A stretch of DNA of 64,000 nt from Streptomyces sp. NBC_00433 (lineage in GTDB: Bacteria; Actinomycetota; Actinomycetes; Streptomycetales; Streptomycetaceae): positions 7,794,001 to 7,858,000 of the forward strand of contig CP107926.1 of assembly GCA_036015235.1 (NCBI GenBank), given 5' to 3'. The notes beneath the pieces were generated by a model. That model saw only the letters and a list, made by a program, of their open reading frames with translations. It was not told the DNA's origin and did not search any database. The position numbers and the translations under genes are program-made. Below are positions 1 through 64,000 of the stretch, in pieces (position 1 is the stretch's first letter; each line of letters begins with the position of its first letter).

Positions 1-2
1 AA

Positions 3-413
3 CACGAGGATGCGTACCCGGCGGTGGAGGTCACCCTCCCGTGGCTTGGGCCGGGGAACAACAAGCGGCCCGCGGCGACCGTGCGGCTGCTGACGACGAC
101 CTGGCACGGCAACCGGATCAATCCGTCCATCTACAACCGCCGCACAATGAAGCCGGCCCTCGCTGCGGCTGGCCTCATCGCGCCAATGGGAGATGAGGGC
201 TGGGAGCCATCGCGGGAGAAGATGCACCACCGGTTCCGGCACACCTACGCGAGCGTGCAACTCGCGGCTCGCGAGGATCCCGTGTCGCTGTCACACTGGA
301 TGGGTCACGCCTCTCCGGAGATCACGCTGCGGATCTACGCGCACTTCATGCCCGATGACGGGCGGCGCGGGCGGACGGCTCTGGACGAGTGGTTGAGTGT
401 GGACTCCCGCTGA
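3..413 (+). CDS. Tyrosine recombinase/integrase, C-terminal part (5' end outside window)
   Basis: The frame is open from the left edge, so the gene begins outside the window. The visible 136 residues are the C-terminal catalytic core of a phage-type tyrosine integrase. HRFRHTYAS carries the HxxR box, WMGHASPEITLRIYAH carries the second conserved His and the Tyr nucleophile region, and a short basic/acidic tail follows. The family catalyses site-specific integration and excision of mobile elements. The gene stops about 100 bases before the converging end of the hydroxybutyryl-CoA dehydrogenase gene. That position is typical of an integrase lying at the end of an integrated element next to its attachment site. 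No tRNA is present here. I cannot see the N-terminal domain or the rest of the element, so whether the element is intact is unknown. Confidence 0.85.
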   Translation, partial: HEDAYPAVEVTLPWLGPGNNKRPAATVRLLTTTWHGNRINPSIYNRRTMKPALAAAGLIAPMGDEGWEPSREKMHHRFRHTYASVQLAAREDPVSLSHWMGHASPEITLRIYAHFMPDDGRRGRTALDEWLSVDSR

Positions 414-494
414 AAGTCCCTCCTGAATCCCTTGGGAACTTGGTGATCTTCGGCCCTGCCTTCCGGTCGTCGGAGTGCAGGGCCGATTGGTTTA

Positions 495-526
495 GTCAGT
501 AGGGAAGAACATGCAGGTCAGTAGGG
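495..526. repeat. Short direct repeat between integrase and hbd 3' end, candidate att core
   Basis: GTCAGTAGGG occurs at 495-504 and again at 517-526. The second copy contains the stop codon of the minus-strand dehydrogenase gene (518-520). Direct repeats at the 3' end of a gene next to an integrase can be attachment-site remnants, but ten bases could also arise by chance. Confidence 0.3.
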
Positions 527-1375
527 GTAGAAGCCCGCGCCCGACTTACGGCCGAGCCGCCCGGCGTCGACCATCCGCTGGAGGATCGGCGGGGCCGCGT
601 ACAACGGCTCCTTGTACTCCGCGTACATCGAGTCGGCGATGGCGGCGACGGTGTCGAGGCCGATCAGGTCGGTCAGCTTGAGCGGGCCCATCGGGTGGGC
701 GCAGCCCATCTCCATGCCGTTGTCGATGTCCTCGCGGGTCGCGATGCCCGACTCGAACATCCGGACGGCGGAGAGCAGATACGGCACCAGCAGCGCGTTC
801 ACCACGAAGCCCGAGCGGTCCTGGGCCCGGATCGCGTGCTTGCCCAGCACGTCCGTGACGAGGTGCTCCGCCCGCTTGAGGGTGTCACTGCCGGTGGTGA
901 GCGCCGGGATCAGCTCGACCAGCGCCTGCACGGGTGCCGGGTTGAAGAAGTGGATGCCCAGCACATGCTCGGGGCGCGAGGTCGCCACCGCCAGCCTGAC
1001 CAGCGGGATCGAGGAGGTGTTGGACGCCAGGATCGCGTCCTCGCGGGTCACCACCTGGTCGAGCACCCGGAAGATGTCCGTCTTGACCTGCTCGTTCTCC
1101 ACGACGGCCTCGATGACCAGGTCGCGGTCGGCGAATTCGCCCAGGTCCGTGGTGAAGCTCAGCCGGCCGAGCGCCGCGTCCCGCTGCTCCTCGCTGATCT
1201 TGCCGCGCTCCGCCGCCTTGCCGAGCGAGTGGGTGAGCCGGGCCCGGCCCAGCTCCAGCGCCTCGCCCGTGGTCTCCGCGACCCTGACGTCGAGCCCCGC
1301 CTTCGCGCACACCTCGGCGATCCCGGAACCCATCTGGCCCGCGCCGACCACTCCGACGCGCTCGATGTCACTCAC
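518..1375 (-). CDS. 3-hydroxybutyryl-CoA dehydrogenase
   Basis: A 285-residue protein of normal family length. It has an N-terminal Rossmann motif (GVVGAGQMGSGIAEV, residues about 8-22) for NAD(P), the central motif with the catalytic His (GIHFFNPAPVQALVELI), and the C-terminal dimerisation domain with GPLKLTDLIGLDT. The enzyme interconverts acetoacetyl-CoA and 3-hydroxybutyryl-CoA in short-chain acyl-CoA metabolism. The start is GTG at 1375, preceded by GAAGGG. The gene stands alone. A tyrosine integrase gene converges on its 3' end, and its stop codon lies inside a short direct repeat, so the 3' end may serve as an integration site. Family assignment is firm; the physiological substrate is inferred. 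Confidence 0.93.
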   Translation of the reverse strand: MSDIERVGVVGAGQMGSGIAEVCAKAGLDVRVAETTGEALELGRARLTHSLGKAAERGKISEEQRDAALGRLSFTTDLGEFADRDLVIEAVVENEQVKTDIFRVLDQVVTREDAILASNTSSIPLVRLAVATSRPEHVLGIHFFNPAPVQALVELIPALTTGSDTLKRAEHLVTDVLGKHAIRAQDRSGFVVNALLVPYLLSAVRMFESGIATREDIDNGMEMGCAHPMGPLKLTDLIGLDTVAAIADSMYAEYKEPLYAAPPILQRMVDAGRLGRKSGAGFYPY

Positions 1376-1435
1376 TCGACCAGCCCTTCACGCAGTTTCA
1401 CCTCTACCGGACAGACGTTACCGGTGTCAGGGCCC

Positions 1436-1480
1436 GGCGCCGAGGGTGGGACCGTGTGATCCGGTCCCACCCTCGGCGCC
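1436..1480. terminator. Rho-independent-type hairpin after GH74 gene
   Basis: A perfect 18-bp stem: arm GGCGCCGAGGGTGGGACC at 1436-1453, a 9-nt loop, and the complementary arm at 1463-1480. It starts 19 bases beyond the GH74 stop codon on the minus strand. No U-tract is evident, as is usual in this GC range. Confidence 0.75.
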
Positions 1481-1498
1481 CCTGGCCGCAGGTGCTGC

Positions 1499-4258
1499 TC
1501 AGACCTTGGTGCAGGCGGCGCCGTTCAGGGTGAACGCCGCGGGCACCGCCGCGGTCCCGGTGACCGTGGCGCCGAAGCCGAAGACCGCGTTGCCGCCGGC
1601 CGGTATCGAGGTGGCCCAGCTCGGCGCGGTGACGGACACGGCCGCCCCGCTCTGCGTGTAGTCCGCGCTCCACAGCGAGCTGATCTTCTCTCCCGCGGTG
1701 AAGGACCAGCCGAGCTTCCAGTTGTTCAGCGCGGAGCCGCCGGTGTTGGTGACCATGACGGAGGCCTGGAAGCCGCCGGGCCACTGGTTGGTGATCGCGT
1801 AGCCGACCGTGCACGACCCGGTCGACGTCCCGGTGGTGGGCGGAGTCGTCGGAGGTGTCGTCGGAGGTGTGGTCGGGGGAGTGGTCGGAGGTGTCGTGGA
1901 CGGGCTCGTCGGGGGAGTCGTCGTCGGGGTGGTGGTGCCGGAGCTGTCCGAGGTGTCGCCGTAGATGATGCCGCGGCCGTTGGTCGCCACGTACACCCGG
2001 CCGTAGACCCGCGGGTCGCCGGTGATGGCGGTGTTGGTCACCCCGTACTGGTGGGCGTTGTCGTTGATCCGCACCCAGTTCGCGCCCGCGTCGGTGGAGC
2101 GGAAGATGCCGCGTACCCCGCCGATCTTCGCGCTGGTGTAGAGCGCCTGGTAGGACGCGCCGGGGGCCGCCTTGCCGAAGCCGATGTTGTCGGCCTCCTG
2201 CACGTTGGAGAGCTTGGTGAAGGACGCGCCGGAATTCGTGGAGTGCCACAGCCCGTACGTGCTGCCGCTGCCTCCCGCGATCCACACGTCGCCCTCGGCG
2301 CCGGGCAGCGCCTTCAGCTTCCCGCTGTCGGCCGGCAGCCCGGTGGCGGCGGTGGCGGCGAAGGTCGCGCCGCCGTCGGTGCTCACGTAGAACTTGCCGC
2401 CGTACAGGCCGTAGAACTTCTTCGCGTTCACCCGGTCGGACCCGATCGCCGCGCCGGTCGGTATGCCGCTCGCGGCCGACCAGGAGTTGCCGAAGCCGGT
2501 GGTGTGCTGCACGCCGGCGCCCTGCGGGCTCCACAGGAAGCCGCTGCCGTCCGCCGCCGCCGCGACCGTACCGCCGCCGCCGCCGACGCCGGACGGGTCG
2601 GTGCCGGCGAACCAGTTGGCGCCGTCGTCGGTGGAGAAGGCGACATGCGCGCCGGTGTCCTGGTTGCCGACCCTGACCATGGTGTTCGGGCTGGCGGCCG
2701 CGAAGTCCAGGCTGGTGGTCGTGGTGAAGTTCGGCTGGGTGAACATCATCGGCGGCACGGCCGTGAGGTCGGTGTGGCGGAAGCCGCCGATGTCACCGAG
2801 GGCGCTGATCAGCGGCGCGCCGGTCGGCGGGCTGATCAGGTCCTGGACCGAGGTCTCCTCCAGGCCCTTGGCGTTCGGCTTGATCGCGAACTTCGCGCCG
2901 GAGTCCCAGTTGGTGAGGTTGTCGGTGCCGTAGACGGTGGCGCCGGTGCCGTACCACATGCGGTTGGAGTTGAAGGGGTCGATCTCCAGCGACTCGGTCA
3001 TCCAGCCCAGCTTCGGCGTCTCCTCCGGCGGCGCCGGATAGGCGCCCCAGCTCAGCCACGGCGAGGCGGAGACGTCCATCGTGTAGCGGTCGCTGCGGGT
3101 CGGGTAGCTGGTGATGTCCCAGGCCCGCGTCCAGGTGGACCCGCTGTTGGTGGAGCGGAACATCTGGGTGTCGGCCCACCAGGAGCTGTACCCGGTGACC
3201 ATCACCGTCCCCGGGTGCTGCCGGTCCACGGTCAGCCCGCTGTAGCCGAAGTAGGTGTCCGCGTCCGACATCGGGCTGATGTTCGTCCAGGTGCCGGTCG
3301 CGGTGGCGTACCGCCAGACCTGGCCCTTGGCGCCGTCGTACGGGCCGCCGGTGTCGCTGGTGGCGAGGTAGAGGTAGCCGTTGACGGAGTCCAGTACGCC
3401 CTTGTGCGCGATATAGCCGGTGGGCTGCCCGGCGAGCCGCGACCAGGTGGAGCCGCCGTCGGTCGAGCGGTAGACGGTGTTGGCCTTGTCGGCGACGCCC
3501 ACGTAGATGGTCTGCGTCGTGGCGCCCTTGGTGCCGGTGCGCGGGTCGAAGGTCACCCACACGTCGCCCTGGTTGTCGCTCTGGTAGCCGGTGCTGTCCG
3601 ACGCGTCGGCCACGTAATTCCCGGCGTTGGGGAAGGAGGTGACCTTCGCCCAGGTCACGCCGGAGTCCGTGCTGCGCCACAGCCCGTTGCCGCTGGGTGC
3701 GGCGAAGTAGAGCACGCTGTCCTTGTTCGGGTCGATCGCCAGCCGCTCACCCATGCCGCGGCCCGGCATGTTCCCGCCGAGCTTGAACGGCAGCGCGGTC
3801 GCCGACCAGGTCGCGCCGCGGTCCGAGGAGCGCAGGATGGAACCGTTGTTGGGGTCCCAGGAGTTGGTGTACATCCCGACCGCGGCGTAGACCTTGTCCG
3901 GCGCCAGCGCGTCGGTGGCCAGGCTGACCACGCCGTTCTTGTTCCAGTCCGTCCACCCCGCCGAGTCCAGCAGCGGCGTCCACGACTTGGCCGACTCGTT
4001 CCACCGGTAGGCGCCGCCGATGTCGGTACGCGCGTAGGCGAGGTTCTTCTCCGACTGGTTGAAGATGATGCCGGGGACGAAGCCGCCGCCGCCGATCTGC
4101 ACGTTCTTCCAGCTGTACGTGTCCGATACGGCGGCCGGCGCCGCGGCAGCGGCACCCGCGCCCGCGTTCGTGGCGGCCGCTGTCGCCGAGGCCACGGTGA
4201 CGGCGCCGCCGATCAGGGAGAGCGCCGCGACGAGCGCGGCGAGGGGTCTGCGAAGCAT
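1499..4258 (-). CDS. Secreted GH74 xyloglucanase with C-terminal CBM2
   Basis: A 919-residue secreted glycoside hydrolase. Residues 1-44 form a Sec-type signal (MLRR, then an Ala/Leu/Val-rich core). Residues about 45-770 are GH74 beta-propeller repeats with many BNR-like S-x-D-x-G-x-T-W motifs. The two DIGG motifs characteristic of GH74 catalytic aspartates are present (TDIGG with Asp79 and GDIGG with Asp489). A Pro/Thr linker made of TTPPTTPP units follows, then a CBM2 cellulose-binding module at about 815-919 with the usual paired Cys near its ends. GH74 enzymes cleave the beta-1,4-glucan backbone of xyloglucan. I chose the ATG at 4258, with AAGGACG upstream, because the longer open frame would add non-signal sequence and cover the operator. 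A perfect CebR-type box lies 35 bases upstream, so expression is probably tied to cello-oligosaccharides. The gene is divergent from the GH10-like gene. Confidence 0.93.
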   Translation of the reverse strand: MLRRPLAALVAALSLIGGAVTVASATAAATNAGAGAAAAAPAAVSDTYSWKNVQIGGGGFVPGIIFNQSEKNLAYARTDIGGAYRWNESAKSWTPLLDSAGWTDWNKNGVVSLATDALAPDKVYAAVGMYTNSWDPNNGSILRSSDRGATWSATALPFKLGGNMPGRGMGERLAIDPNKDSVLYFAAPSGNGLWRSTDSGVTWAKVTSFPNAGNYVADASDSTGYQSDNQGDVWVTFDPRTGTKGATTQTIYVGVADKANTVYRSTDGGSTWSRLAGQPTGYIAHKGVLDSVNGYLYLATSDTGGPYDGAKGQVWRYATATGTWTNISPMSDADTYFGYSGLTVDRQHPGTVMVTGYSSWWADTQMFRSTNSGSTWTRAWDITSYPTRSDRYTMDVSASPWLSWGAYPAPPEETPKLGWMTESLEIDPFNSNRMWYGTGATVYGTDNLTNWDSGAKFAIKPNAKGLEETSVQDLISPPTGAPLISALGDIGGFRHTDLTAVPPMMFTQPNFTTTTSLDFAAASPNTMVRVGNQDTGAHVAFSTDDGANWFAGTDPSGVGGGGGTVAAAADGSGFLWSPQGAGVQHTTGFGNSWSAASGIPTGAAIGSDRVNAKKFYGLYGGKFYVSTDGGATFAATAATGLPADSGKLKALPGAEGDVWIAGGSGSTYGLWHSTNSGASFTKLSNVQEADNIGFGKAAPGASYQALYTSAKIGGVRGIFRSTDAGANWVRINDNAHQYGVTNTAITGDPRVYGRVYVATNGRGIIYGDTSDSSGTTTPTTTPPTSPSTTPPTTPPTTPPTTPPTTPPTTGTSTGSCTVGYAITNQWPGGFQASVMVTNTGGSALNNWKLGWSFTAGEKISSLWSADYTQSGAAVSVTAPSWATSIPAGGNAVFGFGATVTGTAAVPAAFTLNGAACTKV

Positions 4259-4292
4259 GGGGGTACGTCCTTGGGTGGGGGGCGGACGAAGG

Positions 4293-4310
4293 CGTGGGAG
4301 CGCTCCCACG
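4293..4310. promoter_or_regulatory. CebR-type LacI-family operator
   Basis: An 18-bp perfect palindrome whose core TGGGAGCGCTCCCA (4295-4308) equals the CebR box known from Streptomyces cellulose and cellobiose regulons. It lies 35 bases upstream of the GH74 start. A second weaker AGCGCT core occurs at 4325-4330. Confidence 0.85.
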
Positions 4311-4399
4311 AGAGATCCGATGATAGCGCTCGCCTTCCCGGCTGCCAACGGTCGTCCCCTGACCGCCCCCCGAACTCCCCCGCCCGTGCGCACCTGCTG

Positions 4400-4475
4400 G
4401 GCTGGCCTCTGCGGTGGAGGGCACCCCCCTGGGGGCGCGGGGAACGGCGCGCTCAGCCCATCACCGGCCGGTGGT
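4400..4475. repeat. Degenerate copy of the dispersed intergenic repeat
   Basis: The stretch contains GGGGGCGCGGGGAACGGCGC followed by CATCACCGGCCGGTGG. It resembles the GGGGCGCGGGGAACTGCGCG / CCACCACCGGGCCGCAGG segment of the large repeats at 40.2, 48.0 and 56.1 kb. It sits between the divergent GH74 and GH10-like genes. Confidence 0.45.
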
Positions 4476-4607
4476 CCGGGGCGGACCGAGCGGCCCCTCG
4501 GGGCCGGTGGCGACGTGCGCCCATGCGAGGGCCTGGCAGGGTTGCCCCGGCGGAGCAAAGGGCAGGGATGGACGGTTCGGGTCGGCCCAGGACACCAGGA
4601 GGCAGGG

Positions 4608-5885
4608 ATGGAACGGCTGTCACGGAGAACGCTCACTCTGGCCGCGGCCACCACGGCCGCGGCGGCCGCACTGCCGACAGCGGCGCGCGCGGCCACCGCC
4701 GAAGCCGAAGCCGAAGCCGCCACGGGAGTGGGCGCGGCCCACCACCCCCACAAGCCCCGCAGGGAATTGCGGGGCATGTGGATCGCGACCGTCGCGAACA
4801 CGGACTGGCCGTCAGCCCCAGGCCTGCCCCCAGAAGCCCAGCGCAGCGAATTGCTCGGGCTGCTCGACCTGGCGGTCGAGCGGCGGCTGAACGCCGTCAT
4901 GTTCCAGGTGCGGCCCACCGCGGACGCGTTCTGGCCGTCGCCGTACGAGCCGTGGGCCGCGTATCTGACCGGGACGCAGGGGTGCGACCCCGGATGGGAC
5001 CCGCTGGGCACGGCCGTGCGCGAGGCCCACCGCCGCGGCCTCGAACTCCACGCGTGGTTCAACCCCTACCGGGTGGCGAACAGCGACGACCCGGCCCTGC
5101 TCGCCCCGACCCACCCGGCGCGGCTGTACCCGGAGTGGACGGTCGCCTACGGCGGCAAGCTCTACTACAACCCCGGCCTGCCGGAAGTCCGCCGCTTCGT
5201 GCAGGACGCGATGCTGGACGCGGTCCGCCGCTACCCGATCGACGCCGTCCACTGGGACGACTACTTCTACCCCTACCCGGTCGCCGGCCAGGTCTTCGAC
5301 GACGACGACGCCTACGCCCGCCACGGCGCCGGCTTCCCGGACCGCGACGCCTGGCGCCGGCACAACACCGACCTGCTGGTCCACGAGACCGCCCTGCGTA
5401 TCAAGGCGATCCGCCCGGGTACCCAGTTCGGCATCAGCCCCTTCGGCGTGTGGCGCAACGCCGCCACCGACCCGCTCGGCTCGGCCACGACCGCGGGCGT
5501 ACAGACCTACGACGACCTGCACGCCGACACCCGCGGCTGGGTCCAGCGGGAGTGGATCGACTACATCGTCCCGCAGGTTTATTGGAACATCGGCTTCACG
5601 GCCGCGGACTACGCCGTGCTCGTCCCCTGGTGGTCCGACGTCGTCTCCGGCACCCGGGTGCGCCTCTACGTCGGCGAGGCCCTCTACAAGGTGGGCGTTC
5701 CGGCGCAGCCGGCACAGTGGCAGGACCCCCGAGAACTGCTCCGCCACTTGGACCTCTGTGCCGGACACCCGCAGGTCCGGGGCAATGTCTACTTCTCCGC
5801 CACCCAGGTCGCCGCCGACCCCCTGGGCGCCATGACCCTCGTCCAGGACCGCTACGCGCAGCGGGGTGGGCAATGGGCCCGCTAG
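4608..5885 (+). CDS. Tat-exported glycoside hydrolase 10-like (GHL10/DUF187) protein
   Basis: A 425-residue protein starting at the ATG preceded by AGGAGG (4597-4602). The N-terminus MERLSRRTLTL followed by an Ala-rich stretch ending ARA is a twin-arginine signal. Mature sequence begins with ELRGMWIATVANTDWPS, the hallmark opening of the YngK/GHL10 family. Further TIM-barrel motifs follow: NAVMFQVRPTADAFWPS, GLELHAWFNPYRV, AVHWDDYFYPYP, FGISPFGVWRN and VPQVYWNIGF. Members are glycoside hydrolases, some of them acting on peptidoglycan-related or other extracellular glycans. The precise substrate cannot be read from the sequence. It is transcribed divergently from the GH74 gene across a 350-bp region that contains the CebR-type box and a decayed repeat, so co-regulation is possible but unproven. 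Confidence 0.88.
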   Translation: MERLSRRTLTLAAATTAAAAALPTAARAATAEAEAEAATGVGAAHHPHKPRRELRGMWIATVANTDWPSAPGLPPEAQRSELLGLLDLAVERRLNAVMFQVRPTADAFWPSPYEPWAAYLTGTQGCDPGWDPLGTAVREAHRRGLELHAWFNPYRVANSDDPALLAPTHPARLYPEWTVAYGGKLYYNPGLPEVRRFVQDAMLDAVRRYPIDAVHWDDYFYPYPVAGQVFDDDDAYARHGAGFPDRDAWRRHNTDLLVHETALRIKAIRPGTQFGISPFGVWRNAATDPLGSATTAGVQTYDDLHADTRGWVQREWIDYIVPQVYWNIGFTAADYAVLVPWWSDVVSGTRVRLYVGEALYKVGVPAQPAQWQDPRELLRHLDLCAGHPQVRGNVYFSATQVAADPLGAMTLVQDRYAQRGGQWAR

Positions 5886-6139
5886 AGCGCATGGCGGCCC
5901 TCTTGGCCGATCTTCCGGACGCAGACCGGGCTGGCTAGCACTCGCAGGCCTTCAGGGGACTTCAGAGAGGCGGACAGAGCCTCCGAGTGCCGCCACGAGG
6001 ACTCCACTCCCGCTACCTCCCCGGAGCGGGACTGGAATCAAGGTTTCGGTACGCCGCGGAGCGGCCTCATAGGGCGGGGGCCTGGAGCGCATGTGAACGA
6101 CGAAGGCCTCCGTGCTCTAGGGCCTGTTGTGAAAGTGCT

Positions 6140-6177
6140 GACGGGCCGGACGAGGTGATGCCCAGGTCCGGCCCGTC
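6140..6177. terminator. Hairpin after GNAT remnant
   Basis: A 12-bp stem, GACGGGCCGGAC (6140-6151) with GTCCGGCCCGTC (6166-6177), lies ten bases beyond the stop of the minus-strand GNAT remnant. It may also end transcription of the GH10-like gene from the left. Confidence 0.55.
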
Positions 6178-6186
6178 CGCTCGTCT

Positions 6187-6510
6187 CTACAGGTCGAGCT
6201 GGTACTGCAGTGTCGTGTGCGTGGGCAGGTAGCCGAGGCTGTCGCTGATGTGTCTCATGTGCGTGTTGCTGTCGGCGGTGTCGGTCAGGAGGCCGCCGAG
6301 GTCCGGGTAGTGCCCCTGGGCCTGTCGGATCGACTCGGCCTTCATCCAGCGGCCGAGGCCGTGTCCGCGGTGCTCGGGAAGCACGCCGGTGCCGTAGTGC
6401 TGGGCATCACCTGTGCCGCCGCCGGGCACGACGAGTTCGGTGAACCCGGCGATCGAGCCGTTGGAGGTGTCGATGGCGACGACTGAGACGTGACCTTCGA
6501 GAACTGTGTC
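6187..6510 (-). pseudogene. GNAT acetyltransferase, C-terminal remnant
   Basis: Minus-strand coding sequence matching only the C-terminal half of a GNAT N-acetyltransferase. It shows a beta-strand with HVSVVAID, the acetyl-CoA loop region VLPEHRGHGLGRWMKAESIR, then DSNTHMRHISDSLGYLPT and a final QYQLDL, which is a typical family ending. The substrate-binding N-terminal half is missing. At about 6490-6510 the homology stops, and the plus strand becomes a pentapeptide-repeat fragment. The open frame itself continues to 6606 as chimeric sequence. I infer a deletion or recombination join between two unrelated genes. A functional product is unlikely. Confidence 0.7.
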
Positions 6511-6711
6511 AGCGCGCCCGCCATGTTCCGGAACGCGAAAATCTTTGCCACAGCCTTCGCTGATTGCCGAATGGTCGGAGCTGACTTTCAGTTCACGGAG
6601 ATGCACAACGTGCGCTTCGTGAACTGTGACCTCACTGGCGCTCAGTTCGGCAACGTCAAGATGGGAACGGTCCGGGCCGGGCTGGCGTGCGAGGAACCGG
6701 CTCGGGTATAG
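6490..6711 (+). pseudogene. Pentapeptide-repeat protein fragment
   Basis: A 73-codon plus-strand frame with the pentapeptide-repeat pattern of a hydrophobic residue every fifth position: FRNAKIFATAFADCRMVGAD, then MHNVRFVNCDLTGAQFGNVK. Real family members are much longer right-handed quadrilateral beta-helices. This piece is cut at the left by the join with the GNAT remnant. At the right, after residue 62, it ends in unrelated sequence. It is antisense to the open but non-homologous part of the GNAT frame. I treat it as a remnant. Confidence 0.55.
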
Positions 6712-6979
6712 GACACCCGGTAGGTTTGTATCCGCTGCTCACTTGTCGTCGTCGTCCGACCCGTAGAGGTGCGACTCATTTCGAACCATCCGGCGAGTGG
6801 CGCGGTGCCGGTCAGGCGTGCGTGTGTCTCGCTGCACCCCATCCTGCCTGGCAGGCTATTTCTCTTGCGAGCGTCACGCCGAGTGGTTTCTGGCCTACTG
6901 TCCGCGATGGCGGCGGCCGTGCCCTGCCTTGCCTGGTCCGCCTTGTGCCCGGCGTGCTCGTGGTGGACCGACTCGATGC

Positions 6980-7140
6980 CCCGAGGCCGGTGACGGTCGG
7001 CACACGCACCGGGCGGGTCTCGCGTCGGCCGTGCCCGGTCTCGCGGTCGTAGCGCACCGTGGCGCACTTCTTCCACGGTAGGCCCGCAGTGCGGCGTGCA
7101 GGCGCGGCTGGTCGCGCTTGACGACGAGGACGAAGTACGG
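6980..7140 (-). pseudogene. ISAs1-type (IS4-like) transposase remnant, frameshifted
   Basis: Reading the minus strand, YFVLVVKRDQPRLHAALRA (7137-7081) matches the 'HYVLTVKxNQPxL' core of ISAs1-family DDE transposases. The homology continues in another frame from 7081 with LPWKKCATVRYDRETGHGRR and then ETRPVRVPTVTGLG (to 6980), which matches the family's 'LPW..RxRGHGRxExRTVKV' block. The frame change at 7081 and the absence of the rest of the transposase show a dead fragment. No terminal inverted repeats were recognised. Confidence 0.6.
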
Positions 7141-7342
7141 CGGGGATGGCACCGGCCTGGGCGATGCCGCCGGCCCTCCCGTCCACGCGAGCGACACTTG
7201 CGGATGGCGGTGCCACGGCTGCTGCTCCTCACAGCAGATAGCGGCGCGGGTTACAGCCGCGCGCTTGTCTTTCCAGGAGCCGGCACAAAGTGCCGACCGG
7301 CGCGGGGCGCTGCAATTCCTGAGCGCGCGTCGCCCAGGAGGG

Positions 7343-7354
7343 GTGAGCGCTCAC
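7343..7354. promoter_or_regulatory. LacI-family operator, perfect palindrome
   Basis: GTGAGCGCTCAC is a perfect 12-bp palindrome with the AGCGCT centre typical of LacI/GalR operators. It lies 550 bases upstream of the GH2 start. Confidence 0.6.
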
Positions 7355-7704
7355 ATTCGGTGGGAGGGGTCCAGGTGTGCGCGGTCGGCCTGCGGGGGCA
7401 ATGCTCCGGTAGAGGGGTCGAAATGAGACTGACACATCTGTCGGCGCCACCTCAAGGGGTGTGCGGTACGCGCCTGTTCCGGTGCCGGCCCCGCGCGCCG
7501 GCCGTCCGCGCGGGGACCTCGGCTTCTGGCGCCGATGCGGGCACAGAGGCGCCCAGGGCAAGGGTGGGGACGGGAGGTCTCACCGATGACCGGATGAATC
7601 GGTTCGTGTCGTGAGGCTTGACACCGCGAGGGGCGGAGGTGCACGTTCTTGTATCCGAAACATCTGTCCCTCCAGTGATGCCATATCTCCGACCGATCAG
7701 TATA

Positions 7705-7718
7705 TGTGAGCGCTAACA
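7705..7718. promoter_or_regulatory. LacI-family operator upstream of GH2 gene
   Basis: TGTGAGCGCTAACA is a near-palindrome with the central AGCGCT of LacI-family sites, about 190 bases upstream of the GH2 start. It shares its centre with the CebR-type box but has different flanks, so a different LacI-family repressor is likely. Confidence 0.6.
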
Positions 7719-7903
7719 CGGTGGGTGCCCGTCAGGTGAGCCGAGGGGTCGGGCGGTCCGGGCGGGCCCCCTTCCCCCTGGTTGTCGGCGAGTTGTGGTG
7801 GGACAAGGCCAACCCGGCGGGTCGCTCACCGCCTTACGGCTTCAGCGCCGCCCCGGCCGGTTCACCACCTGCCCGTGCCGGGTCCGTCTACAAGGAGGAT
7901 CGT

Positions 7904-10597
7904 GTGAAGCGACAACACGTACAGCCGCCGCGCCGTCGACGCCTGGCCCTTTGGTCCGTGGCCGTCGTGGCGCTGCTGACCGGGGCTGTGGGAACACAGC
8001 CGGCCACGGCGACCGCCCTAAGGCCCACGGCGGCCGTTCCCGCCGCGCCGGCCTCCGGCACCGACGGCTTCACCGCGGGCAACGCCGCCATCGCGTCGGT
8101 CGACCTGGCCGGCACGTGGGGCTTCACCCCGGTGGGCCGGTCGGCGACGTCGATCACCGTGCCGGGCGGCGGCTGGTACAAGCAGGGCTTCACCGATGTG
8201 AACGAGGCGGTGTACTCCCGCACCATCACCGTGCCGGACTCCGGGCAGCCGCAGTCCACATGGATCGAGTTCGGCGCGGTGAACCACCAGGCGACCCTGT
8301 CGGTCGACGGGCGGACGGTGGCGACCAAGACCACCGCCTTCACGCCGTCGAACTTCGACATCAGCGCTTACGCCACACCCGGCACCACGCACACCATCAC
8401 GGTCGATGTGAAGGGCAGGGGCGCCCTGAAGAACCCCGCGAACGGCAGGTATCTGGTGCCCGACGCGGCGGACTGGGCCGAGGCCGTGCCGCAGGGGATC
8501 TTCCGTTCGGCGTTCCTGCGCGTGTATCCGGCGGTGTACGTCAGCGACACGTTCGTCCGTACGTCCGTGGCCAATCAGACCCTCACCTACGACGCGTCGG
8601 TGACCAACACCTCAGGCGCCGCGCGGACGGTGACGCTGACCGGCTCGCTCGCCTCGGACAACGGCACGTCGTTCAGCTATCCGGCGCTGCCGAGCAAGAC
8701 GGTCTCGGTGGCCGCCCACTCGACGGTCAAGGTGACGGTCGGGCCGGTGGCGTGGAACCTGGGCTCCTCCTCGTACTGGTGGCCCAACGTCCCCTACCGC
8801 CAGGGGTATCGCGCCCAACTGCACCGCCTGACGGTCCACGCGGCGACCGACGACGGCCGCACCAGCGACGCCACGTACCGCTTCGGATTCCGGGAGAGCA
8901 GCCAGAACGGCGAGTACTACTACCTCAACGGCGTGCGGGTGAACTTCCGCGGCGACAACCTCCAGGGCGCCGACTTCGACCGCGTCAACAACGGCGGCAA
9001 GGGCGACGCCTACGACACCCTGCCCGGCTTCCTCGCGCCCTCCTCGGGCAACGGCGGCTGGCCGCAGGCGGTCGACAACTACCAGCGGCTGAACTACAAC
9101 GTGGTCCGCATTCATCAGGAGCCGGCCAGCCCCTACATGCTCGACGTGGCCGACGAGATGGGCCTGATGATCATCGACGAGACCGGCATCCGCGGCTCCA
9201 ACAGCCTTCAGGACTTCGTCGCCGGGCACGACAACATGGTCGACCACGCCCGCTCGCTGACCCTGCGCGACCGCAACCACCCGGCCGTGATCCGCTGGAG
9301 CCAGAGCAACGAGCCCGGCAGCAGCGGTATGGACTCGGAGCAGTTCGAGAAGGACCTGTACGCGGCGATGAACGGCAACGACGGCACCCGGCCGGTCAGC
9401 GTCGACTCGTGGGTCGGCGCTCCGGCCAACCCCTACCCCACCATGACGTACGCCAACTTCGACGTCTTCGCGCACTACTTGGACGGTTTCGGCAACTACG
9501 GCGAGAAGGTCGTCTCGGTGTCCGGCCGGCCGGACGGCGAGGGCGAGTACATCTGGCCGAAGTGCAACACCAAACAGGGCTTCGAGTGGTTCGCCACCAC
9601 GATGGTGGCCAAGCGCGCCAAGGACGCCAGCGACCTGCGTCCCTACACCCTGCTGTCCGCCTGGGCGGGCGTCATACCCGGCGTCCGTACCACCGACTTC
9701 ACCCCAGAAGAGGGCGGCCACCCCCTCTACGGCGTCGACAACCTCTCCGACCCGTGGAGCAATCCGCAGATCCAGCGCGTCCAGGCCGCGTTCAACCCCG
9801 TTGCCGCGGTCGACCTGCCCTACTGGTCGGCCTCCGGCGTGTCGGACTCCAACGGCACCTTCCCGCTCACGCAAGCGGTCCCCGGATACGCCGCCAACAG
9901 CACCGTGAACCGTACGATCTCGGTGTTCAACGACGACTTCACCGGCACCGCCGTGGGCTTCGCCTGGAGCGCCCACCTCGACAGCGCCACCGGCCCGGTG
10001 ATCGCCTCCGGGAACACCACCCTCACCGTCCCGCTCGGCTCGAAGGCGACGCAGACCGTGTCGTTCACCGCGCCGTCCAGCGGCTCACGGGTCTACCTCG
10101 TCCTGTCCACCAGCAAAGCCGGCACGACCGTGTTCAACGACGCGGTCGAGTACTTCACGTTGAGCGGCGGCGGGAGCACCGGTCCCGCACCGGGCTCCTA
10201 CCGGATCGTCAACCGCAACAGCGGCAAGCCGCTGGCCATCGCCGGCAACTCCACCGCCGACGGCGCCAAGGCCGTCCAGCAGACCGGCGGCGGGACCTGG
10301 ACCCTCAGCGCCTCCGGCAGCGCCTTCACCCTGCGCTACAACCCCACCGGCAAGGTGCTCGACGTCAACGGCGGTTCCACCACCACCGGCCTCCAGTTGG
10401 AGCAGTGGACCGCCAATGGCGGCACCAACCAGCAGTGGTACGTGCGATCCACCGGCGACGGGTATTACACCATCATCAGCCACGACAGCGGCCTGGCGGC
10501 CGACGTGAGCGGCCAGTCGACCAGCGACGGCGCCCAAGTCGTGCAGTGGACCGCCAACAACGGCGCCAACCAGCAATGGCAGCTGACACCGTCCTGA
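7904..10597 (+). CDS. Secreted GH2-family glycosidase with C-terminal ricin-type lectin (CBM13) domain
   Basis: An 897-residue secreted enzyme. The start is GTG at 7904 with AAGGAGG five bases upstream; the longer frame to the left has no ribosome site. Residues 1-38 form a signal peptide (KRQHVQPPRRRR, then a hydrophobic core ending ATATA). The GH2 sugar-binding jelly roll and immunoglobulin-like domains follow. The TIM barrel contains the acid/base motif WSQSNEPG (Glu470) and a nucleophile candidate in DGEGEYIWP (Glu546 or Glu548). Residues about 764-897 form a ricin B-like trefoil with three QW-type repeats (EQWTANGGTNQQW, VQWTANNGANQQW). GH2 enzymes act on beta-galactosides, glucuronides, mannosides and related linkages. 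The exact specificity is not evident. LacI-type operators upstream suggest sugar-responsive control. A strong hairpin follows. Confidence 0.88.
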   Translation: MKRQHVQPPRRRRLALWSVAVVALLTGAVGTQPATATALRPTAAVPAAPASGTDGFTAGNAAIASVDLAGTWGFTPVGRSATSITVPGGGWYKQGFTDVNEAVYSRTITVPDSGQPQSTWIEFGAVNHQATLSVDGRTVATKTTAFTPSNFDISAYATPGTTHTITVDVKGRGALKNPANGRYLVPDAADWAEAVPQGIFRSAFLRVYPAVYVSDTFVRTSVANQTLTYDASVTNTSGAARTVTLTGSLASDNGTSFSYPALPSKTVSVAAHSTVKVTVGPVAWNLGSSSYWWPNVPYRQGYRAQLHRLTVHAATDDGRTSDATYRFGFRESSQNGEYYYLNGVRVNFRGDNLQGADFDRVNNGGKGDAYDTLPGFLAPSSGNGGWPQAVDNYQRLNYNVVRIHQEPASPYMLDVADEMGLMIIDETGIRGSNSLQDFVAGHDNMVDHARSLTLRDRNHPAVIRWSQSNEPGSSGMDSEQFEKDLYAAMNGNDGTRPVSVDSWVGAPANPYPTMTYANFDVFAHYLDGFGNYGEKVVSVSGRPDGEGEYIWPKCNTKQGFEWFATTMVAKRAKDASDLRPYTLLSAWAGVIPGVRTTDFTPEEGGHPLYGVDNLSDPWSNPQIQRVQAAFNPVAAVDLPYWSASGVSDSNGTFPLTQAVPGYAANSTVNRTISVFNDDFTGTAVGFAWSAHLDSATGPVIASGNTTLTVPLGSKATQTVSFTAPSSGSRVYLVLSTSKAGTTVFNDAVEYFTLSGGGSTGPAPGSYRIVNRNSGKPLAIAGNSTADGAKAVQQTGGGTWTLSASGSAFTLRYNPTGKVLDVNGGSTTTGLQLEQWTANGGTNQQWYVRSTGDGYYTIISHDSGLAADVSGQSTSDGAQVVQWTANNGANQQWQLTPS

Positions 10598-10613
10598 TCC
10601 GACGGCCCGCCTG

Positions 10614-10651
10614 CCGGATGTGCCGCCACCTCCCCGTGGCGGCACATCCGG
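10614..10651. terminator. Strong bidirectional hairpin
   Basis: A perfect 16-bp stem CCGGATGTGCCGCCAC / GTGGCGGCACATCCGG with loop CTCCCC, 17 bases after the GH2 stop. It lies between converging genes and can serve both. Confidence 0.85.
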
Positions 10652-10736
10652 GGCGTGCGGCCATCCCGGGCCGGCGGCGGTGCTGCGGTGGCGGCGTCGC
10701 GGAGCGGCGCGGGCAGGGCTCGATCATCGCGGGCCT

Positions 10737-12290
10737 TCAAGGTGCCTCACGGAGGCGCACGGGTCCTCCGAGGGCCGCCGCTTTTTCGGCGGCAGGCAAA
10801 GCGATCAGCAGCACAGCCGCACCGAGGAGTGCGATGACCGCGATCCAGCCCGCGCCTACGTGCATCGCGTGGATGAACGCGTTGTCAGCGGCCTGGGCAA
10901 GGGCGGGGCGGTGGGTAGCGGTGGCGGCCTGGCGGGCCTGTTCTGCGGAAACCCGGGCCTGATCCCGCACCGGACCGGGTGCGCCCTTCAACGAAGGCTC
11001 GATCGCGCGTCGGTACGTGATCGACATGATCGTGCCGCCTACGGCGATTCCGATCACGCTGCCGGTCTGCCGCACGGTGTTGGTGACGGCAGAGCCTGCG
11101 CCGGCCTGCTCCAACGGCAGGTCGCTGATCAACGCGGCCGTGACGGGGCCGATCACCATGCCGATCGAGAGGCCCTGTATCAACAGCAGGATCTCGATCC
11201 AGCCGAGTGGGGTCCGCAGTCCGAGGAACCCGTACGCGCCCATGGTGAGCGCGGCCAGGGTCAGCGCCGGCACGGCGACAGGGCGCAGCGACAGGCGGCG
11301 GACCAGGCGGGTGCCGAGGGGTGCTCCCGCGAGCGCGCCGAACGCGGTCGGGATGTTGGCCAGGCCCGCCTTCATCGGCGAAAAGCCGAGCGCGCCTTGC
11401 AGGTAGAAAGCGTTGTAGAAGGTGATGGCGGCCACGGCGAAGAGCAGCAGTCCGAGTGCCGCATTGCCGCCACCGAATGTGCGTTGCGCGAGCAGTCGCG
11501 GATCAAAGCTGGGCGCTTTGACGCGCATTTCGGCGAATACGAAGACGGCCAGCAGAACCAGACCGGCGGCGATCGGCGCCCAGACGTCGGTACGACTCCA
11601 CGCAGCCGCCTGTCCCGCCCGGATCAGCCCGTAGGCCAACGCCACCAGTCCACTGGCCGACAGCAGCATTCCGGCGGGGTCCAGCGGCCGCGGAGCGGGG
11701 CTGCGGAAATTCGGAACCAGCGCGGCGAGCCCGGCCAACGACAATGCCGCGACCGGGACATTGATCAGGAAGACCGAGCCCCACCAGAAATGCCCGAGCA
11801 GGAATCCCGCCAGCACCGGGCCGGCGGCCATTCCGACACCGGCCGACGTCGAGAAGACGCCGATCGCGGCAGCCCGCGCGGGGCCGGTGAAGGTCCACAT
11901 GAGGATGGCCAGGTTGGCGGGCGTGATCAGCGCGCTGCCCACGCCCATCGCAGCCCGAGCCGCGATCAGCTGGCCCGCATCGCCTGCGTACGCCGCCCAC
12001 AGGGAGGCCCCGGCGAAGACCGCCAACCCACCGGAGAACACGGTCCGGTGACCGAAGCGGTCGCCCAGTGCGCCCGCGGTGAACATCAGTGTGGCGAAGG
12101 CCAGAGTGTACGAACCCGTCGCCCACTGCAGCTGACCGGGATCGGCCCCCAGGCCGCGGACGGGGTCGGCGAGGGTTTCCAGCGCGGTGCTCAGGACGGT
12201 GTTGTCCAGCCAGATCAGCAGCGAACACAGCATGAGAACGGAAAGGATCAACTGCTGCCTGGACTTCGGCAATGTCGGAGGCGGGGTCAT
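10737..12290 (-). CDS. DHA2-type MFS multidrug transporter (EmrB/QacA-like)
   Basis: A 517-residue polytopic membrane protein with about 14 hydrophobic segments, the length and pattern of the 14-TM DHA2 drug:H+ antiporters. Motif A between TM2 and TM3 appears as GALGDRFGHRTVF. TM1 carries LIWLDNTVLSTALETLA, close to motif D1 of this family. TM5 carries SAGVGMAAGPVLAGFL, the antiporter motif C. The ATG at 12290 is preceded by GAAGGTG; a longer open frame upstream is rejected because it lacks membrane or family sequence. The substrate is probably a toxic compound or secondary metabolite, but it is not determinable. An inverted repeat 50-80 bases upstream looks like a TetR-type operator, yet no regulator gene adjoins it. 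Confidence 0.9.
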   Translation of the reverse strand: MTPPPTLPKSRQQLILSVLMLCSLLIWLDNTVLSTALETLADPVRGLGADPGQLQWATGSYTLAFATLMFTAGALGDRFGHRTVFSGGLAVFAGASLWAAYAGDAGQLIAARAAMGVGSALITPANLAILMWTFTGPARAAAIGVFSTSAGVGMAAGPVLAGFLLGHFWWGSVFLINVPVAALSLAGLAALVPNFRSPAPRPLDPAGMLLSASGLVALAYGLIRAGQAAAWSRTDVWAPIAAGLVLLAVFVFAEMRVKAPSFDPRLLAQRTFGGGNAALGLLLFAVAAITFYNAFYLQGALGFSPMKAGLANIPTAFGALAGAPLGTRLVRRLSLRPVAVPALTLAALTMGAYGFLGLRTPLGWIEILLLIQGLSIGMVIGPVTAALISDLPLEQAGAGSAVTNTVRQTGSVIGIAVGGTIMSITYRRAIEPSLKGAPGPVRDQARVSAEQARQAATATHRPALAQAADNAFIHAMHVGAGWIAVIALLGAAVLLIALPAAEKAAALGGPVRLREAP

Positions 12291-12326
12291 GAACACCTTC
12301 GGATATCGATCAGCAAGAATCTGACC

Positions 12327-12378
12327 GACTGGAACGTAAGCAAACTCCACAGCGCTGTCAAGTGTGGAGTTTCCAGTC
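12327..12378. promoter_or_regulatory. Nested inverted repeat upstream of MFS gene, candidate repressor operator
   Basis: The inner arms are AAACTCCACA (12342-12351) and TGTGGAGTTT (12363-12372). The outer arms are GACTGGAA (12327-12334) and TTCCAGTC (12371-12378). It is centred about 65 bases upstream of the MFS start codon, where TetR-family operators of efflux genes usually lie. Confidence 0.6.
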
Positions 12379-12404
12379 ATGACTGTTGCGGAATAAGGGA
12401 ATCC

Positions 12405-12525
12405 ATGCCCTCTGCCGGATTTGCGGGATGAACAGTTCTGTGCCCTCCGGCGGATTTGCGAATTCACGGAATTCATGACTTCCGGAGGGTTGCGACCGGG
12501 CGGATCCCATGCCCTCCGGTGAGCT
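12405..12525. repeat. Degenerate 35-bp tandem repeat
   Basis: Units begin at 12405, 12440, 12475 and 12509 (periods 35, 35, 34). Each opens with a version of RTGCCCTCCGGCGGATTTGC; units 1 and 2 agree at about 19 of their first 22 bases, and later units are more diverged. The array lies between the MFS start and the TPR gene's stop and shows no coding character. Confidence 0.6.
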
Positions 12526-12565
12526 GCCGCACCGTGTCCCGCGACCCCAGTTGACCGGGCCCGGT

Positions 12566-13207
12566 TCAGATGTCGGCGCGCGCCTGCTCGATCCATCCCA
12601 GCACGGCCTTGGCCCCGCACCGTTCGGCGGTGGCCTGCGCCTCGTCGAGGTGCCCGAGGGCCGCCTCGCGGTCGCCGGTCTCGGCGGACAGGAAGCCGAG
12701 CGCCACCAGCCCCGCAGCGACCCCGGGCAGGAACCCGATCTCGCGCCGCAGCGTCACGGACTCGGTCAGCAGCTCGCGGGCTCGGTCGATCCGCCCGGCT
12801 TCCTTCTCGGCGAAGCCGAGATGGCGCACCGCGTAGGACATGGTCTTCCGGTCGCCGACGGACCGCGCCAGCGCGTAAGACCGCTCGAAGTACGGCCTGC
12901 CGGTGGCGCCGTCGTCGCGTACCACCTGGTGCCAGCAACCGATCCAGAACAGCGCGTCGGCCTCACCGCCCGCATCGTCCAGGCGGTGGTACAGCTCGGC
13001 CGCACGCTCGAACAGCACCAGCTCCTGCGGGTTCTCCCGACGGTCGTCGAGGAAGCGCACGTGCAGCACCTTTCCGCGCTCCAGCGCGATCGGTGCCTCG
13101 ACCGCGTCCAACTCCTGGTCGGCCGTGGCCAGCGCGGACGTGTCCCCGCCGAACATCGCCAACTCGTAGAGCTCCCGCGCCCGCTCGATCCGGTCCTGCT
13201 CCGGCAT
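12566..13207 (-). CDS. TPR-repeat protein of unknown function
   Basis: A 213-residue, mostly helical protein without a signal peptide. Repeated TPR-like helical pairs are visible: ERARELYELAMFGGDTSALA, LYHRLDDAGGEADALFWIGC, YALARSVGDRKTMSYAVRHL, RELLTESVTLRREIGFLPG and GDREAALGHLDEAQATAERC. Such proteins usually mediate protein contacts. The ATG at 13207 starts the frame, with a purine-rich stretch just upstream. It is separated from the MFS transporter by the 35-bp repeat array and stands alone on this strand. No partner is evident, and the specific function is unknown. Confidence 0.75.
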   Translation of the reverse strand: MPEQDRIERARELYELAMFGGDTSALATADQELDAVEAPIALERGKVLHVRFLDDRRENPQELVLFERAAELYHRLDDAGGEADALFWIGCWHQVVRDDGATGRPYFERSYALARSVGDRKTMSYAVRHLGFAEKEAGRIDRARELLTESVTLRREIGFLPGVAAGLVALGFLSAETGDREAALGHLDEAQATAERCGAKAVLGWIEQARADI

Positions 13208-13356
13208 GCCCTGCCCCTCCCGCTCGGTGGATCACTCCCGGGCGAGGCTACCGTCAGGCAATTGCCCGCCACCCGGGATTTTGTCCGGGCCCCGCTCCGT
13301 GCCCCGGCTGTACGCTGAGCCGGACTCGGTGCTGCTCGGAGAACGGACTGGACTTC

Positions 13357-13644
13357 ATGGACGTCGTCTTCGCCGGTCACGTGATCGAATGGCGAGGGCC
13401 TGCCCCGTTCTACTTCGTGCCTGTGCCGGAAGGGCAGTCCGCCGACATACGCGAGGTGGCGTCGATGGCCACGTACGGCTGGGGCGTCGTCCCTGTCGAG
13501 GCCCGGATCGGTGGGGTCGCCTTCACGACATCGCTCTTCCCGAAGGACGGCGGTTATCTCCTGCCGATCAAGAGCGCCGTGCGCGTGCCGCAAGGCCTCT
13601 CGGCCGGGGACGAGGTCACCGTGGAGATGACCGTTCGGGTGTAG
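13357..13644 (+). CDS. DUF1905 family protein
   Basis: A 95-residue protein matching the DUF1905 beta-barrel fold. It opens with FAGHVIEWRGPAPFYFVPVP, has WGVVPVEARIGGVAFTTSLFPKDGGYLLPIK in two adjacent blocks, and ends with the conserved GDEVTVEMTV. Family members occur alone or fused to YdeI-like domains, and their biochemical role is unknown. The ATG at 13357 follows GGAGAACGG at some distance; no better start exists. It stands alone between the divergent TPR gene and the RlmG-like gene. The 276 bp after it contain no recognisable gene. Confidence 0.82.
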   Translation: MDVVFAGHVIEWRGPAPFYFVPVPEGQSADIREVASMATYGWGVVPVEARIGGVAFTTSLFPKDGGYLLPIKSAVRVPQGLSAGDEVTVEMTVRV

Positions 13645-13920
13645 CACCGGCGGCCACCAGGTTCTGCCCGCGCCTGCAAGCGCGCGACCGTGCACCGCTT
13701 CCCTGACGCGATGCACGGCCTGGAGCGGGGGATCGCTCGGTGATCCCGCGACAACCGTCGCGGCCGAGAGCCTCTTTGAAAGCAGCCTGCACGCGTTTTC
13801 CGTGCTGGTCGGCCATCCAGGCGGTGCATGTCGGACGTGCTCACAGCGGTGCGCCCCGCTCCTTGCCCGCAAGCGGTGCGGGCGGCGACGTCGCGGGGCA
13901 GGGCCTAGGCTGAGAGGATC

Positions 13921-15084
13921 ATGTACCGATTCAGCACGCCGTGGGGCGACCTCGACCTGACCCGCTACCCCGCGGAGCCCCGCGAGCAACTGCGGGCCTG
14001 GGACGCGGCGGACGACTACCTGCTGCGGCATCTGGCGGAGAATCCGCCCGCGCCGGGCGGGACGACCGTGGTGCTGGGGGACCGATGGGGCGCCCTGGCC
14101 ACCGCGCTCGCCGAGCGGCAGCCGGTGCAGATCTCCGACTCCTTCCTCGGGCAGCAGGCGACCCGGGCGAATCTGCGCAGGATCGGGGCCGAGGACCGGG
14201 TACGGCTGCTCTCGCCCCGTGACACCTGGGCCGCACCGCCGGAGCGCGTCGACCTGCTGCTGGTCCGGGTGCCGAGGAACCTGGCGCTGCTGGAGGACCA
14301 GCTGCACGCGCTGGCGCCGGCCGTCCACCGGGACACCGTCGTGGTCGGGACCGGGATGGTCACCGAGATCCACACCTCGACCCTGGCCCTCTTCGAGCGG
14401 ATCCTCGGCCCGACGACCACCTCGCTCGCCGTACGCAAGGCCCGGCTGATCCACTGCACGCCCGACCCCGGCCTGCCGCGCACCCCCGGCCCCTGGCCGC
14501 TGCGCTACGCCCTGCCGGACGGCATCGGCCCGATGTCGGGGCGTACGGTCACCAACCACGCCGGCATCTTCTGCGCCGACCGGCTCGACGTCGGGACCCG
14601 GCTGCTGCTCGGGCACCTGCCCCGGCGCCAGGGGCCCGACCGGGTGATCGACCTGGGCTGCGGCAACGGTGTCGTCGGTACGGCGGCTGCGCTCGCCAAT
14701 CCGGAGTCCGACGTGCTCTTCACCGACGAGTCCCACCAGGCCGTCGCCTCGGCCGAGGCGACCTTCCGGGACAACGCGGGAGCGGCCGCCGCGGCGGAAT
14801 TCCTGGTCGCGGACGCGGCGACCGGCGTGCCCGCGGGCAGCGCCGACCTCGTACTGAACAACCCGCCCTTCCACTCCCACCGCGCCACCAGCGACAGCAG
14901 CGCGCGCCGGATGTTCGCCACCGCCCGGGCCGCGCTGCGGCCCGGGGGCGAGCTGTGGGTGGTCGGCAACCGCCATCTGGGCTACCACGTGCGGCTGCGG
15001 CGGCTGTTCGGGAACAGCGAGGTGATGGCGTCCGACCCGAAGTTCGTGGTGCTGCGCGCGGTGCGGCAGCCGCCCCGGGCCTGA
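13921..15084 (+). CDS. RlmG/RsmC-like class I rRNA (guanine-N2) methyltransferase
   Basis: A 387-residue protein with the two-domain layout of the RlmG/RsmC family. The N-terminal half is a degenerate methyltransferase-like RNA-binding domain. The C-terminal half is the active domain with the SAM motif VIDLGCGNGVVG (about residue 243) and the catalytic motif LNNPPFHSH, typical of N2-guanine methyltransferases. E. coli RlmG, which modifies 23S rRNA, is of similar length. RsmC is shorter, so RlmG is the better match. The ATG at 13921 is the first in frame. The gene converges on a short SRPBCC gene 12 bases away. The target nucleotide is inferred from family only. Confidence 0.85.
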   Translation: MYRFSTPWGDLDLTRYPAEPREQLRAWDAADDYLLRHLAENPPAPGGTTVVLGDRWGALATALAERQPVQISDSFLGQQATRANLRRIGAEDRVRLLSPRDTWAAPPERVDLLLVRVPRNLALLEDQLHALAPAVHRDTVVVGTGMVTEIHTSTLALFERILGPTTTSLAVRKARLIHCTPDPGLPRTPGPWPLRYALPDGIGPMSGRTVTNHAGIFCADRLDVGTRLLLGHLPRRQGPDRVIDLGCGNGVVGTAAALANPESDVLFTDESHQAVASAEATFRDNAGAAAAAEFLVADAATGVPAGSADLVLNNPPFHSHRATSDSSARRMFATARAALRPGGELWVVGNRHLGYHVRLRRLFGNSEVMASDPKFVVLRAVRQPPRA

Positions 15085-15096
15085 CCGGGGCCGGGC

Positions 15097-15543
15097 TCAG
15101 GCGGCTTCGACGGCCGCCTTGATCCGGTGGGCGAAGGCGTCCGCGTCCCTGCGGGCGGCCAGCAGGGCGAGGCCCACCAGGAGTTTGCCGACGCCGTGGC
15201 CCTCCAGGACGTTGAAGATCGAGACCCGGGTGCCGCCGCCGGGCAGCGACTGCAGGTCGTAGCCGCCCTCCTGGGAGGTCACGGTGTTCTTGGACAGCTC
15301 GGTCCAGCGGATCCTGGTCGGCTGCTGGAAATCGGTGATCCGGAATTCGCGCTTGGTCGTCATGCCGGCGTCCTTGACGGTGCTGGCGTAGACCGTGCCG
15401 ATCGCGGTGGGGCCGTCCGTGGTCTTGGTGATCTCCAGGACCCGCGGGCTGAACTTCGGGTCGTTGGTGCCGTCCGCGAGGAAGGCGAAGACCTCTTCGA
15501 TCGGGCGGTCGATCTCGACTGTTCCTGCGAACTTGCCGGCCAT
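15097..15543 (-). CDS. SRPBCC (START/Bet v1-like) domain protein
   Basis: A 148-residue protein beginning at the ATG at 15543, with GGAGGA six bases upstream. The opening FAGTVEIDRPIEEVFAFLAD is the signature first strand and helix of the polyketide-cyclase/dehydrase SRPBCC family. TKREFRITDFQQPTRIRWTE and GTRVSIFNVLEGHG are later strands of the hydrophobic-pocket fold. Proteins of this type bind small hydrophobic ligands, and some act on polyketides. Here no biosynthetic neighbour is present, so the ligand is unknown. It lies head-to-tail with the TetR gene upstream (about 190 bp apart) and converges on the RlmG-like gene. Confidence 0.82.
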   Translation of the reverse strand: MAGKFAGTVEIDRPIEEVFAFLADGTNDPKFSPRVLEITKTTDGPTAIGTVYASTVKDAGMTTKREFRITDFQQPTRIRWTELSKNTVTSQEGGYDLQSLPGGGTRVSIFNVLEGHGVGKLLVGLALLAARRDADAFAHRIKAAVEAA

Positions 15544-15736
15544 GGCTCCTCCTGTGCGGGCGTACGCCGGTCCGGCGTGCGGGCATTGTCGCAGAGCAGC
15601 CGGGGCGCGCGCGGCAGACTCGCGCGAGCGCCCGACCGGCGGGGGCACGGCAGGCGCGTGCGTACGCCTCCCCGGCGGGGGCACGGCAGGCCCGCCCGAG
15701 CGCCCCACCGGCCGACGCCGGCCGACGGCTGCTCCG

Positions 15737-16360
15737 CTACTCCGCCACGCCGGTGAGCAGCGTGCGCACCACCGTGCGGATCTCCGCGGCCTCCGGGGCG
15801 GTGCCGGGCTGCAGCCCGGCGAAGAGCAGGTGTCCGGTCCCGATCAGCATCATCGCCAGCGTGTCGACGTCCGCGTCGGGCGCGAGGCGGCCGAGGTCGC
15901 GCTCCGCGCGGAGGTAGGCGGCGACCATCTCGGTCGCCTCGGCGAGCACGGGTACGCCGCTCACTCCGCTGCCGCGCAGCATCGCGCGCAGGCTGTCGCG
16001 CGCGGTGACCAGGCCGACGATCGCCACGGCGACCGAGCAGAACAGCGTCGAGAGGGTGTCGCCGAGATTCCCCTCGACGGTGCCGGTCCCCGCGGACTCG
16101 CGCAGGGCGGTCGCCTGGTGCTCGACCCGGCCGATCCGGTCCCTCACGAGTTCGGCGAGGAAGGTGTCGAAGTCGGCGAAGTGCCGGTGCAGCACGCCCT
16201 TGGCGACGCCGGCCTCCGCGGTGATCGCGCGGCTGGTCAGCGCGTTCTGCCCCTCCCGCAGCAGGATGCGCTCCGCGGCGTCGAACAGCTGCTCCCGTAC
16301 GTCGCGCAGGGCCACTCCGGTCGGCACCGCGGGTCCGCCTCTCGTCCGTCGAGGGCCCAC
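15737..16360 (-). CDS. TetR-family transcriptional regulator
   Basis: A regulator of up to 207 residues. The N-terminal helix-turn-helix reads LFDAAERILLREGQNALTSR, ITAEAGVAKGVLHRHFADFD, which is a good TetR match. The ligand/dimer domain is Ala/Leu-rich. GTG at 16360 gives the longest frame, but internal GTG codons closer to VALRDVREQLFDAAE are equally possible, since the extra N-terminus is poorly conserved in type. It is divergent from a SAM methyltransferase across a 39-bp gap that carries two near-identical palindromes. It therefore probably represses itself and the methyltransferase. The inducer is unknown. Confidence 0.88.
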   Translation of the reverse strand: MGPRRTRGGPAVPTGVALRDVREQLFDAAERILLREGQNALTSRAITAEAGVAKGVLHRHFADFDTFLAELVRDRIGRVEHQATALRESAGTGTVEGNLGDTLSTLFCSVAVAIVGLVTARDSLRAMLRGSGVSGVPVLAEATEMVAAYLRAERDLGRLAPDADVDTLAMMLIGTGHLLFAGLQPGTAPEAAEIRTVVRTLLTGVAE

Positions 16361-16363
16361 CCG

Positions 16364-16407
16364 TTGGCGAGTGGGCGGGTGCCCACTTAGAGTGGGCGCA
16401 TGCCCAC
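16364..16407 (+). promoter_or_regulatory. Leaderless promoter with paired TetR operators
   Basis: The -35 TTGGCG (16364-16369), an 18-bp spacer, and the -10 TAGAGT (16388-16393) place the transcription start six to seven bases further, at the A of the ATG at 16400. Two palindromes, GTGGGCGGGTGCCCAC (16371-16386) and GTGGGCGCATGCCCAC (16392-16407), are offset by exactly 21 bp. They cover the spacer and the start codon. Confidence 0.75.
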
Positions 16408-17206
16408 CTTACCGTCATCCGGCATGGACCCGCGCCGGCGCGGCATGGCCGAATCCTTCGGCGCCGACGCGGAGCGATACGAGCGCACCCGCCCCGGTTG
16501 CCCCGACGCCCTGATCGCCGCTGTCACCGCGGCGGCCCCCGGCCCCGACCTCCTCGACGTCGGCTGCGGCACCGGCATCGCCGCCCGGCAGTTCCAGGCC
16601 GCGGGCTGCCGGGTGCTCGGCGTGGACCCCGACCCGCGGATGGCGGCCGCCGCCAGGCGCGGCGGGCTCCGGGCCGAGGTGTCGGCCATCGAGACCTGCG
16701 ACCCGGCCGGCCGCAGCTTCGACGCGGTCGTCGCGGGCCAGTCCTGGCACTGGGTCGCCGCGGCCGCCGGTGCGGCGCAGGCGGCCCGCGTCCTGCGGCC
16801 CGGCGGCCTGCTCGCCCCGTTCTGGAACGTGGCCTGCCTGCCGCCCGACCTCGCCGAGGCGGTCCGCACGGTCTACGCGCGGCTGCTGCCGGACTCGCCC
16901 GCCTACCGCAAGGCGATGCCCGCCCTCGACGGCTACGCGCCGATCTTCGACACGGCCGCCGACGGCATCCGCCAGGCGGGCTCCTTCACCGAGCCGCAGC
17001 GGTGGCGCCACGACTGGCAGCGCACCTACACCCGCGACGAGTGGCTGGACCAGGTCCCGACCTTCGGCGGCCACAGCCTCTTCCCGCCGGCCACCCTCGC
17101 GGCACTGGTGCAGGGCATCGGCGAGGCCGTCGACGCGGTGGGCGGCGCCTTCACCGTGGACTACGCGGCCGTCGCGGTCGCGGCCACCCTCCGTCCCGCT
17201 CGCTAG
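16400..17206 (+). CDS. Class I SAM-dependent methyltransferase
   Basis: A 268-residue protein with the Methyltransf_11 pattern: GADAERYERTRPGCPDALI near the N-terminus, the SAM-binding motif LLDVGCGTGIAARQFQAAGC, VLGVDPDPRM, and the post-motif SFDAVVAGQSWHWV. The small-molecule or lipid acceptor is unknown. The promoter geometry suggests that the ATG at 16400 is also the transcription start, giving a leaderless mRNA. An alternative ATG at 16424 has no ribosome site. Its divergent TetR neighbour and the two operators overlapping this start indicate direct repression. The stop codon is shared as a CTAG palindrome with the convergent LtrA gene. Confidence 0.87.
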   Translation: MPTLPSSGMDPRRRGMAESFGADAERYERTRPGCPDALIAAVTAAAPGPDLLDVGCGTGIAARQFQAAGCRVLGVDPDPRMAAAARRGGLRAEVSAIETCDPAGRSFDAVVAGQSWHWVAAAAGAAQAARVLRPGGLLAPFWNVACLPPDLAEAVRTVYARLLPDSPAYRKAMPALDGYAPIFDTAADGIRQAGSFTEPQRWRHDWQRTYTRDEWLDQVPTFGGHSLFPPATLAALVQGIGEAVDAVGGAFTVDYAAVAVAATLRPAR

Positions 17207-18402
17207 AGCCGCGTCGCGGCACCCGTCAGCCACACCCCGGCGGCGACCGTGCAGGCGGCGGCGAGGCCCGCCAGCGGGACCGCCAGGTGTCCGGCGAGCG
17301 TGCACAGCAGCACCGCGGCCGCGCCGGCCGGCAGGACCAGGTGCTGGGCGAGCCCGTTCTTGAAGTGGCGGGTGTGCACGGCCCACACGGTGATCATGAA
17401 GATCGCGGTGGGCACCGTGACGCAGGCGCCCGCGGCGCGCGCCGAGATGTCCGCGTGGTGGGTGACCTGCTCCACCGCGACCTCGATGCCCGCACCGATC
17501 GCGGCGGCCGAGCCCAGCACGGCGTAGTGGCCGTAACCCCACACGAAGGCCCGCCTGCTGGACACCAGGTGCTCGTGGATGGGCACCGCGAAATAGCTCC
17601 AGAAGGCGGCGAAGACGATCAGCAGGCCGCCGCCCGCGATCGGCAGCAGCAGATCGAGCGCCGCCGACTCGTCCAGCGCGGACTGCACGGCGACCGTCGC
17701 CGCCGAGATGGTCTCGCCGAGCATGATGATGGTGAACAGCCCGTAGCGCTCGGCGATGTGGTGCGGATGCCAGGACGTCGCGTGGTCGTGCTCGGCATAC
17801 GCGGGCACCGCCAGTTCGGCCACCACCAGGACCAGGAACCCGCCGGTCCAGAAGGACCCGGGCAGCAGGAGCAGCCCCACCCAGGCGAACTCCACGACGA
17901 CGAGCCCGGCGGCGTACCGCAGGGCGACCTTGCGCGCCGCCCCGCGCTCGCCGAGCGCCGCCCGCAGCCACTGGAAGGTCAGCGCCACGCGCATGACGAG
18001 GTAGCCGACGACGGCGACCGTGTAGTCGCCCTGGTCGAAGGCCCGCGGTACCCCGGCCGCCAGCACCAGGACGCCCGACATCTGCACCAGCGTCGCGAGC
18101 CGGTAGGCGATGTCGTCGGTGTCGTAGGCGGACGCGAACCAGGTGAAATTCATCCAGGCCCACCAGATGGCGAAGAAGACCAGCAGATATCCGCCGATCC
18201 CGTGCGCGGGCTCCCCCTCCGCGAGCGCGTGCACCAGCCTCGACCCCGCCTGTGCGACCGCCACGACGAAGCACAGGTCGAACAGCAGCTCCAGCGGCGT
18301 CGACGCCCGGTGCGGCTCGTTCCTGCTCCGCGCCCTTATCGGCAACCGGACGGCGACCGCCCTGCCGTGGCCTGCCCCCGTCGGGGTGGTCATCTCATCC
18401 AT
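17203..18402 (-). CDS. LtrA (low temperature requirement A) family membrane protein
   Basis: A 399-residue polytopic membrane protein with around ten to twelve hydrophobic segments. Family signatures are present: ASTPLELLFDLCFVVAVAQ near the N-terminus, FFAIWWAWMNFTWFASAYDTDD, and the highly conserved HHIAERYGLFTIIMLGETI. LtrA was named for cold growth in Listeria. Its biochemical activity is not established. The ATG at 18402 (with another at 18393) follows the end of a possible leader and fits the family N-terminus. A longer frame to 18444 is possible. The gene is convergent with the methyltransferase, and their TAG stops overlap within one CTAG. Confidence 0.9.
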   Translation of the reverse strand: MDEMTTPTGAGHGRAVAVRLPIRARSRNEPHRASTPLELLFDLCFVVAVAQAGSRLVHALAEGEPAHGIGGYLLVFFAIWWAWMNFTWFASAYDTDDIAYRLATLVQMSGVLVLAAGVPRAFDQGDYTVAVVGYLVMRVALTFQWLRAALGERGAARKVALRYAAGLVVVEFAWVGLLLLPGSFWTGGFLVLVVAELAVPAYAEHDHATSWHPHHIAERYGLFTIIMLGETISAATVAVQSALDESAALDLLLPIAGGGLLIVFAAFWSYFAVPIHEHLVSSRRAFVWGYGHYAVLGSAAAIGAGIEVAVEQVTHHADISARAAGACVTVPTAIFMITVWAVHTRHFKNGLAQHLVLPAGAAAVLLCTLAGHLAVPLAGLAAACTVAAGVWLTGAATRL

Positions 18403-18490
18403 GACGGGATTCTCGCCGACATCCCGGCGCACATCCCGCAGCACCCGGAATCCCGCGCACCTCCCGCAGCCGCCGGAGCCGCCGCAGGCC

Positions 18491-19234
18491 TCAGCTCCTG
18501 GCGAGGACGCAGAATTCGTGGCCCTCCGGGTCGGACAGGCATGTCCACGGGACGTCGCCCTGGCCGACGTCGAGGTCGGTGGCGCCGAGGGCGCGCAGGC
18601 GGGCCACCTCCGCCTCCTTGTCGGCGCCGGGGTGGGGCACCAGGTCGAGGTGGACGCGGTCCGGGACGGTCTTCCGGTCGGGGGAGCGGAGGAATTCGAG
18701 GTAGGGGCCGGTGCCGGCGGGGGAGCGCAGCACCGCCTGGCCGTCGGTCACCGCGTGCAGTGCCCAGTCCGTCGCCTCGTCCCAGAAGCGGGCCATGGCC
18801 GGCGGGTCCGCGCAGTCGACCACCACCGCGGCGACCGGCCCGGTGTCCTGGTAGGTCCTGCGGGGTTCGAGCACGCAGAATTCGTTGCCCTCGGGATCGG
18901 CGAGCACGGTCCAGGGCACGTCGCCCTGGCCCACGTCGGCGGGCGTCGCGCCGAGGGACCTCAGCCGGGCGACCAGGGCGGCCTGGTGGGCGAGGGAGGT
19001 GCTGGCGAGGTCGATGTGCACGCGGTTCTTCACCGCCGCCTTGGCCTCCGGGACGGCGATGACGTCGATGCAGACGGTGGCCGCCGGGTCCAGCCAGTCG
19101 AAGCCGGCGGGGGTGGCGCTGGTCGCGCCCTGTCCTCCGGTGGAGGCGGTCCAGCCGAGCGCATCCGCCCAGAACCGGCCGACCGCCTGGTCGTCCCGGG
19201 CCTTGATGTTCACTTGAACCAGTCGCAGTGGCAT
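18491..19234 (-). CDS. Two-domain VOC/glyoxalase-like protein
   Basis: A 247-residue protein built of two tandem vicinal-oxygen-chelate modules of the glyoxalase-like 'Glyoxalase_6' type. Module one (1-115) opens with RLVQVNIKARDDQAVGRFWA and ends with GQGDVPWTVLADPEGNEFCV. Module two (130-247) opens with VAAVVVDCADPPAMARFWDE and closes with GQGDVPWTCLSDPEGHEFCV. The near-identity of the two closing motifs points to internal duplication. Such proteins bind metals or small ligands, and some give antibiotic resistance; no catalytic role can be fixed here. The ATG at 19234 is chosen because homology begins there. It is divergent from argC. Confidence 0.86.
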   Translation of the reverse strand: MPLRLVQVNIKARDDQAVGRFWADALGWTASTGGQGATSATPAGFDWLDPAATVCIDVIAVPEAKAAVKNRVHIDLASTSLAHQAALVARLRSLGATPADVGQGDVPWTVLADPEGNEFCVLEPRRTYQDTGPVAAVVVDCADPPAMARFWDEATDWALHAVTDGQAVLRSPAGTGPYLEFLRSPDRKTVPDRVHLDLVPHPGADKEAEVARLRALGATDLDVGQGDVPWTCLSDPEGHEFCVLARS

Positions 19235-19280
19235 GGCGGGGATCCTATGCACACGCCGGGCGCACACGCCGGAATGACCT

Positions 19281-21599
<2,319 letters not shown>

Positions 21600-21603
<4 letters not shown>

Positions 21604-22538
21604 CCGCCCGCAAGCACGCCGCACTCCCGAAGGCACAAGTGCTCATCGAGGCGCTCCCCTGGCTGACCCGGCACAACGGCCGGGTCGTGGTGATCAAGTT
21701 CGGCGGCAACGCCATGGTCGACGAGGAGCTGAAGGCCGCCTTCGCGCAGGACGTGGTCTTCCTGCGGCAGGCCGGCCTCAAGCCCGTCGTCGTGCACGGC
21801 GGCGGCCCGCAGATCAACGCGGCGCTCGACCGGCACGGCCTGGTCAGCGAGTTCAAGGCCGGGCTGCGGGTCACCACGCCCGAGGCGATGGAAGTGGTCC
21901 GCATGGTGCTGGCCGGGCAGGTCCAGCGCGAGCTGGTCGGGCTGCTCAACCAGCACGGGCCCCTCGCGGTCGGCCTGACCGGCGAGGACGCCCACACCAT
22001 CACCGCGGTCAAGCACTTCCCGACCATCGAGGGGGAGCCCGTCGACATCGGCCGGGTCGGCGAGATCACCGCCATCGACACCGGCGCGATCGAGGCGCTG
22101 CTCGCCGACGGCCGCATCCCGGTGGTCTCCTCGATCGCCCGCGCCGCCGACGACGGGCATGTGTACAACGTCAACGCCGACACCGCCGCCGCCGCACTGG
22201 CCGCCGCGCTGGGCGCCGAGACGCTGATGGTGCTCACCGACGTCGAGGGGCTCTACGAGGACTGGCCGCACAGCGACGACGTGATCAGCCGGCTCACCGC
22301 GACCGAGCTGGAGAAGCTGCTGCCCGACCTGTCCAGCGGCATGGTCCCCAAGATGCGCGGCTGCCTCTACGCCGTACGCAACGGCGTGCACACCGCCCGC
22401 GTCATCGACGGCCGGGTCCAGCACTCGATCCTGCTGGAGATCTTCACCGACGAGGGCATCGGCACGATGGTCGTCCCCGACGACCCGCGGGCAACCACAG
22501 CAGAGCACGTACCGGAACAGGCAGGGGGAGTACGGTGA
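21600..22538 (+). CDS. argB: Acetylglutamate kinase
   Basis: A 312-residue amino-acid kinase. Motifs: [13 protein letters not shown] (ATP-phosphate binding Lys and Gly), [12 protein letters not shown] (acetylglutamate/ATP site), [20 protein letters not shown] and LTDVEGLY (Mg-ATP and adenine region). It phosphorylates N-acetylglutamate and is usually the arginine-feedback-inhibited step. It overlaps argJ by ATGA and argD by GTGA, so translation along the cluster is coupled. The C-terminal tail after VVPDD is variable and ends in GGVR. Confidence 0.98.
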
Positions 22539-23845
22539 CCGCCACCACGGGCACGACCGCGACCACGGATACGACCGGCGGGGCGGGCACGACCGCCACC
22601 GCGGGCACGACCGGCAACCAGGCGCTGGCCGACCGCTGGCAGGGCGTGCTCATGGACAACTACGGGTTGCCCCGGGTGCCGCTGGTACGCGGCGAGGGCG
22701 CGAAGTTCTGGGACGCGGACGGCAAGGTCTACCTGGACTTCCTCGGCGGCATCGCCGTCAACTCGCTCGGCACCGCCCACCCGGCGGTCGTCGAGGCGGT
22801 GACCCGGCAGATCGGCACCCTCGGGCATGTCTCCAACCTCTTCGTGGCCGAGCCGCCGATCGCCGTCGCCGAGCGGCTGCTCCAGCTGTTCGGCAGGACC
22901 GGGCGGGTCTTCTTCAGCAATTCCGGCGCCGAGGCCAACGAGGCCGCCTTCAAGCTCGGCCGGCTCACCGGCCGCACCCGGATGGTCGCCACCGACGGCG
23001 CCTTCCACGGCCGGACGATGGGCTCGCTGGCGCTGACCGGCCAGCCGAAGAAGCGGGACGCCTTCGTCCCGCTGCCCGGCGAGGTCACCCATGTGCCCTT
23101 CGGTGACGTGGCGGCGCTGCGGGCGGCCGTCGACACCGACACGGCCCTGGTGATCATCGAGCCGATCCAGGGCGAGAACGGCGTGGTCGTGCCGCCGGCC
23201 GGCTACCTCAGGGCCGCACGGGAGATCACCGCCGCCACCGGCACCCTGCTGGTGCTCGACGAGGTGCAGACCGGGATCGGCAGGACCGGGCACTGGTTCG
23301 AGTGCCTGGCCCAGGGCGTCGAGCCCGACGTGGTCACGCTGGCCAAGGGCCTGGGCGGCGGGCTGCCGATCGGCGCCACCGTCGCCTTCGGACCCGCTGC
23401 CGACCTGTTCACGCCGGGTGCGCACGGCACGACGTTCGGGGGCAACCCGGTAGCGTGCGCGGCCGCGCTCGCCGTCCTCGACACCATCGCGGCCGACGGG
23501 CTGCTGGACCACGTCAAGCGGCAGGGCGAGAAGCTGCGGGACGGTATCGAGGCGTTGGGCCACCCGCTGGTCGATCATGTGCGCGGCGCGGGCCTGCTGA
23601 TCGGTATCGTGCTCACCGAGCCGCTGTCCGCACCGGTCCAGCAGGCGGCTCAGGACGCCGGACTCCTGGTGAACGCCGCCGTGCCCGACACGGTGCGGCT
23701 CGCGCCGCCGCTCGTCGTCGGCGACGACGACACGGACGCGTTCCTCCGGGTGCTGCCCGGCGTGCTCGACCAGGTGTGGCAAGCGAACCAGCAGAATCGG
23801 GCAGCCCGGGGCAGCGCCGGAGTCCGGGGGACAGACGGAGAATGA
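22535..23845 (+). CDS. argD: Acetylornithine aminotransferase
   Basis: A 436-residue class III PLP aminotransferase. It contains [34 protein letters not shown], and the PLP lysine in [14 protein letters not shown] (Lys271). It converts N-acetylglutamate semialdehyde to N-acetylornithine. The start is GTG, overlapping the argB stop. The first 26 or so residues are an unusual Thr/Gly/Ala low-complexity stretch ([15 protein letters not shown] and onward) encoded by short CACGACCG-like repeats. The conserved enzyme begins at about [15 protein letters not shown]. This extension is not part of the fold. Confidence 0.97.
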
Positions 23846-23852
23846 CGCGACG

Positions 23853-24386
23853 ATGAGCGAGGCTCAGCAGCACGGCGGCGGCCAGGCCGTACCGCAGACC
23901 CGTACGGCCAGGCACCGCAGGATCGTGGACATCCTCGGCCGGCAGCCGGTGCGATCCCAGAGCCAGCTCGCCAAGCTGCTCGCCGACGACGGGCTGAGCG
24001 TCACCCAGGCGACGCTCAGCCGCGACCTGGACGAGCTGGGCGCGGTCAAGATCCGCACCAACGACGGCGAGCTGATCTACGCCGTCCCCTCCGAGGGCGG
24101 CTACCGCACCCCGCAGGCGCCGCTCGGCGAGTCGGTCAAGGAGGAGCGGATGCGGCGGTTGGCCGCCGAGCTGCTGATCTCCGCCGAGGCGTCGGCCAAC
24201 CTGGTGGTGGTCCGCACCCCGCCGGGCGCCGCTCAGTTCCTCGCGTCGGCCGTCGACACGGCCGAGGTGCACGACATTCTCGGTACGATCGCCGGTGACG
24301 ACACCGTCGTACTGATCAGCCGGGACCCCGCCGGCGGCCAGAAGCTCGCCGACCACCTGCTGCGCCTCGCCCAGGGCGAGGTCTAG
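23853..24386 (+). CDS. argR: Arginine repressor
   Basis: A 177-residue ArgR. The winged-helix domain contains [20 protein letters not shown] and the recognition segment [17 protein letters not shown]. The C-terminal hexamerisation/arginine-binding domain includes [17 protein letters not shown] and [14 protein letters not shown]. It starts seven bases after argD, with GGAGA upstream. It senses arginine and represses the arg genes through ARG boxes. Placement between argD and argG is usual in streptomycetes and gives autoregulation. Confidence 0.97.
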
Positions 24387-24437
24387 CCGCCCGATCCGCC
24401 CTCCATTTCGACTTGCAGGACACGCTGACCTGCGGTT

Positions 24438-24487
24438 TTGACGAGTCATACGGTGGAGTGCATACTTATACCAGTCAGTGTATGCAC
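24438..24487 (+). promoter_or_regulatory. argG promoter overlapping a candidate ARG box
   Basis: The -35 TTGACG (24438-24443), a 17-bp spacer, and the -10 CATACT (24461-24466). Inverted arms GTGCATAC (24458-24465) and GTATGCAC (24480-24487) match the TGCATA/TATGCA cores of actinomycete ARG boxes and cover the -10. ArgR binding would therefore block initiation at argGH. Confidence 0.72.
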
Positions 24488-24501
24488 CATAAGGAGAGAC
24501 C

Positions 24502-27122
<2,621 letters not shown>

Positions 27123-27132
27123 CGGCCGGGAC

Positions 27133-28110
27133 TCAGTCCCGGTAGACGGCGGGAGGCGGCCCGAAGGTGGCGCCGTCTCCCAGCCATGTCTGCGCCAGCC
27201 GCTTGAGCGAGCCGTCCTGCCGCATTTGCTCCAGGACGGCGTTGACGAACCGCACGAAGTCGATCTGCCGCGGCTGCATGGCGATGCCGTGCGGCTCGGC
27301 GGTGAAGCGCGGGCCGATCAGCTTGGTGTTCGGGTCCTGCCGCTGCAGGCCGATCAGGATGGTGTCGTCGGTGGAGACCGCGTCCACCTGGCCCAACTGC
27401 ATGAGCATCAGGCAGTCCGTCCAGTCCTTGACGCCCACCGCGACCACCGGGTGGTCCTTGAGCCCTTCGAGGGTGTCGATGGAGGTCGTGCCGGACGCCG
27501 CGCACACCTTCTTGCCCGCCAGGTCGTCGATGGACCTCGCGGTCGACTTCTTCGGCACCAGCACCCGCTGGCCGGCGTCCATGTAGTCGCTGGAGAAGGC
27601 GACGCTCTTCCACCGCAGGCAGTTCACCGTCATCGAGTCGATGACGATGTCGACCGGGTCCTTCTGCAGCAGCACCGGGATGCGCTGGGCGGAGGTGATG
27701 GTGCGGAACTGGATGTGGTCGGGGCTGCCGAACAGCGCGGTCGAGATCCGCTTCAGCAGCTCGATCTCGTAGCCGTCGAGCTGCCCGGTCAGCGGGTTGC
27801 GGTAGCCGAACAGATACGAGTTCTGGTCCACCCCTGCGATCAGCCGGCCGCGGGCCACGATCGCCGCCATCGTCGACTTCGCCGGCATCCGCCCCGGTTG
27901 CGGCAGCGCCCCGGCCGGGCGGTAGCTGTCCGGGGTGGCGCCGCACCGCGTGTCGTCCTGCGGCTTCGCGGAGGCCGACGGGAGCGGGGGCAGGGCGGCG
28001 GTCGTGTGCCCGCGCGACGGCGTGCCGCCACCCGAGGTGCAGCCCGCCAGCAGCGCGGCGACGGCCGCCAGGGCCGCCGCGACCGTCCCGTACCGTAAGC
28101 CACCGCGCAC
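27133..28110 (-). CDS. Amino-acid-type ABC transporter solute-binding lipoprotein with a TTA codon
   Basis: A 325-residue family 3 solute-binding protein. It has a lipobox (LLAGC) after a short Ala-rich signal, a Ser/Pro/Thr spacer, then two lobes with RLIAGVDQNSYLFGYRNPLTGQ and a second-lobe segment starting KKVCAASGTTSIDTLEG. No transporter permease or ATPase adjoins it. A related gene type in streptomycetes lies next to kinase genes, so a sensing role is possible. GTG at 28110 is chosen because the signal begins there and AGGGGG lies upstream. Codon five is TTA (28098-28096), so translation should depend on the bldA tRNA and be growth-phase linked. Confidence 0.87.
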   Translation of the reverse strand: MRGGLRYGTVAAALAAVAALLAGCTSGGGTPSRGHTTAALPPLPSASAKPQDDTRCGATPDSYRPAGALPQPGRMPAKSTMAAIVARGRLIAGVDQNSYLFGYRNPLTGQLDGYEIELLKRISTALFGSPDHIQFRTITSAQRIPVLLQKDPVDIVIDSMTVNCLRWKSVAFSSDYMDAGQRVLVPKKSTARSIDDLAGKKVCAASGTTSIDTLEGLKDHPVVAVGVKDWTDCLMLMQLGQVDAVSTDDTILIGLQRQDPNTKLIGPRFTAEPHGIAMQPRQIDFVRFVNAVLEQMRQDGSLKRLAQTWLGDGATFGPPPAVYRD

Positions 28111-28162
28111 CGCAGGCCCCCTGACACCAGGTCTCGTCCCCGTGCAACGGACGACGCCGGGA

Positions 28163-28188
28163 GGCCGCCCGCGGTTCCGCGGGCGGCC
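28163..28188. terminator. Hairpin after plsC
   Basis: Arms GGCCGCCCGCGG and CCGCGGGCGGCC around TT, 24 bases beyond the plsC stop on the minus strand, between it and the lipoprotein gene. Confidence 0.65.
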
Positions 28189-28211
28189 GTGCGCCGGTGC
28201 GGGAAGCGGCG

Positions 28212-28898
28212 TCAGGCGGCCTTGGCCTTGGTGGCGTAGATGTCCACGTACTCCTGGCCGCCGAGCCGCATGACCTCGCTCATCACCTCGTCGGTGACAG
28301 CCCGCAGCACGTAGCGGTCGCGGTCCATGCCCTCGTAGCGGGCGAATTCCAGCGGGCGGCCGAAGCGGATGGTGACCGGGGCGATCCGCAGCATGCCGGA
28401 CCCGCCGGGCTGCACCTTGTCGGTGCCGACCATCGCGAACGGCACCACGGGGGCGCCCGTCATCAGGGCCAGCCGGGCGACACCCGTACGGCCGCGGTAG
28501 AGGCGGCCGTCGGGGGAGCGGGTGCCCTCGGGGTAGATGCCGAAGATCCGGCCCGCCTCCAGGATCCGGCGGCCCGTCATCAGCGCGGCCACGCCCCCGT
28601 GCCCGCCGTCCCGGTCCACCGGGATCATGCCGCAGGTGGTGAAGAACCAGGCCATCAGCCGGCCCTTGACGCCCTTGCCCGTGACGTACTCGTCCTTGCC
28701 GATGAAGTAGACCTGCCGCTCCACCACCAGGGACAGGAACAGCGAGTCGACGAAGGTGACGTGGTTGCCCGCCACGATCACCGGCCCGTCGCCCGGGATG
28801 TTCGCCACGCCCTCGACCCGGGGGCGGTACAGGACCCGCATCAGCAGTCCGAGAATCGCCTTGAGCACGCTGCGGGACAACGCATTCCTCCGGTTCAC
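28212..28898 (-). CDS. plsC: 1-acyl-sn-glycerol-3-phosphate acyltransferase family protein
   Basis: A 228-residue PlsC-type acyltransferase. The catalytic NHxxxxD motif appears as AGNHVTFVDSLFL, the substrate motif as IYPEGTRSPDG, and the third block as VVPFAMVGTDKV. It acylates lysophosphatidate or a related acceptor at the membrane. GTG at 28898 gives the longest version. A TTG at 28880 with GGAGGA five bases upstream is an equally plausible start and would remove six residues. It is single-gene, divergent from the GDPD gene. The family has several paralogues in actinomycetes, so the substrate is uncertain. Confidence 0.88.
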   Translation of the reverse strand: MNRRNALSRSVLKAILGLLMRVLYRPRVEGVANIPGDGPVIVAGNHVTFVDSLFLSLVVERQVYFIGKDEYVTGKGVKGRLMAWFFTTCGMIPVDRDGGHGGVAALMTGRRILEAGRIFGIYPEGTRSPDGRLYRGRTGVARLALMTGAPVVPFAMVGTDKVQPGGSGMLRIAPVTIRFGRPLEFARYEGMDRDRYVLRAVTDEVMSEVMRLGGQEYVDIYATKAKAA

Positions 28899-28946
28899 GC
28901 GGTGGGGCGGCCGGACCTACCGGTCCGTACGTACACGAGGACGATA

Positions 28947-28999
28947 CTTCTTCCCCCAGAGCTTCGCCTGCCTGGGAGGTACCCCGGGGGCGCCTCCGC
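28947..28999. repeat. Small copy of the CCCCCAGAGCTTCGCC repeat
   Basis: TTCCCCCAGAGCTTCGCCTG is followed by CCTGGGAGGTACCCCGGGGG. It can fold on itself, and it shares its core with the large repeats at 40.2, 48.3 and 56.3 kb and with the argJ insertion. It lies in the plsC/GDPD divergent gap. Confidence 0.75.
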
Positions 29000-29099
29000 A
29001 CGTCTCCTTCACGCGGACGGCACCCAGTGTTGACACGAGTTACGGATGTGTTCCGGCCGGTGTCGGGCGTACGCAAGCTCCTCGCGGCACGATGCGGGC

Positions 29100-30266
29100 A
29101 TGACGGATGACCAGCAGACGACCGGCCCCGGCCGGCGCACCTTGCTGTCCGCGGCGGCTCTCGGCGCGGGCGGCGCGGTGATCGGCGCCGCGGGCGCGGC
29201 GCAGGCCCACTCCCCGGGCAGCGCGGGCAGCGGACACGGCGGCGCCCCGAAGCTGCCGGTGCCGACCATCGTCGGCCACCGCGGCAGCGCGGGCTACCGC
29301 CCCGAGCACACCTTCGGATCGTACGAGTACGGGCTGGCGATCGGCGCGGACGTCGTCGAGCAGGACGTCGTGCCCACCAGGGACGGCCACCTGGTGTGCC
29401 GCCACGAGCCGGAGATCGGCGGCACCACCGACGTCGCCGACCACCCCGAGTTCGCCGGCCGCAGGACCACCAAGACCATCGACGGCACCGCCACCACCGG
29501 CTGGTTCACCGAGGACTTCACCCTCGCCGAGCTCAAGCGGCTGCGGGCCGTCGAACGGCTGCCCGCCGTCCGGCCGCACAACGCGGTCTACAACGGCCGC
29601 TGGGACGTCCCCACCTTCGCCGAGGTCCTCGAATGGGCCGAGAAGGAGGGCCGTAGGCGCGGCAAGCCGGTCTGGCTGCACACCGAGACCAAGCACCCCA
29701 CCTACTTCCGCGGCATCGGCCTGCCGCTGGAGGAGCGGCTGGTGGCGCTGCTCAAGCCCTACGGCAGGCACCGTGCCGACGCCCCGCAGTTCCTCCAGTC
29801 CTTCGAGGCGCAGAGCCTCCAGCGGCTCGGCAGGCTCGGCGTGGACGCCGCCAAGGTCTTCCTGCTCAACGGACTGACCACGCGGCCCTGGGACTTCGTC
29901 GTGTCCGGCGACAAGCGGACGGTGGCCGACCTGGTCACACCCGCGGGGCTGCGCTGGATCGCCGGCTTCGCGCAGGGCATCGGCCCGACCACCGATGTGA
30001 TCATCCCGCGTGACGCGTCGGGCAGGCTGCTCCAGCCCACCGCCGTGGTCAGGGACGCGCACCGGGCCGGCCTGGTCCTGCACCCCTTCACCGCGCGCAA
30101 CGAGAACCAGTTCCTGCCGGCCGACTTCCAGGTCGGCACCGACCCGAACGCGTACGGCGACCCGCTGGCCGCGTTCAGGACCTGGTTCGCCACCGGCATC
30201 GACGGCCTGTTCACGGACAACGCCGACACCGCGGTGCTGGCCCGCGAGGACCACTGGGCCTCGTGA
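29100..30266 (+). CDS. Tat-exported glycerophosphodiester phosphodiesterase
   Basis: A 388-residue secreted enzyme. PGRRTLLSAAALGAGGAV is a twin-arginine signal, ending near AAQAHS. The catalytic domain opens with VGHRGSAGYRPEHTFGSYEY, and EQDVVPTRDGHLVCRHEP supplies the metal ligands and catalytic His; HTETKHP is a later metal-binding strand. The length matches the periplasmic GlpQ type rather than the short UgpQ type. It hydrolyses glycerophosphodiesters to glycerol-3-phosphate, supplying phosphate or glycerol. The ATG at 29100 has no strong ribosome site. A strong hairpin follows the stop. Confidence 0.92.
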   Translation: MTDDQQTTGPGRRTLLSAAALGAGGAVIGAAGAAQAHSPGSAGSGHGGAPKLPVPTIVGHRGSAGYRPEHTFGSYEYGLAIGADVVEQDVVPTRDGHLVCRHEPEIGGTTDVADHPEFAGRRTTKTIDGTATTGWFTEDFTLAELKRLRAVERLPAVRPHNAVYNGRWDVPTFAEVLEWAEKEGRRRGKPVWLHTETKHPTYFRGIGLPLEERLVALLKPYGRHRADAPQFLQSFEAQSLQRLGRLGVDAAKVFLLNGLTTRPWDFVVSGDKRTVADLVTPAGLRWIAGFAQGIGPTTDVIIPRDASGRLLQPTAVVRDAHRAGLVLHPFTARNENQFLPADFQVGTDPNAYGDPLAAFRTWFATGIDGLFTDNADTAVLAREDHWAS

Positions 30267-30300
30267 ACCGCACGGCGGCGTGCACTCCATGAGGTGAAAA

Positions 30301-30332
30301 CGGCCGCGCCGGGCGACCGCCCGGCGCGGCCG
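30301..30332. terminator. Hairpin after GDPD gene
   Basis: Arms CGGCCGCGCCGGGC (30301-30314) and GCCCGGCGCGGCCG (30319-30332) with loop GACC, 35 bases after the stop and preceded by AAAA. Confidence 0.75.
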
Positions 30333-30359
30333 GCACGTGCGGGCGGATATGCACAGGGC

Positions 30360-30902
30360 ATGCCCCTGTCCCTGGACTCCGCCGCCCTGCCCGCCGGTTA
30401 CGCCGCCCTGCTGGCCGCCGAGGCCGCCGCCTACGCGCTGCCCGGCACCGGACTGGAGGCCGCCGACCTCGAACAGGCCGTGTGGCTGCGGCTGCTGGAG
30501 CGCGACGGGCCGCCCGCCGACCCGGTCGGCTGGACGCGGGCCGCGGTGCGCGCCGAGGCGCTGGGCGCAGACGTGCGGCGGCATTGCGAAGGGCCGTACG
30601 CCGACCAGGACGCCGGACCGCCGCCGCGGCTGCCGCACCCGGCCGGCGATGTCGAGGACCGGGTCGTCGCGGCGGACGCCCGGCACGCCGTCCTGGCCGC
30701 GGTCCGCACGCTCCCGGGGCGCTGCCCGGAACTGGTCCGCGCACTGATGTCCGGGTCTGACCCCACATACCGGGAAATCTCCCGGGAGTTGGGAATCTCA
30801 CAAGGAAGTGTGGGCCCGCTGCGCTCGCGCTGCCTCGGCTGTCTTCGATCCATCTTGAATTCGAGGGTTGGATCCCCGGTGGGACGGGGTAATGCACGGT
30901 AA
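30360..30902 (+). CDS. Sigma-70-like (ECF-type) factor or sigma-like regulator
   Basis: A 180-residue protein. A diverged region 2 is visible as LEAADLEQAVWLRLLERDGP and ADPVGWTRAAVRAEALG. Region 4 is clear: VLAAVRTLPGRCPELVRALM, then the helix-turn-helix PTYREISRELGISQGSVGPLRSRCLGCLRSIL. The region 2 core is weak, so it may be a sigma-like regulator rather than a true promoter-recognising sigma. The ATG at 30360 is used; a longer frame adds a Pro-rich stretch that spans the hairpin. No anti-sigma gene is adjacent. A GNAT gene lies 205 bp downstream on the same strand. Confidence 0.75.
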   Translation: MPLSLDSAALPAGYAALLAAEAAAYALPGTGLEAADLEQAVWLRLLERDGPPADPVGWTRAAVRAEALGADVRRHCEGPYADQDAGPPPRLPHPAGDVEDRVVAADARHAVLAAVRTLPGRCPELVRALMSGSDPTYREISRELGISQGSVGPLRSRCLGCLRSILNSRVGSPVGRGNAR

Positions 30903-31107
30903 ACAGTCAGAGGCAGTGGGCAGCTTCGGCACGCCTGGACGGGTCTGACACGGGTATCGCTCAGGCGGGACCCCACCGGAATCTATGTGCGATCATCGGC
31001 GCCACGGAGGCGGCGTACACCCGCACCAACTCCGGTCAGGCACACGTCCCGGGCGCACACCTCACCCTCAAGCTGCCCGGACGGATTCGAAGGGGAGGCC
31101 TGCGCGC

Positions 31108-31614
31108 ATGGGCATGAGCGTGACCATCTCTACGGCGGAGTCGAGCGACGCCGAGAAGATCCTGAAACTTCAGTACCTCTGCTACCAGAGTGAAGCCGAG
31201 CTGTACGGCGACTACAGCATCGAACCGCTGACCCAGACCCTGGAGAATCTGCGCGCCGAACTGTCCGAGGGGTACGTGCTGGTGGCACGCCTCGGCGAGG
31301 AGGTCGTGGGTTCCGTGCGCGGCGCCGTCGACGACGACGGCACCGCCAGGATCGGCAAACTGATCGTGCATCCGCGCCTGCAGCGGCACGGCCTCGGCGG
31401 GCGGCTGCTGCGCGCCGTCGAGGTCCGGCTCGCGGCCGAGGCGGAGGCCAAGCGCTACCGGCTGTTCACCGGCCACCGCAGCGAGGTCAACCTGCGGATG
31501 TACCGCAAGCTCGGCTACCAGCAGGTCGGTGTCGCCGAGCCGGTCAGCCGCAGGCTGAGCCTGGTCACCATGGAGAAGTCCGCGGAACCGGAGCATTACG
31601 CCGCCACCGCGTGA
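31108..31614 (+). CDS. GNAT-family N-acetyltransferase
   Basis: A 168-residue single GNAT domain. It opens with VTISTAESSDAEKILKLQYL. The acetyl-CoA site is IGKLIVHPRLQRHGLGGRLL (R/Q-x-x-G-x-G/A form RHGLGG), followed by FTGHRSEVNLRMYRKLGYQQ. The substrate is unknown. AGGGGAGG (31091-31098) precedes the ATG at 31108; an ATG two codons later is also possible. It converges on a two-gene membrane operon. Confidence 0.88.
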   Translation: MGMSVTISTAESSDAEKILKLQYLCYQSEAELYGDYSIEPLTQTLENLRAELSEGYVLVARLGEEVVGSVRGAVDDDGTARIGKLIVHPRLQRHGLGGRLLRAVEVRLAAEAEAKRYRLFTGHRSEVNLRMYRKLGYQQVGVAEPVSRRLSLVTMEKSAEPEHYAATA

Positions 31615-31659
31615 GCGTCACCGCCTGAGCGCCACCGGCCGGGCGGACCGCGTCGACCG

Positions 31660-32181
31660 TCACGGCCGGGGCGCGGCACCTTCCGGGGTGCCGCGCCCCG
31701 GCCGTCCGGCCTTGCGCAGCCACAACAGGCCCATGACCGGCAGGATCAGCGGCAGGAAGACATAGCCGACGCCGAAGTCCGACCAGACGGTCGCGTCGGG
31801 GAAGGCCGAGGAGTCCGCCAGCGTCAGGACGCCGACCGCGATCACCCCGAGCAGTTCCGCGGAGCACGACACCAGCGCGACCTTGCGGGCCTGGTCGCCG
31901 CCCCGCCACAGGGCGACGGTGATCACCGCGTAGACGACGCCGGCCGCGAGCGACAGCAGGTAGGCCAGCGGCGCGTCGGAGAACTTGGTGCTGATCTGCA
32001 CGATCGAGCGGGACAGCGCGGCCACCGTGAAGACGCCGTAGAACCACAGCAGCAGCCGCCCGGGTCCCTGCCCGAGCCGGGTGCCGCCGGGATCCGCGGC
32101 GGTGTCCGCCGCCGCGTCCGGTGTCCGCCGCTGTGCCATCGCCGTGTCCTCCGTGCCGTCCGCGGTGCTGTCCTCAGCCAT
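31660..32181 (-). CDS. Small polytopic membrane protein
   Basis: A 173-residue protein of unknown function. An acidic, Ala/Thr-rich N-terminal 45 residues is followed by four predicted membrane segments: LLLWFYGVFTVAALSRSIVQ, LAYLLSLAAGVVYAVITVAL, VALVSCSAELLGVIAVGVLTL and GYVFLPLILPVMGLLWL. The C-terminus is Pro/Gly-rich. Its ATG lies inside the end of the upstream membrane gene (8-bp overlap), so the two are translated together. The coding end folds into a strong hairpin with the region before the convergent GNAT. Confidence 0.82.
   Translation of the reverse strand: MAEDSTADGTEDTAMAQRRTPDAAADTAADPGGTRLGQGPGRLLLWFYGVFTVAALSRSIVQISTKFSDAPLAYLLSLAAGVVYAVITVALWRGGDQARKVALVSCSAELLGVIAVGVLTLADSSAFPDATVWSDFGVGYVFLPLILPVMGLLWLRKAGRPGRGTPEGAAPRP
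31664..31703. terminator. Hairpin overlapping the 3' end of the membrane gene
   Basis: Arms GGCCGGGGCGCGGCACC (31664-31680) and GGTGCCGCGCCCCGGCC (31687-31703), a perfect 17-bp stem with a six-base loop. It serves the convergent GNAT and membrane genes while encoding the last residues of the latter. Confidence 0.7.
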
Positions 32182-32542
32182 GTCCGGCTCCCCAGATCTC
32201 GTGCAGCCGCAGTTCGAGCACGGCCAGGATGACACCGCCGGCCGCCACGATCGCCGATCCCCAGCGGCTGCGCTCGGCCAGCGACATGACGGCCGCCGCC
32301 GGGACGGTGCAGGCCGCGCCGATCTGGTAGCCGACGAAGACGGCCACCCCGTGGTCGGGGCGGTCGCCCTGCCCGAGCTGCACCAGCGCCACCACCAGCT
32401 GGACCAGCGCGGCGAGCGTCACCACCGCCATGCCGATGAAGTGCCAGTCGTTGGTCGGCTCGTCGCGGTACGCGGCAAAGCCGCACCACGCCGCGAGCAG
32501 CAGCGCTGTGACCGTGACCGTGAGGGTGACCGCGTCGAGCAT
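32174..32542 (-). CDS. Small membrane protein, first of two-gene operon
   Basis: A 122-residue protein with about four membrane segments: AVTLTVTVTALLLAAWCGFAA, IGMAVVTLAALVQLVVALVQL, GYQIGAACTVPAAAVMSLA and SAIVAAGGVILAVLELRL. It contains no known catalytic motif. It overlaps the next gene by eight bases, which suggests a two-component membrane assembly. Function is unknown. Confidence 0.82.
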   Translation of the reverse strand: MLDAVTLTVTVTALLLAAWCGFAAYRDEPTNDWHFIGMAVVTLAALVQLVVALVQLGQGDRPDHGVAVFVGYQIGAACTVPAAAVMSLAERSRWGSAIVAAGGVILAVLELRLHEIWGAGHG

Positions 32543-32639
32543 GCGCCGACTTTATTACGGACCCTCCGGGCGACTTCCTCCCACCCCCGCCCACGGCCCT
32601 CCAGGGCCTTGTCACGTCACCATGTCGACACTGTGTCCG

Positions 32640-32645
32640 CATAAT
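32640..32645 (+). promoter_or_regulatory. Candidate -10 for the leader/metN locus
   Basis: CATAAT lies 55 bases upstream of the leader ATG, in a locally AT-richer stretch. No good -35 at standard spacing is visible (TTGTCA at 32609-32614 is too far), so this is tentative. Confidence 0.35.
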
Positions 32646-32699
32646 GAACAATCCGACCGGATTTCGGGATCGGCCGGGATGTCTGGTTTACTGGGAACC

Positions 32700-32780
32700 A
32701 TGACCACGACGAACCACCGCATCCTTGCGACCGAGGCGACCGCGCCCGGTGTTCGCCGCATGTGTCGAATGTGTGCCTGA
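32700..32780 (+). CDS. Met/Cys-rich leader peptide of a lost methionine transporter operon
   Basis: A 26-codon frame starting MTTTNHRILA and ending RRMCRMCA before TGA. The Met-Cys-Arg-Met-Cys tail is the sort of sequence whose translation would stall when sulfur amino acids are short, as in attenuator leaders. It is followed within ten bases by the metN remnant, so it most likely once controlled a metNIQ operon. GGGAA precedes the ATG. The peptide has no other recognisable feature. Function as an attenuator is inference. Confidence 0.55.
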   Translation: MTTTNHRILATEATAPGVRRMCRMCA

Positions 32781-32789
32781 CCTGAGGCC

Positions 32790-33364
32790 CTGAGCGGCGC
32801 GTCGTCCCCGACCGCCGCGCCCCGCGTCACCACTGCCGAGCCCAGGGCGCTGCCCTCCGACGAGGCCGCCCCGGCACTCGATCCGGAGACCGCCCGGCAC
32901 CGCTGCGCGACCCCAGCCGGCGGCTCGGCCCGACCGTACTGCTCCCCACGCACGAGACCGACGCCGTCAAGGCGGTCCGCGACTCGGCGGCACTCATGAA
33001 AGGCGGACGTCTGGTGGAAACCGGCACCGTGGCGGAACTGCTCGCCACCCCCGGCCCGGAACCGGCCGACGAGGTCTTCCCCGTCGGCGGCCCGGCCTCC
33101 GGCACCGACAGCACCGTCGTCGACCTCACCTTCCACGGCGAGAGCGCGACCCGGCCGGTGATCTCCCATCTGGCCCGCACCTACAACGTGGACGTGTCCA
33201 TCCTGGGCGCCGCCATGGAGACCCGCGACGGCCGGCAGATCGGCCGGATGCGGATCGAACTGCCCGGCCGCTTCGAGGACAACGTGGTGCCGATCGGCTT
33301 CCTGCGCGAGCAGGGCATCCAGGTCGACATCGCCGCACCCGCCGAGGAGCCCGCGACAGGGTGA
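32790..33364 (+). pseudogene. metN: Methionine ABC transporter ATPase, decayed
   Basis: The remnant begins at the ABC signature (LSGAS in place of LSGGQ). It continues with a diverged ALPSDEAAPALDPETARH, matching 'LLSDEATSALDPETTR'. It then changes frame near 32900 to LRDPSRRLGPTVLLPTHETDA, matching the D-loop/H-loop region. From 32996 the frame is open through KGGRLVETGTVAELLATPG and the C-terminal NIL amino-acid-sensing domain (TFHGESATRPVISHLARTYN, then VDVSILGAAMETRDGRQIGR) to the stop at 33364. The Walker A half is deleted, the Walker B is mutated, and there is a frameshift. The permease and binding-protein genes that normally follow are absent; a methyltransferase gene converges on the remnant instead. 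The intact NIL part could still be translated from an ATG at 32996, but a transporter cannot be made. Confidence 0.82.
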
Positions 33365-33378
33365 GGTGACGCCGGCGC

Positions 33379-34179
33379 TCAGTCGCGCCGCACCCAGTAG
33401 ACGTCCGTGGTGTACGGCATCTCGATGGCCCCGCCGGCCCGGGTCGCGTCATGCGCCCCGAGCACCGCCTCCACCTCCGCACGCACCCGTGCCTGGGCGC
33501 CGGCGTCCAGCACCGCGATATGGCTGGACGACATCATCCGCTCCACCACGTCGGCCACCGTCGTCATGTACGGGTTCGGCCAGTGCTGCTCCGACATCTC
33601 GCCCCAGCCCGCCACCCGCGCCTCGAACGCCTTGCGCCAGCCGCCGCCAGGCCCCCCGTCGCCCAGCGCCGACGTCAGCGGCGGACTGGGCAGATCGCTC
33701 GGCGCCAGCCGGAAGTAGATGTCCTGGAAGTCCCGCACCCACGGCACCGACGTGTCGTAGGTGTTCCACACCAGCGCCAGCGCCCCGGCCGGCCGCAGCA
33801 GCCGCTCCACCTCGGCCAGCGCCGCCCGCTCCTCGAACCAGTGCCAGGACTGCGCGGCCACCACCGCGTCCGCGCAACCGTCGGGCAGCCCGGTCGCCTC
33901 CGCGGCGCCCGCGGTCACCGACACGCCGGGCAGCAGCTCGGCCAGCGTCTCGCGCATCTCCTTGACCGGCTCCACCGCGAGCACCTCGGCGCCGGTCAGC
34001 GCCAGCAGACGGGTGAACTTGCCGGTCCCCGCGCCGAGATCGACCACCGTACGGCCCGCCTCCAGCGGCAGCGCGTCGGCGAGCGCGGCGAGCGCGGCGA
34101 GCGGATAGGAGGGCCGGGAGCGCTCATAGGCCCCCGCGGCCCTTTGATAACCGACTCCTGCTGCGTGGTGCACCGTCAC
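33379..34179 (-). CDS. Class I SAM-dependent methyltransferase
   Basis: A 266-residue Methyltransf_11-type protein: VGYQRAAGAYERSRPSYPLA, TVVDLGAGTGKFTRLLALTG (SAM motif I), VLAVEPVKEMRETL and ADAVVAAQSWHWF. It shares architecture with the methyltransferase at 16.4 kb, including the QSWHW motif. The acceptor is unknown. GTG at 34179 is chosen because homology begins at VTVHHAAGVGYQ; a longer frame is possible. It converges on the metN remnant with a 14-base gap. Confidence 0.87.
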   Translation of the reverse strand: MTVHHAAGVGYQRAAGAYERSRPSYPLAALAALADALPLEAGRTVVDLGAGTGKFTRLLALTGAEVLAVEPVKEMRETLAELLPGVSVTAGAAEATGLPDGCADAVVAAQSWHWFEERAALAEVERLLRPAGALALVWNTYDTSVPWVRDFQDIYFRLAPSDLPSPPLTSALGDGGPGGGWRKAFEARVAGWGEMSEQHWPNPYMTTVADVVERMMSSSHIAVLDAGAQARVRAEVEAVLGAHDATRAGGAIEMPYTTDVYWVRRD

Positions 34180-34367
34180 GCGGGCTGACGGTAGCAGGAT
34201 CGGATGGCGTCCACGGATACCCGCCCTGACCGGCATCCGCCCTACCCTGGAAGGGCGTTCGCCGCTCCGCCCGCCGCCGGCCGCCTCGCGGCGACCCTGC
34301 CCGGCGGGTGCCGCGCCCGATGCTGCATGCTGTGCAATCCACCCATGCCCTGGTTACGGAGCAGTTG

Positions 34368-35081
34368 ATGACCTCCACCTTTCCGGACATCTCACTCAGT
34401 ACGGAGCGGCTGGTGCTGCGCCCGTACGACGAGGCCGACATCCCCGAGCTCGTGGAGATGATGAACGACGACCTGGTGACCGCGTGGACCGGTGTGCCGT
34501 GGCCGTACACAGAGGAGGCCGCCCGCGCGTTCGTCACCACCGGCGGCCTCGCGGAGCGGCGCAGCGGCCGCGGCCTGGTGCTCGCCGTCACCGAGATGCT
34601 CACCCAGCGGCTGGTCGGCACCGTTCAACTGCAGAACACCGACTGGCGCGTCCGCGGCACCGAGATCGGCTACCTGACCGCGTCCTGGGCCCGCGGCGAG
34701 GGATATGCCGGCGAGTCGGTGCTCGCACTCGTCCGCTGGCTGTTCGCCGGCCAGGGCTTCGAGCGGGTCGAGCTGCGCACCGCGGCGGACAACACCGCCT
34801 CGCAGCAGGTCGCGCAGAAGATCGGCTGCATCAGCGAGGGCGTCCTGCGCAATGCCGGCATCATCCGCAGCCGCCCCGACGACGACCCGCACGGCCGCTG
34901 GGTCGAGACCCGTACCGACCTGCTGGTGTGGAGCCTGCTCCCCGAGGACCTCGACGACGCCGACGACACAGGCGAATTCGCGGGCCGCGCCACCGGTGAC
35001 GGATACGACCCCGGATACGACTCCGCCTACGACGCCTACCACGGCCACGCCGGCTACAGCACCGCCGCCCACCGCCGCTGA
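34368..35081 (+). CDS. RimJ/RimL-type GNAT acetyltransferase with low-complexity tail
   Basis: A 237-residue protein. The GNAT_3-type domain covers residues 1-185: LSTERLVLRPYDEADIPELV, GTEIGYLTASWARGEGYAGE and VELRTAADNTASQQVAQKIG, followed by the typical EGVLRNAGI. Such enzymes acetylate protein N-termini or small amines. Residues 195-237 form an Asp/Gly/Tyr-rich tail with YDPGYDSAYDAYHGHAGYS, which looks disordered. ATG 34368 is preceded by CGGAG. It stands alone upstream of cobL. Confidence 0.87.
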   Translation: MTSTFPDISLSTERLVLRPYDEADIPELVEMMNDDLVTAWTGVPWPYTEEAARAFVTTGGLAERRSGRGLVLAVTEMLTQRLVGTVQLQNTDWRVRGTEIGYLTASWARGEGYAGESVLALVRWLFAGQGFERVELRTAADNTASQQVAQKIGCISEGVLRNAGIIRSRPDDDPHGRWVETRTDLLVWSLLPEDLDDADDTGEFAGRATGDGYDPGYDSAYDAYHGHAGYSTAAHRR

Positions 35082-35251
35082 CCCGCGTCCGCCGCCGCCC
35101 GCGCCCGCGTCCGCGTCCGTACACACGTACCGCACTCGGCGCACCGTCGCACACGCTGCCGGGTTAGGGTTCTCACCCGGGCCCGCCCTCCGACCCCGCC
35201 GAGAGGGCCCACCGGCACCCCAGCGACCCACGGCTATGGAGGCAGACGACG

Positions 35252-36505
35252 ATGGCCGACCGGGTCACCGTGATCGGATGGGACGGGTCACCCCCGTCCG
35301 AAGCCGCCCGTGCCGCGCTCGACGCCGCCACCCTCGTGGCCGGCACCCGCCAACACCTGGCCCTGCCCTACGTCCCCGCGCAGGCCGAGCACATCGTGCT
35401 CGGCAGCATCGACATCGCCGCCCGCCGGATCGCCGGACACCGCGGCACCGCCGTCGTGCTCGCCGACGGCGACCCGGGCTTCTTCGGAGTGGTCCGCGCC
35501 CTGCGCGACCCCGAACACGGCCTGGAGATCGAGGTCATCCCCGGTGTCTCCGCCGTCGCCAGGGCCTTCGCCCGCGCCGGCATGCCCTGGGACGACGCCC
35601 GCGTCGTCGTCGCCACCAGCCGCACCCTGCGCCGCGCGGTGAACGTCTGCCGCTCCTACCCCAAGGTCGCGGTGCTCACCGCACCGGGCGCCGGCCCCGC
35701 GGAAGTCGCACTGCTGCTCACCGGGGTGCACCGCACGTTCGTCATCTGCGAGGCCCTGGGCACCGAGCAGGAGCAGATCACCGTCCTGACCTCCGACAAG
35801 GTCGCCGACCACATCTGGCGCGACCCCAACGTCGTCCTCGTCGTCGGCGGCAACACCTCCGCCCTCCCGCGGATAGCCTCCCTGGGCGCCGCCCCGCTGC
35901 AGTCCGCCGGCCCGCCCCCTGCCAAGCCCGGCGCCGGCGGCTGGATCGCCGGCCGCGACCCCGGCTTCCCCGGACCCGTCAGGGGCTGGGCACTTCCCGC
36001 CGCGGAATACGGCGGCCACGTCCCCACCGGCGTCCGCGCCGTCCAACTCGCCAGGCTCGGACCCAGAACCGGCGACCTGGTCTGGGACATCGGCGCCGCC
36101 GACGGCGCCGTCGCGGTGGAGGCCGCCCGCTTCGGTGCCGCCGTCATCGCCGTCGACCGGGACGCCGACGCCTGCGACTGGATCAGCGCCACCGCCCGCC
36201 GCAGCGGCGTCCAACTCCAGGTCGTGCACGGCACCGCGCCCCAGGCGCTCGAAGACCTCCCGGAGCCCGACGTGGTCAGGATCGGCTGCGCCGACCCCGC
36301 CGTGGTCGCCGCCTGCGCCGCCCGCCGCCCGGAGCGGATCGTCGCCTCCGCGGCCACCAGGGACGCCGCCGAGGCCATCGACAGGGCCCTGGCCGAAGGC
36401 GGTTACACCGTCGAACGCATGTTGCTCCAGTCCGTCGGCCTCGACGCCGGATGGGACGAGCGGGACCGCTCCACGGACTTCGTGCTGTGCGGCAGCCGAC
36501 CCTGA
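35252..36505 (+). CDS. cobL: Precorrin-6Y C5,15-methyltransferase (decarboxylating)
   Basis: A 417-residue bifunctional enzyme. The N-terminal CbiE-type tetrapyrrole methylase (1-200) contains VIGWDGSPPSEAARAALDAA, VLADGDPGFFGVVRALR and VIPGVSAVARAFARAGM. The C-terminal CbiT-type methyltransferase (about 240-417) has the SAM loop LVWDIGAADGAVAVEAARFG. It adds methyl groups at C5 and C15 and decarboxylates the acetate at C12 in aerobic-type cobalamin synthesis. GGAGG lies 11 bases upstream of the ATG. It heads a same-strand cobalamin run with the BluB-CobT and Met8/CobA genes. Confidence 0.95.
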   Translation: MADRVTVIGWDGSPPSEAARAALDAATLVAGTRQHLALPYVPAQAEHIVLGSIDIAARRIAGHRGTAVVLADGDPGFFGVVRALRDPEHGLEIEVIPGVSAVARAFARAGMPWDDARVVVATSRTLRRAVNVCRSYPKVAVLTAPGAGPAEVALLLTGVHRTFVICEALGTEQEQITVLTSDKVADHIWRDPNVVLVVGGNTSALPRIASLGAAPLQSAGPPPAKPGAGGWIAGRDPGFPGPVRGWALPAAEYGGHVPTGVRAVQLARLGPRTGDLVWDIGAADGAVAVEAARFGAAVIAVDRDADACDWISATARRSGVQLQVVHGTAPQALEDLPEPDVVRIGCADPAVVAACAARRPERIVASAATRDAAEAIDRALAEGGYTVERMLLQSVGLDAGWDERDRSTDFVLCGSRP

Positions 36506-36781
36506 CCTGTTCATGATCGACGGGTCGCTCCCGGCGGCGTTTGCGCCGGTCGGAGCCCTGTCGGCACGGCAACTGTGAGATACGTCCCGAGGTGCGGACT
36601 TCGGCACGGGCGGCGGCGTCACGGGGGGTAGGCTGACGGATCGTTGTGCCGTCGTCGCGCGTTGACGGGACGTCGAAACCTCCGGCGTCCCGGCGGCCGA
36701 CGTACCGCATCCCACGCACGCTCGTTGGAGTCGGTGGGGGGTGGGATGTGCGCGGTGCAGCGGCTGGAAGGAGCGAAACCG

Positions 36782-36802
36782 ATGGGCGAGGGGCACGCAT
36801 GA
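36782..36802 (+). CDS. Six-codon upstream ORF coupled to bluB-cobT
   Basis: MGEGHA, starting at an ATG five bases after the strong GGAAGGAG ribosome site and ending in a TGA that overlaps the ATG of the next gene (ATGA at 36799-36802). The downstream gene itself has only GAGGGG. Initiation at the large gene may depend on this mini-ORF. Confidence 0.4.
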   Translation: MGEGHA

Positions 36803-39800
36803 CGGACACCGGTCAGATCCCCGGCGAGGGGCTGCCGGAGAACGCGCTCGGTGACGCGGCTCCGCAGCCGCACACCGACGCACTCGGCGCACCGCAGGCC
36901 GCCGCCCCCGGCTGGGGCGCGGAGCCGCCCGCCGAGCACGGCGCTCCCGCCTACAGCTACCTCGACCAGCCCGCCGCCCCCGGCGCCGGGCTCGACGACG
37001 ACGACGACGTCCTGCTCATGCCGGGCCCGCAGGGCACCTGGAGCGACCCGCAGCCGGTGCCGCCGCAGCCGCTCCCCGTGGCGGACTACGGCACCCCGCA
37101 GGGAGTTGACACACCGTCACCCGCTCCCGCGGCCCCCGCCGCCCCGCGCCGCCCGCTGCACCTGGGCCCGCCGGTCCACGACACCCCCAGCGGCGGCGTC
37201 TCCGTACGCTCCCTCGCCGACCGCGGCCCCGCCCAGGGCGGCGCCCCCGTCCCGCCCCCGCTCCGGCTCCAGGGCGGCCCGCCGACCTCGGGCCCCGAAT
37301 ACCTCGACATCGCGCAGGACGACGCCCACGGCATCCCGGCGCAGCAGTCCGGCGACCCCGCCGACCCGTCGACCCCGGCCGCGGGCACCGCCTGGCCCGC
37401 CGCCCGGACCCCGTCCCAGCAGTCCCTGATCCCGCACGCCGACAGCGTGATCCCGTCCCAGCAGGCGCCCGAGCCGATCCTGGCCTTCCCCCCGGCGGAG
37501 GTCGCGGCTCCGGCGGCGGCCGCTCCGGTCGAGGCCGAGCCGGTCGCCGAGCCGTCTGTCGAGCCGGCGCCTGCGGCCGGCGGTGCGCCGACCGAGGGCG
37601 CTCCGGTGGCCGGCGGTGCGCCGGGTGAGGGTGTTTCCGCGGTCGGCGGTGCGCCGGCTCCCGCTGCGGCCGAGCCTGTGGCCGCCGGTGCGCGGGACGC
37701 GTCGGCGGCTGCTTCTACGGATGCGGCTCCGGCCTTCGGCGCCGGGGTGCCGTCGGCCGCCGGTGAGCAGCCGGTCGGGCCGGTGGCCGTACCGGCGACG
37801 CCGAGCGCGGACGAACCGGTCGCGCCCCAGCCCGCGCCGGTTGCCTATGTGGCCGAGCCCGCTGTCGCGCCCGTTACCGTCGCGCCCGCTCCCGTCGCGC
37901 CCGTCCCCGCGGCGGACGCGGGGGAGCCCGACCAGGCGGCCGAGCCCGTGGCGCCGCCGACCGCGGCCGGCCCGGTGCTCTCCGGGCCTGCCGCCGCGCT
38001 GTCCGGCGCCCTCCAGGCGGCCGCCCCGACGCCGCCGATCGGCCTCGACCTGGCCACCCCGCCCTCGGAGCCGGCCTTCGGCGGCCCGCCCGCCACGGGC
38101 GGCGACGCCTTCGTGTCGGCGACCGGCACGGCCGACCTCGCCTCGCTCGTGGCTGCCGCGGGCAACCCCTCCGCCAAGGACGCCGGTTCACCGGCCGCGC
38201 CCGAAGCCCCCGCCCCGGTGGAGGCCCCGGCACAGCCCCAGGCCGACGTACCCGGCCCCCGGCCGGTCGCCGCCGACGAGGACGCCCTCGTCGTACCCAA
38301 GGGCCGTACGGTCAAGCGCGCGCACGCGGCAGCGGCACCGCCGCAGGCCGAGGACGGCGCCGCCCCCGTGTCCGGCGAAGCCCAACCGGCGGCGGCCGCG
38401 GCCGAACCGGACGCCGCCCCGAAGGGACGCAGGGCCGCCCGGCGGGCCGAGGCCAGGGCCGCGGAGGCCGAGGTGTCGGAGCCCGCGGAGGCGTACGAAC
38501 CCGCCGTGCGGGACGCGGTGCACCGGGTCATCCGGGAGCGCCGCGACATCCGCAACGGCTTCCGATCCGACCCGATCCCGCACGACGTGCTGCTGCGCGT
38601 CCTGGAGGCGGCGCACACCGCGCCCAGCGTCGGGCACTCGCAGCCGTGGGACTTCGTCGTCATCCGCTCCGAGAAGACCCGCGAGAAGATGCACGAGCTG
38701 GCCATGGCCCAGCGCGAGGCGTATGCGAAGTCGCTGCCCAAGGGCCGTGCCCGGCAGTTCCGCGAGCTGAAGATCGAGGCGATCCTCGACACCCCCGTGA
38801 ACATCGTGGTGACCGCCGACCCCACCCGCGGCGGCCGGCACACCCTTGGGCGGCACACCCAGCCGCAGATGGCGCCGTATTCGTCGGCGCTGGCCGTGGA
38901 GAACCTGTGGCTCGCCGCCCGCGCGGAAGGACTCGGCGTCGGCTGGGTCAGCTTCTTCGACGAGCGCCAGATGGTCGCGGAGCTGGGCCTGCCCGAGCAC
39001 CTGGAGGTCGTCGCCTACCTGTGCGTCGGGTATGTCGACGAATTCCCCGAGGAACCCGAGCTGATGCAGGCCGGCTGGTCGCAGCGCCGCCCGCTGTCCT
39101 GGGTCGTGCACGACGAGGAGTACGGCAACCGCGCGCTGCCCGGCGAGGAGCCGCACGACCTGCTCGAGGAGACGCTGCGCGGCATCCGCCCGCTGGACGC
39201 CAAGGCGCTCGGCGAGGCGTGGGAGCGGCAGAAGCGGATGACCAAGCCGGCCGGGGCACTGGGCATGCTGGAGATCATCTCCGCACAGCTCAGCGGCCTG
39301 TCCCGGCAGTGCCCGCCGCCCATCCCCGAGCCCGCGGCCGTGGCGATCTTCGCCGGCGACCACGGGGTGCACGCCCAGGGCGTCACCGCGTGGCCGCAGG
39401 AGGTCACCGCGCAGATGGTCGCCAACTTCCTCGGCGGCGGCGCGGTCTGCAACGCCTTCGCCAACCAGGTCGGGGCGGAGGTCTGCGTCATCGACGTCGG
39501 CGTCGCCTCGGAGCTGCCCGGCACACCGGGGCTGCTGCCGCGCAAGGTACGGGCCGGCACCGCGGACTTCACGGTGGGCCCCGCCATGACCCGCGAGGAG
39601 GCGCTGCGCGCCATCGAGGTCGGCATCGAGACCGCCCGCGACCTGGTCGCCGCCGGCAACAAGGCGCTGCTCACCGGTGAGATGGGCATCGCCAACACCA
39701 CGACGTCGGCCGCGCTGATCGCCGTCTACACCGGGGTCGACCCCGCCGAGGTCACCGGCCGCGGCACCGGCATCAACGACGAGATGCACGCGCGCAAGGT

Positions 39801-40212
39801 GGAGGTCGTCCGGCGCGCGCTCGAACTGCACCGGCCCGACCCGGCCGACCCGATCGCGGTCCTCACCGCGATCGGCGGCCTCGAACACGCCGCGATGGTC
39901 GGGCTGCTGCTCGGCGCGGCCGCGCTCCGCACGCCGGTGATCCTCGACGGGGTCAGCGCGGGTGCCGCGGCGCTCGTGGCCCGCGCGATCGCACCGGAGG
40001 TGCTGGCCGCGTGCATCGCCGGGCACCGCAGCGCCGAGCCGGGCCACGTCGCGGCCCTCACCACGCTGGGCCTGCGCCCCCTGGTCGACCTCGACCTCCG
40101 CCTCGGCGAAGGCACGGGGGCGCTCCTTGCCCTTCCCCTGGTCCAGAGTGCCGCCCGCGTCATGCACGAGGTCGCCACGTTCGACGCGGCGGGCGTCACG
40201 GAAAAGTCCTAG
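36799..40212 (+). CDS. cobT: BluB-CobT fusion: DMB synthase plus nicotinate-nucleotide:DMB phosphoribosyltransferase, with long disordered N-terminus
   Basis: A 1137-residue protein. Residues 1 to about 565 are Ala/Pro/Val/Glu-rich low complexity without recognisable domains, probably disordered. Residues about 568-785 form a BluB-type flavin destructase: RVIRERRDIRNGFRSDPIPH, HTAPSVGHSQPWDFVVIRS, RGGRHTLGRHTQPQMAPYSS and GLGVGWVSFFDERQMVAELG. BluB converts FMNH2 to 5,6-dimethylbenzimidazole. Residues about 786-1137 form CobT: KPAGALGMLEIISAQLSGLS, AIFAGDHGVHAQGVTAWPQ, LTGEMGIANTTTSAALIAVY, GRGTGINDEMHARK and LRLGEGTGALLALPL, with the catalytic Glu1104. CobT activates DMB to alpha-ribazole phosphate for the lower ligand of cobalamin. 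The fusion would pass DMB from one site to the other. Confidence 0.93.
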   Translation: MTDTGQIPGEGLPENALGDAAPQPHTDALGAPQAAAPGWGAEPPAEHGAPAYSYLDQPAAPGAGLDDDDDVLLMPGPQGTWSDPQPVPPQPLPVADYGTPQGVDTPSPAPAAPAAPRRPLHLGPPVHDTPSGGVSVRSLADRGPAQGGAPVPPPLRLQGGPPTSGPEYLDIAQDDAHGIPAQQSGDPADPSTPAAGTAWPAARTPSQQSLIPHADSVIPSQQAPEPILAFPPAEVAAPAAAAPVEAEPVAEPSVEPAPAAGGAPTEGAPVAGGAPGEGVSAVGGAPAPAAAEPVAAGARDASAAASTDAAPAFGAGVPSAAGEQPVGPVAVPATPSADEPVAPQPAPVAYVAEPAVAPVTVAPAPVAPVPAADAGEPDQAAEPVAPPTAAGPVLSGPAAALSGALQAAAPTPPIGLDLATPPSEPAFGGPPATGGDAFVSATGTADLASLVAAAGNPSAKDAGSPAAPEAPAPVEAPAQPQADVPGPRPVAADEDALVVPKGRTVKRAHAAAAPPQAEDGAAPVSGEAQPAAAAAEPDAAPKGRRAARRAEARAAEAEVSEPAEAYEPAVRDAVHRVIRERRDIRNGFRSDPIPHDVLLRVLEAAHTAPSVGHSQPWDFVVIRSEKTREKMHELAMAQREAYAKSLPKGRARQFRELKIEAILDTPVNIVVTADPTRGGRHTLGRHTQPQMAPYSSALAVENLWLAARAEGLGVGWVSFFDERQMVAELGLPEHLEVVAYLCVGYVDEFPEEPELMQAGWSQRRPLSWVVHDEEYGNRALPGEEPHDLLEETLRGIRPLDAKALGEAWERQKRMTKPAGALGMLEIISAQLSGLSRQCPPPIPEPAAVAIFAGDHGVHAQGVTAWPQEVTAQMVANFLGGGAVCNAFANQVGAEVCVIDVGVASELPGTPGLLPRKVRAGTADFTVGPAMTREEALRAIEVGIETARDLVAAGNKALLTGEMGIANTTTSAALIAVYTGVDPAEVTGRGTGINDEMHARKVEVVRRALELHRPDPADPIAVLTAIGGLEHAAMVGLLLGAAALRTPVILDGVSAGAAALVARAIAPEVLAACIAGHRSAEPGHVAALTTLGLRPLVDLDLRLGEGTGALLALPLVQSAARVMHEVATFDAAGVTEKS

Positions 40213-40214
40213 CC

Positions 40215-40510
40215 CGGACCCCACAGTTGCGCTGTGTGGGTGGCTTGTCTCGCAGCTCTCCCCCAGAGCTTCGCCTGGGGGTACCCCCACGCGCCCCTGA
40301 AAAACGCTCACCCTCCAGGCGCCAACGGTGGGCGTAGGAGGACGCAGGCCAAAAGGGGCGCGGGGAACTGCGCGCGCAACCCACCACCGGGCCGCAGGCA
40401 AGCAACGCCACCGCAAGTGGCAACCACCTGGGGCGCGTGGGGGTACCCCCACGCGAAGCTCTGGGGGAGAACTGCGAGACCGCCCCCACACAGCGCAACT
40501 GTGGAGTCCG
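40215..40510. repeat. Large intergenic repeat, copy 1, with 80-base inverted arms
   Basis: The left arm 40215-40297 and right arm 40430-40510 are about 90% complementary over some 80 bases, both carrying CCACAGTTGCGCTGTGTGGG and CCCCCAGAGCTTCGC. The centre contains TGAAAAACGCTCACCCTCCA and GGGGCGCGGGGAACTGCGCG. It lies between bluB-cobT and cobA and could fold into a very long hairpin. Confidence 0.85.
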
Positions 40511-40612
40511 TGACAGCACCCCGCAGGGAGCGGCGGGGAACAAGGGGGTGACCCCGGTGGAACGTAAGATCGGGTCGAGGGAATCGTGAACGGCGGAAGG
40601 GAGCCGAGCCGG

Positions 40613-41848
40613 ATGGATCGGATGGACGAGGCCCCGGCGTACCCGGTCGGACTGAGACTGCGCGGCCGCCGCGTCGTGGTGATCGGCGCCGGCCAGGTCG
40701 CCCAGCGCCGCCTCCCCGCCCTGGTCGCAGCCGGCGCGGACATCGTCGTGGTGGCGCCGCAGGCCACCGCGTCGGTCGAGGCGATGGCGGACGCCGGCGA
40801 GCTGCGGTGGGAGCGCCGGGCGTACCGTCCGGGCGACCTGGCCGAGGCCTGGTACGCCCTGGTCGCGTCCACCGACCCGGCCGCGAACACCGCGGCCTCC
40901 GCGGAGGCTGAGGAGCGCCGCGTGTGGTGCGTCCGCAGCGACGACGCCGACGCGGCGACCGCGTGGACGCCGGCCACCGGGCGTACCGAAGGCGTGACCG
41001 TGGCCGTCCTGACCGGGCGCGACCCGCGCCGCTCCGCCGCGGTGCGGGACGCGGTCATCGAGGGGCTGCGGGACGGCAGCCTGGTGGCCCCGCAGCACCG
41101 GGCGCGCACCGCCGGCGTCGCGCTGGTCGGCGGCGGCCCCGGCGACCCGGACCTGATCACGGTGCGCGGGCGCCGCCTGCTGGCCGAGGCGGACGTGGTG
41201 ATCGCCGACCGGCTCGGCCCGCGCGACCTGCTGGGCGAACTCCCGCCGCATGTCGAGGTGATCGACGCGGCGAAGATCCCCTACGGCCGGGCGATGGCCC
41301 AGGAGGCCATCAATGCCGCGCTGATCGAGCACGCCAAGGCGGGCAAGGCCGTCGTGCGGCTCAAGGGCGGCGACCCGTACGTCTTCGGGCGCGGCATGGA
41401 GGAGGCGGAGGCGCTGGCGGCCGCGGGCATCGCGGTGACGGTGGTGCCGGGCATCTCCAGCTCCATCAGCGTGCCGGGCGCGGCCGGCATCCCGGTCACG
41501 CACCGGGGCGTCGCCCATGAGTTCACCGTGGTCAGCGGGCATGTCGCGCCCGACGACGCCCGCTCGCTGGTCGACTGGTCCGCGCTGGCCAGGATGCGCG
41601 GCACCCTCGTGCTGCTGATGGCCGTGGAGCGGATCGGCGCCATCGCGGACACGCTGATCGCGGGCGGGCGCCCGGCCGGGACCCCGGTCGCGGTGGTCCA
41701 GGAGGGCACCATGGCCGCCCAGCGCCGGGTGGACGCCACGCTGGCGTCGGTGGCGCGTACGGTCGCCGAGGAGGGCGTACGCCCGCCGGCCGTCATCGTC
41801 ATCGGCGACGTGGTCACCGTCGGGCGGTCGGGCGCCGGCCGTGGCTGA
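40613..41848 (+). CDS. cobA: Uroporphyrinogen-III C-methyltransferase with N-terminal Met8/CysG-type domain
   Basis: A 411-residue fusion. Residues 1-160 form a precorrin-2 dehydrogenase-like domain: LRLRGRRVVVIGAGQVAQRR (NAD-binding), WCVRSDDADAATAWTPAT and DPRRSAAVRDAVIEGL. Residues 165-411 form the SUMT domain: VALVGGGPGDPDLITVRGRR, VVRLKGGDPYVFGRGMEEAE and VVPGISSSISVPGAAGIPVT. It makes precorrin-2, the branch to siroheme and cobalamin. The chelatase function of the N-terminal part is uncertain. The ATG at 40613 follows GGAAGGGAG; GTG at 40586 is an alternative. It overlaps the next gene by eight bases. Confidence 0.94.
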   Translation: MDRMDEAPAYPVGLRLRGRRVVVIGAGQVAQRRLPALVAAGADIVVVAPQATASVEAMADAGELRWERRAYRPGDLAEAWYALVASTDPAANTAASAEAEERRVWCVRSDDADAATAWTPATGRTEGVTVAVLTGRDPRRSAAVRDAVIEGLRDGSLVAPQHRARTAGVALVGGGPGDPDLITVRGRRLLAEADVVIADRLGPRDLLGELPPHVEVIDAAKIPYGRAMAQEAINAALIEHAKAGKAVVRLKGGDPYVFGRGMEEAEALAAAGIAVTVVPGISSSISVPGAAGIPVTHRGVAHEFTVVSGHVAPDDARSLVDWSALARMRGTLVLLMAVERIGAIADTLIAGGRPAGTPVAVVQEGTMAAQRRVDATLASVARTVAEEGVRPPAVIVIGDVVTVGRSGAGRG

Positions 41849-42659
41849 GCCGGTCGCGGTCGCCGATCCGGACGACCCGCGGCTGTACGACTACACCGCG
41901 CTCACCGACGTGGAATTGCGCCGCCGCCGCGAACCGGCGGAGGGCCTCTTCATCGCCGAGGGGCAGAAGGTCGTCAGGCGCGCGCTGCGGGCCGGTTACG
42001 CGATGCGCTCGATGCTGCTCACCGAGAAGTGGGCGGACGCGCTGCGGGACGTGATCGACGAGGTGCCCGCGCCGGTCTACGTGGTCAGCGACGAGCTGGC
42101 GGAGCGCGTCACCGGCTACCACGTGCACCGCGGCGCGCTCGCCGCGATGCAGCGCAGGACGCTGCCGGACGCGGCCGACGTGCTGGCCGGCGCCCGCCGG
42201 GTGGTGGTCATGGAGGCGGTCAACGACCACACCAACATCGGGGCGATCTTCCGCAGCGCCGCCGCGCTCGGCATGGACGCCGTGCTGCTGTCGCCGGACT
42301 GCGCCGACCCGCTCTACCGCCGCTCGGTGAAGGTCTCGATGGGCGCGGTCTTCTCCGTGCCCTACGCCCGGCTCGCCGCCTGGCCGCGCGACCTCTACGG
42401 GACGGTGAAGGAGGCCGGCTTCCGGCTGCTCGCGCTGACCCCGGCGGCGGAGGCGACCGCGCTGCCCGACCTCGCCGCGCACGAGATCCCGCGGCTGGCA
42501 CTGCTGCTGGGCGCGGAAGGACCGGGCCTGAGCCCGAAGGCGCTCGCCGCCGCCGACACCCTGGTCCGCATCCCGATGTCGCACGACATCGACTCGCTGA
42601 ACGTGGGCGCGGCGGCGGCGGTCGCCTTCTACGCGGTCTCCGGCCGCCCGCCGGCCTAG
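41841..42659 (+). CDS. TrmH/SpoU-family RNA 2'-O-methyltransferase
   Basis: A 272-residue SPOUT methyltransferase. The N-terminal substrate-binding part reads GLFIAEGQKVVRRALRAGYA. The knot region has motif I EAVNDHTNIGAIFRSAAALG, motif II LLLGAEGPGLSPKAL and motif III RIPMSHDIDSLNVGAAAAVA. Such enzymes methylate ribose in rRNA or tRNA, and some give thiostrepton-type resistance. The target here is unknown. The start is GTG, overlapping cobA by eight bases, so it is translationally coupled to a cobalamin gene without an obvious functional link. Its TAG stop shares a CTAG with the convergent WXG100-like gene. Confidence 0.92.
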   Translation: MAEPVAVADPDDPRLYDYTALTDVELRRRREPAEGLFIAEGQKVVRRALRAGYAMRSMLLTEKWADALRDVIDEVPAPVYVVSDELAERVTGYHVHRGALAAMQRRTLPDAADVLAGARRVVVMEAVNDHTNIGAIFRSAAALGMDAVLLSPDCADPLYRRSVKVSMGAVFSVPYARLAAWPRDLYGTVKEAGFRLLALTPAAEATALPDLAAHEIPRLALLLGAEGPGLSPKALAAADTLVRIPMSHDIDSLNVGAAAAVAFYAVSGRPPA

Positions 42660-42970
42660 CCCATCCGTCCCGCGAGCAGCCGGCGCTCCATGTCGGCCTG
42701 GCTCTGGGTGACTTCCTTGTCCTGGCCGGCCAGCTGCTGGCGGACGTAGGCGGCGAACTCGTTGGCCTGCCTGGTGATGTCGCCCGCCGCGCCGGACAGG
42801 TCGCTCGCCCAGGTCCGCGCGGTCGGCCCGCACCACACCTCGCCCTTGCCGCCGGCCATCTTGGTGTCCGCGTCCTTCAACGCGCCTGCCACATTCGACA
42901 GTTCGCGCTGCACATCGTTGTTCAGCTGATTGAGGGCCGCCCACATGGGACTTGGCACCTTGTCAGCCAT
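42656..42970 (-). CDS. WXG100-like small helical protein
   Basis: A 104-residue, mostly helical protein with a central W-C-G turn (GEVWCGPTARTWASDLSG) between two amphipathic helices, the ESAT-6/WXG100 layout. The canonical C-terminal YxxxD/E export signal is not exact (YVRQQ), so export by a type VII system is doubtful. GGAGG precedes the ATG at 42970. It is the last gene of a three-gene operon with a lipoprotein and a large unknown protein. The stop overlaps that of the TrmH gene. Confidence 0.7.
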   Translation of the reverse strand: MADKVPSPMWAALNQLNNDVQRELSNVAGALKDADTKMAGGKGEVWCGPTARTWASDLSGAAGDITRQANEFAAYVRQQLAGQDKEVTQSQADMERRLLAGRMG

Positions 42971-42986
42971 GGTTTCCTCCCGTTGG

Positions 42987-43640
42987 TCACTGCGATTCGG
43001 CTTGCGTGGTGGGGAAGCCGGTCGGCACCGGGTGCGGCGCCGCCGCCGTGGGGCGGTAGCTGTCCCGGCTGCCGCCGTCGCGGTAAGCGGCGAGCAGTCG
43101 CTGCTGCGCCTTGCCGAACTTCCCGCATCCGCCGAGCACATCGAGATAGCCGGCGCCCGGCTGGCCGTCCGACCGGTCGTGCAGGGTGAGCCGCAGCGTC
43201 ACCCCGCCGTGCTGCGCCGACCAGCCGTGCAGCGGCTCGCGCCGCGGGTCGGGCATCGACGCCTCCGGTATGTCCACCGGGGTGAAGGTCCAGCCCTGCG
43301 GCGCCAGCGCGTCCCGCACGCCGGACAGCAGCTGGGCCATCGTCACCGAGTCGTCCTTCGGCGTCAGGTAGTCCTCGATGCCGTAGCGGATCGCCCCCTT
43401 GCCGTGCGGGTCGTCCTTGCCGCAGGCGGTGAAGGCGCCGCGCCCGTTCGGTGTGTCGAGGCTGTCCGGCAGCGCGGGGCGCACCTTCCAGTACGCCGCC
43501 GCGACCGCCGTCCGCGATTCCCCGGCCTTCGCGGTGCCGTCGGCCGCGCTCGGCCCGCCACCGCCGCAACCCCCCACCAGCACGGCGGCGGTGAGCACGG
43601 CGAGGCCGGCGAGCGCGGGCGGCGGCCTGCGGCAACCCAT
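42987..43640 (-). CDS. Lipoprotein of unknown function
   Basis: A 217-residue protein with a short basic start (MGCRRPP), a hydrophobic core and a lipobox ending VGGCGGGG. The mature part has four or so conserved-looking segments, such as AAAYWKVRPALPDSLDT and LDVLGGCGKFGKAQQRLLAA, and two Cys that may pair. There is no enzyme signature. It is two bases downstream of the large protein gene and 16 bases upstream of the WXG100-like gene, so the three are co-transcribed. A partner role at the cell envelope is inferred. Confidence 0.8.
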   Translation of the reverse strand: MGCRRPPPALAGLAVLTAAVLVGGCGGGGPSAADGTAKAGESRTAVAAAYWKVRPALPDSLDTPNGRGAFTACGKDDPHGKGAIRYGIEDYLTPKDDSVTMAQLLSGVRDALAPQGWTFTPVDIPEASMPDPRREPLHGWSAQHGGVTLRLTLHDRSDGQPGAGYLDVLGGCGKFGKAQQRLLAAYRDGGSRDSYRPTAAAPHPVPTGFPTTQAESQ

Positions 43641-43642
43641 CG

Positions 43643-45400
43643 TCAGTGGACCCCCGTCATCGAACCGAGCCTGCCCAGGTCGCGGTTGAGGAAGGCCTTG
43701 TCCAGCGCGTTGGCGACCGCGGGGTCCTTCAGCCACGCGTTGTACGCCTGCTTCTGGGCGGCGGTCGCGTCGTCGACCAGATGACCGTCGGCGCTCAGGA
43801 ACGGCTTGCCGCCCGAGTAGATTTCCGCGTACTGCTGCGGATTGCCGAGGCTGTGGTCCTTCATGTAGCTCTGGTGGGCCGCCTCGCTCCAGTCGTCCCG
43901 CCAGGTCGCGGTGGAGGGCGGGTCGCCCATCTGGTCGGGGCTGATCTTCACGATATGGGTGGTGAAGAGGTTCAGCACGTCCTTGATGGCCGCCTTGCTG
44001 ACCGTCGTGACGACCTTGCTGGGGTCGAAGGCGATGTCCACCCCGGTGCCCAGCACGGTGTTGAGCTGCGAGGTGACCGTCGACTGCCAGAAGCCGGCGT
44101 CCTTGCCGCTGCTGTCCTTCTTCTCCTGGTAGACCTTGGTCGCCACGAAGCCGAAGGTGCCCTCGATCAGACCCGCCGCGTTCTGCGCCTCCGGGTTGTC
44201 CGGGTCGCCGTCGGCGACCTGGTTGGCCATCGTCTTGCTGAAGCCGAGGAGTTCGGCGGCGGCCGTGGGATTCTGCATCGACTCGTGGAGGAAGCCCTCC
44301 CAGGCCGAGTTCGGCACCGAGACATGGCCGGGTCCGAGGTCGGTGAAGGCCGGGTCGGTGAGCGAGGCCTGCACGTCGGGCCAGTAATACTTGACGACGT
44401 CGGCGAAGACCTGCTGCATCTCCGGATGGGTGTGGTTGTCGTGGCTGGAGTAATACGTCACCAGCTTGGTCGTGTTGTCGGCGGCCATCTTCTGGTCCGC
44501 GCCAGGGCCGCCGATCATGCCCGCCTCCAGGACCGCGGCGAAGTCCTTGACGTTCGGGTCGATCAGGCCGCCGGTGTGCTCGGAGTTCGCCTTCATGAAT
44601 TCCGGCAGGTATTCGATGTTGTCGTGCACGAACTGCGTCGCGGCCTTCGGATCGGCCGCGAGCGCCTTCCACACCTCGTCCGAATACTGCGTGTTGCCCG
44701 GCGCCAGGGCCTGGCTTCCCAGGTTGGTCAGCACATCGGCGGGGAAGACCGCGCGGTTCACCAGCGGCGCGAGCAGCGACAGCGGTTCGTCGCCGTAGTC
44801 GTCCTTGAAGTCGACGCCGGCCCGCATCGCGTTGGCCACGAACTCGGCCAGCGCGTCACGTCCGAGGTCCGGGTGGTCGAAGTCGAGCGCCGAGGAATTC
44901 TGCAGCAGCTCGGTCAGCCGGTACTGCCCCAGCTCGGTCGCCCCGGCCTTCGCGTAGTCCGGGTCGTACTGGTTGGCCTGGATCAGCTTGAGATAGTCCT
45001 GGAGGCTGATCTTGCCGTCCTTGAACTTCTTCGCGTCGTCCTGGGCCGCCTTCGCGGCCGCCTCCGACGTGGCGAAATTCCCCAGGGAGTTGGCGCCCGC
45101 ATTGACCATGCCGCTGCCCTGGCCGAAGTCGCCCTGCTCCTTGGCCTCGTTGGCGGCCAGACTCTGCCGGCGCCGCAGCATCGGCAACTGGCCCTGCGCC
45201 CACGAGAAGTGCTTGTTGATGGTGCTCAGCCTGCTGGTGTCGAGGCCGATCCGACCGGCCTGGCCCATCCAGCCGTTGACCTGCGGTGCCGCGCTCCCGT
45301 TCCCGTCGTAACCGGTTTTGTTCTTCATCGAGTTGATAAGGTCCCAGAGCTTTTGCGGATCTATGCCGCTGAAGTCTCCGCCCCCGTCTGGTCGTCCCAC
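43643..45400 (-). CDS. Large protein of unknown function, possible type VII-associated effector or scaffold
   Basis: A 585-residue protein starting at GTG 45400. No signal peptide or membrane segment is visible. The first 150 residues are helical with DPQKLWDLINSMKN and INKHFSWAQGQLPMLRRRQS, resembling the N-terminal WXG/LXG-like domains of secreted effectors. The middle shows ALAEFVANAMRAGVDFKDDYGDEPL and repeated Gly/Asn/Asp-rich turns. The C-terminus is DPAVANALDKAFLNRDLGRL. I recognise no catalytic motif. The context, a lipoprotein and a WXG100-like protein in the same operon, suggests a cell-surface or secretion-related job. Related ORFs occur in other actinomycetes as hypothetical proteins. 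No immunity gene is evident. Confidence 0.7.
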   Translation of the reverse strand: MGRPDGGGDFSGIDPQKLWDLINSMKNKTGYDGNGSAAPQVNGWMGQAGRIGLDTSRLSTINKHFSWAQGQLPMLRRRQSLAANEAKEQGDFGQGSGMVNAGANSLGNFATSEAAAKAAQDDAKKFKDGKISLQDYLKLIQANQYDPDYAKAGATELGQYRLTELLQNSSALDFDHPDLGRDALAEFVANAMRAGVDFKDDYGDEPLSLLAPLVNRAVFPADVLTNLGSQALAPGNTQYSDEVWKALAADPKAATQFVHDNIEYLPEFMKANSEHTGGLIDPNVKDFAAVLEAGMIGGPGADQKMAADNTTKLVTYYSSHDNHTHPEMQQVFADVVKYYWPDVQASLTDPAFTDLGPGHVSVPNSAWEGFLHESMQNPTAAAELLGFSKTMANQVADGDPDNPEAQNAAGLIEGTFGFVATKVYQEKKDSSGKDAGFWQSTVTSQLNTVLGTGVDIAFDPSKVVTTVSKAAIKDVLNLFTTHIVKISPDQMGDPPSTATWRDDWSEAAHQSYMKDHSLGNPQQYAEIYSGGKPFLSADGHLVDDATAAQKQAYNAWLKDPAVANALDKAFLNRDLGRLGSMTGVH

Positions 45401-45583
45401 GTCAATCCCTCAGTTGTCGGCAGGCCGAATCCGGCCATCGTCCGTGGAGATGCCGAACATCCTCCCAAGGCCGACTTGCGCCGTCCACCGTTCCGACGCC
45501 GTTGGGACGGCCTTGGGACACGGTCGGGACCTGCGGGAAACGCCCCGCCGACACCGCCCCGCCGACACGTCGGTTCCCGGCGC

Positions 45584-46726
45584 TCAGGCGGCCGGCGGCA
45601 GATCCACCGGCACCGCCAGCGCGCGCCGGTGCCTTCCCGGAGTGCCGAGCGCGATCTCATCGGCCTTGGCGCGCTTGAGATACAGGTGCACCGGGTGCTC
45701 CCACGTCATGCCGATGCCGCCGTGCAACTGCACCGCCTCCTCCGCCGCGCGCACCGCGACGGGGGAGACGTACGCCTGCGCGAGGGCCACCGCGAGCGAC
45801 ACCTCGGCCGGGTCGGACGGCCAGGCCGCCAGCACACCCGCCGCGTTGCGCGCCGCGGCCCGCGCCGAGACCACGTCGAGCCACAGGTCGGCCAGCCGGT
45901 GCTTGAGCGCCTGGAACGACCCCACGACCCGGCCGAACTGCCGCCGCTGCCCCAGGTAGCGGACCGTCTCGTCCAGGCACCACTGGGCCAGGCCCAGCTG
46001 CTCGGACGCCAGCAGCCCCGCGCCGGTCAGCAGCGCACGCTCCAGCGCCGCCACCGCGCTGTCCCCACCGGCGAGCAGCCGCCCCGCCGCAGCGTCGAAG
46101 CGCAGGTCGGCGAGCGGCCGCGTCAGGTCCAACGACACCGGCCGCTCCGACGCCGCCTGCGCCGCGGCCACTTCGTAGAGTCCTGGACCCTCCGGGCCGA
46201 GCGCGGGTACGACCAGCACCCCGGCGGTGAGCGCGTCCGCGACGCTGGTCACCGCGCCCGTCAGCCGCCCGCCCGCGTCCGCGCGTACGGTCGCGGGGAA
46301 GCCGTCACCGGGCGCCGCCGACAGCGGCACCGCGAGCGCGGCCCTCGCCTCGCCCGCAGCGAGCCGGCCGAGCAGCGCGGCCGTCGCCGGGTCCGCGGTG
46401 TCGCAGCCCAGCAGCGCGGTGGTCGCGAGCACCGCGCTGCCCAGGAAGGGCACGGGCGCGACCGCACCGCCCAACTCCTCAAGAACCACGGCGGCTTCGC
46501 GGGCCGAGGCGCCCTGGCCGCCCAGCTTCTCCGGCACCAGCAGCCCGGCGAGGCCCAACTCCGCGGCCAGCAGCCGCCACAGCGCCGGATCGTACGGCTC
46601 CGCGGACTCGATCCGGCCCAGCACGGCGGCATGTCCGCAACGGTCGGCGAGCACCGCGCGGACCGCGGCGCGCAGGTCGTCCTCGACGTCGGAGTAGAGC
46701 AGGTCGGGAATGGCGGGGGAGGTCAT
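45584..46726 (-). CDS. Acyl-CoA dehydrogenase, smaller subunit type
   Basis: A 380-residue acyl-CoA dehydrogenase fold: DLLYSDVEDDLRAAVRAVLA at the start, GLAGLLVPEKLGGQGASARE, GQRRQFGRVVGSFQALKHRL and AVQLHGGIGMTWEHPVHLYL. Where the FAD-binding middle domain and catalytic Glu usually sit, the sequence is degenerate. That is typical of the partner subunit in heteromeric FadE pairs known from actinobacterial steroid and side-chain degradation. It overlaps the upstream dehydrogenase by four bases, which fits a heterotetramer. The substrate is unknown. Confidence 0.88.
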   Translation of the reverse strand: MTSPAIPDLLYSDVEDDLRAAVRAVLADRCGHAAVLGRIESAEPYDPALWRLLAAELGLAGLLVPEKLGGQGASAREAAVVLEELGGAVAPVPFLGSAVLATTALLGCDTADPATAALLGRLAAGEARAALAVPLSAAPGDGFPATVRADAGGRLTGAVTSVADALTAGVLVVPALGPEGPGLYEVAAAQAASERPVSLDLTRPLADLRFDAAAGRLLAGGDSAVAALERALLTGAGLLASEQLGLAQWCLDETVRYLGQRRQFGRVVGSFQALKHRLADLWLDVVSARAAARNAAGVLAAWPSDPAEVSLAVALAQAYVSPVAVRAAEEAVQLHGGIGMTWEHPVHLYLKRAKADEIALGTPGRHRRALAVPVDLPPAA

Positions 46727-47910
46727 CGGGGCAGGTCCTTCCAGGCGGCGTCCTTGTCGTTGCGTGGTTCCGCGGGCAGCCCGAGCACCCGCTCGGCCAC
46801 GATGTTGCGCAGGATCTCGGACGTACCGCCCTCGATCGAGTTGCCCTTCGCCCGCAGATAGCGGTAGCCCGCGTCGCGCCCGTAGAAGTCCACGCTCTGC
46901 GGCCGGACCATCGACCAGTCGCCGTAGCGCAGCCCCTGCTCGCCGAGCAGCTCCACCTCAAGGCCGCTGAGCTGCTGGTTCAGCCGGGCCAGCGACAGCT
47001 TCAGCCCCGAGCCCTCCGGACCGGGCGTGCCCGCCGCCATCTGCTGCCGCACCCGCTCGGCGGTCAGCCTGGCCACCTCGGAATCCACCCACAGCCGCAG
47101 CAGCCGGTCGTGCAGCTCGGGGGTGCGCAGCTCGGGCCGCTCGCGCCAGGTCGCGGCCACCGGGCCGATCATGCCGCTCTCCCGCGGCACGGACGCGCCG
47201 CCGCCGATCGCGACCCGCTCGTTCATCAGCGTCGCCTGCGCCACCCGCCAGCCGTCGCCGACCGCGCCGAGCCGGTGCGCGTCCGGGATCCGCACCCCGG
47301 TCAGGAAGACCTCGTTGAACTCGGCCTCACCGGTGATCTGCCGCAGCGGCCTGACCTCGACGCCGGGGTCGGTCATGTCGCACACGAAGTAGGTGATGCC
47401 GCGGTGCTTGGGCACGTCCGGGTCGGTGCGGGCGATCAGGATCGCCCAGCGCGCGGTGTGGGCGCTCGACGTCCACACCTTCTGGCCGTCCACGACCCAG
47501 CCGTCCCCGTCGCGCACCGCCCGCGTGCCCAGCCCCGCCAGATCCGAGCCGGCGCCGGGCTCGCTGAAGAGCTGGCACCAGACCTCCTCGCCGGTCCACA
47601 GGGGCCGCAGGAAGCGCGCCTTCTGCTCGGGGGTGCCGTACGCCAGGATCGTCGGCGCGGCCATCCCGAGGCCGATGCCGATACGCCGCGGGTCGTTGTC
47701 CGGCGCCCCGGCCGCGCCCAGCTCCGCATTCACCACCGCCTGCAACGCCCGCGGTGCGTCCAGCCCCCCGAGCCCCACGGGAAAGTGCACCCAAGCGAGC
47801 CCCGCGTCGAACCGGGCCCGCAGGAATTCCCCCGGCTCCGCCCCCGGGTCCCACCCCGCGAGCAGCGCCTCCACCCGCCCCCGCACATCCGCTGCGCTTA
47901 CGCTTCCCAT
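46723..47910 (-). CDS. Acyl-CoA dehydrogenase, FAD-binding subunit
   Basis: A 395-residue enzyme. Motifs: WCQLFSEPGAGSDLAGLGTR and DGWVVDGQKVWTSSAHTARW (flavin and substrate loop), MNERVAIGGGASVP, and the C-terminal KGNSIEGGTSEILRNIVAER typical of the FadE class. With the coupled smaller subunit it should form an alpha2beta2 complex acting on bulky acyl-CoAs. The ATG at 47910 follows GAGAGGTG. An exact KstR2-type palindrome lies 28 bases upstream, which supports a role in steroid-ring or related polycyclic acid breakdown. Confidence 0.9.
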   Translation of the reverse strand: MGSVSAADVRGRVEALLAGWDPGAEPGEFLRARFDAGLAWVHFPVGLGGLDAPRALQAVVNAELGAAGAPDNDPRRIGIGLGMAAPTILAYGTPEQKARFLRPLWTGEEVWCQLFSEPGAGSDLAGLGTRAVRDGDGWVVDGQKVWTSSAHTARWAILIARTDPDVPKHRGITYFVCDMTDPGVEVRPLRQITGEAEFNEVFLTGVRIPDAHRLGAVGDGWRVAQATLMNERVAIGGGASVPRESGMIGPVAATWRERPELRTPELHDRLLRLWVDSEVARLTAERVRQQMAAGTPGPEGSGLKLSLARLNQQLSGLEVELLGEQGLRYGDWSMVRPQSVDFYGRDAGYRYLRAKGNSIEGGTSEILRNIVAERVLGLPAEPRNDKDAAWKDLPR

Positions 47911-47937
47911 ACCCGCACACCTCTCTGCCGAGACCTA

Positions 47938-47951
47938 AGCAAGCGCTTGTT
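47938..47951. promoter_or_regulatory. KstR2-like TetR operator
   Basis: AGCAAGCGCTTGTT fits the published KstR2 consensus AnCAAGnnCTTGnT at every fixed position. It is 28 bases upstream of the acyl-CoA dehydrogenase start. No kstR2 gene is in the window. Confidence 0.65.
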
Positions 47952-47985
47952 AACTTACCGACCCGAGCCCGGCCCCGCCACTCCC

Positions 47986-48454
47986 TGCGGGGTGCTGTTA
48001 CGGACTCCACGGTGCCGCTGCGTGGGGGGCTGGTCTCGCAGTTCCCCGAGCCCCTGGGGTGCTGCCCCTTGCGGTGGCATTGCTTGCCTGCGGCCGCGTC
48101 GTGGTTGTGCGCGCAGTTCCCCGCGCCCCTGGGCGGGTGCCACTTGCGGTGCGGTGCTTCTGCCGCGCCGTCGTGGCTTGGCGCGCAGTTCCCCGCGCCC
48201 CTTTGGTTCCTGCGTCCTCCTGCGCCCTTCGTTGGCCCCTGCCGGGGCTGGGCTCTGCGCTGGAGGGTGAGCGTTTTTCAGGGGCGCGTGGGGGTAACCC
48301 CGGGCGAAGCTCCGGGGGAGAACGGAGCGCCCCGCCGACGAGGCGGGGAAGAAAGCGACGCCACCGCAAGGGGCAATCACCCAGGGGCTCGGGGAACTGC
48401 GAGACAAGCCACCCACACAGCGCAAGTGTGGAGTCCGTAACAGAGCACCCCGCA
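47986..48454. repeat. Large intergenic repeat, copy 2, with 95-base inverted arms
   Basis: The left arm 47986-48078 (TGCGGGGTGCTGTTACGGAC, later CAGTTCCCCGAGCCCCTGGG) pairs with the right arm 48360-48454. Two further GCGCAGTTCCCCGCGCCCCT units lie inside, plus GCGTTTTTCAGGGGCGCGTG and the AAGCTCCGGGGGAGAAC element. It fills the gap between the acyl-CoA dehydrogenase start and the kinase stop. A third outward arm fragment extends to about 48530. Confidence 0.85.
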
Positions 48455-48537
48455 GGGGGTGGCGGGGAACTGCGCGACAAGCCCCCGCGCAGCGGCACCG
48501 TGGGGTCCATGCAGCGCACCACAAGGGGCAGCGGGGC

Positions 48538-49734
<1,197 letters not shown>

Positions 49735-49981
49735 GTCCGTTCCCCTACCTCCGGTGGGCGACTACCCCACTGCTGCTTCCGGTGCCTGCACCGACGGCCG
49801 GGTCGGCCGCCCACAGCTTACGGACTCAAGTCCCGCCGCGCGGTGAAGGCCCGCAGGCGGCGGGCCGTGAATTGTCAGTGCCCGGTGGGATCCTGGAGAT
49901 GTGGCGAGGGGTCCGTCCGACGGGCCGTCACTACCGCGCCCCGATCTGCCAACGGTCCGTCTGCCAAAGGGGAATGACGCC

Positions 49982-50236
49982 GTGAAAGGTGATCGAGTGG
50001 AAATAGTCGTCGACGCGGGGGACACCACCCGCACGTATGAGGTGATCGCCACCCGGGCCGGCCGCCGGGTGGAGACAGCGGTGCGCCGCGGGGTGGTGGA
50101 AGTGAGTGAAGTCACCCGCAGCGGCACCGTCGTGCGGACCGCCCGGTTCATGGCCACCCGGGTGCTCGCCCTGGTCGAGCAGCCGGTCCCGCGGGACGAC
50201 GAGCAGGCCGGGCGGCTCCCGGCGGCTCAGGGATGA
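49982..50236 (+). CDS. Conserved small actinomycete protein of unknown function
   Basis: An 84-residue protein, VEIVVDAGDTTRTYEVIATR and onward, mostly beta-strand with the ending ATRVLALVEQPVPRDDEQAG. Short basic proteins of this type are widespread in Streptomyces without assigned function. GTG at 49982 has AAAGGGGA upstream; GTG at 49997 is an alternative. It is divergent from the kinase gene, and their promoters share about 250 bp. It might be linked to kinase signalling, but nothing in the sequence proves it. Confidence 0.68.
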   Translation: MKGDRVEIVVDAGDTTRTYEVIATRAGRRVETAVRRGVVEVSEVTRSGTVVRTARFMATRVLALVEQPVPRDDEQAGRLPAAQG

Positions 50237-50471
50237 CCCGGGGTCCCCGGGCGGCGGCGTCCACCCAGGGGAGTATCCGCGGGGGTCGCTGTCATCCTCC
50301 GGGAGGCCTGCAAAGGGGTACCAGGGCGTGACGACCGGGGGTGGCGGCGCACCTAGTGTTGAGGTCAGCGGCGGGCGGAGCACTCGTCCCCCGAGGTCAA
50401 GCGCCCGCCGCTGCCAAAACTGCACATTGCGAGCGACCACACAGCAGACCACACGACCTCAAGGGAGAGGC

Positions 50472-50663
50472 ATGGCGGGCATGGGCGAGACGGTGATCCG
50501 CACCGCGAGAGCCATGCGCGGCGGGCGGCGGACCGGGCCCCGGCATCCGCTGGTGGCGGCGGCCATGGTGCTGCCGCTGGCCGCACTGCTCGCCTACCTC
50601 TTCGGAGGTGTGGATGCGGTGGTCACACAAGCGTCGTCCGTGGCCGGCCTGATGGGGCGCTGA
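50472..50663 (+). CDS. Small single-span membrane protein
   Basis: A 63-residue protein with a basic N-terminal half and one membrane segment (LVAAAMVLPLAALLAYLFGG). AAGGGAGAGG lies directly before the ATG at 50472. No known family. It is the second small gene on this strand after the 84-residue protein. Confidence 0.65.
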   Translation: MAGMGETVIRTARAMRGGRRTGPRHPLVAAAMVLPLAALLAYLFGGVDAVVTQASSVAGLMGR

Positions 50664-50847
50664 GAGGCGTGCCAGGCCTGGAAGAGCGGTCCGGGCCAGG
50701 GACTCACCGGTAGAACCCCGTGGGGACGGGGGTATGGCGGACGACTGCGTTTGCCCGGGTGTCACTCGACACCCGGGCATTGCGCTGTCCGGACCCCGTC
50801 CGACCGCCCGGAGGGCCGCACGGCCGCCGGGATGCTTGACTGGCCCG

Positions 50848-52065
50848 ATGACGACCACGGGGGAGCAGTCCGGGACTCACACGAGCGGCGCGGTCCGTAT
50901 CGACCCGCAGACCGTACGCCGCACGGTCCGGCCACCGGCCGACGACGCCCTGGTCACCGCGCTGGCCGCCGCCGCGGCCGCGGCAGCCCGCCGCGACCGG
51001 CCCGACCGCGCGCCCGACCCGTCCGCCGCCCCCGCGCCGCCCACCGTGCCCGCGGCCACCACCGTGCTGGCCGACCGCCCCGACGGCACGGTCGTCCGCG
51101 TCGGCGCGGTCGTCGCCAAGGCGCACGCCCCCGGCACGGATGCCGCCGCGCTCGCGACCCGCATCGCGGTCGCCGCCCACCCCCTCCTTCGCGGCATCCT
51201 CCTCCCCCCACTCCCGGAACCGCCCCGGACCCCCGCACCCGGAGCACCCGCAACCCCGGGCTTGCCCGGCCCGTCCGGGCAGCAGAGGCCGCCCGGACGG
51301 CCCGGCGAGGACAGCCGGCCCGGCCCGCTCCTCCAGGACAACCCGACCCGCGCGTCCGTCCCGCTCGTCGCGCACTCCCCGGATGGGGGAGCGGTGCGCG
51401 GGCGGCCGGTCAGTGCGTGGCCTTACGGCGTGCCCGTCGACCGGCACGATCCGGCCGCGGCGCCCTGGGCCGAGGCGGCCGTGCTGCTCGCCCGGCTGCA
51501 CACCGTGCCCGCGGTGGCGCTGCCGGGCCCGCTGCCGCCGATGCGCGGCCCGGCCAAGGCCGCGCTCGCCGTCGCCCGGCTGCGCGGTGTCGCCGACTCG
51601 GCGGCGGCCCGTACCGTACGCCGGGCGTGGCGGCGGCTGCCCGCCTGGGCCAGGGACGAGGCGCCGCCCCCGGGGGCCGCCGCTCTCTGCCACGGCGACC
51701 TGCACCTGGGCCAGCTGGTCCGCCACCCCGCGCCGGACGGTGACTGGCTGCTGATCGACGTGGACGACCTGGGCATCGGTCCGGCCGCCTGGGATCTGGC
51801 CAGGCCCGCCATGTGGTTCGCGGCGGGCCTGCTCGCCCCGGACGCCTGGGGCGTCTTCCTGGCCGCCTACCGTGCCGCAGGCGGTCCCGCCGTACCGGAG
51901 AGCGGCGACCCGTGGGCCCAACTCGACGTCCCTGCCCGCGCGCTGGCCGTACAGACCGCGGCGATCGGCGTGGCGAAGGCGGCCAGGGACGGCCGCGAAC
52001 TGGACGAGGCGGAGTCCGAACTCGTCGCCACCTGCGCCCGCATCGCGCAACTGGGCCCCGCCTGA
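50848..52065 (+). CDS. Aminoglycoside phosphotransferase (APH)-family protein
   Basis: A 405-residue kinase-fold protein. A nucleotide-binding lobe contains VLADRPDGTVVRVGAVVAKA. The catalytic lobe contains ALCHGDLHLGQLVRHP (HGDxHxxN variant) and WLLIDVDDLGIGPAAWDLAR (metal-binding Asp). A Pro/Gly-rich stretch of about 50 residues (EPPRTPAPGAPATPGLPGP) interrupts the region between the lobes and is not typical of the family. The substrate is a small molecule or protein; antibiotic resistance should not be assumed. The ATG at 50848 is chosen because the frame before it has no family sequence. Confidence 0.85.
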   Translation: MTTTGEQSGTHTSGAVRIDPQTVRRTVRPPADDALVTALAAAAAAAARRDRPDRAPDPSAAPAPPTVPAATTVLADRPDGTVVRVGAVVAKAHAPGTDAAALATRIAVAAHPLLRGILLPPLPEPPRTPAPGAPATPGLPGPSGQQRPPGRPGEDSRPGPLLQDNPTRASVPLVAHSPDGGAVRGRPVSAWPYGVPVDRHDPAAAPWAEAAVLLARLHTVPAVALPGPLPPMRGPAKAALAVARLRGVADSAAARTVRRAWRRLPAWARDEAPPPGAAALCHGDLHLGQLVRHPAPDGDWLLIDVDDLGIGPAAWDLARPAMWFAAGLLAPDAWGVFLAAYRAAGGPAVPESGDPWAQLDVPARALAVQTAAIGVAKAARDGRELDEAESELVATCARIAQLGPA

Positions 52066-52184
52066 GAGACGGCCCCGCCCGCGAGGCGGATGGCGCCCTC
52101 GCGGGACCCGGCCGCCCCCGGAGGGATCTCTCCGCCAGGGCCTAAAGTGAACTCATCTGCCAACGCGAGGAGATGAGGCGACAG

Positions 52185-52508
52185 ATGGTCTGCCCCAAGT
52201 GTCACGGCCACATGCAGACGTACAACCGCAGTGGTGTCCAGATCGAGCAGTGCGGCAACTGCCGCGGCATCTTTCTCGACTACGGCGAGCTTGAGGCGCT
52301 GACCCAGCTCGAAGGCAACTGGAACAAGCCGGTCCCGCCGCCGCAGGCCTACCCCGCGCCGCCCGTGCAGCACCAGCCCGGCTACCCGCAGCCCCCCGCC
52401 CCGGCCTGGGGCGCCCCGCAGTACGGCCACGGGCACGGCCACGGGCACGGCCACGGGCACAACAAGCACCACGGGCACGGATTCGCCCGCATGCTCTTCT
52501 CGTCCTGA
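52185..52508 (+). CDS. Zinc-ribbon (zf-TFIIB) protein with His/Gly tail
   Basis: A 107-residue protein. Two CxxC knuckles at the N-terminus (VCPKCHGH and QCGNCRGIFLDYGELEAL) define the zf-TFIIB family. A Pro/Gln linker is followed by a run of Gly-His pairs (GHGHGHGHGHGHGHNKHHGHG) that could bind metal. The array is encoded by CACGGGCACGGC repeats and may vary in length. The ATG at 52185 lies 12 bases after GAGGAG; an upstream ATG at 52173 touches that ribosome site and is less likely. TAAAGT at 52143-52148 could be the -10. Confidence 0.85.
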   Translation: MVCPKCHGHMQTYNRSGVQIEQCGNCRGIFLDYGELEALTQLEGNWNKPVPPPQAYPAPPVQHQPGYPQPPAPAWGAPQYGHGHGHGHGHGHNKHHGHGFARMLFSS

Positions 52509-52558
52509 CCCCGGGGGACCGGACCCCGAACCCGGGGTCCGGCCCCCCGGGAACGACC

Positions 52559-52603
52559 GACGGCCGGGGGCCGGAGGCGCGAAGCCTCCGGCCCCCGGCC
52601 GTC
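52559..52603. terminator. Strong hairpin between zinc-ribbon gene and tRNA cluster
   Basis: A perfect 20-bp stem: GACGGCCGGGGGCCGGAGGC, loop GCGAA, complement ending GGCCGTC at about 52603. It separates the plus-strand gene from the minus-strand tRNA operon and can end both. Confidence 0.8.
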
Positions 52604-52614
52604 GTGTGTGCTGG

Positions 52615-52686
52615 TGGACGATACTGGGATTGAACCAGTGACCTCTTCCGTGTCAGGGAAGCGCTCTCCCGCTGAGCTAATCGTCC
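52615..52686 (-). tRNA. tRNA-Val(GAC)
   Basis: A 72-nt cloverleaf on the minus strand. Acceptor GGACGAT/ATCGTCC with A73, anticodon loop CTGACAC giving GAC, and TpsiC arm GGTTCAATCC. It is the last tRNA of the cluster. Confidence 0.95.
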
Positions 52687-52715
52687 TCGGGCGGCGCCGC
52701 GGCGCCGGTGGTGCG

Positions 52716-52787
52716 TGCGCGATACTGGGATTGAACCAGTGACCTCTTCCGTGTCAGGGAAGCGCTCTCCCGCTGAGCTAATCGCGC
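52716..52787 (-). tRNA. tRNA-Val(GAC), variant acceptor stem
   Basis: The body is identical to its neighbours, but the acceptor is GCGCGAT/ATCGCGC. The compensatory changes on both strands of the stem show selection. Anticodon GAC. Confidence 0.95.
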
Positions 52788-52825
52788 GGGATGTCCTGCT
52801 GGGGACCGGATCCGGTGGGATCCCG

Positions 52826-52897
52826 TGGACGATACTGGGATTGAACCAGTGACCTCTTCCGTGTCAGGGAAGCGCTCTCCCGCTGAGCTAATCGTCC
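52826..52897 (-). tRNA. tRNA-Val(GAC)
   Basis: Same 72-nt sequence as the copy at 52615-52686; acceptor GGACGAT/ATCGTCC, anticodon GAC. Confidence 0.95.
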
Positions 52898-52901
52898 TTG
52901 G

Positions 52902-52972
52902 AGGTGGAGACGGGATTTGAACCCGTGTAGACGGCTTTGCAGGCCGTTGCCTCGCCTCTCGGCCACTCCACC
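52902..52972 (-). tRNA. tRNA-Cys(GCA)
   Basis: 71 nt; acceptor GGTGGAG/CTCCACC with U73 as expected for Cys, and anticodon loop CTGCAAA giving GCA. It follows tRNA-Gly in the minus-strand cluster. Confidence 0.95.
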
Positions 52973-53008
52973 AACACAGCAGGGGTCCCGGGAGGATCCC
53001 CCACGTCG

Positions 53009-53081
53009 AGCGGACGACGAGATTCGAACTCGCGACCCTCACCTTGGCAAGGTGATGCTCTACCAACTGAGCCACGTCCGC
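53009..53081 (-). tRNA. tRNA-Gly(GCC)
   Basis: 73 nt; acceptor GCGGACG/CGTCCGC with U73, and anticodon loop TTGCCAA giving GCC. It is first in the transcribed order Gly-Cys-Val-Val-Val. Confidence 0.95.
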
Positions 53082-53272
53082 AGGTGTACCTCGAAACAAG
53101 TTCCGGGGCGACGCGTTGAACTCTAGCGGATTCCGGGGCCAGCTCAAAAATCGGTTTCCGCAGCGTGCCGGGCCAATGGTGCGCGGTTGACGCGCCGGGC
53201 GCCGCCCCACCCCCCGTGACCTGCCCGGCCTAGACTCGGCTGCGGCCCGGTCCAGTCATCAAGGGAAGCACC

Positions 53273-54367
53273 GTGCGCGATCTCGCCCCCATGGCCCGTT
53301 TCGGCGGCCTTGTCGCCTCCGACCTGCGGGATGTCACCGCGGACGCCGGTGCGCTCGACTCCGCGGGCTTCTGGGCGGTCGCGGTGGACTTCGAGGGCCG
53401 TACGGTCTGCGCCCGCTTCGGCGACGTACGCCGTACGCCACGGGCCGCAGCCGACGCCGCGGGCAGCGCGGTGGCCACCGCCGCCAGGGCCGCCGGGTGG
53501 CGCGGGCCCGACCCGGCCGCCTGGACCAGTTCCATGGACCGGCGGGCGTACGAGGACGGCGTCCGTACGATCAGGCGGCACATCGCCGCAGGCGACGTCT
53601 ACCAGGTCAACCTCTGCCGGGTGCTCGCCGCACCGCTGCCGCGCGGCGGGGCGGGCGCCGACATCGACGCGCTCGGCGCGGCCCTCGCGCTCGGCAATCC
53701 CGCGCCCTACGCCGGAACGATCCGGCTGCCCGCGCACGGCGTCGAGATCGCCACCGCCTCGCCGGAACTCTTCCTGAGCCGGCACGGCCGCACCGTCGAG
53801 TCCCGCCCGATCAAGGGCACCGCGCGGACCGCCGACGGCTTCCTGCCCAAGGACGAGGCGGAGAACGTGATGATCGTCGACCTGGTGCGCAACGACCTCG
53901 GCCGGGTCTGCGCCACCGGCTCGGTCACCGTGCCCGCGCTGTGCGCGGTCGAGCCGCACCCCGGCCTGGTCCACCTGGTCTCCACCGTCCGCGGCGAGCT
54001 GCGCCCCGACGCCGGCTGGCCGGAACTGCTCGCGGCCGCCTTCCCGCCCGGGTCGGTCACCGGCGCACCCAAAACCAGCGCCCTGAGCATCATCGGCGAG
54101 CTGGAGACCGCGCCCCGCGGCCCCTACTGCGGTGCGATCGGATGGGTCGACGCCGACCGCGGCACCGCCGCGCTCGCGGTGGGCATCCGCACCTTCTGGA
54201 TCGACCGCGGCACCGCGGGGCGCCCCGAACTGCGGTTCGGGACCGGCGCCGGCATCACCTGGGGTTCCGACCCCGCGGGTGAATGGGCGGAGACGGAACT
54301 GAAGGCCGAGCGGCTGCTGGCGGTAGCGTCGGAGGTACACGAGGCGAGGGGAAGGACACTGCGGTGA
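53273..54367 (+). CDS. pabB: Aminodeoxychorismate synthase component I (chorismate-binding)
   Basis: A 364-residue chorismate-binding enzyme. The core begins at MDRRAYEDGVRTIRRHIAAG and contains GDVYQVNLCRVLAAPLP, ATASPELFLSRHG, the catalytic SRPIKGTARTADG, ENVMIVDLVRNDLGRVC and TGAPKTSALSIIGELE. It aminates chorismate to ADC for folate or p-aminobenzoate. The N-terminal domain is short, as in many actinomycete PabB. PIKGT marks the ADC-synthase type. GTG at 53273 follows AAGGGA. It overlaps pabC by GTGA, which fits the ADC synthase-lyase pair. The amidotransferase PabA is not in the window. Confidence 0.93.
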   Translation: MRDLAPMARFGGLVASDLRDVTADAGALDSAGFWAVAVDFEGRTVCARFGDVRRTPRAAADAAGSAVATAARAAGWRGPDPAAWTSSMDRRAYEDGVRTIRRHIAAGDVYQVNLCRVLAAPLPRGGAGADIDALGAALALGNPAPYAGTIRLPAHGVEIATASPELFLSRHGRTVESRPIKGTARTADGFLPKDEAENVMIVDLVRNDLGRVCATGSVTVPALCAVEPHPGLVHLVSTVRGELRPDAGWPELLAAAFPPGSVTGAPKTSALSIIGELETAPRGPYCGAIGWVDADRGTAALAVGIRTFWIDRGTAGRPELRFGTGAGITWGSDPAGEWAETELKAERLLAVASEVHEARGRTLR

Positions 54368-55188
54368 CGAGGATCTGGGTGGACGGCGGACTGCGGGACA
54401 CCGCGGACGCCACGGTGTCGGTGCTCGACCACGGGCTGACCGTCGGCGACGGCGTCTTCGAGACGCTCAAGACGACACAGGGGCACGCCTTCGCCCTGAC
54501 CCGGCACCTCAGGCGGCTGGCCCGCTCGGCACGCGGCCTCGGCCTGCCCGAGCCCGACCAGGACGAGGTGGCCCGCGCCTGCGAGGCGGTGCTCGCCGCC
54601 AACCCGATGCCGCACGGCCGGCTCAGGATCACCTACACCGGCGGCATCTCCCCGCTCGGCTCCGACCGCGGCGACGCCGGCGCCACCCTGGTGGTCGCGA
54701 TCGGCACGGCCGTCCCGCACCCCGGGCCGAGCGCGATCGTCACCGTGCCCTGGACCCGCAACGAACGCGGCGCGCTCACCGGCCTGAAGACCACCTCCTA
54801 CGGCGAGAACGTCGTCGCGCTCGCCCGCGCCCGCGAACAGGGCGCCAGCGAGGCGGTCTTCGCCAACACCACGGGCCGGCTGTGCGAGGGCACCGGCTCC
54901 AACGTCTTCGTCGTCCTCGACGGCCGGCTGCTCACCCCGCCGCTGTCCTCGGGATGCCTCGCCGGAATCACCCGCGAACTGGTCGTCGAATGGGCCGGCG
55001 CGCAGGAGGAGGACCTGCCGTACGAGGCGCTGGCCGAGGCCGAGGAGGTCTTCCTCACCTCCTCGCTGCGCGACGTGCAGGCCGTCAACCGCGTCGACGC
55101 CCGCGAACTGCCCGGCGCCCCGGGCCCGGTGACCGCCAAGGCCATGGAGGTCTTCGCCGAGCGCTCCGCCGACCACCCGAACCCGTAG
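54364..55188 (+). CDS. pabC: Aminodeoxychorismate lyase, class IV PLP enzyme
   Basis: A 274-residue class IV aminotransferase-fold protein: VSVLDHGLTVGDGVFETLKT, GRLRITYTGG, the PLP lysine in ALTGLKTTSYGENV (Lys142), EAVFANTTGRLCEGTGSNVF and EEVFLTSSLRDVQAVNRVDA. It converts ADC to p-aminobenzoate and pyruvate. Coupling to pabB by GTGA makes this assignment more likely than a D-amino acid or branched-chain aminotransferase. Confidence 0.93.
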   Translation: MTRIWVDGGLRDTADATVSVLDHGLTVGDGVFETLKTTQGHAFALTRHLRRLARSARGLGLPEPDQDEVARACEAVLAANPMPHGRLRITYTGGISPLGSDRGDAGATLVVAIGTAVPHPGPSAIVTVPWTRNERGALTGLKTTSYGENVVALARAREQGASEAVFANTTGRLCEGTGSNVFVVLDGRLLTPPLSSGCLAGITRELVVEWAGAQEEDLPYEALAEAEEVFLTSSLRDVQAVNRVDARELPGAPGPVTAKAMEVFAERSADHPNP

Positions 55189-55277
55189 GTCCGCTCCTGG
55201 CGGTACGGCCGCGGGACCGTACACTCGACGGCACCCCGCCGAGGGCACCGCGGGGTGGCGAACCGGGAGCGCGACGC

Positions 55278-56102
55278 ATGACGACGACCCTGAGACCGGC
55301 GGGACCCGAACGGCGCGAGCACGACGGGGCGCGGTCGCGGGACTTCACGGTCTGCGTCAACGGTCGGCCGGTCGGCAGCGTGCGGATCGGCGCGGATCCG
55401 CGGGGCGGGCCCGGGAGGATCGACGCGCTGGCCGTCGACGAGCCCGACCGGCGCCGCGGCCGCGGCGCCGTCGCGGCCCTCGCCGCGGAGGAGGTCCTCC
55501 GCCAGTGGGGCTGCACCCGGGTGCTGGTGTCGGTCCCCGACGAGGCCGCGTACGCCCTGCGGCTGGCCACGGCACTCGGCTACACCGAGACCAACCGCAC
55601 CCTCCACAAAGCCCTGAGCACGGGCCCCGCCCCCGCGGACCTGCCGTCCGGCAGCGTGCTCCGTGAGCTGACCGGGCAAGACAGCGCGGACTGGCTGGCG
55701 CGCCAGCGAGCCGGCTTCGTCACGGCGCTCACCGCCGCCGGGGTCCCCGCCGAGCACGCCGAGTCCCATGCGGCGGCCTCCTACGCCCAAGCCTTCCCCG
55801 GCGGCACCCCCGCCCCCGGCACCGCCCTGCTCGGACTCGACCACGAGGGCACCACCGTCGGACGCCTGTGGCTCCACACCACGCCGGGCCCCGGCTGGGT
55901 CCAGGCCGTCGAGGTCTCCGCGCCCCACCGCGGCCACGGACACGGCCGCACACTCATGCTGGCCGCCGAGTCCGCCTGCCGCGCGGCGGGCACCACCTCG
56001 CTGGGGCTCAACGTCTTCACCGCCAACGAGGTGGCGATCCGCCTCTACACCTCCCTCGGCTACGGGGCGACGCTCCGGCAACTCTGGAAACCGCTCGGCT
56101 AG
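55278..56102 (+). CDS. Tandem GNAT acetyltransferase
   Basis: A 274-residue protein with two GNAT domains. Domain one (20-115) has RIDALAVDEPDRRRGRGAVA and LRLATALGYTETNRTLHKAL. Domain two (125-274) has VQAVEVSAPHRGHGHGRTLM, SLGLNVFTANEVAIRLYTSL and GYGATLRQLWKPL. In such pairs often one domain is active; here domain two has the better acetyl-CoA loop (HRGHGHG). The substrate is unknown. The ATG at 55278 follows CGGGAGCG. It is downstream of pabBC, but with a gap, and functional linkage is not implied. Confidence 0.88.
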   Translation: MTTTLRPAGPERREHDGARSRDFTVCVNGRPVGSVRIGADPRGGPGRIDALAVDEPDRRRGRGAVAALAAEEVLRQWGCTRVLVSVPDEAAYALRLATALGYTETNRTLHKALSTGPAPADLPSGSVLRELTGQDSADWLARQRAGFVTALTAAGVPAEHAESHAAASYAQAFPGGTPAPGTALLGLDHEGTTVGRLWLHTTPGPGWVQAVEVSAPHRGHGHGRTLMLAAESACRAAGTTSLGLNVFTANEVAIRLYTSLGYGATLRQLWKPLG

Positions 56103-56127
56103 CGCCGGGCTTTGGCGGTAGGGGGTG

Positions 56128-56480
56128 GCCCCCACGCGCCTCTTCCAGGCCGGCTTCCTCCGCCGCCCAGGGCGCTGCCCCTTGCGGTGGTCTGTCGCCT
56201 TCTCGCCGTCCTGGTTGCGCGCGCAGTTCCCCGCGCCCCTTTTGGCCTGCGTCCTCCTGCGCCCAGGCGTTCGCCCCTGCCAGGGGCAGGGCTCTGCGCA
56301 GAGGGCACGCGTTTTTCAGGGGCGCGTGGGGGTACCCCCACGCGAAGCTCTGGGGGAGAACGGAGCGACAAGCCACGACGCACGCGCAGCCAGGCAACGC
56401 CACCGCAAGGGGCAATCACCCAGGGGCTCGGGGAACTGCGAGACAGGCCCCCACCGGGCCGCGGGAAGGCAACGCAGCGC
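56128..56480. repeat. Large intergenic repeat, copy 3
   Basis: It carries GCTGCCCCTTGCGGTGG, GCGCAGTTCCCCGCGCCCCT, the GCGTTTTTCAGGGGCGCGTG core followed by TACCCCCACGCGAAGCTCTG, and GCCACCGCAAGGGGCAATCA with CGGGGAACTGCGAGACA. Same orientation as copy 2, opposite to the core of copy 1. It lacks the outer left arm. It lies between convergent GNAT and DsbA-like genes. Confidence 0.85.
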
Positions 56481-56511
56481 ACCGCAAGAGGCAGCGCCGC
56501 AGTGGCTCGCC

Positions 56512-57024
56512 CTAGGCGAGGAGCTGGTCCGCCAGGGACTCGATGCGGGCGCGCAGGCCGGACTGGGACTGGCCGCCGTCGAGGCGTTCGCCGGCGATGA
56601 CGTACGTGGGCGTCCCCGTCACGCCGATCGCCTTGCCTTCGGCAAGGTCCGCGTCGACGACGAGCAGATGCCGCCCGTCGATGAGCGCGGTATCGAACTC
56701 CTCCGCGTCGAAGCCGAGTTCGCGCGCGATGTCGACGAGCAGCGGCTCACCCGCCGCGTCGAGGTCCTCCGCGCGGGCGAGGACGGCCTCGGCGTACTCC
56801 CACGCGCGCCCCTGGGCGTAAGCCTCTTCGTACGCCTGCGCCGCCGCGACGGCGTGCGCGTGCTTGGGCAGCGGGAAGTGCCGCAGCTGGATGTCGAGCG
56901 CGTCGCCGTACCGCTCGCGCAGCGCCCGGAGGTCGTCGAGGGCGGTCCGGCAGTCGGGGCACTGGAGTTCGCACCAGACGTCGAGGACGGCACGGCGGCC
57001 GGCCGGGGGAGGGGGAAGATCCAT
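56512..57024 (-). CDS. DsbA-family thiol oxidoreductase (cytoplasmic)
   Basis: A 170-residue thioredoxin-fold protein. The active-site CPDC is at residues 22-25 in WCELQCPDCRTALDDL, and the cis-Pro loop reads GVTGTPTYVIAGERL. The helical insertion contains FPLPKHAHAVAAAQAYEEAY as in DsbA/FrnE-like proteins. There is no signal peptide, so it acts inside the cell on an unknown redox substrate. The ATG at 57024 follows a weak GGAGA-poor region. Its stop borders the large repeat. Confidence 0.9.
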   Translation of the reverse strand: MDLPPPPAGRRAVLDVWCELQCPDCRTALDDLRALRERYGDALDIQLRHFPLPKHAHAVAAAQAYEEAYAQGRAWEYAEAVLARAEDLDAAGEPLLVDIARELGFDAEEFDTALIDGRHLLVVDADLAEGKAIGVTGTPTYVIAGERLDGGQSQSGLRARIESLADQLLA

Positions 57025-57147
57025 GGGCCCAGTCTCCCACTCGGGGAGGAGGCACCCCGGAGATCCCCCTGAACCTGTGCGTTCACCGTGGCCTTCCGCG
57101 GGGGGTCGGGGGCACGATGGGGAGGACCGACCGACGGGAGCCGCAGG

Positions 57148-57594
57148 ATGCTGACCACGACGCTATGTGCCGCGCTGTCCGCGGGCGGCCTGGCCATCGC
57201 GATGCTGACCGCCTACCGGCGGCGCTTCCTCGCGGCCACCCGGATCGCCGCGGCGTCCCTGGTGCCGGTGGGGCTGGCGATGGCCGGGCTGGTCACGCTG
57301 GGCCGCAAGGTCGGTATGGCCACCGGCCATTGGGCCGCCGACCTGGTGCTCAAGCCGACCGTGTGGATGGGCTTCGGCGTGCTCGCGGTGTCCGCGCTGC
57401 TCTACGGCGTCACCCGGCTGATCTCGGCCCGGCTGCCGGAGGGCGGCGTCCGCGCCCCGGCCGCGGTGCCCGGCGCGTCCACCCCGGCGATACCGGCGGG
57501 GCGTCCGGCGTCCGGCCGGCGCCGGGGCGGCTCGGACAGCGGCCTGTCGGACTTCGCCGACGTCGAGGAGATCCTCAAGCGCCGCGGCATCTGA
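57148..57594 (+). CDS. Conserved actinomycete membrane protein
   Basis: A 148-residue protein with three predicted membrane segments: TLCAALSAGGLAIAMLTA, IAAASLVPVGLAMAGLVTLG and TVWMGFGVLAVSALLYGVT. A Pro/Ala/Arg-rich linker is followed by a conserved-looking short C-terminal helix LSDFADVEEILKRRGI. The final motif resembles endings found in other Streptomyces membrane proteins of unknown role. GGGAG precedes the ATG at 57148. Confidence 0.78.
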   Translation: MLTTTLCAALSAGGLAIAMLTAYRRRFLAATRIAAASLVPVGLAMAGLVTLGRKVGMATGHWAADLVLKPTVWMGFGVLAVSALLYGVTRLISARLPEGGVRAPAAVPGASTPAIPAGRPASGRRRGGSDSGLSDFADVEEILKRRGI

Positions 57595-57798
57595 CGTCCA
57601 CCGGGCTGTCCGCAGTATGGACAGGGGGGTCGCCGTCGGACGGGCGTACCGCGCGTAACGGACGACGCGGAGCGTTCCGCGGTGGGTGCCCGGGGGTGTT
57701 GTCCAGCACTCGGACGCTCCGTGCCCGCATCATGGAAGATCCCTTGGGAGTCTGCGTGTTGGGCCACGGGCGCCCCCGCTCTGCGCGAAGATCATCCC

Positions 57799-58089
57799 GT
57801 GCTGCCCACCACCAGCGACCGCGTCGCCGCTGCGCGGCCGGACCGTGCCGGACCGACCGCCTCCGATGTCCTCCCCGCCCCCCGCTCCGCACCAGCCGCC
57901 CGCGCCGTGGTCACCGAGGAGCCACGCGCCACCGGCGCCGCTGTGCCGCTGAAGGTCCTGCCCGCCGAGCCCGCGGCCGAGCCGCAGGGCTGTCTCTACG
58001 CCCTGTCCCAGCCGCCGCTGATGCTCTTCCTGCTGGTGATCGGCGGCCTGCTGGGCCTCGGCGCGGCGTACGACCTGCTGTTCCTCTGA
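57799..58089 (+). CDS. Small membrane-anchored protein
   Basis: A 96-residue protein. A disordered Ala/Pro/Arg N-terminus of about 60 residues leads to QGCLYALSQPPLMLFLLVIG and a single membrane span reaching AAYDLLFL at the C-terminus. GTG at 57799 is chosen tentatively; there is no strong ribosome site. Family unknown. Confidence 0.6.
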   Translation: MLPTTSDRVAAARPDRAGPTASDVLPAPRSAPAARAVVTEEPRATGAAVPLKVLPAEPAAEPQGCLYALSQPPLMLFLLVIGGLLGLGAAYDLLFL

Positions 58090-58146
58090 CGCCCCGGCGA
58101 GCGCCGGTCGTCCGCCGCGAACGCCGAGGACCGGCCGCCGGGGCGG

Positions 58147-58743
58147 TCAGGACGCGGCGACGGCCTCGTCGGGGCCCGCGTCGCCCGTCTCGCCGGCCTC
58201 CCGGCGCCTGGCCCGGTAGGCGGCCACGTGCAGGCGGTTGCCGCAGGTGCGGCTGTCGCAGTAGCGGCGGGACCGGTTCCGGGACAGGTCGACGAAGGCG
58301 TGCCGGCAGTCCGGCGCGTCGCAGCGCCTGAGCCGCTCGCGCTCGCCGGCCACGATCAGGAAGGCCAGCGCCATCCCGCAGTCCGCCGCGAGGTGGTCGG
58401 ACAGCGACGCGCCCGGCGCGAAGTAGTGCACGTGCCAGTCGTAGCCGTCGTGGTCGGTGAGCCGGGGCGTGGTGCCGGCCTCGGCGATCATCGCGTTGAG
58501 CATGGTCGCCGCGGTCGCGTCGTCCGTGGTCGCGAAGACCTCGGCGAAGCGGCCGCGCACCGCCTGGACCGCGGTGATGTCGTTGCGGTCGAGTCGGCCT
58601 ATCTCGCTGACCTTGTTGCGCTCCACGAAGGCGCGCAGGTCGGCGACCTCGGCCAGTGCCTCGCGGCCCGCGATCACGGGTGCGGTGTTGATCAGGTCGA
58701 CCACACTGTCGAGCGCGCACCTGGTGTCATGGTTGATCAGCAC
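58147..58743 (-). CDS. ABATE/CGNR zinc-finger regulator
   Basis: A 198-residue protein. The N-terminal ABATE-type helical domain reads DSVVDLINTAPVIAGREALA. The C-terminal CGNR zinc finger is RCDAPDCRHAFVDLSRNRSR followed by RYCDSRTCGNRLHVAAYRAR, with the four Cys ligands present. Such proteins are thought to be transcription regulators binding DNA through the basic finger. GTG at 58743 follows AGGGAG. It is on the same strand as ssgB, separated from it by a hairpin. Confidence 0.9.
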   Translation of the reverse strand: MLINHDTRCALDSVVDLINTAPVIAGREALAEVADLRAFVERNKVSEIGRLDRNDITAVQAVRGRFAEVFATTDDATAATMLNAMIAEAGTTPRLTDHDGYDWHVHYFAPGASLSDHLAADCGMALAFLIVAGERERLRRCDAPDCRHAFVDLSRNRSRRYCDSRTCGNRLHVAAYRARRREAGETGDAGPDEAVAAS

Positions 58744-58797
58744 GGAACGCTCCCTGCCGGCGTCGTCGAGCGGCTGCGTTCCGGTGACTCTAGCGCG

Positions 58798-58845
58798 CGA
58801 GAGCCGCCGCCGTGGGGGTGCCGGTCCCACGGGCGGCGGCTCTCG
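58798..58845. terminator. Hairpin after ssgB
   Basis: The left arm CGAGAGCCGCCGCCGTGGG (58798-58816) pairs with CCCACGGGCGGCGGCTCTCG (58826-58845) with one bulged base. It lies 98 bases beyond the ssgB stop on the minus strand and just upstream of the CGNR gene. Confidence 0.7.
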
Positions 58846-58943
58846 TTCTTGCGGTGTCAGGCGGCAGGGCACTGCCCTGCGCTGCCTTGGGTGTCCGGAC
58901 TGTCCCCCCGAGTAGGACGGCCGCGGACGGTCGGTGACCGGGC

Positions 58944-59357
58944 TCAGCTCTCCGCGAGGATGTGGGAGAGCTCGGTGTCGAGGTCGAAGTGACGATGCTC
59001 GGTGCCTGGTGGCACGGCGGCGTCCGTCCGCTTGAGGAAGGACTCCAGGGCCCGCGCCGGGGCTTCGAGCAGGGCTTCGCCCTCGGGGGAGCTGAGGGCG
59101 ATGCACACGACGCCCTGACCGTGGCTGCGGGACGGCCAGACTCTGACGTCTCCGGTGCCGGTGGGCCGGTGCAGACCCTCGGCGAGCAGGTCGCGGGCAA
59201 ACACCCATTCGACCGTTTCTTCGGCTCCGGTGTGGAAGGTGGCGTGCACGGCATACGGATCGGCCGTGTCGTACCGCAAGCCCGCGGGTACAGGCAGTGA
59301 GGATTCGCTCGACACAACGAGGCGCAGGTGCAGCTCGCAGCTGACCGTGGTGTTCAT
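58944..59357 (-). CDS. ssgB: Sporulation-specific cell-division activator SsgB
   Basis: A 137-residue SsgA-like protein. The sequence (TVSCELHLRLVVSSESSLPV at the start, ADPYAVHATFHTGAEETVEW, WPSRSHGQGVVCIALSSPEG, ELSHILAES at the end) agrees over its whole length with the strongly conserved SsgB of Streptomyces, which is also 137 residues. SsgB recruits FtsZ to future septum sites in aerial hyphae and is confined to sporulating actinomycetes. It is therefore the best taxonomic marker here. The ATG at 59357 is the canonical start. It is transcribed alone. Confidence 0.98.
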   Translation of the reverse strand: MNTTVSCELHLRLVVSSESSLPVPAGLRYDTADPYAVHATFHTGAEETVEWVFARDLLAEGLHRPTGTGDVRVWPSRSHGQGVVCIALSSPEGEALLEAPARALESFLKRTDAAVPPGTEHRHFDLDTELSHILAES

Positions 59358-59548
59358 AAGCGCCAGGGCCTTTCGCTCAGTGTGCGCTCGGGGATTCGCA
59401 CGTCGGCGAAATCGACATGCCACCTGCGGGGACGTTGTAAACACCTCTGAGAAGTTTGTGAGGCTTCTCGTACCTCGTACGGGCTAGTCACGAGAAGGGC
59501 GGAACGGCCATTTCGGTGATCGCCCCGAAGTCCGGTACGTTGGCATAT

Positions 59549-59962
59549 ATGATCGCGGAGAGTGACCAGGTCGAGAGACCCGTGGCCAAAGATTCTGGGC
59601 TCGGCTCACGGGCCCCCGCCTTCGTGCAGCGATCGCGCCCGCTGCACGCCGTTTGGCGAGCCGGAATCTTCATCGTCGGCCTCGCCGTGATCGGCGGCGG
59701 CATCATCCTGCTCCCGCTGCCCGGACCGGGCTGGCTGATCATCTTCGGCGGTATGGCGATCTGGGGCACCGAATTCGTCTGGGCGCAGAAAGTGCTCCGC
59801 TGGACCCGCCGCAAGGTCACGGACGCCGCCAGGGCCGCCGCGGACCCCCGCGTCCGGCGCCGCAACCTGCTGATCGGCTCGGCGGCCGTGATCCTGCTGG
59901 CCGGTCTCGCCATCTGGTACGTGGTGAGCTTCGGCTTCACCCTGCCGTGGCGGCTGGGCTGA
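59549..59962 (+). CDS. TIGR02611/PGPGW-family membrane protein
   Basis: A protein of about 137 residues with two or three membrane segments. The diagnostic PGPGW motif is in GIILLPLPGPGWLIIFGGMA, followed by WAQKVLRWTRRKVTDAARAA and a C-terminal span LLIGSAAVILLAGLAIWYVV. Function is unknown. The start is uncertain: ATG at 59549 is used, but TATGAT at 59548-59553 looks like a -10, in which case GTG at 59582 would be the true start. It is divergent from ssgB. Confidence 0.85.
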   Translation: MIAESDQVERPVAKDSGLGSRAPAFVQRSRPLHAVWRAGIFIVGLAVIGGGIILLPLPGPGWLIIFGGMAIWGTEFVWAQKVLRWTRRKVTDAARAAADPRVRRRNLLIGSAAVILLAGLAIWYVVSFGFTLPWRLG

Positions 59963-60026
59963 GCCGGCGGGACCGCCGCCCTGGTCGGGCGGCCTGTCCG
60001 GGTGCGGTAAAGTAGTGCGCACGCCG

Positions 60027-60098
60027 GGGCGATTAGCTCAGCGGGAGAGCACTTCGTTCACACCGAAGGGGTCACTGGTTCGATCCCAGTATCGCCCA
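60027..60098 (+). tRNA. tRNA-Val(CAC)
   Basis: A 72-nt cloverleaf; acceptor GGGCGAT/ATCGCCC with A73, anticodon loop TTCACAC giving CAC. TAAAGT at 60008-60013 may be its -10. A strong hairpin follows. Confidence 0.95.
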
Positions 60099-60105
60099 CC
60101 CGGAT

Positions 60106-60148
60106 CGAGGGGCCCGGAAACCGTTCCACACGGTTTCCGGGCCCCTCG
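60106..60148. terminator. Strong hairpin after tRNA-Val
   Basis: A perfect 18-bp stem CGAGGGGCCCGGAAACCG (60106-60123) with its complement at 60131-60148 and a seven-base loop, eight bases after the tRNA. Confidence 0.85.
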
Positions 60149-60192
60149 GCATTTCCCCGCCGCCCGCCGGACGTCTCGCGCACACTGGGCGC

Positions 60193-60657
60193 ATGGACTG
60201 GAGCCACTACCGCTTCCGCAGCACCTGGCTGCTGGACGCGGCGCCGGACGCGGTCTACCAGGTGCTGGAGCGCCCCGACTTCTACCCGCGGTGGTGGCCG
60301 CAGATCCGCGAGGTCCGGCAGACCGGCGACACCACGGGAGTGCTCCGCTTCCGCTCGCTCCTGCCCTACGACCTGGTGGTCACCGCCCGCTCCACCCGCC
60401 AGGACCCCGAGCGCCGGTTACTCGAAGTCGCCATGACCGGCGACCTGGAGGGCTGGGTCCGCTGGACGGCCACCTCCAACGGCCCCGGCACCCGGCTGCT
60501 GTTCGAGCAGGACGTCATCGTCCGCAAACCCCTGATGCGCCTGCTGGCCGTCCCGGGCCGCCCCTTCTTCGTCGCCAACCACGCCCTGATGATGCGCAGC
60601 GGCCGCACCGGCCTGCTCGCCCGCCTCGCGGCCGCGGACCCCGGCGATGTCGTTTGA
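60193..60657 (+). CDS. SRPBCC domain protein with a TTA codon
   Basis: A 154-residue polyketide-cyclase/dehydrase-type protein: YRFRSTWLLDAAPDAVYQVL, RPDFYPRWWPQIREVRQ and LRFRSLLPYDLVVTARSTRQ. The ligand is unknown. Codon 76 is TTA (60418-60420), the rare Leu codon read only by the bldA tRNA, which suggests expression late in development. It sits between two identical tRNA-Val(CAC) genes. The ATG at 60193 lacks a strong ribosome site. Confidence 0.85.
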   Translation: MDWSHYRFRSTWLLDAAPDAVYQVLERPDFYPRWWPQIREVRQTGDTTGVLRFRSLLPYDLVVTARSTRQDPERRLLEVAMTGDLEGWVRWTATSNGPGTRLLFEQDVIVRKPLMRLLAVPGRPFFVANHALMMRSGRTGLLARLAAADPGDVV

Positions 60658-60695
60658 ACGCCGAGTGCCATCGCCTGTAGGCTTCTCTCCATCCC

Positions 60696-60767
60696 GGGCG
60701 ATTAGCTCAGCGGGAGAGCACTTCGTTCACACCGAAGGGGTCACTGGTTCGATCCCAGTATCGCCCA
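60696..60767 (+). tRNA. tRNA-Val(CAC), second copy
   Basis: Identical over 72 nt to the copy at 60027-60098. Anticodon CAC. Confidence 0.95.
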
Positions 60768-60799
60768 CCAGCCGAACCCGACTGGAACACAGCACCACC

Positions 60800-60827
60800 C
60801 AGGGGCCGTCCGCCAGGACGGCCCCTG
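60800..60827. terminator. Hairpin after second tRNA-Val
   Basis: A 12-bp stem CAGGGGCCGTCC / GGACGGCCCCTG with loop GCCA. Confidence 0.75.
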
Positions 60828-60893
60828 CTGGTTGCAGGGCAGCGCCTGTCCCCGATGGGCGGGCGCCTTTGTGCTTGGACGTCGCCATGGGCG

Positions 60894-61301
60894 TCACACC
60901 AGCGCGATGACGCACCATACGACTTTGCCTCCGGTGGGCAGGAGGTAGTAGTCCCACTCCTTGGAAATCTCGTCCACGATGACCAGGCCCCGACCGCTCT
61001 CGGCGTTCTCGGCTATCGCCGTATCGGGAACGGGCGGATGGTCGCTGGGGTCGGATACCTCCGCGATGAGCTGAGACCCGTCATGGCGAAGGGTCAGTGT
61101 GACGTGAGCGCCGGGCGCGCCGGGCGCGACGTGTCGCACGGCGTTGGAGACCAGCTCGCAGACGGCCAGTTCGGTCGTGTCGATGCGCTCGTCGGCGACC
61201 TGCCAGGCATTGAGGACGTCGCGGACGTGCCGTCTGGCCCAGGGCGTGGCCTCGGCCTTGGCGTCGAGTTCCAGGGTGCTGACGTAGCGCTCAGCCGTCA
61301 T
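60894..61301 (-). CDS. HATPase_c anti-sigma-like (RsbW-type) ATP-binding protein
   Basis: A 135-residue GHKL ATPase fold. The N box is TTELAVCELVSNAVRHVAPG, the G1 region is LIAEVSDPSD and the G2 region is ENAESGRGLVIVDEIS. Streptomycetes encode many such single-domain proteins next to XRE regulators, and they may act as serine kinases or anti-sigma factors. The ATG at 61301 overlaps the upstream gene by 11 bases; the longer frame would read through that gene. No cognate anti-anti-sigma factor is nearby. Confidence 0.9.
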   Translation of the reverse strand: MTAERYVSTLELDAKAEATPWARRHVRDVLNAWQVADERIDTTELAVCELVSNAVRHVAPGAPGAHVTLTLRHDGSQLIAEVSDPSDHPPVPDTAIAENAESGRGLVIVDEISKEWDYYLLPTGGKVVWCVIALV

Positions 61302-61710
61302 GGCTGCCTGCCTCGACGGCCGGTGACGGGGGGTTTGTCGCCGCGGCCTCGCTGGCGAGCCGCACAGTGCCACGGATCTTCTCTGCCAGTTCCTCGCGCA
61401 TGAACCCCGCCACTGTCGGGTCGTGGTGGAAGTGCTTGGCATTCAGCACAAGGACGTTGACAACACCCTCGCTACGGCAGTTCGCGATGAGCTCCATCCA
61501 GGTGTCCAGCCGTTCACTGGGGCGTTCCTCGTAGTGAACGCCGGCCAGGCCAAGGCCCAGGTCGACAGAGAACGCGACCAGAGCGGTGATCGCTTGGTGG
61601 ACATCCTCATCGTCCATGCCGGGGAGGCGACGGAGGTAGGCGAACGCGGCGAGGGGGGCGACTACGCGAGCGTCGCTGTGGGGGTGCGGTCGGATGGGTG
61701 TTGCCGTCAC
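61291..61710 (-). CDS. Unknown protein coupled to HATPase gene
   Basis: A 139-residue protein. An alternating strand/helix pattern is visible: VAPLAAFAYLRRLPGMDDED, LGLGLAGVHYEERPSERLDT, VVNVLVLNAKHFHHDPTV. It faintly recalls a resolvase N-terminal fold, but the catalytic Ser motif is not evident. It overlaps the HATPase gene by 11 bases and is divergent from the XRE/TPR regulator. Members of this gene trio recur together in streptomycetes, which implies a regulatory job. I cannot assign a family with certainty. Confidence 0.72.
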   Translation of the reverse strand: MTATPIRPHPHSDARVVAPLAAFAYLRRLPGMDDEDVHQAITALVAFSVDLGLGLAGVHYEERPSERLDTWMELIANCRSEGVVNVLVLNAKHFHHDPTVAGFMREELAEKIRGTVRLASEAAATNPPSPAVEAGSHDG

Positions 61711-61796
61711 GCTGCTGCTCCTGCGCTGGGGAATAGGGCCATGGGGAGCGTGCGTGGAACTACCAGTCCGGCGTCACGACGTCGCCGCATGGGGTT

Positions 61797-61817
61797 TCCA
61801 TACGCCGGACGTATGGA
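61797..61817. promoter_or_regulatory. Palindromic operator candidate in XRE divergent region
   Basis: Arms TCCATACG (61797-61804) and CGTATGGA (61810-61817) around CCGGA. It lies between the divergent XRE regulator and the HATPase-operon promoters. It is a good candidate for self-binding by the XRE protein. Confidence 0.6.
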
Positions 61818-61891
61818 CTGTCGGATAGTGCGCGGCTACTTTCCGTAGGCTTGGCCTTTGGCACTGGCGCATCGCGGCCTCGGGGTACGGA

Positions 61892-63496
61892 ATGGCACAG
61901 CAACAGATTCGGCACTGCTCCTGCGGTACGCGGCTGGCGCGCGACAACCGGGGCGCGCTATGTGCCGCGTGCCAGCGTCGGCATCAGCTCAGCGCCGTGA
62001 CGCAACCACCTGCTGTGCCCTCCGAGTTCTGGCAGGACGACCGCCTGCGTGCGGCCCTGGACAGTTGGCACTTCGGCAAGGTCTTCTACGCCTATCGAAC
62101 GCACCCGTGGCATGAGCGTGTGGTGTCGCAAGAGGCGCTAGCCGGATGGCTGGGGCTTACTCAGGCGCAGCTCAGCCGGATCGAGAGCGCCGGCAATGCG
62201 CCGCAAGACCTCGGCAAACTCATGAGCTGGGCGCATAGCCTGCGGATTCCCGCTTACCTACTGTGGTTCAAGCTCCAGCGTGATCACCAGCTCGCCGCTG
62301 CCGCTACACCGCGACAAGGGACCGACCGTCAGAAACCGGAGCAACGATCCGAGAGCCCGGGATCGGCGCTGCTTCCGATCGTGGTCAACGGACGACGGGT
62401 CTTCGTGCCGTTCGACGCGGACGTGGTGGTGACCGACTGTCTCGGCAGCCTGTCGGTGACACCCGCCGACATCACCATCGTCACGGAAGACGAGGCCATG
62501 AGTCCGCTCCACCGCCGAACGCTCCTCAGCGGCGCTGCCGCTGCTGCTTTGCCCGGACCGGGCATGAAAGAACTTCAGCGCGTCGCGAGCGCTCTGGAAG
62601 ATTCCCGCCGTTACCAAGGCGGTCCAGCTGCCGACTATTTCCGTACGCGACTCGACGATGCCAAGCACGACGATGGCTCCCTCGGTCCGAAGAAGACCCT
62701 GCCTGTGGTGCTCGGGCTGCTGGGGGCCATCGCGCAGCATGCCCGGGACGTGAAACCCGGGGCCCGCCGCGAGCTGCTGTCGGCAGGCGCCGACGGAGCG
62801 GAGTTCGCCGGCTGGCTGTACCGCGACATTCACCAGCCCAGTCAGGCCTGCTTCTGGTATGACCGCGCCATGGAGTGGGCGCAAGAAGCCGACGACGCCG
62901 CCATGCAGGGGTACGTCCTGCTCAAGAAGTCCCAGATGGCATACGACGAGCGCGATGCCCTGCGGGTGCTCAGCCTGGCACAAGCAGGGAGCCATCAGCG
63001 GTGGCAGTTGCCGCCGCGCGTCCGTGCTGAAGTCACGCAGCAAGAAGCACTCGGCCTGGCCATGACCGGCGAACCGCTGGACGCTGTCCAGCAGAAGCTC
63101 GATGAGGCTCACGAGCTGCTGACCACCGTGCCCGACGATGACTCCACGCTGCTCGGCGCCTACTTCACCGAGGACACGCTGCTCTTGCGGAATGCCGTTG
63201 CCTACACCGAGGCCGGGAAACCACGCACGGCGGTGGAGCTTTTCACCGGGGCGATCGCCACGGGAACGCTGTCGCGCCGTGACACGGGGTTCTTCAACGC
63301 CCGGCGGGCTGCCGCCGTGGCGCTGTGCGGCGAGCCTGACGAAGCCGCCCGGCTCGGCCGCCAGTCTGCCAAGGTGGCTCGCACGATGAAGTCGGGACGG
63401 ACCCTGCGCGTCCTTGGCGAGGTACTGCACACCTTGGACCGCTGGAGCAGCCGGCCTGCGGTCCGAGACTTCCGCGAAGCTCTGCGCGCCTCCTGA
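61892..63496 (+). CDS. XRE-family regulator with N-terminal Cys cluster and C-terminal TPR-like domain
   Basis: A 534-residue protein. The N-terminus has a CxC-x(13)-CxxC cluster (HCSCGTRLARDNRGALCAAC) that could hold zinc. The helix-turn-helix lies at about 75-105 (SQEALAGWLGLTQAQLSRIE). The C-terminal 300 residues are helical repeats of TPR type, such as ACFWYDRAMEWAQEADDAAM and AGKPRTAVELFTGAIATG. This is the layout of large streptomycete signal-binding regulators, which pair with HATPase proteins. The ATG at 61892 has only GGGG-type bases upstream. The palindrome at 61797-61817 precedes it. Confidence 0.9.
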   Translation: MAQQQIRHCSCGTRLARDNRGALCAACQRRHQLSAVTQPPAVPSEFWQDDRLRAALDSWHFGKVFYAYRTHPWHERVVSQEALAGWLGLTQAQLSRIESAGNAPQDLGKLMSWAHSLRIPAYLLWFKLQRDHQLAAAATPRQGTDRQKPEQRSESPGSALLPIVVNGRRVFVPFDADVVVTDCLGSLSVTPADITIVTEDEAMSPLHRRTLLSGAAAAALPGPGMKELQRVASALEDSRRYQGGPAADYFRTRLDDAKHDDGSLGPKKTLPVVLGLLGAIAQHARDVKPGARRELLSAGADGAEFAGWLYRDIHQPSQACFWYDRAMEWAQEADDAAMQGYVLLKKSQMAYDERDALRVLSLAQAGSHQRWQLPPRVRAEVTQQEALGLAMTGEPLDAVQQKLDEAHELLTTVPDDDSTLLGAYFTEDTLLLRNAVAYTEAGKPRTAVELFTGAIATGTLSRRDTGFFNARRAAAVALCGEPDEAARLGRQSAKVARTMKSGRTLRVLGEVLHTLDRWSSRPAVRDFREALRAS

Positions 63497-63499
63497 CGG

Positions 63500-64000
63500 T
63501 CACCGAGGCGCCGTTACCCATTCGGCCACGGTGCGAATGACGAGCGCCTGCCATTCCTGGCTCTGGGGGTCGAGGTACTGCGGGTCGTCGTGGACGGCGA
63601 AGCCGTGCTGAGAGCCATCGATCTCAACCAGCTCGCAGGGGCCGCCGAATCGCCGGGCTGCCGCCCGGGACGACTCGATGGGCACGAAGGTGTCCGCGGT
63701 GCCGTGCACGATGAGCGTCGGCGCCCGCACACCGCCGAGCGCCTCGTGGGGGCGGAGCCAGAACACCTCGTTGAAGATGGGCCGCCCGTGTTTCAAGGTC
63801 GGCGTGAACTGGATGAAGCCTTCCGACACCAACTGCTGGGCGGCTTCATCCTGGAGGTGGTCGTTCTCCCAATACGCCCGGCTGTCGATGGTGCGCTTCT
63901 TGTAGTCGAGCTGGGGATTGAGAAGCACGACGCGCGAAAGGTCGTCCGGTCGCTGCGCGGCGTAGTACGCACAGATGCCCCCGCCGAAGCTGGCACCTAG
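63500..64000 (-). CDS. Alpha/beta hydrolase, C-terminal part (5' end outside window)
   Basis: The frame is open to the right edge. The nucleophile elbow GASFGGG (GxSxG) is encoded at about 63980-64000. It is followed by RVVLLNPQLDYKKRTIDS, a cap-like segment, APTLIVHGTADTFVPIESSR with the acid Asp, and DGSQHGFAVHDDP with the catalytic His. The triad is therefore complete in the visible part. It resembles dienelactone hydrolase or S9-like esterases; the substrate is unknown. It converges on the XRE gene with a three-base gap. Confidence 0.88.
   Translation of the reverse strand, partial: LGASFGGGICAYYAAQRPDDLSRVVLLNPQLDYKKRTIDSRAYWENDHLQDEAAQQLVSEGFIQFTPTLKHGRPIFNEVFWLRPHEALGGVRAPTLIVHGTADTFVPIESSRAAARRFGGPCELVEIDGSQHGFAVHDDPQYLDPQSQEWQALVIRTVAEWVTAPR

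What the first reader, a model, noticed from the sequence alone, without database searches (positions are those of the whole stretch)
40215..40510. Large intergenic repeat copy 1 with long inverted arms
The two outer arms of about 80 bases are roughly 90% complementary and enclose a core shared in opposite orientation with copies 2 and 3. A transcript would form an exceptionally long hairpin between bluB-cobT and cobA, which are on the same strand, so it could attenuate or insulate cobA expression. I recall that GGGGCGCGGGGAACTGCGCG-type sequences are common between Streptomyces genes, but their role is not settled.
Basis: partly seen in the sequence, partly recalled or inferred. Interest (0 to 1): 0.6.

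Follow-up and report, generated by a model that had tools for sequence, protein, structure and literature searches.

The report
Mirrored hairpin repeats at gene ends
This is one copy of a very common non-coding hairpin repeat that sits just after genes in Streptomyces-type bacteria; it tends to keep its place between species while its internal pieces are reshuffled, and the enzyme that spreads similar repeats elsewhere is missing from nearly all copy-rich genomes checked.

Summary
Window 40215-40510 (better 40215-40538) holds outer arms of about 82 nt, 93% complementary, around a core shared with copies 2 and 3. It belongs to a large family: a 20-nt core (GGGGCGCGGGGAACTGCGCG, up to 2 mismatches) occurs 501 times in this genome against 1 for the reversed control. 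Units of about 74 nt (core plus variable linker) form mirrored arms around an asymmetric centre in 27 of 55 sampled sites. In a 2.0-Mb sample 0 of 115 cores are coding; 51 of 55 occupied gaps hold a gene 3' end (background 877 of 1137), and in co-directional gaps the repeat lies nearer the upstream stop in 28 of 32. Two species with genes 95% identical share 7 of 12 occupied sites but not the content: at four of the seven the orthologous copy ranks only 15th to 42nd among copies. Y1 (RAYT-type) transposases are absent from 25 of 26 copy-rich genomes. Best reading: a RAYT-less, REP/BIME-like mosaic at gene 3' ends, reshuffled in place by recombination at the core and tolerated or used as a two-sided transcript-end structure. 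cobA attenuation is not supported: a promoter-like motif lies between repeat and cobA.

The parts
40215..40538 (.). whole mosaic element (copy 1), starting 3 nt after the cobT stop codon
   Evidence: right edge from inverted pair I13 with copy 2
40215..40250 (-). outer left linker; could form a small local hairpin (CCCACAG/CTGTGTGGG, by eye), though the predicted fold pairs it with the right arm
40251..40297 (-). left core, type B (core interrupted by a ~31-nt nested palindrome around GGGGGTACCCCC)
40298..40354 (+). asymmetric central module (GAAAAACGC...GCGTAGGAGGACGCAGGCCAAAA); opposite orientation in copies 2 and 3
40355..40374 (+). right core, type A, exact GGGGCGCGGGGAACTGCGCG
40375..40429 (+). 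linker with GCCAC-CGCAA-GTGGC mini-hairpin (present in the predicted fold)
40430..40476 (+). second right core, type B
40477..40538 (+). outer right linker (CACACAGCGCAACTGTGGAGTCCG...CCCCGCAGGGAGCGGCGGGG)
40565..40570 (+). TAAGAT, -10-like motif upstream of cobA, outside the repeat
   Evidence: promoter role inferred
47973..48497 (.). copy 2 (3 left and 3 right units), between the 3' end of a kinase gene and the 5' end of an acyl-CoA dehydrogenase gene, both on the minus strand; edges approximate
56155..56452 (.). copy 3, between convergent acetyltransferase and DsbA-like genes; edges approximate
4420..4467 (+). single diverged core (GGGGCGCGGGGAACGGCGCG) in a divergent gene pair

Best explanation
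The feature is one copy of a REP/BIME-like mosaic repeat of Streptomycetaceae. Its building block is a 20-nt imperfect palindrome (the core) plus a linker of about 54 nt that itself holds small hairpins; in the commonest layout one to three blocks on each side face outward from an asymmetric central module. Copies lie almost only behind stop codons. SHOWN: anatomy, abundance, absence from coding sequence in the sample, 3'-end placement, stable sites with unstable content between two species, absence of Y1 transposases from 25 of 26 copy-rich genomes. INFERRED: (a) sites are kept by descent while content is exchanged by recombination or gene conversion at the shared core, perhaps started by breaks at the palindrome; unequal exchange between tandem cores adds or removes 74-nt units and exchange between inverted cores flips the centre; (b) in transcripts from either side the chain of GC-rich hairpins forms a transcript-end structure (termination without a U-tract and/or a block to 3' exonucleases), so between cobT and cobA it acts as a passive insulator, with cobA served by its own promoter.
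For: Core 501 against control 1. In 2,004,000 sampled bases (83% coding by my gene finder): 0 of 115 cores coding, 2 at sample edges, 113 in 55 gaps: convergent 19 of 196, co-directional 32 of 681, divergent 4 of 260, i.e. 4.8% and 4.7% per available 3' end (convergent against divergent P=1e-4). Length-matched gaps of 300-600 nt agree: 10 of 33, 17 of 104, 2 of 63. 28 of 32 co-directional copies are nearer the upstream stop (P=2e-5); median stop-to-repeat 22.5 nt against repeat-to-start 103.5 nt (depth 4; 18.5-32 and 101-121 at the other depths). Independent annotation on Streptomyces plasmids: of 5 records looked at (of 28 Streptomyces records matched), 4 have annotated neighbours, 2 convergent and 2 nearer the upstream stop. 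G000 against G009: 121 orthologous gaps, 7 occupied in both, 4 and 1 private, 109 in neither, odds ratio 191, P=4e-8; unit counts differ at 5 of 7 shared sites and length by up to 240 nt, against a median of 2 nt in repeat-free gaps. The orthologous copy ranks 2, 42, 15, 25, 4, 1, 18 among 54 other same-genome copies. cobT-cobA site: core at up to 4 mismatches in 11 of 19 copy-rich genomes (own included; 9 at up to 2 mismatches), in different layouts, and in 0 of 8 copy-poor ones. Centre orientation about 50:50. Literature: GC-rich palindromes without poly-U upstream of mapped transcript ends in S. avermitilis (PMC8780764, passage) and a highly structured U-poor class in S. clavuligerus (PMC8269248, passages).
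Against: No expression data; the transcript-end role is untested. Exact core absent in 63 of 150 family genomes, so it is dispensable, unless diverged there. In 22 of 31 gene ends with 25 nt or more between stop and repeat, that stretch already folds to -12 kcal/mol or better, so the repeat is often not the first hairpin. First-60-nt stability at repeat-bearing ends is only marginally above repeat-free ends (median -27.2 against -25.0, P=0.053). No pair with both sides changed in 27 units; the free-stem scan found compensatory variants, but 6 of 8 are one type, possibly one event. Two of the seven shared-site copies are close to their orthologue (ranks 1 and 2). Recombination events were not observed; nested insertion could also give mirrored arms. 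Selection against insertions in promoters and genes alone could give the 3' bias.
Confidence: 0.5

Rival explanations
1. Selfish non-autonomous element moved by an unidentified transposase. The 3' bias is only what survives selection, and mirrored arms arise by new palindromes inserting into the loops of old ones.
For: A second form with near-perfect ~30-nt terminal inverted repeats (by eye) made of the same core looks like a discrete unit of about 125 nt (11 pairs; +/- pairs 106-109 nt apart listed in G023, G026, G027 and G012). Type B cores carry a palindrome in the core loop. Copy number is very patchy, 0 to 679 among 34 other same-genus genomes. Left and right unit numbers correlate (Spearman 0.52, permutation P=0.04, 27 elements). 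Own genome holds 8 IS110 matches and 1 reverse transcriptase match.
Against: Y1_Tnp absent in 25 of 26 copy-rich genomes; IS110 absent in copy-rich G009, G014 and G019; reverse transcriptase absent in copy-rich G006, G009, G012, G014 and others. I saw no target duplication by eye. 0 of 55 occupied gaps lie in the 320 kb sampled from the left 1.8 Mb and 0 in the last 80 kb sampled, where mobile elements are usually dense (recalled). Sites are shared between species.
Confidence: 0.3
2. Attenuator specific to cobA, as first proposed: cobT transcripts read into cobA are stopped or processed at the hairpin.
For: Same-strand genes and a very stable hairpin directly after cobT.
Against: Promoter-like motif between repeat and cobA, also in 8 of 26 parsed orthologues; the family sits behind unrelated genes and in convergent gaps; central U-run strand not oriented with genes.
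Confidence: 0.05
3. Protein-binding array (nucleoid protein, gyrase or similar, as recalled for E. coli BIMEs), with 74-nt (7-turn) phasing of cores.
For: Near-invariant core; unit length mostly 71-77 nt with variable linkers.
Against: Constant length may be simple descent; no binding data; several sites have a single core.
Confidence: 0.1

Closest known systems
REP / BIME (enterobacterial palindromic units and mosaics)
   Same: Short imperfect palindrome, alternating orientations, linkers, extragenic, hairpins in 3' regions
   Different: Core sequence not that of REPs (recalled, not aligned here); mirrored outward-facing arms around a central module; core at chance level outside the family in the genomes searched; no link to a RAYT. 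BIME details recalled; REP/3' UTR passage seen in PMC4681348
REPIN with RAYT (Pseudomonas)
   Same: The second form (two inverted cores ~105 nt apart) has REPIN layout; tandem clusters also occur in REPINs (PMC3116915 passages)
   Different: No Y1 transposase in 25 of 26 copy-rich genomes; cores of the finding's form face outward; sites conserved between two species
MITE
   Same: Short, non-coding, inverted termini in the second form
   Different: No partner transposase or target duplication identified; content replaced in place
ERIC / NEMIS / Ype / Efa intergenic hairpin repeats
   Same: Intergenic, co-transcribable, long RNA hairpin
   Different: Modular 74-nt units; RNase processing untested here (comparison from PMC1590033 passages)
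Clustered-hairpin intrinsic terminators
   Same: Several GC-rich hairpins behind the stop codon, no U-tract needed (PMC8355165 passages)
   Different: A dispersed repeat family, often behind a native hairpin

Membership tests
REPIN/RAYT | RAYT (searched as Y1_Tnp, PF01797) in genomes that carry the repeat | tested here: not met
   absent in 25 of 26 copy-rich genomes incl. own, present in copy-rich G139; present in copy-poor G001, G004, G010
REPIN/RAYT | two inverted palindromes with spacer as the replicative unit | tested here: inconclusive
   second form fits; the finding itself has outward-facing multi-unit arms
REP/BIME-like mosaic (by analogy) | imperfect palindrome, many copies, extragenic | tested here: met
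REP/BIME-like mosaic (by analogy) | combinations of palindromes and linkers in alternating orientation | tested here: met
REP/BIME proper | homologous core sequence of enterobacterial REPs | not tested
   no alignment to enterobacterial REPs was run; core hits outside the family were at most 3 per genome
MITE | terminal inverted repeats | tested here: met
   second form only, by eye
MITE | target site duplication and empty sites | tested here: inconclusive
   none evident by eye; orthologous gaps mostly replaced rather than cleanly empty
MITE | autonomous partner transposase | tested here: inconclusive
   only Y1, IS110 and RT families were searched
Intrinsic terminator (canonical) | hairpin followed by U-tract on the transcript strand | tested here: not met
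   central-module U-run strand unbiased, 9 against 6 of 15 co-directional sites
RNase III-processed hairpin repeat (ERIC/NEMIS type) | co-transcription and cleavage | not testable with these tools
   no RNA data
Rfam RNA families | match to a covariance model | tested here: not met
   0 matches at E<=1 in 40150-40620; only tRNAs in the window at gathering scores

The most novel reading that the evidence does not exclude
A RAYT-independent repeat system in which palindromic gene-end cassettes break and are rebuilt from other copies through an invariant 20-nt recombination or recognition core, so that very many gene ends across a bacterial family share a continually rewritten, two-sided transcript-end module kept by an unknown dedicated factor.
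Probability: 0.25. Interest if true: 0.75.

Novelty: new variant of a known kind. Interest (0 to 1): 0.45.

Why it matters
An exact 20-mer occurs in 87 of 150 sampled genomes of one family, up to 471 times in one genome; in the own-genome sample it is never coding and mostly at gene 3' ends, and the Y1 transposase that goes with REP sequences elsewhere is missing from 25 of 26 copy-rich genomes. If it ends or protects transcripts, it shapes expression units in antibiotic producers and gives ready-made insulators; if it is maintained by recombination in place, it is a natural assay for concerted evolution in bacteria. I found no description of this repeat in the listings and passages seen from ten literature searches (one search covered 13-14-nt fragments of the core and found 0 papers). 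The library holds open-licence PMC papers only, so it may be described elsewhere.

Tried and rejected
Mirrored-arm covariation as evidence for a maintained long hairpin: none (36 same-rank pairs within elements, mean identity 0.666, against 860 between elements, 0.676). Directional terminator by the U-run: no orientation bias. Covariation in the unit alignment: none with both sides changed. Covariation in the nested palindrome loop: 4 against a shuffled mean of 2.7, null. Centre-out ageing of units: right rank 1 and rank 2 linkers about equally alike (0.692 and 0.681; left arms too few to judge). RAYT, IS110 and reverse transcriptase as a required mover: each is missing from copy-rich genomes, though the own genome does hold IS110 and one reverse transcriptase. 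Plasmid or phage origin: the long copy finds 1 of 72,556 plasmid records (19% of the query) and 0 of 50,697 phage records; a 36-nt unit query at E<=10 gives 90 plasmid records, 28 of them Streptomyces, 10 covering 80% of the query, and 21 phage records, none covering 80%. Rfam gave nothing for the repeat. A lenient self-comparison put the repeat edge within a few nt of most stops; I judged it over-extended and used the strict one. In some searches relaxed patterns were used; one search's loose module pattern matched 2444 coding or edge places, and only the 27 intergenic hits with the A-run were used (15 of them co-directional). Presence means a core at up to 4 mismatches or the nested palindrome; one search counts cores only, so G009 counts as empty there though it carries the nested palindrome at that site. 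One plasmid locus (L178) had no annotated genes and was dropped. Pieces L175-L177, chosen off the grid, were left out of the distribution statistics (one of them, L176, gave one of the 11 pairs, and L177 one of the 27 units).

Full report
WHAT IS THERE. The window is bases 7,794,001-7,858,000 of an unnamed 8.99-Mb single-contig genome, by its relatives and plasmid matches of the Streptomyces kind (the name is inferred). The repeat starts 3 nt after the stop of a bluB-cobT fusion gene (stop at 40210-40212) and ends near 40538, about 75 nt before the likely cobA start near 40613 (my gene finder says 40622). Its arms pair at 93% over about 82 nt and fold into one hairpin on either strand, -227.5 and -244.2 kcal/mol, z about -16. 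The finding is confirmed, with a later right edge.

ANATOMY OF THE FAMILY. The core GGGGCGCGGGGAACTGCGCG at up to 2 mismatches occurs 268 + 233 times in the genome; the same pattern read backwards occurs once. In sampled sequence, successive plain cores of one orientation mostly start 71-77 nt apart, about 100-106 nt when the first is of type B. Of 55 occupied gaps, 27 have the layout 'left-facing cores, centre, right-facing cores' with one to three units a side; left and right numbers are correlated (Spearman 0.52, P=0.005; permutation on the summed difference P=0.04). The centre is an asymmetric module, 22 copies of which were compared by eye; it has a CCTCC(TGCGC)...(GCGCA)GGAGG stem in many copies and an A-run/U-run on one side. 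Type B cores carry a palindrome of about 31 nt (around GGGGGTACCCCC) where the plain core has its loop; the finding has this in both outer cores. A second form has two inward-facing cores 100-106 nt apart (11 pairs in the sequence scanned), with near-perfect terminal inverted repeats by eye.

WHERE IT LIES. I sampled 2,004,000 bases (a 464-kb block plus 77 stretches of 20 kb, all but one on an even grid) and called genes with a simple codon-usage finder written here (1702 genes, 83.3% coding). Start positions are approximate, and the calls were not checked against an annotation. None of 115 cores was coding; 2 were at sample edges. The 113 others fall in 55 gaps: convergent 19 of 196, co-directional 32 of 681, divergent 4 of 260. 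Per available 3' end this is 4.8% and 4.7%. Occupied gaps are longer than others; within 300-600 nt the order stays (10 of 33, 17 of 104, 2 of 63), above 600 nt it is 0 of 12, 11 of 46, 2 of 41. In co-directional gaps 28 of 32 lie nearer the upstream stop (P=2e-5). In a strict self-comparison the repeat begins a median 22.5 nt after the stop and ends a median 103.5 nt before the next start. Of five Streptomyces plasmid records looked at, the four with annotated neighbours agree: two convergent, two co-directional and nearer the upstream stop. No occupied gap was found in the 320 kb sampled from the left 1.8 Mb or the last 80 kb sampled, although one search lists a few cores near 0.61-0.65 Mb and a match at 8.72 Mb, so the arms are depleted, not empty.

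HOW IT EVOLVES. The exact core is found in 87 of 150 family genomes and 9 of 17 genera, 0 to 471 times; at 2 mismatches 0 to 679 times in the 34 other same-genus genomes searched and at most 3 times per genome outside the family. Between the own genome and G009 (187 reciprocal-best genes, mean identity 95%) there are 121 comparable gaps: 7 occupied in both, 4 only here, 1 only there, 109 in neither (odds ratio 191, P=4e-8). At the shared sites unit counts differ in 5 of 7 and length by up to 240 nt, while repeat-free gaps differ by a median of 2 nt. The orthologous copy is usually not the closest: it ranks 2, 42, 15, 25, 4, 1 and 18 among 54 other copies of the same genome, although the gaps compared include unique flanks that should favour the orthologue. 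At the cobT-cobA site 27 of 30 fetched loci could be parsed; a core at up to 4 mismatches is present in 11 of 19 copy-rich genomes (own included; 9 at up to 2 mismatches) in layouts such as >>>>, >>>>>>, <<, <>, <>>, and in 0 of 8 copy-poor genomes. The place is stable and the content is not. Within one element, left and right arms are no more alike than arms of different elements (0.666 against 0.676), and flanks of the second form occur in mixed combinations (by eye). Shuffling at the shared core explains these together; this is inference.

WHAT MOVES OR KEEPS IT. REP sequences elsewhere go with RAYT transposases (PMC3116915, passages seen). Y1_Tnp is absent from the own genome and from 25 of 26 copy-rich genomes (the exception is G139), and present in three copy-poor same-genus genomes. 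IS110 transposases are absent from copy-rich G009, G014 and G019 but present in the own genome (8 matches). Reverse transcriptases are absent from G006, G009, G012, G014 and others, with one in the own genome. Other transposase families were not searched, so an unknown mover remains possible.

WHAT IT DOES. If transcribed, each copy gives a chain of GC-rich hairpins, and the mirrored build would make it work from both sides; that is the basis for a transcript-end or insulator role. Published maps report GC-rich palindromes without poly-U at transcript ends in S. avermitilis (PMC8780764, passage) and a highly structured, U-poor class in S. clavuligerus (PMC8269248, passages); a study of S. coelicolor and E. 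coli saw abundant short transcripts at palindromes, many in 3' UTRs, and took them as probable decay intermediates (PMC4681348, passage). Against a dedicated role: the core is absent from many genomes; the U-run is not oriented with genes (9 against 6); of 70 repeat-bearing gene ends, 30 leave under 20 nt before the repeat, but 31 leave 25 nt or more and 22 of these already fold to -12 kcal/mol or better on their own; stability just after the stop is only marginally higher than at repeat-free ends (P=0.053). Core covariation is weak: 108 anchored cores outside genes, 16 off-consensus, 8 of these fully paired (6 of one type), paired cells 420 against a shuffled mean of 405.5, maximum 414; the 27-unit alignment shows no pair with both sides changed.

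FOR COBA. A TAAGAT motif lies between repeat and cobA here (40565-40570), and TA(A/G)GAT at a similar distance in 8 of 26 parsed orthologues, the other 18 lacking it (two have TAAAGT). I therefore read the element as lying between cobT's end and cobA's own promoter, an insulator at most, not an attenuator. This is inference from sequence.

VERDICT. A real, abundant, structured repeat; a RAYT-less REP/BIME-like family with in-place turnover at gene 3' ends. The observation and the recalled abundance are right, the cobA attenuation is not supported, and function still needs RNA data.

Noticed in passing
window 36799-40212: The bluB-cobT fusion carries about 570 N-terminal residues, rich in Pro and Ala, without any Pfam match before the nitroreductase domain.
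   Followed up: no
G000:C1:5497741-5498412: Five exact cores spaced exactly 163 nt apart, all on one strand: a tandem array of a longer unit.
   Followed up: no
G009 contig C57 near 200248-200531 (orthologue of copy 3's gap): The gap holds a different inverted repeat of about 190 nt (GGGCCTGTCCGGCGGATC...GATCCGCCGGACAGGCCC, by eye), MITE-like, in place of this family.
   Followed up: no
window 20824-20930: Three copies of a 30-nt tandem repeat (GCCGGCGGCTCTGGTGGGGGCACCTCCCAT).
   Followed up: no
window 52615-53081 and 60027-60767: Five tRNA genes on the minus strand, three of them near-identical, and two near-identical tRNA genes on the plus strand.
   Followed up: no
NZ_CP108841.1 (S. chartreusis 1.16-Mb linear plasmid): Five places match the 36-nt unit query, so the family also occurs on large linear plasmids; the record has almost no gene table.
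   Followed up: partly
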